From IMG/VR virus record IMGVR_UViG_3300044825_003378, positions 1 to 26,633 of that record: a DNA stretch of 26,633 nucleotides. One strand, 5' to 3'. Positions within the stretch are counted from its first letter, which is position 1. Each line of letters begins with the position of its first letter. The stretch is from a virus. The notes below the pieces were generated by a model. It was not told where the DNA came from, made no database searches, and saw nothing but the letters and a program-made list of their open reading frames with translations. Position numbers and translations under genes: made by a program. This document shows, in pieces, positions 1 through 26,633 of the stretch.

Positions 1-1803
1 CGACGGCACGGTGCCCGCCACAGCGCCCGGCACGGAACCGATCACGCCCTCGACCACGTCGCAGTCGATCCAGCTGCCGGCGGCCGCGGTGGCGTGCTGC
101 AGCCCCACCACGCGCCAGAACGTGTCGATGCCTGGCGTCTGGTTCATGCCCACGAACCCGACGATGCTGCCGACGCGCACCAGGTGCTCGAACTGGATCA
201 GGCCGGTGGCCGGGTCGTTGGTGTTCGTGGCCCGCTGGATGCGCAGCTTGCCCGACACGATGCTGCAGGTGAGCTGGCCGCTGCCCGTCGTGGTCAGCTT
301 GGCGATGCCGGTCGCGTTGATCGCGGTGCCGACGCTGGCCGACACCAGCGATCGCGAGACGTAGGCGCTGGTCAGTCGCCCGCGCGGCCGACTGTAGGCG
401 ATGCCGTTGCTCGACAGGTTGTTCGCGCCCGGCTGGCTGTTGCCCGACGGGTAGAGGAACCCCTCGCCGGCGGTGTGGTGGTGCGGGTTGTTGCGCCAGT
501 GCGGCAGGTGCACGTGGAACGGCAGCGTGCCGGCACCCGGGCCAGCCGTCGGCGTCCACGACTCGACGGTCACCGTGGTCGTGGTGTTGCTCGCGACCTT
601 GCCCTTGGCGCCGCCGACGCGCACGAAGCCGCCGGCGAACAGCTTGTTCTGGATCGTCAGGCCGCCCTGCAGGGTGACGACGAGGCCCGAGACGGTGGCG
701 GTGCCCGCGGCGCCGTAGCCGTCGATGCCCTCGTTCCAGGCGAACGGCAGCACGACGGCGGCGTCGGCGTAGCTGGTGACGTCGGCCTGCAGCGTGAAGC
801 CGGGCACAACCGGCGTGCCGGCCGGGTAGTCGCCGGGCTCGATCGGCTGGTACGGCGTGACGACGTGGACGTTGTCGTAGCTGTTGAACCGGTCGTGCAG
901 GTGCACGTAGCCGGCGACGAACGCCATCGTGTCCGGCGTCGCGGTGGCAGCACCGCCGGCGCCGCTGAAGTTGATCGCGGCGCCGCCGAGCGTGGCCGAG
1001 ACGTTGTAGGCGTTCGTGGTCGGGTCGACGACGAAGTACTTCACGCCCGCCGTCAGCTCGGGCGGCACGTTCACGTCGAACGACACCGTCGAGCCCTCGG
1101 GCAGGTCGTGCGCGGTGTGGTTGACGACGCCGGGCGTGGCGATGCTGAAGGTGACGCCCGCGGTCGGCGCCTGGAACTCCGACTGCCACTCGACCAGCAG
1201 GAACGCCCGGCCGGTGATGGTGTGTGTGCCGCTGCCGCCGGCCAGCACGACCACGGAGCCGTAGGGCGAGGCCGCCAGCTTGAACGTGCTGTCGGTGACG
1301 TCGCGCACGTAGTAGACCGCGCCGGCGGTGAGGCCCGGCAGCGTGCCCGTCGTCGCGAACGTCACCTGCGCGCCGTTGCGGCGGCCGTGCGACGGCCAGA
1401 TGACGGTGTTGGTCGCCGTGTCGAAGATCAGCAGGCCACCGGTGGCGGCCGTGTTGATCGCCGCGTTGGCCAGCACCTTGGCGTGGCCGCGGCGCAGCGA
1501 GCTGGCGACGCTGTCCTGGAACTCGTGCTGCACCAGGCGCAGCTCGCCGTTCACCCAGTCGCTCGTCGTCAGGGCCTCCCCCACCGACACGACCGATTGC
1601 GTGCCGGCGGCGCCGTGCACGCCGCCCGTGGCCGACACGATCGCGGCAATGGTCAGGTCCATGCCGGGCGCGCGCAGCTTCAGGTGCGGCGCCTGGATGA
1701 AGCCCTCGGCATCGCGGTCGCCGTTCGGCAGGCGGTTCGACTGGCCAAACCCGACGAGTCCGATCTCGTCGTTGGCCGTGAGGTGATCGAGAACGGCTCG
1801 CAT
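1..1803 (-). CDS. Virion/tail protein with N-terminal GQSN esterase motif, C-terminus cut by window edge
   Basis: This frame is open without a stop from the ATG at 1803 to base 1 (601 codons), so the C-terminus is missing. Residues 14-23 read IGLVGFGQSN. GQSN is the block I serine motif of SGNH hydrolases of the sialate O-acetylesterase type, which remove acetyl groups from sugars. Two related beta-rich modules follow, at roughly residues 135-215 and 230-310. Both carry a G-L-T-A-G-x-x-Y-(Y/F)-V pattern like modules seen in phage adhesion proteins. The later part is rich in Thr, Gly and Val with histidine patches (HLPHWRNNPHHH near residue 440). The gene follows the capsid and cement genes, which fits a tail fibre, spike or head-fibre role. 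The remaining catalytic Asp and His would lie beyond the edge, so enzyme activity is inference. The next upstream stop (1834) leaves no other ATG or GTG as start. Confidence 0.75.
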   Translation of the reverse strand, partial: MRAVLDHLTANDEIGLVGFGQSNRLPNGDRDAEGFIQAPHLKLRAPGMDLTIAAIVSATGGVHGAAGTQSVVSVGEALTTSDWVNGELRLVQHEFQDSVASSLRRGHAKVLANAAINTAATGGLLIFDTATNTVIWPSHGRRNGAQVTFATTGTLPGLTAGAVYYVRDVTDSTFKLAASPYGSVVVLAGGSGTHTITGRAFLLVEWQSEFQAPTAGVTFSIATPGVVNHTAHDLPEGSTVSFDVNVPPELTAGVKYFVVDPTTNAYNVSATLGGAAINFSGAGGAATATPDTMAFVAGYVHLHDRFNSYDNVHVVTPYQPIEPGDYPAGTPVVPGFTLQADVTSYADAAVVLPFAWNEGIDGYGAAGTATVSGLVVTLQGGLTIQNKLFAGGFVRVGGAKGKVASNTTTTVTVESWTPTAGPGAGTLPFHVHLPHWRNNPHHHTAGEGFLYPSGNSQPGANNLSSNGIAYSRPRGRLTSAYVSRSLVSASVGTAINATGIAKLTTTGSGQLTCSIVSGKLRIQRATNTNDPATGLIQFEHLVRVGSIVGFVGMNQTPGIDTFWRVVGLQHATAAAGSWIDCDVVEGVIGSVPGAVAGTVPS

Positions 1804-1833
1804 CTGGTTGGTTGCGCCCCCTCGGCGCCAGGG

Positions 1834-2115
1834 TCAGGCGCCGGCAGCTGCGGGCTTCTGCTCGTCGGTCTTCTCGCCCTTCGCCGCGAACCAGCGCACT
1901 CCGCCCTTCGCCGGCGGCGTCACGACCTCCCACACGTCTCGGTTCACGACGAAGTCGTCGGGCACCTCGACGGTCTGGCCAGGCACCAGCACGGTGCCGT
2001 CGTCGCTGAGGGTCGGGCCGTTGACCAGCAGCACGCCGCCCCGGTGGTTGGGATCGTACGGCTGGCCGACCTGGGGCAGGTTGATCTGGGCAGTCTGCAG
2101 TGCGCGGATTTTCAT
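1834..2115 (-). CDS. Small hypothetical protein in the head region
   Basis: A 93-residue soluble protein starting MKIRALQTAQIN at the ATG at 2115. It contains GGVLLVNGPTLSDDGT and DDFVVNRDVWEVV and ends in a Lys/Ala tail. No signal peptide or membrane segment is visible. It lies between the second cement-like gene (31-base gap) and the GQSN virion protein (30-base gap), so a head-completion or minor virion role is plausible from position alone. A longer reading from 2169 adds a Pro-rich leader that overlaps the upstream gene; I prefer the internal ATG although its ribosome-binding site is weak. I do not recognise the family. Confidence 0.7.
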   Translation of the reverse strand: MKIRALQTAQINLPQVGQPYDPNHRGGVLLVNGPTLSDDGTVLVPGQTVEVPDDFVVNRDVWEVVTPPAKGGVRWFAAKGEKTDEQKPAAAGA

Positions 2116-2146
2116 GGTTGGACCTGAGGAGGGTCGTGGCGTTGGG

Positions 2147-2653
2147 TCACCAGCCGGCGGCGCCCGCATACGGACGGGTCGGCAGGGGCTTGTCGGACAG
2201 GAAGGCGTCGATGCCGCCCTGCGTGAAGTCGGCGGTCGGGATCAGCGCCACGACGCCGAGGGCCAGATACCGGCGGCCGTCACCGGCCAGCCTGGTCAGG
2301 TCCGACAGCGGCGGCATGACCACCTGGATGATCGTGCCGACGGTGTTCATGCCGGCGGCGTTCGTGTCGTGGCCCTGCGCCACGATGCACGTCGGGTTCG
2401 TCACCACCTCGACGAACGCCGTGTCGCTCGCGACGAAGATCGCGAAGCGCCACAGGTTGTCGGCCGAGGCGTTGAAGGCGCTGGCGACGCGGAAGTTCGC
2501 GTACACCGGACCCGACCGCGCCAGGTCGATGACCGCCTGCAGGTCGAGGTAGTTCGGCGAAGCGGCCAGCGGGAAGGTCGCGACCTGCCACGTCGGCAAC
2601 ACGAACAGCGTCGGGCGCTGGTTCTGGGCGAAGAAAAGCGTCGCGTCGAGCAT
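2147..2653 (-). CDS. Second Bbp16-like capsid cement/decoration protein (paralogue)
   Basis: A 168-residue beta-rich protein. It begins MLDATLFFAQNQ, has alternating hydrophobic strands (WRFAIFVASD, GTIIQVVMPPL, RYLALGVVALI) and ends RPYAGAAGW. That layout matches its upstream neighbour, which ends AKAYPAGF, and the Bbp16 capsid cement protein of phage BPP-1: a short leader, a central beta sandwich, and a C-terminus with Tyr-Pro/Ala-Gly-aromatic. A GAGGAGGA ribosome-binding site lies about eight bases before the ATG at 2653, and the gap to the upstream gene is 13 bases. Likely role: stabilises the capsid by decorating its surface. The paralogy is my inference from layout, not from an alignment. 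Confidence 0.65.
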   Translation of the reverse strand: MLDATLFFAQNQRPTLFVLPTWQVATFPLAASPNYLDLQAVIDLARSGPVYANFRVASAFNASADNLWRFAIFVASDTAFVEVVTNPTCIVAQGHDTNAAGMNTVGTIIQVVMPPLSDLTRLAGDGRRYLALGVVALIPTADFTQGGIDAFLSDKPLPTRPYAGAAGW

Positions 2654-2666
2654 GGCAGGGTCCTCC

Positions 2667-3107
2667 TCAGAAACCGGCCGGGTAGGCCTTGGCCGGGCGG
2701 GTGGAGGCGCCCGCGGGCACCAGGTGCGCGGTGCAAGCGCCCGCCGTGTTGTTGCCGCTGTTGAACACAGCGAACCGCAGGTGCGTCAGGGTCGACCCCG
2801 GCAACGCGGCCAGGTCCGACAGCTTGACGTGGTGGATCGACCCCACGGTGAGCGAGGCCACCGGGATCGTCACCGAGTTGGAGACGGCGAGGGCGCTGCC
2901 GCCCGAGCTGTCGACGGCCTGGATGACGAACACCGCGCCGGTGCCGCCGGTGAACGCCGTCGTCACCAGGACCTCGAGCTCCAGCGAGCTGCCGCCGCCG
3001 TTGTCCTGCGCCACCTTCATGTCGATCCAGTCGGTCGACTGAACCGTGGTGCCGTTGCCGAAGAGGTTCTGCGCCGAGCAGAACTGCAAGGTCATGTCCG
3101 CGCTCAT
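2667..3107 (-). CDS. Bbp16-like capsid cement protein
   Basis: A 146-residue protein starting MSADMTLQFCSAQNLF. It has a beta-sandwich pattern (SSLELEVLVTTAF, AVFVIQAVDS, SVTIPVASLTVG, LTHLRFAVFN, CTAHLV) and ends AKAYPAGF. The N-terminal statement of the interval, the strand order and the YPAGF end match the BPP-1 cement protein Bbp16, a jelly-roll protein that locks capsomers together on the outside of the shell. The gene sits directly downstream of the major capsid gene, as in BPP-1-like phages. An AGGA ribosome-binding site lies six bases before the ATG. About 95 bases separate it from the capsid stop and contain a hairpin. Confidence 0.75.
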   Translation of the reverse strand: MSADMTLQFCSAQNLFGNGTTVQSTDWIDMKVAQDNGGGSSLELEVLVTTAFTGGTGAVFVIQAVDSSGGSALAVSNSVTIPVASLTVGSIHHVKLSDLAALPGSTLTHLRFAVFNSGNNTAGACTAHLVPAGASTRPAKAYPAGF

Positions 3108-3184
3108 GTGTTCCTCGAGTCAGTGGGTTCGTTCGCTTCGCTCGGGGGCACCAGGTCAGGCGGCCCCCGCATCGCCTGTGTCGG

Positions 3185-3201
3185 CGGCGCCAGTGGCGCC
3201 G
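3185..3201 (-). other. Perfect stem-loop just after the major capsid gene
   Basis: Seven-base stem (CGGCGCC / GGCGCCG) with a three-base loop, ending one base after the capsid stop codon. No U-tract follows in the transcribed direction, so it is not a typical intrinsic terminator. It could protect the capsid mRNA 3' end or reduce read-through into the cement gene. A weaker stem (GGGGGC/GCCCCC) lies further downstream, near 3145-3175, in the same 95-base gap. Confidence 0.45.
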
Positions 3202-3202
3202 A

Positions 3203-4207
3203 TCAGACGACGGCCTCGGTCTCGAGGATCTGGTCGACCCGGCGGATCGGGATGTCGTACATCTGCAGCTGCTCGAAGCTGCCGAACTGCGTCGCGGCCT
3301 TGACGATCGAGAAGACGCCGCCGCTCATCGCCAGGCCCAGGCGCATGATCAGCGCGTAGACCGTGTCGCCGACGTAGAGCACCTTCTTGCCCGGCCGACG
3401 GATGCGCAGCCGCGCCAGGATGATCTGGTGCAGGATGTTGAGGGCCGAGCTCGCCGTCTGGTTGTTGCTCAGCGCCTTGGCGTGCGCCACGTCGATGTTG
3501 CAGATGCGCACGACGCTCGGCCACGCCTCGACGACGAGCCCGACGTTCCACTTGTGCTTGGTCTGCAGCACGACCTGCTGGTTGCCGTTGGCCAGCGTCT
3601 TGACCTGCTTGCCCAGGTCCTCCTTGACGTAGCCGGCGGTCGTGCCCTCCGGGAAGATCCCGTAGACGTCCGGGCCCCAGTTGACCAGGTAGGCCGAGGT
3701 CTGCGCGTTGGCGGTCGCGCCGCCGCAGCTGATGACGTTCTTCGCCTTGACGCCCGAGGTCGAGTTGAACAGCTGCTGGAAGCCGTAGACGTCGCGGACG
3801 TTCGTGCCGCGGTTGCCGTAGAACATCATCTGCGCCCAGGCCTGCTTGAGGGCCTCTGCGAAGTTGGCGTCTTCCATCGCGCGCAGCTGACCTTCAGCGC
3901 CGCCGATCTCGGCCTGGTCGGCGTCGACCGTCGAGAAGCCGGTCAGCATCGTCGCGGTCTCGCGGAGCTGCGCCTTCTGGCTCTTCGACTCCGGCGTGCC
4001 CTCGCCGTACATCGTCTTGGAGACGGTCGGCAACGCGGTCTGCACGCTGAAGATGTGGGTCGTGCCGTCGTTGCACTGGACCCACGGGATGTCCATGACG
4101 GCCTGGTTCTCCTGGGCCAGCATGGCGATTTCGGGGAGCACCTTGCCGCGGTGGAAGTGCTGGCTCCACTCGACCAGGTTCTTGCGCGTGCTGCTGATCG
4201 CTGCCAT
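3203..4207 (-). CDS. Major capsid protein (BPP-1/podovirus type)
   Basis: A 334-residue protein starting MAAISSTRKNLVEWSQHF. The N-terminal part has PWVQCNDGTTHIFSVQTALP and then a kinked region with GEGTPESKSQKAQLRETATMLTGFSTVD. This N-D-G-T-T-H ... A-L-P pattern is characteristic of major capsid proteins of BPP-1-like podoviruses. A mid-protein helix (EALKQAWAQMMFYGNRGTNV) is followed by GFQQLFNSTSG. The length fits the family, whose capsid protein has a rearranged HK97-type fold. It lies three bases after the scaffold stop and just before the cement genes. A GAGG ribosome-binding site precedes the ATG. No separate protease gene is seen between portal and capsid. Confidence 0.88.
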   Translation of the reverse strand: MAAISSTRKNLVEWSQHFHRGKVLPEIAMLAQENQAVMDIPWVQCNDGTTHIFSVQTALPTVSKTMYGEGTPESKSQKAQLRETATMLTGFSTVDADQAEIGGAEGQLRAMEDANFAEALKQAWAQMMFYGNRGTNVRDVYGFQQLFNSTSGVKAKNVISCGGATANAQTSAYLVNWGPDVYGIFPEGTTAGYVKEDLGKQVKTLANGNQQVVLQTKHKWNVGLVVEAWPSVVRICNIDVAHAKALSNNQTASSALNILHQIILARLRIRRPGKKVLYVGDTVYALIMRLGLAMSGGVFSIVKAATQFGSFEQLQMYDIPIRRVDQILETEAVV

Positions 4208-4210
4208 CGG

Positions 4211-5056
4211 TCATTGCCCTCGCTTCTTGGCGTTCGTCTCGTATTCCGCGGCGGCCGCCTCGATCGGGTCGAGCGACTGCTTCGGACTGGGCTCCGTCTT
4301 CCGCACGGAGCGATCGTTGCTGACCCGCTGCCCGAAGTAGGCGAGCAGGTCGATGAAGTCCGGGTGAGCGGCGAGGGCGCTGTTCCGGAGGAAGGTGGTG
4401 AGTTCGGGCGTGGCTCCCTTGAGCAGCGCCCGATTGGCCAGGCGCATCACGTCGCCCAGGCGGTCGCCGTGGCGCTCCTGCAGCTGCGTGCGCCACTCCG
4501 CGGCCTGCGTGTCGACCTGCTCCTTCCACTGGGCCTCGGTGTCGGCCTTCAGTGCGGGCAGCATCGCCTGCAGGATGTCGTTCGCGACCTCGGGGGCGAC
4601 GCGGTGCTTCTGCAGCACCTGCTTGAATGCGTCGGCAACAGGCTCCCGCAGGGTCGTGCCCTCGGGCGCCTCGAACTGGTAGTCGATCGGCTTGTCGGCG
4701 TCCTCGCCCTCCGCCGGATCCGCGTCCGCGTCGGCCGGCGCGTCGCCTTCGGCCGGGGCCGGCTCGGCGTCGCCCTCGGGCTCGGCGTCGCCGAGCTGGG
4801 GCACGGCCGTCTCGTCGGGCTCGGCGTCGCCGAGCTGCGGCACCGCCGGCGCATCGGCAGCCTTGGGCGCAGCTGGGGCCTTCGGGGCAGCCGGCGCGGC
4901 CGGAGCCGGGGCTGCGGCCTTCTTCGGCTCGGCAGGGGCGGGCGCGGGCGCCGCCGGCTTGACCGGGGCAGCAGGGGCCGGGGCTGCGGCGGCAGCCTTC
5001 GGAGCCGCGGCAGGGGCGGCGGGCTTCGGGGTCGCGGGAGGCGGAACGGCACTCAT
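4211..5056 (-). CDS. Capsid scaffolding protein
   Basis: A 281-residue protein. Residues 1-70 are almost entirely Ala, Pro and Lys. Residues 70-125 are acidic and contain the octapeptide PQLGDAEP twice (73-80 and 86-93). From about residue 125 a helical part begins with IDYQFEAPEGTTL and continues through VLQKHRVAPEVANDILQAML, a Trp-containing helix (QAAEWRTQLQERHGD) and ATPELTTFLRNSALAAHPDFIDLL. This order (flexible acidic N-terminus, YxFxxPEG, charged helices, H-P-x-F-x-x-L-L) is typical of phage scaffold proteins encoded just before the capsid gene. It starts by ATGA overlap with the upstream stop and ends three bases before the capsid start. It would act inside the procapsid and leave before DNA packaging. 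Confidence 0.82.
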   Translation of the reverse strand: MSAVPPPATPKPAAPAAAPKAAAAAPAPAAPVKPAAPAPAPAEPKKAAAPAPAAPAAPKAPAAPKAADAPAVPQLGDAEPDETAVPQLGDAEPEGDAEPAPAEGDAPADADADPAEGEDADKPIDYQFEAPEGTTLREPVADAFKQVLQKHRVAPEVANDILQAMLPALKADTEAQWKEQVDTQAAEWRTQLQERHGDRLGDVMRLANRALLKGATPELTTFLRNSALAAHPDFIDLLAYFGQRVSNDRSVRKTEPSPKQSLDPIEAAAAEYETNAKKRGQ

Positions 5057-5415
5057 CGGAACGGGTCCTCGGTCGGTGCGGGCGTTCCCTGCGCAGCCCG
5101 CTTGCGCTCCTCTTCCCTGGCTTCGTGCGCGACCTGGAGCGCCAGCTCCTGCACGTGCTCGGCTTCCATGGCGACCCATCCCTCGGGGGCGTGCTTGCGC
5201 AGCTGCGCGCGCAGCATGCCGCCCACCATGCGGCGGCCGGCGTCGAAGGCCATCCGTTCGATGCCCTCGGTCGCCCCGGTCTCCTCGATGCCGGCCCACC
5301 GCAGCACGGCGCGCAGCACGCGGCGTCCGCGCGCATCGCCGACGACCCAGTCCAGCGCATCGCGATCCTTCGCGTCGGCTTGCTCCGGGGTCAGCAGCGG
5401 GTTGTCGGCCTGCAC
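5053..5415 (-). CDS. Hypothetical helical protein preceding the scaffold
   Basis: A 120-residue protein if started at the GTG at 5415, reading QADNPLLTPEQADAKDRDAL after the initiator. It is helical and charged (RGRRVLRAVLRWAG, AFDAGRRMVGGMLRAQL, VAHEAREEERKRAAQG), with no membrane segment. It ends in ATGA overlap with the scaffold gene, which suggests co-production with head genes. The frame also stays open upstream to a TTG at 5451, but that would place the palindrome at 5417-5430 inside the gene. I therefore prefer GTG 5415, which sits one base past the palindrome and lacks a Shine-Dalgarno sequence. Function unknown; a head-assembly accessory is possible from position only. Confidence 0.65.
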   Translation of the reverse strand: MQADNPLLTPEQADAKDRDALDWVVGDARGRRVLRAVLRWAGIEETGATEGIERMAFDAGRRMVGGMLRAQLRKHAPEGWVAMEAEHVQELALQVAHEAREEERKRAAQGTPAPTEDPFR

Positions 5416-5416
5416 A

Positions 5417-5430
5417 TGCACTATAGTGCA
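5417..5430 (-). promoter_or_regulatory. Palindrome TGCACTATAGTGCA at the head of the scaffold-capsid unit
   Basis: A perfect 14-base palindrome. Fifteen bases (CTGCACTATAGTGCA, minus sense) are shared exactly with a second site at 10132-10149. It ends one base before the GTG start of the gene at 5053-5415 and lies at the end of one of the few real intergenic gaps in the late region. The centre contains TATAGT, one base off a -10 box. Spacing would make the mRNA nearly leaderless. It could be a repressor or activator operator, a promoter core, or both. Confidence 0.55.
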
Positions 5431-5494
5431 GTGCCTTCGGCTCCAGCGCAAGTGGATGCCTGCCAGCGTGGCCGATTCCTGCCGTTCCGCCGGC

Positions 5495-5557
5495 TCAGTC
5501 GTCCGGATCGGGCGTCCGGGCGACCGCCGCGGCGACCTCGGCCGCTCTCGTTTTCAT
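5495..5557 (-). CDS. Possible 20-residue micro-gene
   Basis: ATG at 5557 overlaps the stop of the upstream zinc-binding protein gene (ATGA), giving MKTRAAEVAAAVARTPDPDD and then TGA. The peptide has an Ala-rich amphipathic helix and an acidic tail. The only support is the overlap junction that real genes here use repeatedly. Without homologues it may be chance. The remaining 64 bases down to the palindrome hold no further reading frame that I can support. Confidence 0.3.
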   Translation of the reverse strand: MKTRAAEVAAAVARTPDPDD

Positions 5558-5772
5558 ATATGCCACGGTGTCGTGGCCGGCTTCGGGACTGCCTCGAAGT
5601 CAGGGCAGAACGAGTCCGGATCGACTTGCAGCGCCGGCCGCGAAACGTGGCAGAACGTGCCCGCGAAGTGCCGCACCTCGCTGCTGTGCTGGAACCCGTC
5701 CGACACCGCGATCGCGCGCTGGCGCGCCCACACGCACGCAGAGCAGCGGGCCTTCGCGTGGTCGAGCGTCAC
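5554..5772 (-). CDS. Small Cys/His-rich, probably zinc-binding protein
   Basis: A 72-residue protein with a GTG start at 5772. It contains CSAC at about residues 10-13, then HFAGTFCH and DPDSFCPDF. This spacing of CxxC followed by two single Cys, one next to His and one before Pro-Asp-Phe, resembles small phage proteins with a C-x2-C ... C ... (F/W)C-x-x-F metal site. Zinc binding is inferred from the residues; partner and substrate are unknown. It lies two bases downstream of the previous stop, in the small-gene group between tail-type and scaffold genes. Confidence 0.6.
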   Translation of the reverse strand: MTLDHAKARCSACVWARQRAIAVSDGFQHSSEVRHFAGTFCHVSRPALQVDPDSFCPDFEAVPKPATTPWHI

Positions 5773-5774
5773 GG

Positions 5775-6068
5775 CTAGCCGCCCGCCGCGGCGACCAGCA
5801 CGCCGCGCACCACGCCACCGGCAACCCCCGACACCCAGGTCATCAGCACGTCGGTGAGCACGCCGGTCTCGCTCGCCGTCAGCGACGATGCCTGCGACTT
5901 CAGGTGCGCCATCTCACGGCTGACGTCGACGTTGGCCAGCGCCAGCGTCTGCAGGTGCGCCAGCTCGACGCCGAGCTGCACCAGGATCTCCTGGCGTGCC
6001 GGGTCCTTGATCCTCGCGCGCAGGCCGTCGACGACGCCCTGGATCCGCGGCAGGTCGCGCGCGCTCAC
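5775..6068 (-). CDS. Small protein with hydrophobic C-terminus, possible holin or membrane-associated protein
   Basis: A 97-residue protein with a GTG start overlapping the lipoprotein stop (GTGA). The first about 70 residues are helical and heptad-like (RIQGVVDGLRARI, EILVQLGVELAHLQTLAL, SREMAHLKSQASSL). The last about 25 (VLMTWVSGVAGGVVRGVLVAAAGG) are Gly/Val/Ala-rich and could insert in a membrane. Its position next to a transmembrane coiled-coil protein and a lipoprotein suggests the lysis group, but one C-terminal segment is unusual for a holin. Function is not established. Confidence 0.6.
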   Translation of the reverse strand: MSARDLPRIQGVVDGLRARIKDPARQEILVQLGVELAHLQTLALANVDVSREMAHLKSQASSLTASETGVLTDVLMTWVSGVAGGVVRGVLVAAAGG

Positions 6069-6328
6069 CGCTGCACCGCCCGCGCTTCACGCACGACGAT
6101 CGCCTCTTCGAACCGCGCCACCGTCGCCTGCCGGCGCGCCTTCGCGGCCGCGTCCAGAGCCGGGTCGGCCTCGACGTAGCGCAGGTACTCCGGCGCCACG
6201 GCGCTCTGGTAGTCGCGCGCGGCCGCGGTGAACGTCGGGTCGGGGCCAGCGACGCACCCGACAAACAGAATGCACAGAATCATCAACACAATGCAAATTG
6301 GGTAGCTGTAGTGGTAGCGGCGGTTCAT
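6065..6328 (-). CDS. Small phage lipoprotein, candidate outer-membrane spanin subunit
   Basis: An 87-residue protein starting MNRRYHYSYPICIV. A basic N-terminus is followed by a hydrophobic core and the lipobox LFVGC with Cys25, which would be lipidated. The mature part contains DPTF, PEYLRYVEADPALDA and a charged helix. The ADPALDA stretch recurs in small phage lipoproteins encoded beside membrane proteins. The start overlaps the stop of an inner-membrane coiled-coil gene (ATGA). An o-spanin (Rz1-like) role is possible, although the protein is not proline-rich as classical Rz1 proteins are. Confidence 0.65.
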   Translation of the reverse strand: MNRRYHYSYPICIVLMILCILFVGCVAGPDPTFTAAARDYQSAVAPEYLRYVEADPALDAAAKARRQATVARFEEAIVVREARAVQR

Positions 6329-6696
6329 CCGGGTCTCCTTTGCGCGAGCAGCTGCTCGACGCGGTGTGGGATCTGTTCGATGGCGTGCGCGTGGTCGGTC
6401 GACAGGTCGCTCAGCCGCCGCAGCTCGAGCACGGCTTCCTGCAGGGCGCGCGTCTGCATCTCGTCGTGCGCGGCGCGCTTCTCCTCGCGCTCCTCGCGCT
6501 TGGCCTCGCGGTCGGCGATCACCTTCTCGCGCGCGTCCTGGCGATCGCGGTCGCTGCGCACCAGCCAGGCGATGAAGCCGGCCAGCGGCAGCACGATCGC
6601 CGCGATCCACCAGGGGCCTGCATCCGCCACTTCCGCGACAGCGGTGGCGACAGCGCCGGCGCTGAAGATTCCAGCCACGCTCGAGGTCGTCATCAT
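6325..6696 (-). CDS. Membrane protein with long coiled coil, candidate inner-membrane spanin or holin-type protein
   Basis: A 123-residue protein with tandem ATG codons at 6696 and 6693. A weakly hydrophobic Ala/Val leader is followed by a clear transmembrane segment at residues 28-47 (GPWWIAAIVLPLAGFIAWLV). A highly charged Arg/Glu helix of about 60 residues follows (REAKREEREEKRAAHDE) and the protein ends QLLAQRRPG. One N-terminal membrane span plus a long coiled coil is the plan of i-spanins, and a lipoprotein gene overlaps its 3' end. A holin or structural membrane protein is also possible. Confidence 0.65.
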   Translation of the reverse strand: MMTTSSVAGIFSAGAVATAVAEVADAGPWWIAAIVLPLAGFIAWLVRSDRDRQDAREKVIADREAKREEREEKRAAHDEMQTRALQEAVLELRRLSDLSTDHAHAIEQIPHRVEQLLAQRRPG

Positions 6697-6704
6697 GGGG
6701 TCGG

Positions 6705-7886
6705 CTATCGCTCCATCACGGTGAGGACGCCGGCCACCGTCGTCGCGGTGGTGGCGGACGCCTGGTAGCACAACAGCGCGCACGTGCCGTTGAAGAGGGC
6801 CACGCCAGGGTCCAGCGGGGGCTGCGTCGGAGCGCCGACGTTGGCGACCAACACCGATTGCCCCCACAGCGGCCGCGCGACCAGCAGCGACACCGACCCC
6901 GTCACCAGCGACGTGCCCAGCGTGATCGACTGGATGCTGCGCACGCCAGTGTCGCCCGCGGCGAGCTGGAACCAGACGATCGTGCCGATCACCGGCGTGG
7001 CCGGGATCTGCGCGCCGACCAGGTTGGCCAGCGTGGCCGTGCGGCCCGCGGTGCCGGCCTGGTTGGTGTAGCTGACGGTCGCGTTGTTGATGACGGCGGC
7101 GTTCGTCGCGGCGGCGGTGAACAGCAGGCCGATCATCAGGCCTTCGCCGTTCGCTGTGCCATCGGCGCAGCGTGCCGGGAACGCTGGCGTCGTGATCGCC
7201 TGCGCCGTCGTCGTGGTCACCGTGATGCCGGTGTTGACCCACAACACGTCCACCAGCATGAACCACTGCGCGACCGTCGCGCTGAGCGACACCGTCGTCA
7301 GGTAGTTGGTGCCGAGCGCGGGCGTCTGGATCGGCACGCAGCCAGCGTCGGCCGCCGTCGTGCCGTCCGTGGTGCGGCCGTTGATGCCGGGGGCGCCGGG
7401 CGCCCAGGCGCCCGGGAAGCCGCCGTCCTTGGCGAAGCAGTACCAGTATCCGATCGTGTCGGCGCCGGTGCCAGCCTTCCACAGCGAGTACGCCCGGCCC
7501 CAGTAGCCGGGGGACTCGCTCGGCAGCTTCTCGCGGCCGGATGCGTCGAACACCTTCCAGCCGTAGCCGTCGAGGTAGTGCAGCGACTCGCCCACCAGCA
7601 GCGTCGCGCGGAACGCGGTGCGCGGCGTGCCGCTGTCGCGCTGCACGGTCACACCGGCCGACGTGAAGCCGACGTTGCGGAACGACAGGTGCTTCACCTG
7701 GCGCTGCGTGGATGCGCCCGGCGCTGCCACGATCGTGGTCGTCGTCGCGGTGGTGATGACGCCATCGCCTGCCACCGGCGTGAACGCCGCCGAGGTCAGG
7801 TCGACGGCGCTCCACGTGTAGTCGATCTGGTTGGTCGTGTCCGTCACGACCTCCCACGACTCGCTGGTGCTGACCAGGAGCAACAT
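6705..7886 (-). CDS. Phage structural (tail/neck-type) beta protein
   Basis: A 393-residue protein starting MLLLVSTSESWEVVTDTT. Residues 40-115 hold the pattern TTIVAAPGASTQRQVKHLSFRN ... LLVGESLHYLDGYGWKVFDASGR. This domain recurs in phage virion proteins annotated as structural or tail-associated. The rest is rich in Thr, Ala and Gly beta strands (ITVTTTTAQAITTPAF, VGAQIPATPVIGTIVWFQLA) as expected for a fibre or decoration protein. It has few charged residues and no signal peptide or membrane span. It lies three bases from the upstream gene in the portal unit. A tail fibre, neck fibre or adhesin is likely, but the exact part cannot be named. Confidence 0.65.
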   Translation of the reverse strand: MLLLVSTSESWEVVTDTTNQIDYTWSAVDLTSAAFTPVAGDGVITTATTTTIVAAPGASTQRQVKHLSFRNVGFTSAGVTVQRDSGTPRTAFRATLLVGESLHYLDGYGWKVFDASGREKLPSESPGYWGRAYSLWKAGTGADTIGYWYCFAKDGGFPGAWAPGAPGINGRTTDGTTAADAGCVPIQTPALGTNYLTTVSLSATVAQWFMLVDVLWVNTGITVTTTTAQAITTPAFPARCADGTANGEGLMIGLLFTAAATNAAVINNATVSYTNQAGTAGRTATLANLVGAQIPATPVIGTIVWFQLAAGDTGVRSIQSITLGTSLVTGSVSLLVARPLWGQSVLVANVGAPTQPPLDPGVALFNGTCALLCYQASATTATTVAGVLTVMER

Positions 7887-7889
7887 CGG

Positions 7890-8186
7890 CTAGACCCTCA
7901 GCGACACGCGGGTGCGCACCGCGAACTCTTCCAGGCCGCCACCGCTGCCGCCGCCCCCGTTGGCGTCGAGCCAGTCGGCCAGGTCCTGCACCGTCACGAT
8001 GCCGCTACCGGACAGCCAGGCGGCCCAGCTCGAGCTGTCGAGCGTCACGTCGCTGCCGAGCACGCCGCGCAGCCCCGCCAGGCGCCGCACCCACTCCTCG
8101 GTCGCCAGGCGCCCATCGGGCCCCTCGAGCACGGGCGCGCCGGCGCGGCCGGGGCCGTGGCCAGGGTGCTGCGTTGGCTGCGTCAC
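7890..8186 (-). CDS. Small hypothetical protein after the portal
   Basis: A 98-residue protein with a GTG start overlapping the portal stop (GTGA). The N-terminus is Pro/Gly/His-rich (TQPTQHPGHGPGRAGAP). A helical middle (ATEEWVRRLAGLRGVLG, TVQDLADWLDANG) is followed by a Gly/Ser linker and a hydrophobic end (EFAVRTRVSLRV). The alternative ATG-initiated frames do not fit the overlap. A connector, adaptor or minor virion role is plausible from its position directly after the portal, but I do not recognise the family. Confidence 0.6.
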   Translation of the reverse strand: MTQPTQHPGHGPGRAGAPVLEGPDGRLATEEWVRRLAGLRGVLGSDVTLDSSSWAAWLSGSGIVTVQDLADWLDANGGGGSGGGLEEFAVRTRVSLRV

Positions 8187-9832
8187 GCGCTCAACCTCTG
8201 GGCGTCCGCCGCGCTGCGCGCGATGTCGACGCCCTGCTGCGCCGCCGCCGCCTGTTGCTGCGCCTGCATCTGCTGCGCCCGGGCCGCGCGCAGCTTCTGC
8301 ACCGCTTCGACCGGCACCAGCACGCTCGTCGGCGCTCCCTCGATCTCGGCGATCTTGCGCAGTGCGGTGTCGACGTCGAGGTTGTCGAGGATGTGCGCCA
8401 GCTGCGGCAGCTTGGCCATCTCGCCGGCGATCGCGAACGTGCGCACGATCGCGTCGACCTCGGCCTGGCGCTGCTTGCGCGCCAGCGGCGACGTGAACTC
8501 GATGTCGATGACCTGGCCGGCGAGCGACTCCGGCGGGGTCGGCAACAGCCCGGCCTGCGTGCCGATCTCCCACAGCCACTCGACGTAGGGGTTGAGCAGC
8601 TCCTCGGACAGCCGGTAGAGGCTCGGCAGCCACTCGGTCATGTCCTGGCTCGTGCGCAGGTCGGCCTCGCGCGCGGTCATCTGGTGCGTCACGCGCCGCA
8701 GCGACGCCACCAGCGTGGCGCCCAGCGTGTCGCGGATGTCCTGGCGGGTGCGCTCGATCGCGTCGGCCATCTCGGCCAGGCGCAGCGTGACCTGCCGCAG
8801 GTTCGTCACCGGCGTCTGGCCGAAGACGCTGGTCTTGCCGCCGGGCAGCATGCGCACCTCGTGCGCGCTCAGCCCCGCCGGGATCTGCACCGCCGGATCC
8901 GCCATCTCCGCCATCGCCTGGCCGTAGCGGTAGATCATCTTCCGCAGCCGGATCAGGTGCGGCAGAGCGTCCTGGCCGCGGCCGTAGCCGTAGGCCGAGC
9001 CCGGCAGCTTGCCCATGCGCCAGACCAGCCCGGGGAAGCGCGTGAAGCCGCGCACCGCCAGGACCTGGTCGCAGCCCGACGTCAGCTCGAAGTAGACGCT
9101 GCGCCAGGGCAGGTCGGGGTTGTCGCCCTCGGGGTTGCGGCCGTCGCGGTCCGGCTCGATCGCGTGCACGCACGGGATCGGTAGGTCGAAGTCCTGGCGC
9201 TCGTAGGCCGACCGCGCCGTCGTGCTCAGCGCGTCCGGGCCGAACTCGTCGGCCAGCTGGCCCACGGTCATCGTGAAGTCGCGGTAGATCGTGTCGACGC
9301 GGCCGCGCGCGTCGTCGGCGATGCAGTACTCGCCGACCGTCATCGGGTCGATTCGGTGGCCGTCCTCGTCGTCCTCGAGCAGCAGCGCCGCCGCCGTGCC
9401 GAACGCGATCCACTCCTTCTGCAGCTCCGGCAGCACGTGGTTCGCGTTGCTCTGGTTGTGCATGCCGAGCATGCGCTGCTGCGACTCGTCCAGGTAGAGG
9501 CGCAGGTCGTCGTCGTCGCTCCACACGTTGCGGATCGACAACCCGAACCAGGGCGACGTCGGGGGCATCGAACCGCTGGCGACGCCGGCGGCGGCCGTCT
9601 CGAGGGCCAGGTGGCCGACCGCGTCGCAGATGTGCGTGTTGTGCTCGCCGGCGCGCGTGATGCCGTGCGGGTCCTGCAGGTAGGGCAGGCGGTTCGGGAT
9701 CAGCTCCTCGGCGATCTGGCGGCTGAAGTCGAGCCACGGCTGGCGCCGCTCGATCAGGTGCGTGCGGCGCTGCATGCAGTGCTTGCGCAGCTCGCTGGTG
9801 TCCGACCCCTTCAGCAGCGACAGGACGGCCAC
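8183..9832 (-). CDS. Portal protein (head-to-tail connecting protein family)
   Basis: A 549-residue protein starting MAVLSLLKGSDTSELRKHC. An N-terminal helix with RRQPWLDFSRQIAEELIPNR is followed by HICDAVGHLALETAAAGVASGSMPPTSPWFGLSI, the conserved region of T7-gp8-like connectors (L..A..A.G..S.L.PP..PWF.L). Later come GTAAALLLEDDED, a Tyr/Asp strand region, GYGRGQDALPHLIRLRKM (stem-helix entry) and a Gln/Ala-rich C-terminal coiled coil. Length fits this family. Twelve copies would form the ring at one capsid vertex through which DNA enters and leaves. It starts one base after the upstream stop region and overlaps the next gene. Its type supports a podovirus. Confidence 0.9.
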   Translation of the reverse strand: MAVLSLLKGSDTSELRKHCMQRRTHLIERRQPWLDFSRQIAEELIPNRLPYLQDPHGITRAGEHNTHICDAVGHLALETAAAGVASGSMPPTSPWFGLSIRNVWSDDDDLRLYLDESQQRMLGMHNQSNANHVLPELQKEWIAFGTAAALLLEDDEDGHRIDPMTVGEYCIADDARGRVDTIYRDFTMTVGQLADEFGPDALSTTARSAYERQDFDLPIPCVHAIEPDRDGRNPEGDNPDLPWRSVYFELTSGCDQVLAVRGFTRFPGLVWRMGKLPGSAYGYGRGQDALPHLIRLRKMIYRYGQAMAEMADPAVQIPAGLSAHEVRMLPGGKTSVFGQTPVTNLRQVTLRLAEMADAIERTRQDIRDTLGATLVASLRRVTHQMTAREADLRTSQDMTEWLPSLYRLSEELLNPYVEWLWEIGTQAGLLPTPPESLAGQVIDIEFTSPLARKQRQAEVDAIVRTFAIAGEMAKLPQLAHILDNLDVDTALRKIAEIEGAPTSVLVPVEAVQKLRAARAQQMQAQQQAAAAQQGVDIARSAADAQRLSA

Positions 9833-9833
9833 G

Positions 9834-10130
9834 TCAGGCCCCCAGCAGGCCAGGGCGGCCCAGAAGCAGCCGGTCGGCGTCGATCGCCGACTGGCTGGCC
9901 TTCGGCTTCATCTGGTCGGCCAGGAGCACGTTCAGGTCGGGCGTCTTCTGCCGCGCCCGGTTGGTCTCTTCCTCGGCGAGGGTCGCGTCGCGGATCGCGG
10001 CGTCCTGCGCGTCCTGCTGCGCCTGGTCCTGAAGGCGCAGGCCCTTCTTCGCCACCTTCTTCTGGTTCTCGCCGGAGTAGACGCCGTATGCCAGGGAGGC
10101 AACAGCAGCAGCTGCAAGGACCGCGGGCAT
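9834..10130 (-). CDS. Small virion-associated protein upstream of portal
   Basis: A 98-residue protein starting MPAVLAAAAVASLAYGVYSG, with a short hydrophobic N-terminus. A Gln/Asp/Ala coiled coil (LRLQDQAQQDAQDAA), an Arg/Thr stretch with KTPDLNVLLADQM and a C-terminus LLLGRPGLLGA follow. Small proteins with this plan (hydrophobic start, coiled coil, (K/R)TP, final LLG) sit next to the portal in several podoviruses and are probably minor or ejection proteins. The ATG is one base after an 18-base palindrome, and a CAGGA ribosome-binding sequence is part of that palindrome. The portal starts one base after this gene ends. Confidence 0.65.
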   Translation of the reverse strand: MPAVLAAAAVASLAYGVYSGENQKKVAKKGLRLQDQAQQDAQDAAIRDATLAEEETNRARQKTPDLNVLLADQMKPKASQSAIDADRLLLGRPGLLGA

Positions 10131-10131
10131 T

Positions 10132-10149
10132 CCTGCACTATAGTGCAGG
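10132..10149 (-). promoter_or_regulatory. 18-base palindrome directly before the portal unit
   Basis: The sequence CCTGCACTATAGTGCAGG is a perfect 18-base palindrome. Its central part is the same as the site at 5417-5430. It fills most of the 32-base gap between the GNAT stop codon and the ATG at 10130, covering the ribosome-binding position. Read as a promoter it offers TAGACG-17 bases-TATAGT, with TAG being the GNAT stop, and an expected start close to the ATG. A protein bound here would block both transcription start and ribosome access. Confidence 0.6.
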
Positions 10150-10162
10150 TTCGGTTGAGCGT

Positions 10163-10582
10163 CTACACCGCCTCGAACGCGACCGCCACCGGTCGCCACA
10201 GCAGCCGGCGCGCCAGGCGCTCGAGGCGACTGCCAGGCACGGCCTGCACGTGCAGAGGCACGCCGCGTTCCTCGCGCGCCCACGTCGCCAGCGTGTCGAG
10301 CAGCTGACGGCCCCAGCGCCCGCGGTGCGCCGGCAGCACGAACACCGACAGCGTCGTGCAGGTGACGCCCGAGCTGAACAGCGCCGGCACGGCCGCGGCC
10401 ACGCCGTAGCCGACCAGCTCGCCGTCGACCTCGACGATGCGCACCGCAAGCGCGCCGGAGTCCTCGAGCGCGAACAGGGCCGGCCATCGCACGTCGCAGC
10501 CGCTGCACGTCTCGGCCGCGGCTGCGGCGATCAGCGCGGCGCCGCGCTTCTGCAGCTCGGACAGTGGGGCGGTGAGGATCAC
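10163..10582 (-). CDS. GNAT-family N-acetyltransferase
   Basis: A 139-residue protein with a GTG start overlapping the upstream stop (GTGA), reading ILTAPLSELQKRGAALIAAA after the initiator. Strands IVEVDGELVGYGVAAAV (beta-bulge region) and TLSVFVLPAHRGRWGRQLLDTLATWA follow. The latter is GNAT motif A, with the acetyl-CoA pyrophosphate loop (R-G-R-W-G-R). The end ERLARRLLWRPVAVAFEAV fits the last strands. Length is normal for the family. Substrate is unknown. It lies between terminase and portal genes, where phages often carry a GNAT gene; it may modify a virion or host protein. The stop codon TAG overlaps the candidate -35 box of the next unit. Confidence 0.75.
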   Translation of the reverse strand: MILTAPLSELQKRGAALIAAAAAETCSGCDVRWPALFALEDSGALAVRIVEVDGELVGYGVAAAVPALFSSGVTCTTLSVFVLPAHRGRWGRQLLDTLATWAREERGVPLHVQAVPGSRLERLARRLLWRPVAVAFEAV

Positions 10583-10887
10583 AATGGCGGCAACGGCGTT
10601 CGCGGCGCGGTGTACGTGTATGGTTCGGTGCCGGTCGTCGGCAGCATCGCAATCTCCAGCGCCTGCTGCTGCCTGGCGTCGAGGAACGACAGCTCCCCGA
10701 CGGCAATCGGACTCGTGAGCCGATCCACCAGCGCGCGGCATCGGGTCGGCTGCAGCGCCATCGCGATCTGCGCCATCGTCAGGGAACCTGTTTCGGGTAG
10801 GCCGTGCCGGCGTCGGAAGCCGCGGTTGCAGTTGCGCCGTTTGTGCGCCTTGTGCCGCCGGCGCAGTTGAGTGCGCGTCGTCGCCAT
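10579..10887 (-). CDS. Small basic hypothetical protein
   Basis: A 102-residue protein starting at the ATG at 10887 by TGATG overlap. The N-terminal 30 residues are very basic (TRTQLRRRHKAHKRRNCNRGFRRRHG), which suggests nucleic-acid binding. The middle is helical (MAQIAMALQPTRCRALVDRL) and the C-terminus has YTYTAPRTPLPPL. No catalytic motif is visible. It lies between the terminase and GNAT genes. A DNA-packaging accessory is possible but not shown. Confidence 0.6.
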   Translation of the reverse strand: MATTRTQLRRRHKAHKRRNCNRGFRRRHGLPETGSLTMAQIAMALQPTRCRALVDRLTSPIAVGELSFLDARQQQALEIAMLPTTGTEPYTYTAPRTPLPPL

Positions 10888-11096
10888 CACCGCCCAACCT
10901 TTACTGGCATGGCCAGCATCTCAGCGGCCTTCGCCCATCGCTCTCGCGGAACACCGGCGGTGCGCAGCGCTGCGACGGTCTCCAGCAGCGCATCGAACAA
11001 ATCCTCGGCCTTCACGTCCTTCTGGCCGTGCTGAGTTGTGAACCGGAACACCCGGCCGTTCGCGAACTCGTCGTACCTGCGTGCCATTTTGTGCAT
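10887..11096 (-). CDS. Small hypothetical protein downstream of terminase
   Basis: A 69-residue protein from the ATG at 11096, reading MHKMARRYDEFANGRVFRF. A GAGG sequence about four bases upstream supports this start over the second ATG at 11087. A helical part (DLFDALLETVAALRTAGVPRE) is followed by WAKAAEMLAMPVKVGR. It begins seven bases before the terminase stop region ends and overlaps the next gene by one base. No recognised family. Confidence 0.6.
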   Translation of the reverse strand: MHKMARRYDEFANGRVFRFTTQHGQKDVKAEDLFDALLETVAALRTAGVPRERWAKAAEMLAMPVKVGR

Positions 11097-11102
11097 CCTA
11101 CC

Positions 11103-12554
11103 TCACCTCCCCCCGCCGAAACCGAACTCGTCGTGCGACTCGCCACGCCCACGCATTGCCCTGGCGATCGCGCGCAGCTCGTCCTCGCCCTGCGGCGCCA
11201 CCGCGGCCACCGGGTAGGCGAACGTCAGCGCGGCGCCGTCGCCCCAGTCAGGCGACCGACCCAGCCGCGCCTTCACCTCGTCCTTGGGCTCCAGGACCTG
11301 CTGGCCCTTGAGGTTCCAGCCCATCTCCGGCTCGAGGAGGTCCTGCTCGAGCTCGGGGCATTTGCCGATCGCGCCGCCGGTCTTCACCCACTCGGCCAGG
11401 CGCACGTACATCTCGACCCGCTTGTTGAGGAAGCGCGTGCTGTCGTCCGCGGCCCCGCCGAAGTAGACCGGCACGAACGACTGGCCCATGGCCCGCAGCG
11501 TGTCGCCGACGCCGATGCCAGGGCCGCCGAGGTCGAGAAACACCGTCGTGGCGCCGAGCTCGCGCACCATCGCCACGATCTCGCCGGCGATCACGATGGT
11601 CGAGGCTCCGCGCAGCACCTTCGGCGGGTAGAGCATGCGCCCGCGCCGCGGGTAGATCACGCAGGCGTCGGTCACCATGCCGACGTCGACGCCGAGCACC
11701 AGCGGTTCGCGGCGGTTCTCCTCCGCCGGTCGCGCCGCGGCCGCCTCAATGTCGGACAGCGACAGCAGCTTGCCGACGGCGGCGTCGGGGAACTCGGCGA
11801 AGACGTTGATCTTGACCCACGGGTTGTCGCGGCCGTAGGCCTGGATCTGCTGCCGCGCCCACTCCTTGGTCACGCGCGGCGTGCGCAGCGGGTCGTCGGG
11901 GTCGCTGGTGATGCGCACGCAGTGCCACATCTGCCGTTGCTTCACCACTGCGGTGTAGAGCGCGCCGTTCGTCGACGTCGTGTTCCCGCCGATCCACACC
12001 CGGATCTGGTCGCGGCCCTTCTTCGTCGCCAGCACCGCGTCGACCGTGGCCAGCAGCGCCGCCGGCACGCCGCCGGCCTCGTCGATCACGAAGAAGCAGT
12101 TCTCGCTGCGGAAGCCGGCCAGCGCCTGCGCCTGCGTGTGCGGGTCCGCCGACTGGTTCCACGTGCGCGCCGACGCGAACCACGTCGCCGGCGCCGTCTT
12201 TCGCACGACGCGCTCGGGCGACCAGTGGAACAGCTCCTGCAGCAGCGGCGACTTGCTCTGCCACTTCGCGAGCTCGGCCCACAGGCCGTCGCGCAGCTGC
12301 GCGCCGTTGATCGACGTCGCGGCCCCCTTCACGTGCGGCTGCGTCGTCAGCGACCACCACATCGCCCAGGTGAAGAACGTGGTCTTCGCGCAGCCCTTGC
12401 TGCCGGCGATCGCGACGCGGTCGTGCTTCGGCAGCTCCTCGAGCTCCTTGGCCTGCCACGGGTCGGGCTCGGCGTTGAACGCCTGGCGCACGAACGCCAG
12501 CGGTTCGCGGCGCCAGCGCTGCAGCACTCGTTCGGCGTCACTCAGGTTTTCCAT
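11103..12554 (-). CDS. Terminase large subunit (packaging ATPase/nuclease)
   Basis: A 483-residue DNA-packaging motor protein. The N-terminal half is the ATPase: the adenine-contact region near DPWQAKELEEL (31-41), a Walker A loop at 51-59 reading GSKGCAKTT (variant, with Ala before the Lys) and Walker B plus catalytic Glu at 154-160 (FFVIDEA). The C-terminal half is the RNase-H-like nuclease: VLGVDVG with Asp290, TVFLDLGG with Asp341, and RSPDWGDGAAL near residue 443 as the third acidic site. Length is normal. The protein binds the portal, cuts the concatemer and pumps DNA. Its start overlaps the small-subunit gene by 17 bases. Confidence 0.93.
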   Translation of the reverse strand: MENLSDAERVLQRWRREPLAFVRQAFNAEPDPWQAKELEELPKHDRVAIAGSKGCAKTTFFTWAMWWSLTTQPHVKGAATSINGAQLRDGLWAELAKWQSKSPLLQELFHWSPERVVRKTAPATWFASARTWNQSADPHTQAQALAGFRSENCFFVIDEAGGVPAALLATVDAVLATKKGRDQIRVWIGGNTTSTNGALYTAVVKQRQMWHCVRITSDPDDPLRTPRVTKEWARQQIQAYGRDNPWVKINVFAEFPDAAVGKLLSLSDIEAAAARPAEENRREPLVLGVDVGMVTDACVIYPRRGRMLYPPKVLRGASTIVIAGEIVAMVRELGATTVFLDLGGPGIGVGDTLRAMGQSFVPVYFGGAADDSTRFLNKRVEMYVRLAEWVKTGGAIGKCPELEQDLLEPEMGWNLKGQQVLEPKDEVKARLGRSPDWGDGAALTFAYPVAAVAPQGEDELRAIARAMRGRGESHDEFGFGGGR

Positions 12555-13296
12555 CGCCCTTCTCCTTGGGGTCGTCGGCCGCTTCGTCGTCGACGACCTT
12601 CTGCAGCATCTTGTCGAACGACACCTTGCCGCTGTGCTCGACCGCGACCTTCGTCGTCCAGCCCTCGGGCCACCACACCTTCAGCAGCTTGTCGCGCGCT
12701 TCGATCTGCAACTTCCGGTGCCCCAGCATGTCCTCGCGGCGCACGGTGCGTCTCACCGCCGGCACCGTGTCGCCGGCCTCGTCGACGGCCGTCGTCGTCT
12801 CCTCGGTCACGATCTCGCCGTCGACCGGCGTGTTCGCGATGTCCAGGATCTCCTCGCCGATGTGCTCGTAGCCGATTCGCTTGGCCTCGTCGTAGCGCGC
12901 GGCGAACGTCGCATCCGCCTTGCGCCACTCGTGCACGGTCACGTGCGACGGCATGCCAGGCTGCCGGCAGATGCTGCGCAGCGTGCCGCCGTTGCTGATC
13001 CACTCCAGGATGCGCGCGTCGAGCTCGGGCGTGCGCATCGTCGGGCGCCCGATCTTCGCCGCAACCGTAGCGTCACCGTCGCGCCGTTCGGCCGGCGGCG
13101 GCACCGCGGCGCTACGGTCGCGCGACGGACCCTTGCGGCGCTGCTCCGTAGCCTTCACCCGGGCCCGCAGCTCGGAGCCGCCGAGCCTCGGTCGCGGCTC
13201 GCGCGCGCGCGAGGCGTTAGGAATCGCCGGGCTGGACTGGGGAGGAGGCGGCGCCTGCCGACCCCTCCCCCGCTTCGGTTGCTTCTTCGGTGCCAT
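12538..13296 (-). CDS. Terminase small subunit
   Basis: A 252-residue DNA-recognition partner of the packaging motor, started at MAPKKQPKRGRGR (ATG at 13296). The first about 85 residues are basic and Pro-rich. A helix-turn-helix region follows (ARILEWISNGGTLRSICRQ, PSHVTVHEWRKADATFAARYDEA). It is followed by EHIGEEILDIANTPVDG, REDMLGHRKLQIEARDKLLKVW and a charged tail. The order HTH, W-x-x-x-D-x-x-F-x-x-x-Y-x-x-A, then K-L-Q-I-E-A-R-x-K is typical of phage small terminases. A GTG at 13338 would add 14 residues but starts inside the hairpin region. The 17-base overlap with the large subunit indicates coupled translation. Confidence 0.88.
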   Translation of the reverse strand: MAPKKQPKRGRGRQAPPPPQSSPAIPNASRAREPRPRLGGSELRARVKATEQRRKGPSRDRSAAVPPPAERRDGDATVAAKIGRPTMRTPELDARILEWISNGGTLRSICRQPGMPSHVTVHEWRKADATFAARYDEAKRIGYEHIGEEILDIANTPVDGEIVTEETTTAVDEAGDTVPAVRRTVRREDMLGHRKLQIEARDKLLKVWWPEGWTTKVAVEHSGKVSFDKMLQKVVDDEAADDPKEKGDGKPE

Positions 13297-13311
13297 CGTA
13301 GGTGTAGTCGG

Positions 13312-13341
13312 GGTGCAGCCAAGGTGCAGTGGCTGCACCTT
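13312..13341. promoter_or_regulatory. Nested, mutually exclusive inverted repeats before the terminase genes
   Basis: Three related copies of a (G)GTGCAG/CTGCACC element allow two competing ten-base stems. Bases 13312-13321 can pair with 13330-13339, and bases 13320-13329 can pair with 13333-13342. Both arms are perfect. The region lies in the 57-base gap between the Acb2-like gene and the terminase small-subunit gene. There is no U-tract. It may be an operator with several half sites or an RNA switch over the terminase start. Confidence 0.5.
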
Positions 13342-13353
13342 GACCCAGGGCCG

Positions 13354-14292
13354 TCAGGTCCCCTGGTGGGTGCCCTCCGTGCCGGCCTGCTCCCGCCGCT
13401 GCGTGCGGGCGTGCAGGTGCCCCACCGCTTGCTTCAGGTGCGCCAGGGCCAGCGCGTTCTCGTTGCACTTGTAGGGCCCAGCCTGGAAGCCCTCCATGCG
13501 GTCGATCACCACCGCCAGCAAGGCCTCGTGCGTGATGCCGTTGACGCCGACCTCGGCGATCGGCCCGTTCTGGAACAGCAGCGTGCTGTGCCGCGCCGGC
13601 TGGCCGTAGCGCCGCACGAACGGACACGACGGGTTGCTGGCGGTGTCGAAGCCGCGGATCTCGAACAGGTGGCTGGCGCCGCCGCTGCCCGGTGCGTCGA
13701 GCACGCGGATCTCCAGACGGCGGTTCGCCTCGTTCACCTCGTGCGTGGTCACGAAACGCACCGGGTCCGGCTCCGGCTCCGGCGCCTTCATGGGCTGCAC
13801 CTCGGGACGCTCGTCGCGCTGCCGGCGCAGCTCGATGATGCCCTTCTGCAGCGTCTCGGCCTCGATGCCAGCGTCGGCCAGCGCGCTCAGCGCCATCGTG
13901 ATCGACGCAAACAAAGCACTGGCCTCGTCGGGGCTCGTCGGCGGCCGGTTCAGGTCGAGCTCGACGTAGCCCTTCTCAAACGCCTCCGCAGGCGACCACG
14001 ACTCGTAGCCGTCGGCGTAGCGCACGAAGTAGCCGCCAGGCTCGGCGCGCTTCTCCTTCACCCACTGCGCCGACACCACGACCTGCGCGCCGCTGTCCAC
14101 CGGCTCCAGGGCCAGCGTGTAGCTGCTGCCGTCGCCGATCGGACCCATGGCGACGATCTTCGCCGCGGTCACGGTCTTGATGCTGCGGAAGGCGCGCGGC
14201 AGCGCCACCACCGGCGCTGGCTGGCTCGGGTTGGGGTTGTTCGGTTCGGCTTGGGTTGGCTCGGCCGTCGTCTGCGTCTCGTTCTCGGTCAT
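13354..14292 (-). CDS. Fusion protein with C-terminal Acb2/Tad1-like domain (putative anti-CBASS/anti-Thoeris sponge)
   Basis: A 312-residue protein, started at ATG 14292 (MTENETQTT) with GAGGAG in front; a GTG at 14304 is the alternative. Residues 1-30 are a Pro/Thr/Asn linker. Residues 65-112 contain GGYFVRYADGYESWSPAEAFEKGYVEL, shown here only as a motif span (86-112). A helical part lies at 120-165. Residues 180-212 (VTTHEVNEANRRLEIRVLD) are a beta region. Residues 240-311 carry FQNGPIAEVGVNGITHEALL, then VVIDRMEGFQAGPY, then ENALALAHLKQAV and end R-E-x-x-x-x-E-G-T-H-Q. That last block matches the helical hairpin of Acb2/Tad1 proteins, which sequester cyclic-nucleotide alarm signals of CBASS and Thoeris defence. 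The family call rests on recalled pattern; ligand is unknown. Confidence 0.72.
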   Translation of the reverse strand: MTENETQTTAEPTQAEPNNPNPSQPAPVVALPRAFRSIKTVTAAKIVAMGPIGDGSSYTLALEPVDSGAQVVVSAQWVKEKRAEPGGYFVRYADGYESWSPAEAFEKGYVELDLNRPPTSPDEASALFASITMALSALADAGIEAETLQKGIIELRRQRDERPEVQPMKAPEPEPDPVRFVTTHEVNEANRRLEIRVLDAPGSGGASHLFEIRGFDTASNPSCPFVRRYGQPARHSTLLFQNGPIAEVGVNGITHEALLAVVIDRMEGFQAGPYKCNENALALAHLKQAVGHLHARTQRREQAGTEGTHQGT

Positions 14293-14300
14293 CGTTCTCC

Positions 14301-14711
14301 TCACTCAGTTGGGGCAACCGGCGAAGTGCCGGCGGCCATGTTCGTTGCGGCGTGCGGGGTCACGTGCACCAGCACGCAGGGCGTGCTCGCATCGCGGACC
14401 TCCACCAGCTCGCCGGCGACGCGGACGAACCGGACGTCGTCGATGTCCCAGGCCCGCGCCACGCCGTCGAGGCCCGCCTTCATCCGCGCGACCAGGTTGT
14501 CGCGGTCGTAGCGCCTGGCGTCCGGCGGCAGGAACTGCAGCAGCACGTCGAAGCGGTCGACGCCGCGCGGCAGCCGCACGCGCTGCTCGAGCACCGACAG
14601 GTAGCACGTGTCGCGGTAGCGCTTCTGGGCGCTTCGCTGCTGCGCCCAGTGTCCGTGCCGCGCGTTCGGCGACAGCGCGTTCGACGGCCATGGCAGGACG
14701 ACGCGCACCAT
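14301..14711 (-). CDS. rusA: RusA-family Holliday-junction resolvase
   Basis: A 136-residue protein starting MVRVVLPWPSNALSPNARHG, by TGATG overlap. The N-terminal LPxPPS/N-like segment, a basic region (WAQQRSAQKRYR) and a beta strand (FDVLLQFLPPDA) lead to RRYDRDNLVARMKAGLDG. Asp69, Asp71 and Asn72 form the D-x-D-N metal site, and a later Asp at 89-92 (WDIDD) completes the acidic cluster, closely matching the spacing of Asp70, Asp72 and Asp91 in E. coli RusA. The dimer cuts four-way junctions, probably clearing branched DNA before packaging. Length fits the family. It lies between DUF3307 and the Acb2-like gene. Confidence 0.88.
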   Translation of the reverse strand: MVRVVLPWPSNALSPNARHGHWAQQRSAQKRYRDTCYLSVLEQRVRLPRGVDRFDVLLQFLPPDARRYDRDNLVARMKAGLDGVARAWDIDDVRFVRVAGELVEVRDASTPCVLVHVTPHAATNMAAGTSPVAPTE

Positions 14712-15061
14712 CACTGCACCAGCCACAGCGCCAGCACATAGGACGCCTTGCACCAGACGTGCAGTACCTGGTCGAAGCTGAAGCCAATGGCTCCACGACA
14801 CTTTGCGTAGTCGATCGCGAAGTGCATCGCGAACTCGACGACTCCGAAGAGCAGCCCAGCCGCGGGGCCGCACCGCCACGCAAACGCACCGGCAACGGCT
14901 CCGGCGTGGATAGCAGCGTGCGCCCCCATTGCCCACGGCCACGGGACACCAGGAAGCGGCTGTGCAGGGTTCTTCGCCTTTGCGAGGAAGTCGCCCTGCA
15001 GTGGGTAGTCGCACACCGCGTGGGCAACCAACAGCGACAGAAACAGAATCGCGTGCTCCAT
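14711..15061 (-). CDS. DUF3307-like integral membrane protein
   Basis: A 116-residue protein starting at the ATG at 15061, which overlaps the methylase stop (TGATG); a GTG one codon upstream is the alternative. It reads MEHAILFLSLLVAHAVCDYPLQGDFLAKAKNP. The V-A-H-x-x-x-D-Y-P-L-Q-x-D pattern is the signature of DUF3307 proteins. Three to four hydrophobic segments follow, including AAIHAGAVAGAFAW, AGLLFGVVEFAMHFAIDY and SYVLALWLVQ. The conserved His and Asp residues inside the membrane region are kept. Function of the family is not known. It is unusual in a methylase-resolvase neighbourhood. Confidence 0.75.
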   Translation of the reverse strand: MEHAILFLSLLVAHAVCDYPLQGDFLAKAKNPAQPLPGVPWPWAMGAHAAIHAGAVAGAFAWRCGPAAGLLFGVVEFAMHFAIDYAKCRGAIGFSFDQVLHVWCKASYVLALWLVQ

Positions 15062-15996
15062 CACCCACCTCCCGTGTTGCCAAACCGATCCATCAACTCG
15101 GCAAATGCAGTCGCCGCCACCGCCGGAACCTGCGAGTTCCCGAGCGATCGCAGTCGGTCCACGCGAGCGGGAACCCCATGAGCCACTCGACCCACGCGGG
15201 GTTCAGTTGCCCAACCTGCTCGGACAGCGGTCGGCTGTTGTTCGCGTGCGTCGCGTCGCTGGCCTTGCCGCTGCGCCAGTCGCGCGCGGTCGGCGTCGCC
15301 AGCATCACCATGCCGCGCAGCGTCAGGTTGCCGCGACCGAAGTGCGTCCCTCCCTTCGACGCGTCCGATGTTAGTGGCGTTGGCCACAGCCGCACGAAGT
15401 CCGTCAGCGTCGTCCCAGCGTTGCGAGGCCGCGATCCCGGGGCACGCTTCACCGTGAGGTTCGCAGTCGCGCGCGAATCCGCAGCCAGCGGCGTCGGCAC
15501 TACGGGCAAGCAGCCAAAGCCGCTTCCGCCGGTGCGGGGCGCCGACGTCGGCAGCCGAACGCACGCACCACTCCGCATCGAACCCGAGTTCGGCCAGCGA
15601 TCCGAGAACGCGATCGAGCCCCCGAACAAGCAGCCCTGCGACGTTCTCCACGAAGACGTAGCGTGGTCCCACTTCGCGAATGACGCGGAGCATCTCCCAC
15701 CAGAGTCCACTGCGCGCTCCGTCGAGGCCGGCCCGCTTGCCGGCTTCGCTGATGTCCTGGCACGGGAAGCCGCCGGCAACGACGTCGACTCGGTCTCGCC
15801 AGGCGGTTCCGTCGAAGGTTCGGATGTCGTCATGGATCGGGAAGGACTCAAGGATTCCATCGCGCTGCCGAGTCTCGAGAACGCGCCGGCAGTAGGGATC
15901 GATCTCGACCGCACCGACGCATCGGTGACCGAGCAGAAGGCCACCGAGGATTCCTCCGCCGATGCCGGCAAACAGGTGAAGCTCGCGGAGGGTCAT
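15061..15996 (-). CDS. DNA (cytosine-5) methyltransferase, Dcm-like
   Basis: A 311-residue enzyme that methylates cytosine C5 using S-adenosylmethionine. Motif I is LHLFAGIGGG (7-16). Motif II has VEIDP (about 30-34). Motif IV is GGFPCQDIS with nucleophile Cys79. Motif VI is VENV (116-119). Motif VIII is PHRRKRLWLLA (154-164). The target recognition region, about 170-280, is fairly short, and motifs IX-X end with LRSLGNSQVPAVAATAF. All catalytic parts are present. No restriction enzyme is adjacent, so it is probably a solitary phage methylase that protects phage DNA or alters regulation. The start follows the usual overlap with an upstream 14-codon frame. Target sequence cannot be read from the protein. 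Confidence 0.92.
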   Translation of the reverse strand: MTLRELHLFAGIGGGILGGLLLGHRCVGAVEIDPYCRRVLETRQRDGILESFPIHDDIRTFDGTAWRDRVDVVAGGFPCQDISEAGKRAGLDGARSGLWWEMLRVIREVGPRYVFVENVAGLLVRGLDRVLGSLAELGFDAEWCVRSAADVGAPHRRKRLWLLARSADAAGCGFARDCEPHGEACPGIAASQRWDDADGLRAAVANATNIGRVEGRDALRSRQPDAARHGDAGDADRARLAQRQGQRRDAREQQPTAVRAGWATEPRVGRVAHGVPARVDRLRSLGNSQVPAVAATAFAELMDRFGNTGGG

Positions 15997-16037
15997 GGCG
16001 GCGCGACGCCTCCGCCGTTGCCAATGACGATCACCAT
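15993..16037 (-). CDS. Possible 14-residue coupling ORF between secreted protein and methylase
   Basis: ATG at 16037 overlaps the end of the secreted-protein gene, encodes MVIVIGNGGGVAPP and stops with TGA inside the ATGA that starts the methylase. It bridges the 34-base gap exactly. It may serve translational coupling rather than make a useful peptide. The evidence is only the two overlap junctions, so chance is possible. Confidence 0.3.
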   Translation of the reverse strand: MVIVIGNGGGVAPP

Positions 16038-17890
16038 GGCGCCCCCGGCGCGATCCAGCGCGTGTGCTTCGGCTCGTTCGCGCTCGGGCGCAGCTGTGCC
16101 AGGATGGCCTTCGCCTTCGCGTTGCCGGGCTCGTGGCGCAGCACCACGCACGGCGCCAGCGGCATTCCGTAGAACGCGAACCCCTCACTGAACGTGCCGC
16201 CGGCGCCACCAGGCTCCGCCAGCAGCCCGCTCTCGCAGCACACCCAGCGCCCGCCGACCTGGCGCCAGGCGTCGTCGAGCACTCGCCGCGCTGCGCGAAG
16301 GGCCACCGCGCGCGCGGCCGGCAGTCCGAACTGCTCGCCGGCCAGGTCGAGGCCGTAGGCGCCGAGGGCCTGCTGCCATGGGATCCACCGCCGGCCGGCG
16401 CCGAGCCGAGGGTCGTCGACGCGCACGTCCCAGATGCTCCACTGGGCCACGTCTAGTTTTGGCACCAGGACTGAGGCGACGCGCTGCGCGTAGTGCGCGC
16501 GCACCGCGGCCGCCGCGCCGCGGTCCTCGAGCTCGCGCCACAGGTGCACCGCCAGGATGCCCTCCCAGCCAACCGCACGCGCCGCGAACGGCTCGCTGGT
16601 CGACCAGCCCGGCTGCGTGGTCCACTGCAGCGGGTAGAGCACCGCCAGCTGGCGCAGCAGCTGCTGGCACGCCGGCGAGCCGGTGAGGCGCGCGCCGGCG
16701 GCGAGCGTCGCGAACATCGCGTGTTCGACGTCGGGCCCCCAAAATCCGTTCGCCGCGGCGACGTCGAGGTTCGCCGGCTTGCCCAGCCGATCGGGCGACA
16801 CGCCCGTGTGCCAGTGCGGCCGCCCATCCCAGCACACCAGCTGCGGGTGCCGCGCACCGTCGAGCATTGACCCGTCGGCCTCGCGGTGCTGGATCGGGCG
16901 CGCAGCGAGCTTCAGCGCGCTCAGGTAGGCCACCAGCTCAGCGCCGACCCCGCCGGGCAGCAGCGCCTCGCCGCGCGTGAACACGCTGTCCTCCTGCTCG
17001 CCTGCAGAGGGGCTCGCGCTCGCCGGCCCGCACACTGCCGGCTCCCACGTGTGCAGGCGCCGCACAGCCTCAGGCAGCAGCCCAGCGGCCCACGCGCGCG
17101 CGTTGAACGACGGCAGGTAGACCGGGTTGCCGTTCGCCAGCAGCTTCCCGATGCCCACTCCCACGACGCCCATCTGCGCATCAGCAACCACCGAACCGAA
17201 GTCCGCCACGCTCTGCAGCTTCGCCGGCCACACGAACGTCACCGGGACGGCCCGTGCCTGGCCATCGGCTAGCACCGTCCCTGGTGCCAGCAGCGGACCC
17301 GAACCGCCCGGCACCGCGACGATCGCGGACCCAAAACCCACGGTGAAGCCGTTGGGCACGACCGCGGCCATCGCTGGTACGGCAGGGTTGCTCGCCGCGA
17401 CCAGGACCTCGCCGCGCGCCCAGCCAGGCACGTCGGGATACCACACCAGCCAGAGGTCGACGCACAGCATCGGCTCAGCCGGCGTCGGCCGAGCGCGCAT
17501 ATGCACCAGCCAGCCAGCACCGTCGGCGGCCAGCGACACGAGTTGCAGCGGCGTGCCGGAGACGGTCGCCCAGCCGCCGAAGAACGCCGTCGGCGACGCC
17601 GGCAGGCCGCCCAGCGACCACGCCGCCGGCTGCGCGGCGGCCAGGTCGACGGTCAGCTTGCCGCCGGGCGGCAGCGACACCCGCAAGTCGACGACGCGAG
17701 TGTCGAGGCCCACCGCGCGCCCGACGACGAACAGCGTGTCGCCGACGCGGCCCACCTGGCGCGGGGGCGCCTGGTCGACCGTGACCCGCTTCCAGCCGAC
17801 GAACGGCGTCGGCGCAAGGTTCTCGATCCGCACGACCTGCGCGCGCAGCGCGGCGGCGAACACGAACAGCAACAGGAACACCCTAGCCAT
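16031..17890 (-). CDS. Large secreted protein of unknown function (phage cargo)
   Basis: A 619-residue protein with an AGGAGG ribosome-binding site six bases before the ATG at 17890. MARVFLLLFVFAAALRAQ is a clean signal peptide, probably cut before or near Gln18. Residues 18-260 are beta-rich (VRIENLAPTPFVGWKRVTVD, LRVSLPPGGKLTVDLAAA, VHMRARPTPAEPMLCVDLWL). Residues 330-600 are mostly helical with repeated Trp and aromatic motifs (HWHTGVSPDRLG, GFWGPDVEHAMFATLAAGARL, YPLQWTTQPGW, AVGWEGILAVHLWRELEDRG), a layout like an alpha/alpha-barrel glycan-active enzyme, but I see no diagnostic catalytic motif. It sits between a small helical protein and the methylase. It would leave the cytoplasm, so it may alter the host surface or act in superinfection exclusion. 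Host-derived cargo is likely. Confidence 0.75.
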   Translation of the reverse strand: MARVFLLLFVFAAALRAQVVRIENLAPTPFVGWKRVTVDQAPPRQVGRVGDTLFVVGRAVGLDTRVVDLRVSLPPGGKLTVDLAAAQPAAWSLGGLPASPTAFFGGWATVSGTPLQLVSLAADGAGWLVHMRARPTPAEPMLCVDLWLVWYPDVPGWARGEVLVAASNPAVPAMAAVVPNGFTVGFGSAIVAVPGGSGPLLAPGTVLADGQARAVPVTFVWPAKLQSVADFGSVVADAQMGVVGVGIGKLLANGNPVYLPSFNARAWAAGLLPEAVRRLHTWEPAVCGPASASPSAGEQEDSVFTRGEALLPGGVGAELVAYLSALKLAARPIQHREADGSMLDGARHPQLVCWDGRPHWHTGVSPDRLGKPANLDVAAANGFWGPDVEHAMFATLAAGARLTGSPACQQLLRQLAVLYPLQWTTQPGWSTSEPFAARAVGWEGILAVHLWRELEDRGAAAAVRAHYAQRVASVLVPKLDVAQWSIWDVRVDDPRLGAGRRWIPWQQALGAYGLDLAGEQFGLPAARAVALRAARRVLDDAWRQVGGRWVCCESGLLAEPGGAGGTFSEGFAFYGMPLAPCVVLRHEPGNAKAKAILAQLRPSANEPKHTRWIAPGAPW

Positions 17891-18485
17891 CTCTGCCTCC
17901 TGCCGGCGTGGCCGGCGTCTTGAATCGCATCTGGTCGCGGAACGTTCGGCGGCGCTCCGCCTCGTCGTTGCCGTCGTCGCCCCCCTGCAGCGGCCGTCTG
18001 GGGCCGCGTGGCCGCAGCTCACGACCGCGGGCAATCAGTGCCTCGAGCACGTCGAGGTCAACGCCCATGTCCGCGGCGACGGTGGCGCGCGACTTGCCCT
18101 CGACGACGACCAACGCGAACGCGACTACCGCGTTGAAGTCACGGGCCCACCGGGCCCGATCCTCGCCTTCGGTCGGCCCTCGCTGGTACGGCCGGTCGCC
18201 GAACGCTCGGCATGCCTCGGCAGCGCGCCGCGCCTTCGCCGCCGCGACTTCGCGGAGGTCGGCAAGCCGTGGCGCCCGCTTCGCCGGATCGGCCAGCAGC
18301 GAGGCCAGGACGCGCGCAGGCGAGCCGCTGGCGACCGTCTGCCGGCAATGCTCGGCGAGCAGCGAGACATCCGCCGCGGTGACCCCGTCGGCCAGCAGGA
18401 CCTGCGCCAGCTCGAGCCGCTGGTCGGGGAACCCCGCGTGCACGTCGGCCACGCGCAGCTCGTCGACGATCAGGTCGAGCGTCAT
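17883..18485 (-). CDS. Helical protein partnered with the DUF1376 gene
   Basis: A 200-residue protein starting MTLDLIVDELRVADVHAGF, by ATGA overlap with the DUF1376 gene, and overlapping the secreted-protein gene by eight bases. It is alpha-helical, with RLADLREVAAAKARRAAEACR and a helix-turn-helix-like segment KSRATVAADMGVDLDVLEALIARG. The C-terminus is basic and disordered (RGPRRPLQGGDDGNDE, RDQMRFKTPATP). Small helical partners of DUF1376/YdaU-type proteins often act in replication initiation or helicase loading. That role here is inferred from the neighbour only. Confidence 0.65.
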   Translation of the reverse strand: MTLDLIVDELRVADVHAGFPDQRLELAQVLLADGVTAADVSLLAEHCRQTVASGSPARVLASLLADPAKRAPRLADLREVAAAKARRAAEACRAFGDRPYQRGPTEGEDRARWARDFNAVVAFALVVVEGKSRATVAADMGVDLDVLEALIARGRELRPRGPRRPLQGGDDGNDEAERRRTFRDQMRFKTPATPAGGRDG

Positions 18486-19087
18486 TGGGCGACCTTCCGC
18501 AGCACGGAGCCAGCGACGTCGCCGGCGAGCTGCGAACCGCCCCTCGGAGTACTAACACCCTCCCCCTTCTGGTTCTGGGACACAGAGGAACCACCATCCA
18601 TCCTCCCATCCATTCTGGCAGTGGAAGTGGAAGTGGAAGGCTTGCCTCCTGCTTGACCCTCTGCTTGGGGTTCTGGTTGCCCTCTGCTTGACCCTCTGCT
18701 TGGGTCTCCGCTTGCCCGCTGCTCGGCGCTCCGCTGGCCTCCTGCTTGGCCTCGCGCTCGCATCTCGGCAGCTTTCCGGTGGCGCTCGGCCCGCTCGTGC
18801 TCCAGCCGTTGGTTGATGAGTCGCCCGGGAGTCCCAGGCAATCTGACCCAGCAACGCGACAGCATGGGCGACCAGACCCGCGCGAACACTTCGTCGGACG
18901 CAGACAGCAGCCCGAGCAAGCCCCGGATCTCGACCTCGGAGGCGGGAATGCTCCCGTGCAACCAGGCGAAGCAGAGCAGCCTCACATAGGCGCCCTGCTG
19001 TTCCAGGGTCAGGCAGCTGACCTCGTCCGACGTCATCCACGTCCCGGCGTAGAACAGGAACGCCGGATCCTTCGGAGTGCTGACCAT
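18482..19087 (-). CDS. DUF1376 (YdaU-type) replication-associated protein
   Basis: A 201-residue protein started at ATG 19087 (TGATG overlap). Residues 8-85 match the DUF1376 domain: PAFLFYAGTWMTSDEVSCLT, LEQQGAYVRLLCFAWLHGSIP, then GLLSASDEVFARVW and GRLINQRLEHERAE. This winged-helix-like domain is found in phage and prophage proteins near replication initiation genes. From about residue 95 the chain is a Gly/Ser/Gln-rich linker with short repeats (STSTSTARMDGRMDGG). No ATPase motif is present, so it would be a DNA-binding initiator rather than a helicase. Confidence in the domain is good; the replication role is family knowledge. Confidence 0.82.
   Translation of the reverse strand: MVSTPKDPAFLFYAGTWMTSDEVSCLTLEQQGAYVRLLCFAWLHGSIPASEVEIRGLLGLLSASDEVFARVWSPMLSRCWVRLPGTPGRLINQRLEHERAERHRKAAEMRARGQAGGQRSAEQRASGDPSRGSSRGQPEPQAEGQAGGKPSTSTSTARMDGRMDGGSSVSQNQKGEGVSTPRGGSQLAGDVAGSVLRKVAQ
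18607..18704. repeat. Short direct repeats in the DUF1376 linker
   Basis: TTGACCCTCTGCTTGGG occurs exactly twice (18653-18669 and 18688-18704), with further CCTCTGCTTG and CCTGCTTG copies nearby. A run of GTGGAA units lies near 18621-18639 and encodes alternating Ser and Thr. All fall in the disordered C-terminal part of the DUF1376 protein, so slippage would only lengthen or shorten the linker when in frame. Confidence 0.7.
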
Positions 19088-19395
19088 CAGCCCCTCCTCC
19101 GCTCCTGGATCGCTTCGAACCAGGCGCCATCGACAACCACCGGCCTCGCCACGGCGTCGCGCAGGCCGGCAATGCGCGCACGCAGGCCTGCAGCCACGGA
19201 CGGCGGCAGGCGCAGGGCCAGGTTGGCGGCGAGCTCGGTGGCGTGGTGCTCCCCCGCGCCGACCGCGAACTCGACGCCGGCACGCATGCCCGCGTCGAAG
19301 GCCTCGCGCATGATCTGCGCGACCATGGCGACCTGGTCGTCGATCCACCGCGCGTCGTCGCTGGTGGCCGACCAGACTTCCTTGGGCGTCCTCAT
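19087..19395 (-). CDS. Small helical hypothetical protein
   Basis: A 102-residue protein starting MRTPKEVWSATSDDARWIDD at ATG 19395, overlapping the upstream stop (ATGA) and the downstream start (TGATG). Two long helices are likely: VAMVAQIMREAFDAGMRAGVE and ELAANLALRLPPSVAAGLRA. There is no membrane segment or cysteine pair. The gene lies between the RdgC-like pair and DUF1376. No known family recognised. Confidence 0.6.
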   Translation of the reverse strand: MRTPKEVWSATSDDARWIDDQVAMVAQIMREAFDAGMRAGVEFAVGAGEHHATELAANLALRLPPSVAAGLRARIAGLRDAVARPVVVDGAWFEAIQERRRG

Positions 19396-20144
19396 AGGCG
19401 CGCCTTCCTGCCGCCCTTCGGCACTTTCTCGTCCTTCGCCGGCTTCGCCTTGTGCTTCTTGCCGGCGGCCATCCACTCGGCGATCTCGGCGCACCACTTC
19501 GGCCAGTCCTTGCCGATTCGCGCGCGCACGAACTGCGCGAACAGCTCCTCCATGATCGTCAGCAGCTCCAGCCAGTTCTGGGTGCGTTCGAAGGAGTGGT
19601 CGTATGCCGTCTCGTTGTCGAGGCGGTCGTCGGGCAGGCGCACGCCGGAGAACACCCAGCGGCCGGCGTCCAGCACGACGGTCCACTGGTCGAGAGACGT
19701 CGCCACCAGCAGCCGCGCCTTCGCCAGGCGGTGGCCGCTGCGCAGCGCCTGGCGCGCTTCGGCCGTGCGCGTCGGCACGCCGAACCGAAGGCTCTGCCTG
19801 GTGTCGTCGTCGCTGAGCGGCGCGAACTCGATCAGGTCGTCGATCGCGACCCCGACCACCAGGCCGCGGTGCAGCGTGAACTCGCCGCCGTCGATCTCCC
19901 ACCGGAACCACAGCCAAAGCAAGAACTCCTCGCCGAGGAACTGGTGGGTCACGTCGAAGCCGAACGACTGCTGCTGTTGCTCGGGGGCAGGCTCCGGCTT
20001 CAGGCCAGCAGCCTCGAGCGCCTGGCGGATCGCGCCGCGCACCGCCCGCTTCGACTCCTTGGGGTGGACCACGACGGCTCGGCTGTCGGCGCCGACGACC
20101 GTGGGAGCTGGCTTGCCCAGCACGACAGTGCGCTTGGGCTTCAT
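19392..20144 (-). CDS. Probable second half of an RdgC-like protein
   Basis: A 250-residue protein from ATG 20144 (MKPKRTVVLGKPAPTVVG), overlapping the RdgC-like stop (ATGA). After a basic N-terminus and a Gln run, residues 70-235 contain HQFLGEEFLLWLWFRWEIDG, AIDDLIEFAPL, RTAEARQALRSGHRLAKARL and a Trp/Val strand (DQWTVVLDAGRWVFSGVRLPD). The pattern FLG-x-EFL-x-WLWF together with (E)AR-x-AL-x-x-G and the strand after it recalls the C-terminal half of long RdgC-like proteins of some bacteria. I infer that these two genes are one RdgC-like protein encoded in two pieces. The last 30 residues are Lys-rich. Confidence 0.6.
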   Translation of the reverse strand: MKPKRTVVLGKPAPTVVGADSRAVVVHPKESKRAVRGAIRQALEAAGLKPEPAPEQQQQSFGFDVTHQFLGEEFLLWLWFRWEIDGGEFTLHRGLVVGVAIDDLIEFAPLSDDDTRQSLRFGVPTRTAEARQALRSGHRLAKARLLVATSLDQWTVVLDAGRWVFSGVRLPDDRLDNETAYDHSFERTQNWLELLTIMEELFAQFVRARIGKDWPKWCAEIAEWMAAGKKHKAKPAKDEKVPKGGRKARL

Positions 20145-20758
20145 GCGGTCCTCCCGGCCTGCGACCAACGCACGGGGTGCAGCTCCTCGATCGCCTTCGC
20201 GTCGCTGCGCTCCAGGCGATCCAGGGCGACCTCGCGCGGGCCCAGCGGCTGCAGCTCGACGCCGAACGACTCGCGGAAGGCCTTCGCGAACGCCTCGCGG
20301 TGCGACTTCGACCCTGAGAAGACGATCGCGCGGTCCTTTGTCACGAACAGCAGGCCGTCGACGTTCGTCGTCTTCGGCAGCACGCGCGGCATCAGCTTCT
20401 CGAGCAGGTCGTGTTTCAGCTCGCGGCGCTCCCGCGCGTTCAGGGCCAGGCCCTTCGCCCGCTTCGCCGCCGCCAGGTGCATCGCCAGCTGCGACGCCGG
20501 CAGCTTCTTCGTGTCGATCCGCAGGCGCAGCCAGATGCCGCCGCCCGTGTCCATGTCCTCGATCGCGTGGGTATCGCCACTCGGGTCCTCGGGCGTGACC
20601 CAGCCCGACGACACCGCCTCGTCGGCCGCGTTCTCGATCGTGCGGAACCGGCAACGGGCGAGCGCCGCGGCGAATGCCGGCTCGCCGGGCTCGATACGGT
20701 GCTTCGGCGGTAACAGGAAGGCAGCGAAGGTGCCGCTGCGGCGAAGGGTCGATTGCAT
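20141..20758 (-). CDS. rdgC: RdgC-like recombination-associated protein (N-terminal half type)
   Basis: A 205-residue protein with AGGA before the ATG at 20758. It contains ENAADEAVSSGWVTPEDP, WLRLRIDTKKLPASQLAMHL, NARERRELKHDLLEKLMPRV and LPKTTNVDGLLFVTKDRAIV, followed by AFAKAFRESFGVELQPLGP. The G-W-V-x-P, then (K/R)-x-(L/V)-P, then E-R-R-E-L-K-x-x-x-x-E-x-L-M-P-R order is that of RdgC, a DNA-binding ring protein that limits RecA activity. E. coli RdgC has about 300 residues; this is shorter. It probably works with the overlapping downstream gene in phage recombination. Confidence 0.8.
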   Translation of the reverse strand: MQSTLRRSGTFAAFLLPPKHRIEPGEPAFAAALARCRFRTIENAADEAVSSGWVTPEDPSGDTHAIEDMDTGGGIWLRLRIDTKKLPASQLAMHLAAAKRAKGLALNARERRELKHDLLEKLMPRVLPKTTNVDGLLFVTKDRAIVFSGSKSHREAFAKAFRESFGVELQPLGPREVALDRLERSDAKAIEELHPVRWSQAGRTA

Positions 20759-20771
20759 GGTTTCCTCGAGG

Positions 20772-21005
20772 TCAGGAAGTCGGGTTGGGCGTCTCCGCGA
20801 CGGGGACGGCGGGGATCTCGGGCGGCAGCTCGGCCACCTGGTAGATGCGCAGGTCGCGCACGGCCGCGTCGATCTGGGCCTTCAGGCGCACCCGGGCGAC
20901 CGGCGAGAACGGCTCGGCCAGGCTGCACCGGGCAGCGTCGACCAGCAGCACGATCGCGCGCCGCAGGGCGACCAAGGCCACGCCCTTCATCTCGGCCGGG
21001 ATCAT
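20772..21005 (-). CDS. Small hypothetical protein
   Basis: A 77-residue protein starting MIPAEMKGVALVALRRAIVL at ATG 21005 (ATGA overlap). One helix of moderate hydrophobicity is followed by RVRLKAQIDAAVRDLRIYQV and a Pro-rich end (PPEIPAVPVAETPNPTS). It is not clearly membrane-bound. It lies 13 bases before the RdgC-like gene. No family recognised. Confidence 0.6.
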   Translation of the reverse strand: MIPAEMKGVALVALRRAIVLLVDAARCSLAEPFSPVARVRLKAQIDAAVRDLRIYQVAELPPEIPAVPVAETPNPTS

Positions 21006-21409
21006 GCGAGCCACCTCACCAGCAGGACGACGCCCAGCACGATCGCAGCGCCATACAGCGTCCAGACGGCCGCGCAGATGAACCCCATGCCGGCAGCGCC
21101 TTCGCTCGACGTCGCCGGCAGGAACGGGTCGTCGTCGTCGAACGCCAGCCTCTGGCTGATCGCCTCGATTTCGGTCGCCGAGGGCAGCGGCGGAAGCGGC
21201 GGCGGCCAGCGGCGCGAGGCCAGTGCGGCCACCACGCGCTCGCGCAGGCTCAGCAGGGCACCATCGGAGCCCTGCCACGGCACCTTGTGGTCGGACAGGA
21301 TGGCATGCGCTGCGTCGACCTCAGCCTGCAGCCGCATCAGGATGTGCGACTGCGGGTTGCTGATCGTCGTCGGCACGCCGTCGCCGGGAATGGGTTGGTT
21401 GCACTGCAT
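21002..21409 (-). CDS. Tail-anchored membrane hypothetical protein
   Basis: A 135-residue protein starting at ATG 21409 (MQCNQPIPGDGVPTTISNPQ), TGATG overlap with the gene before. The middle is helical (ILMRLQAEVDAAHAILSDHK, LSLRERVVAALASRRW). A Pro-rich stretch and an acidic region (FDDDDPFLPATS) precede a C-terminal membrane span (FICAAVWTLYGAAIVLGVVL) ending in LVRWLA. A cytoplasmic domain anchored in the membrane is predicted. Function unknown. Confidence 0.62.
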   Translation of the reverse strand: MQCNQPIPGDGVPTTISNPQSHILMRLQAEVDAAHAILSDHKVPWQGSDGALLSLRERVVAALASRRWPPPLPPLPSATEIEAISQRLAFDDDDPFLPATSSEGAAGMGFICAAVWTLYGAAIVLGVVLLVRWLA

Positions 21410-21654
21410 CACGTCCTCCCTTCGTCCATCCGTGGAGTCAGCGACGCGACCTCGGCCGCCGCCACCTTGCGCACGCCCAGCGTTGTCGCGACATCGCGAA
21501 GACGCACCAGCCAGGCCCGATGGGTCTCCGGCCACCACGGCCGCCCGTCGATGACGGCGGCAAATCGCGTCCCTGCCTGCGGCGTGTACCACACAGGGGC
21601 GCCGTCGATCGCCCAGCACGGCGCCGGCTTGCCTCGGTAGCGTCGACCGATCAT
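21409..21654 (-). CDS. Small hypothetical protein
   Basis: An 81-residue protein starting MIGRRYRGKPAPCWAIDGAP at ATG 21654, overlapping both neighbours. It has a basic N-terminus, several aromatic residues (VWYTPQAG, RPWWPETHRAW) and a helical end. No motif identifies a family. The compact coupled position supports that it is expressed. Confidence 0.6.
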   Translation of the reverse strand: MIGRRYRGKPAPCWAIDGAPVWYTPQAGTRFAAVIDGRPWWPETHRAWLVRLRDVATTLGVRKVAAAEVASLTPRMDEGRT

Positions 21655-22298
21655 GCGACCCCCAGCTCGAGCTTCGCGGCCTCGTAGGCCTTCTGCAGCT
21701 CCGCGAACGCCTCGTTCGAGCCACCGCAGTCAGGGTGCCGCAGCTTCGCCAGTTCGCGGTAGCAGTCGCGCAGGAAGCGGCTCTGCACTTCTCCGGACTT
21801 GCTGCGCAGGACACCGACGCCGCCCCAGTCCATGCCGAAGACCTCCCACCACGGCCGATCGGTCGCCGAAGACGTCTCCGGCAGCGCGGCGTAGCCGGCG
21901 AACGCCTGGTCGAGCGACCCGACTCCCCAGCGTTCCTGGCCGCGGATCGCCTCGAGGTGCATACCGATCGCGCGCAGGTTCTCGCGCACGCTGGTCCACT
22001 TGTCGCACGCGAACGCCAGGCGCTTGCCCTTGCGCTCGAAGTAGACGGCCACGCCAACGTCCTCGGGCTCGGGCTGGCCGGACCGCGGGAAGCCGTCGAT
22101 GCGCACGGCGAGGTTCGTGCTGACGACCAGGTCGATGCCGCCCATGCGCTCGACCTCGCGCTCGATCTCCACCATGGCCGTCGACGCCGTCGAGCCATTC
22201 CACAGGCTGTTGCGACGGCGATGCTGCCGCGGCGTTCGGGCTCGGCCGGCAGGCCAATGCAGCGGGTGCGCCATCGCGCTTCTCGTCGTCGTCGTCAT
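21651..22298 (-). CDS. J-domain (DnaJ-like) phage protein
   Basis: A 215-residue protein with ATG 22298 overlapping the integrase stop. Residues 43-140 form an alpha/beta domain (GIDLVVSTNLAVRIDGFPRS, GVAVYFERKGKRLAFACDKW, RENLRAIGMHLEAIRGQERW). Residues 175-212 are a J domain: RDCYRELAKLRHPDCGGSNE followed by FAELQKAYEAAK, with the His-Pro-Asp triad at 188-190 that stimulates Hsp70 (DnaK) ATPase. Proteins with this two-part plan occur in other phages and mobile elements. It could recruit host DnaK to a phage replication or assembly complex. The first 40 residues are basic and may be partly untranslated if the internal Met42 is used. Confidence 0.8.
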   Translation of the reverse strand: MTTTTRSAMAHPLHWPAGRARTPRQHRRRNSLWNGSTASTAMVEIEREVERMGGIDLVVSTNLAVRIDGFPRSGQPEPEDVGVAVYFERKGKRLAFACDKWTSVRENLRAIGMHLEAIRGQERWGVGSLDQAFAGYAALPETSSATDRPWWEVFGMDWGGVGVLRSKSGEVQSRFLRDCYRELAKLRHPDCGGSNEAFAELQKAYEAAKLELGVA

Positions 22299-23974
22299 TG
22301 CACTCCACCCCTCTGCAGCAGCTGCTGCAGGTCCTCGACCAGGTCGGGAGGCAGGCGCAACACCCCGTGCTGCACCTGCACCAGGACGGCCCGAGCAGCG
22401 GCCGACAGCCTGGCCAGGAGCTCGCCGGGCGAACTACTCCCGCCAGGGCTCCCAGGGCTCGATCCGAAACCTGAAACCCTCTGCTCGCCTACCGTTGCGG
22501 GGTCGCAGTTGCGGATTCGACTCCTGCAACGCCCACCATTTCGGCCGTTTTCGCCAACGCGGCCAGACGCGGCCAGGGACGGCCGATCGCCCGCAGCGGG
22601 CACGACTTGCGCCGGAATCGGCGCCGACGCCGCAAAGTCAACGCGGCCACCGACGGCCAGCTTCGGCCGCTCTTCTACTCCCGCCAGCACTCCCGGGAGT
22701 TCGGTCGGCACCGCCGTGACCCGCGGCAAGGCCATCTTCGCCAGCTCGCGGTGGCCGTCGGTCAGGCTGTCCAGCTTCGCGTAGGTCTCGATCGTCAGCT
22801 TCGGGTCCGCGTGGCGCATGATCTTCACCGCCACCGCCAGCGTCACGCCCGCCCGGTGCAGCATCGTGCACGTCGAGGCCCGGAACCCGTGGAACGTCGT
22901 GCGCCGACCCTGCGCGTCGTAGAGGCCGCGCTCCTTGCCGAACGCCCAGGTCGCGTCCTTCCTCAGGGCCTCCAGCAGCCCGCGGTTCAACGCGAACACC
23001 CGGTCGCTCTGTGACACCATCGGCCGGCCGGCGCGCACCGCGGCGGCCTTCTGGCGCTCGCGCAGCTCCTTCAGGCCGGCGACCACCCACGGTACCAGGG
23101 GCACCGACTGCCCGCGCTTGCGGTTCTTGGCCAGCGCGGCCTGCACCGTCACGCTCGGTTCGTCACCGTCGAGGACGATCTGCGACCAGGTCAGGGTGGT
23201 GCACTCGCTGAGGCGCAGGCCGGCGTAGGCCGCGAACTCGTAGAGCACGGAGCGCCGCCACCCCTCCTCGCGCAGGGCGTCGATCTTCTCGGCCGGCGCG
23301 CTCGGGTGCGCCGTCACCCACTGCTGCACGCACCGCGTCGTCGCGGCCTCGATCAGCTGGCCGATCTCCTCGGGCGTCCAGGCCCGGTGCTCCATCGTGC
23401 GGTCGGCGTCGCCGGCGATCCGGCGCACCTTCCCGAACGGGTTGAGCGGCCAGCGCTCGGTGTAGTGCAGCCAGGCGCCGAACGAACGCAGGGCCTCGCC
23501 GTAGCGGTCGCGCGTCACCGCCGACACCGGGCCGCGTGGGATCGGCCGGCCACCCTTCCGGCGCGGCTTCATCGGCGGCAGGTTGTCGCCGGCCATCAGG
23601 CGCGCCAGGAACGTGTCGACGCGGTCTGGGGTGATCTCCTGCAGGAACCGCACCCCCATCACCTCGATCGCCAGCGCCAGGCGATCGCGGATCCCGCTCA
23701 CGTAGCGCGGGGCGCGCTTCTCGCCGGCGAGCGACTTCGCGTAGCTGTCCGCCAGAGCCTGCAGCTTCGTCGTCTTCGTCTTCTCGAACGGGTCGAGCAG
23801 CCCAGCCTCGCCGCGGGCCACGCGCGCCTCTTCCTTCGCCAGCATGGCACGCGCGACGGCCTTCTCGCCGTACACGCGGCGGCGGCGTGTCCGACCCAGG
23901 TGGTCCTTCCACTCGATCGTCCAGCGTTGCTCGCCGGCGCCGCTCCTGCTGTCGCGCTTGTAGATGCAGCCCAT
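22295..23974 (-). CDS. int: Tyrosine integrase with extended C-terminus
   Basis: A 559-residue site-specific recombinase. The N-terminus (MGCIYKRDSRSGAGEQRW, WKDHLGRTRRRRVYG) is an arm-site-like beta domain. A core-binding helical domain is near 70-180. The catalytic domain has Arg254 in AGLRLSECTTL, a Lys near 283-286, His362 and Arg365 in FHGFRAST, His388 in MRHADPKLT and the nucleophile Tyr398 in ETYAKL. All catalytic residues are present. The usual fold ends near 420. About 140 extra, low-complexity residues follow, and they include a stretch read through tRNA-like DNA (about residues 479-493). It is flanked by an excisionase-like gene, three bases upstream, and a J-domain gene. Confidence 0.92.
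   Translation of the reverse strand: MGCIYKRDSRSGAGEQRWTIEWKDHLGRTRRRRVYGEKAVARAMLAKEEARVARGEAGLLDPFEKTKTTKLQALADSYAKSLAGEKRAPRYVSGIRDRLALAIEVMGVRFLQEITPDRVDTFLARLMAGDNLPPMKPRRKGGRPIPRGPVSAVTRDRYGEALRSFGAWLHYTERWPLNPFGKVRRIAGDADRTMEHRAWTPEEIGQLIEAATTRCVQQWVTAHPSAPAEKIDALREEGWRRSVLYEFAAYAGLRLSECTTLTWSQIVLDGDEPSVTVQAALAKNRKRGQSVPLVPWVVAGLKELRERQKAAAVRAGRPMVSQSDRVFALNRGLLEALRKDATWAFGKERGLYDAQGRRTTFHGFRASTCTMLHRAGVTLAVAVKIMRHADPKLTIETYAKLDSLTDGHRELAKMALPRVTAVPTELPGVLAGVEERPKLAVGGRVDFAASAPIPAQVVPAAGDRPSLAASGRVGENGRNGGRCRSRIRNCDPATVGEQRVSGFGSSPGSPGGSSSPGELLARLSAAARAVLVQVQHGVLRLPPDLVEDLQQLLQRGGVQ
22495..22538 (+). other. tRNA 3'-half-like sequence in the integrase 3' end (candidate attP core)
   Basis: On the plus strand the stretch ends GCGGATTCGACTCC and then TGCAACGCCCACCA. 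This fits a T-arm (stem 22511-22515 with 22523-22527, loop TTCGACT), seven acceptor bases and an ACCA end. Upstream, GGGGTCGCAG resembles the variable region before a T-arm. The matching 5' acceptor half is absent. Integrases commonly recombine at the 3' ends of tRNA genes, and attP then carries only that half. One T-stem mismatch (A-C) and possible inserted bases weaken the case. Confidence 0.4.
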
Positions 23975-23977
23975 GGG

Positions 23978-24217
23978 TCACTTCTGCGGGTGGCGCAGCT
24001 CCTCGAGCAGGACCGCCTTCTCGAACTTGATGCGCGACCCGGTCCAGTGCACGGCCCGGACCACGACGCGGGCGCCTACCAGGCGGCGCAGCGTGCGCTC
24101 GGGGCAGATGCCCAGGGCCTGCACCTCCTTGTAGGTCAGGAACTGCTTCTCGGTCAGCGGCAGCGCGGGGCGCGGCAGCTGAGCTCGACGGGCGACAGGG
24201 TGCGGAATCGTGCTCAT
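23978..24217 (-). CDS. Excisionase-like small HTH protein
   Basis: A 79-residue protein starting MSTIPHPVARRAQLPRPALP (ATGA overlap). The core KQFLTYKEVQALGICPERTL, RRLVGARVV is a winged helix-turn-helix of the excisionase/MerR type: (F/Y)LT-x-x-E-x-x-x-L-G-(I)-x-x-x-T(L)-RR. It lies three bases before the integrase start, the usual place for a recombination directionality factor. It would bind DNA near attP and bias Int towards excision, and may also control transcription. Confidence 0.72.
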   Translation of the reverse strand: MSTIPHPVARRAQLPRPALPLTEKQFLTYKEVQALGICPERTLRRLVGARVVVRAVHWTGSRIKFEKAVLLEELRHPQK

Positions 24218-24828
24218 GCGTCTGGCTCCTCGGGCTGCTGCCCTTCCATCTGCACGCCGATCTTGTTGAGGACCTCCTGCAGCCGGCCCTGCAGCAGGCC
24301 GCCGACCAGCAGCGCCTGGTTGCGGTTCACGTGCCCGTTGCGGCCGTAGCGCTCCAGCGTGGCGGCGACCTCCTGGGCCTGGCCCAGCAGGCTCATCAGC
24401 TCGCACATGATGGCGCGCGTCTCGAGCAGCTCGCCATCCTCCGTCGGGCGCGACAGCGGGCCCACGATGCTGCAGAGCCAGGCCGCCGCCTCGAGGGCCT
24501 CCACCTGGCTGTAGACGTCCGAGCCCGGCTTCGCGCCGATCGCGGCCGCCGACTTCCGCAACCGCGGCAGCCAGGCGTCGATCGTTGCCAGGCTGCGCGC
24601 GGCGCGCACCACGTCGGCCTCGCGGAACACCGGGCGCGCGCCGGCAGGGGCGCGGCTCAGCTCGGCGACCCGCCGCCAGTCGCCGGCGTTGCCCTGGTGC
24701 TGGCACGCGCAGCACTTGGCCCGGTTGGGGTCCCAGCCCCCGCCGATCAGGCTGCCCATCGTCGTGGTCTCGACGTCGGTGGATCCGCAACGCGGGCAGG
24801 AAAGGGGCTGGCGGGGCTGGTTGGTCAT
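24214..24828 (-). CDS. Zinc-ribbon hypothetical protein
   Basis: A 204-residue protein from ATG 24828 (ATGA overlap). Residues 11-14 are CPRC and 39-42 are CCAC, giving a C-x2-C ... C-x2-C zinc ribbon. The rest is helical: READVVRAARSLATIDAWLP, YSQVEALEAAAWLCSIVGPL, IMCELMSLLGQAQEVAATLE and LVGGLLQGRLQEVLNKIG. A nucleic-acid- or protein-binding regulator is possible. It directly precedes the excisionase-like gene and may be co-expressed with the integration module. No enzyme motif seen. Confidence 0.65.
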   Translation of the reverse strand: MTNQPRQPLSCPRCGSTDVETTTMGSLIGGGWDPNRAKCCACQHQGNAGDWRRVAELSRAPAGARPVFREADVVRAARSLATIDAWLPRLRKSAAAIGAKPGSDVYSQVEALEAAAWLCSIVGPLSRPTEDGELLETRAIMCELMSLLGQAQEVAATLERYGRNGHVNRNQALLVGGLLQGRLQEVLNKIGVQMEGQQPEEPDA

Positions 24829-25241
24829 GGCGGCGTCACCTTCGGTTTCGGCAGCTTGCCCTGCTCGATCGCGGCCAGCAACGCCGGCAACGCCACCGAC
24901 TGCCAGGCAGCCTGCGACATCGCCGCCATGAACAGCCCGCCGACACCGCTTTCGGCGTACCAACCCAGTTCCATGCCGGCCCACGGCACCGCGCCCTGCC
25001 GGACCATGCCCATCGCCGTCGCGAACGCGGGAGCGGCCCGCCGAACGTAGCAGACGCCGCACGTGCACGGCTTCGGCAGGTCGTCCGACTGGCCCCTCGA
25101 TGCGGCAACGTCCGAGACAGCGCTGGCGGCAGCGGCGGTGGCCTGCTGCTCGTGCCGCAGCTCGCGCTCGGCAGCCTCGGCGCGGGTCAACGCCTGCGAC
25201 AGCTGCTCCTGCAGCTCGGCGATGCGGGCGTCGGCGTTCAC
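24825..25241 (-). CDS. Coiled-coil protein with CxCxxC motif
   Basis: A 138-residue protein with GTG start at 25241. GGAGGT lies four bases upstream, an unusually good ribosome-binding site for this window. Residues 1-45 form a coiled coil (ARIAELQEQLSQALTRAEAA). CTCGVC follows near residue 60, then a moderately hydrophobic region (WAGMELGWYAESGVGGLFMA) and a helical end. The Cys cluster may bind metal. It opens a coupled run of genes that leads into the integrase. Confidence 0.62.
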   Translation of the reverse strand: MNADARIAELQEQLSQALTRAEAAERELRHEQQATAAAASAVSDVAASRGQSDDLPKPCTCGVCYVRRAAPAFATAMGMVRQGAVPWAGMELGWYAESGVGGLFMAAMSQAAWQSVALPALLAAIEQGKLPKPKVTPP

Positions 25242-25581
25242 CGGGACCTCCGAGCAGAAGAAGCGGGGGCCGCGATCGCGGATGCGCCCCCCTGCTCACC
25301 GACGACGTTCATCCAACGGTTCGAGACAGGATCACTTCGCAGAACTCGCTCTCTGGTCGCGCGTGCCGGAGTCGCACCGGCGGCACCGTCCAAAGTGCTG
25401 GCGCACTCACCAACAACAGCTCCCAGGAGGCGCCAGCATGCAGACTGGTCTTGGCGCTGTTGCTGGCGATGCGTCAACGGCCCACTCGGGCCGCCCATCG
25501 CGCGGAAAGAAGAAGATCGCGGCGGCGCAGCCGAGCAGCGCCGGAAAGGTCCGGCGCCCGGGAAAAGGGGAAGAAGGAGAG
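25242..25581. other. Largest gap; no supported gene
   Basis: This 340-base interval separates the ASCH gene from the integration module. It holds a tRNA-like remnant (25354-25422), a 12-base palindrome CCGCGATCGCGG at 25270-25281, and the ribosome-binding site of the next gene. A minus-strand frame from a GTG at 25585 to 25238 is open (115 residues) and overlaps both neighbours, but its codons lack the strong G/C third-position bias of the real genes. I treat it as probably non-coding. A promoter for the integration genes would be expected here, although I see no clear -35/-10 pair. Confidence 0.5.
25354..25422 (-). other. Degenerate tRNA-like sequence (Gln- or Pro-like)
   Basis: Minus strand. 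It has a complete T-arm (stem GCCGG/CCGGC, 25377-25381 with 25365-25369; loop TGCGACT), acceptor-like ACGCGCG followed by ACCA (25354-25364), an anticodon-loop-like CTTTGGA (25389-25395) and a D-arm-like AGCTGTTGTTGGTGAG (25407-25422). The 5' acceptor does not pair with the 3' acceptor, the anticodon stem is broken and the variable loop is too short. It is therefore a decayed tRNA or an attachment-site relic, not a working tRNA gene. Confidence 0.45.
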
Positions 25582-26070
25582 TCACGGTTGCGCCGCCGCG
25601 GGTTTGTCGTTGGGGAGCTCCACGTCGAACAGGCCGAGCTGGCCGGCCTTGATCGCGAGGGGCTCCGGGAAGGCTCTGACGTTCGCGAAGAACCACGCGA
25701 ACCGCCCCTGGCTGTAGTCGCCGAGGTCGGGTTCCAGATGCGAGTATTTGCCGCCGGCGCGCACCGCGGCCTGGCGCAGCTCGTCGCGGTGGTCGGCGCG
25801 CACCACACCGACCAGGTCGACCTGCGCGACGATCGCGCCGAACGGCAGCGCGCGGAACACCTGCTCGAGGGTTTGCCCATCGGCCACCGGCAGCACTTCG
25901 CGCCACAGCTCGGGCATCTCGCGGATCACCTGCAGGCCGCTGGCCGGAGTGCGCGCCGCGTGGATCAGCAGAGGGCCGCGGTACGGCGTCGACCACGACC
26001 TCGTCTCGACGCGCTTGTGGCCCAGCGCGATCGCCGAGGCCCAGGGCTGCCAGATCGAGAGGGCCTTCAT
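25582..26070 (-). CDS. ASCH-domain protein
   Basis: A 162-residue protein starting MKALSIWQPWASAIALGHKR at ATG 26070 (ATGA overlap). The start is the ASCH signature: (K)ALSI-x-QPWA-x-x-I-x-x-G-x-K-x-x-E-x-R-x-W. PLLIHAAR, LPFGAIVAQVDLVGVV and GRFAWFFANVRAF (W-x-(F/L)-x-x-V) complete the PUA-like beta barrel. ASCH proteins bind RNA or modified nucleosides; some cleave N4-acetylcytidine. Lys and Glu near 19-23 are kept, but a specific reaction cannot be assigned. The gene precedes the 340-base gap and would end its transcription unit if a terminator were present; none is clear. Confidence 0.82.
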   Translation of the reverse strand: MKALSIWQPWASAIALGHKRVETRSWSTPYRGPLLIHAARTPASGLQVIREMPELWREVLPVADGQTLEQVFRALPFGAIVAQVDLVGVVRADHRDELRQAAVRAGGKYSHLEPDLGDYSQGRFAWFFANVRAFPEPLAIKAGQLGLFDVELPNDKPAAAQP

Positions 26071-26351
26071 GTGCGGGGCCCTTCGCCAACCGGCCCCGGG
26101 CGTCGCATGGTCGTTGGTCTCACCCCGATCGACGCCGCTCCTTCGTCCAGGCTGTAGGCGAACGACTCGACGTAGGCGATGGCGTGCGGTGCGACGTCTT
26201 CGCGCACGAACACCCGGCCGCCCCAGATCACCACCCCAGGCGGCACGGCGAACGGCGGCATGTCGAACTCGTGCACCAGGCGCACCATCGCCCCGCCTTC
26301 TGCGGGGCTGGCGTCGACGAGCAGAGGGACCTTCATCGGCGGAACGGTCAC
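26067..26351 (-). CDS. Small hypothetical protein
   Basis: A 94-residue protein with a GTG start at 26351 that overlaps the preceding stop (GTGA), giving TVPPMKVPLLVDASPAEGG after the initiator. An internal ATG at 26336 is the alternative. Strand-like segments VRLVHEFDMPPF, GVVIWGGRVFVRE and IAYVESFAYSLDE suggest a small beta or alpha/beta fold. The end is basic. It overlaps the ASCH gene (ATGA), and both may work together. Function unknown. Confidence 0.6.
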   Translation of the reverse strand: MTVPPMKVPLLVDASPAEGGAMVRLVHEFDMPPFAVPPGVVIWGGRVFVREDVAPHAIAYVESFAYSLDEGAASIGVRPTTMRRPGPVGEGPRT

Positions 26352-26457
26352 GGCTGATCTCCCCGTGGTTGCGGAGCCGCCGCCACGGGCGCGCCCGGCG
26401 CGTCCGTGATCCTCGCCGCCGCGGCGAGGATCGACGCCGCCTGGCGACGGCGTTCCA

Positions 26458-26458
<1 letters not shown>
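26348..26458 (-). CDS. Possible 36-residue small protein
   Basis: ATG 26458 overlaps the stop of the Pro/Thr-repeat gene (TGATG) and its own TGA overlaps the next GTG (GTGA). It encodes a basic start (MERRRQAASILAAAARI) and an Ala/Pro-rich end. Tight coupling on both sides is the only support. It may be a short accessory peptide or a coupling frame. Confidence 0.45.

Positions 26459-26633
<175 letters not shown>

Follow-up and report, generated by a model that had tools for sequence, protein, structure and literature searches.

A TGCA-N6-TGCA palindrome over a putative leaderless -10 box precedes the portal and scaffold-capsid units in a group of phages

BoxR and BzdR are XRE-family repressors of benzoyl-CoA pathways in Betaproteobacteria (PMC6449761, PMC6678401). 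The main BoxR/BzdR motif was published as ATGCACTATAGTGCAT, and BoxR sites are usually multiple (PMC6449761). BzdR operators carry TGCA(N6)TGCA, and in the PN promoter an operator region spans -32 to +31 (PMC6678401). Pseudo-symmetric bidirectional promoters have been described (PMC12825309, PMC10268837). The 14-bp palindrome described here, which lies ahead of two structural gene units of a phage, is the exact core of ATGCACTATAGTGCAT; a full-text search for the 14-mer led to PMC6449761.

The palindrome was found in an IMG/VR record of 26,633 bases and 71% GC, which was analyzed over its whole length (hereafter, the window). Genes were called by a simple script, and all of them were on the minus strand; since genes run off its ends, the window looks like a fragment. 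Family searches identified an integrase, terminase subunits, a portal, a Bbp19-like protein, a protease/scaffold-like protein, a major head protein, and a tail fibre, and no tRNA suggesting an attachment site was found in the window. A 616-aa protein (16031-17881), for which no PHROG or Pfam match was obtained, has a 613-aa homologue at the same position (5555-7396) of a related record, G001. The end of the window is occupied by a Pro/Thr-rich low-complexity reading frame (26458-26631), and a similarly repetitive frame stands at the end of G001.

A first-pass annotation of this DNA had reported a 15-base repeat, CTGCACTATAGTGCA in minus sense, at 5417-5431 (site 1) and 10134-10148 (site 2), the second copy being embedded in an 18-base perfect palindrome. 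A scan of the window confirmed both the coordinates and the larger palindrome (10132-10149), and revealed no further match with up to three mismatches. Both copies, as reported, fall between late genes and on the coding strand. Each had been said to end one base before a start codon, which is correct for site 1. For site 2 it holds for the 18-mer, whereas the 15-mer stops three bases short of the ATG. The perfect 14-mer TGCACTATAGTGCA occurs twice (Table 1), once ahead of a small pre-portal gene and once ahead of the phrog_528 gene that precedes the scaffold/protease-like and capsid genes. The unit downstream of site 2 begins with the 98-aa protein and the portal, and that downstream of site 1 comprises the phrog_528, scaffold/protease, capsid, and tail genes. 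Dinucleotide shuffles (n = 100) gave a mean of 0.28 matches, with none reaching the 4 observed on both strands, and the expectation for the motif TGCAnTATAnTGCA was 0.0 per shuffled window (200 shuffles). The hexamer TATAnT was observed four times against 0.35 expected (both strands), and all four occurrences were within the two palindromes.

Table 1. Positions of the palindromes, promoter-like elements, and adjoining genes in the window
Feature	Position	Strand	Remarks
Site 1, 14-bp perfect palindrome TGCACTATAGTGCA	5417..5430	-	Putative operator over -10 box; equivalent to G001 14878-14891 and L061 7238-7251
Site 2, 18-bp perfect palindrome CCTGCACTATAGTGCAGG, core TGCACTATAGTGCA at 10134-10147	10132..10149	-	Putative operator over -10 box; equivalent to G001 11335-11348 and L061 3843-3856
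TATAGT, proposed -10 box of site 1	5420..5425	-	GTG four bases downstream; TATAnT invariant among sites
TATAGT, proposed -10 box of site 2	10137..10142	-	ATG six bases downstream; TATAnT invariant among sites
TTGCG	5447..5451	-	21-22 bp upstream of palindrome at 5/6 sites; absent at window site 2
TAGACG, weak -35-like hexamer, 17-bp spacing	10160..10165	-	Window site 2 only; overlaps TAG stop codon of upstream gene
98-aa protein gene, first of portal unit	9834..10130	-	Start ATG 10130-10128; N-termini align with relatives
Portal / head-tail adaptor (phrog_332)	8183..9832	-	Family search
phrog_528 (Bbp19-like) gene, first of scaffold-capsid unit	5053..5415	-	Start GTG 5415-5413
Scaffold/protease-like gene (phrog_458)	4211..5056	-	Start picked by reading the sequence
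Major head protein (phrog_212)	3203..4207	-	Family search

Capsid and terminase searches identified the relative L058 (record G001; 37,359 bases), with 72% identity in the capsid and 69% in the terminase, and the relative L061/L062, with 67% identity in the terminase and 57% in the capsid. Each of them carried exactly two TGCAnTATAnTGCA sites in its available sequence, at the two equivalent gene starts. The first-pass proposal that one element is shared by the portal and scaffold-capsid units was thereby extended to syntenic positions of two other phage species, and scattered copies inside genes were found neither in the window nor in the 37-kb relative. Mean pairwise identity among the six sites was 0.91 in the core versus 0.30-0.35 in the flanks, and the proteins encoded by the first genes were 35-50% identical across relatives, yet began at the same position. 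Twelve positions, comprising both TGCA arms and TATA, were invariant, and two positions alone were free, hexamer base 5 and the position mirroring it. The two sites form a genuine, conserved pair of probable operator-promoters. The capsid-profile search yielded no additional species, the nucleotide search yielded no related phage record, and the scanned loci around terminase or portal relatives of greater distance, other than BPP-1 and epsilon15, had no TGCAnTATAnTGCA at these genes. As for the upstream TTGCG, it appeared to be non-coding at site 1 in the window, G001, and L061. At site 2, the upstream frame, acetyltransferase-like in the window, stops there before the palindrome and, on our reading of the sequence, may continue through it in G001 and L061. 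TTGCG falls on a Val-Ala codon pair in the latter two, so that part of its conservation could be protein-driven.

We then examined the occurrence of these sequences in databases, with the window's own record excluded from the IMG/VR scans. The composite TTGCG-N15-17-TGCASTATANTGCA, which is fitted by window site 1 (window site 2 being the palindrome without TTGCG), matched IMG/VR-wide only in the records of these relatives and at these sites, and a scrambled control gave five scattered single matches. The exact 14-mer was present in 42 IMG/VR stretches of many kinds, unrelated or loosely related; it is consequently not diagnostic alone, and the paired syntenic placement is. Within 1.2 Mb of related loci, the core was restricted to this phage group except for one occurrence in L059 (record G002; capsid 33% identical). 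This core, TGCAGTATAGTGCA, stands before the leading gene of a run that continues into the terminase genes, and an XRE gene is encoded approximately 300 bases upstream of it (L111:3940-4486 of that record). In bacteria of the order of Caldimonas mangrovi, no prophage with the composite was found in 399 genomes, and a scan of 150 genomes for the exact 14-mer gave no match. Among named genomes, the closest terminase was 46% identical and came from a Lysobacter MAG, and no host could be named on this basis.

Next, we focused on the promoter-like features of the sites. The centre of every site has the TATAnT form of a sigma-70 -10 hexamer, and the distance from TATAnT to the start codon was 4-7 bases for all six genes. 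No Shine-Dalgarno match of at least four bases preceded any of these six genes, compared with 33 of the 63 predicted genes of the window and G001, a count that is indicative only because starts were taken from a simple script. The usual distance from a -10 hexamer to the transcript start is 6-7 bases, which places the predicted start at the A of the ATG at site 2 and within the GTG at site 1. Together, the 4-7-base spacing and the missing Shine-Dalgarno matches suggest that these are probably leaderless sigma-70-type promoters. This anatomy supports the first-pass suggestion of a TATAGT -10 box with near-leaderless starts, and it recurs at the syntenic positions of both other species. No canonical -35 box was evident: TTGCG is 20-21 bp from the hexamer instead of the usual 16-18, and TAGACG at window site 2, at 17 bp, is weak.

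Based on these data, we infer with moderate confidence that each site is a compact operator-promoter, in which a leaderless -10 promoter and an operator for a dimeric XRE-type protein coincide and both late units are repressed. TATAnT would serve a host sigma-70-type promoter as its -10 box, and the transcript would begin at the start codon or no more than a few bases from it. The resulting leaderless or nearly leaderless mRNAs would encode the 98-aa protein and the portal from one site, and the Bbp19-like, scaffold, capsid, and tail proteins from the other. TGCA-N6-TGCA, lying symmetrically over the -10 box at about -17 to -4, would be the 14-bp operator of an XRE-type helix-turn-helix dimer. 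The bound dimer would block RNA polymerase and keep both structural units silent, and its departure would turn both on together. The spacing of the arms by one helical turn would fit a helix-turn-helix dimer, and the position over the -10 box would fit repression. Beyond the placement, conservation, and rarity of the sites, this reading is favoured by the identity of the 14-mer to the BoxR/BzdR core, by such sites at boxR loci, one of them overlapping a -10-like hexamer, and by the 14-mer ahead of an XRE gene in an unrelated phage group (below). Set against this reading are the non-canonical -35 region, the lack of a detected XRE protein in the window, the single sites, and the distant relatives without the motif. 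If it is true, one 14-bp element acting as -10 box and operator at once would co-switch two separate structural blocks with leaderless translation.

Several other explanations were considered. The sites might be late promoters that are leaderless but have no dimeric regulator, in which case the symmetry would reflect a bidirectional -10 element and conserved contacts around it; we regard this as unlikely, while giving it more weight than the explanations that follow. On either strand, TATAGT can be read as a -10 box, as in bacterial promoters with a bidirectional symmetric -10 element. Unlike those promoters, however, the phage sites have TGCA arms that are conserved and lack a gene in divergent orientation, and since the gene upstream shares their strand, a divergent transcript would be of no evident use. 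A -10 box also leaves the invariant upstream-side TGCA and the identity to an XRE operator consensus unexplained. Still less likely, in our estimation, is an activator of host or phage origin that binds the palindrome and turns on both late promoters, with TTGCG as an extra contact replacing the -35 box. Such an activator would account for the weak or absent -35 boxes and the conserved TTGCG two helical turns upstream, but a dimer centred on the -10 box normally hinders RNA polymerase, and TTGCG is missing at window site 2. It is very improbable that the palindrome acts as a 5'-end RNA hairpin controlling translation or mRNA stability, albeit able to form a 5-7-bp stem closed by a UAUA loop. 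Two of the four distinct sequences have a disrupted inner base pair, which indicates that an RNA stem is not the conserved feature; moreover, covariation was not above that of shuffles, no Rfam match was found in the window, and a transcript from this -10 box would lack the element. A promoter of a T7-like single-subunit polymerase, which CACTATAG resembles, was rejected on the variation of positions 5 and 10, flanking TATA, among seven sites. Finally, a chance repeat without function, to which the mere two copies per genome and the 42 other stretches with the 14-mer could point, is scarcely credible, since three phage species whose flanks have diverged retain both copies at equivalent gene starts; the shuffles also speak against it.

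To return to the operator-promoter reading, we searched for the single regulator by which, in the first-pass proposal, both units could be controlled together; the motif is of the XRE-dimer (BoxR/BzdR) class. A regulator inside the window was rejected for want of any HTH_3 match among its proteins, and no BoxR-like protein was found in the window, G001, L059/L111, or L061/L062. The best match to the BoxR HTH profile in those phages was an XRE protein of G001 (E = 7e-5), encoded by a lone gene on the opposite strand between the early and late genes. This candidate was rejected, as its own promoter lacks TGCA-N6-TGCA and its recognition helix is unlike that of BoxR. At this gene (L109:7412-7700), TATAAT lies seven bases before the ATG, so that the gene may be leaderless too, and a second hexamer, TATACT, is oppositely directed. 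In reference-phage searches, the BoxR HTH domain gave weak matches only (35-39% identity), and the G001 XRE protein gave none. The regulator may be encoded by phage DNA that has yet to be sequenced or by the host.

The motif was further surveyed in bacteria of the order of Caldimonas mangrovi. Several boxR loci carried TGCA-N6-TGCA with a like centre, often accompanied at 30-31 bp by a second site or near-site. The helix VSERxxAxLE was common to the BoxR proteins of these loci. In Caldimonas mangrovi itself, one boxR-locus site overlaps a -10-like hexamer (TTGACG-17-TATTGT). Across 70 genomes of the order, TGCAnTATAnTGCA was found at 14 places versus one for the reversed control; one of the 14 was a boxR locus, one had a transporter-like gene on one side and an XRE gene on the other (L182), and the others were in varied contexts. 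The L182 site (TGCACTATACTGCA; 1501-1514 of this bacterial sequence) has a second near-site nearby, and the helix of the adjoining XRE protein, VSRRMLVNIE, resembles the BoxR helix. As far as these sequences go, the motif class seems to be used by more than one XRE protein.

Other phages also contained the motif. In an unrelated group of GC-rich phages (L004, L005, L007, L009, L021, L024, L025, L030, L034, and L044), the identical 14-mer lies over TATAGT, with the ATG of a 73-aa XRE gene five bases after the palindrome, giving a near-leaderless start like those of the window. In contrast to the window sites, this promoter drives an XRE gene instead of late genes, and its TTGCG, 16 bp upstream, is within TTGCG-N5-CGCAA, a second palindrome that the site adjoins together with a divergent operon. 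The recognition helix of this XRE protein is unlike that of BoxR, so that a shared operator is no proof of a shared protein class. Tandem TGCAnTATAnTGCA pairs with a 16-bp period were observed in two related contigs (L177:86-115 and L178:3171-3200), approximately 450-500 bases upstream of a gene called terminase-like by sequence reading rather than by family search. Two AT-rich contigs of approximately 175 kb (L012 and L022) had repeated intergenic CACTATAGTG palindromes that look like an operator array.

Among described phages, the epsilon15/BPP-1-like podoviruses resemble this group in a related portal (approximately 30% identity to the epsilon15 and BPP-1 portals) and in common PHROG families for the portal, the phrog_528 protein, and the major head protein; they differ in that the scanned loci of the more distant terminase/portal relatives, BPP-1 and epsilon15 themselves aside, are without TGCAnTATAnTGCA at these genes. 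Compared with BoxR/BzdR operators, the phage sites precede structural genes in phages with no detected BoxR-like protein. They are single per promoter (window, G001, and L061) and are not spaced by whole helical turns, with only TTGCG at 21-22 bp. Like BoxR/BzdR operators, the phage sites have two TGCA arms 6 bp apart and an A/T-rich centre. A host BoxR/BzdR-type repressor released by benzoyl-CoA, or a host XRE cousin, could conceivably silence the portal and capsid genes, in which case aromatic catabolism would gate virion production; we consider this improbable. The motif could be used to trace the regulator and further phages with similar wiring. As it coincides exactly with a benzoate-repressor motif, a link from phage late genes to a metabolic signal of the host can be put to a direct test.
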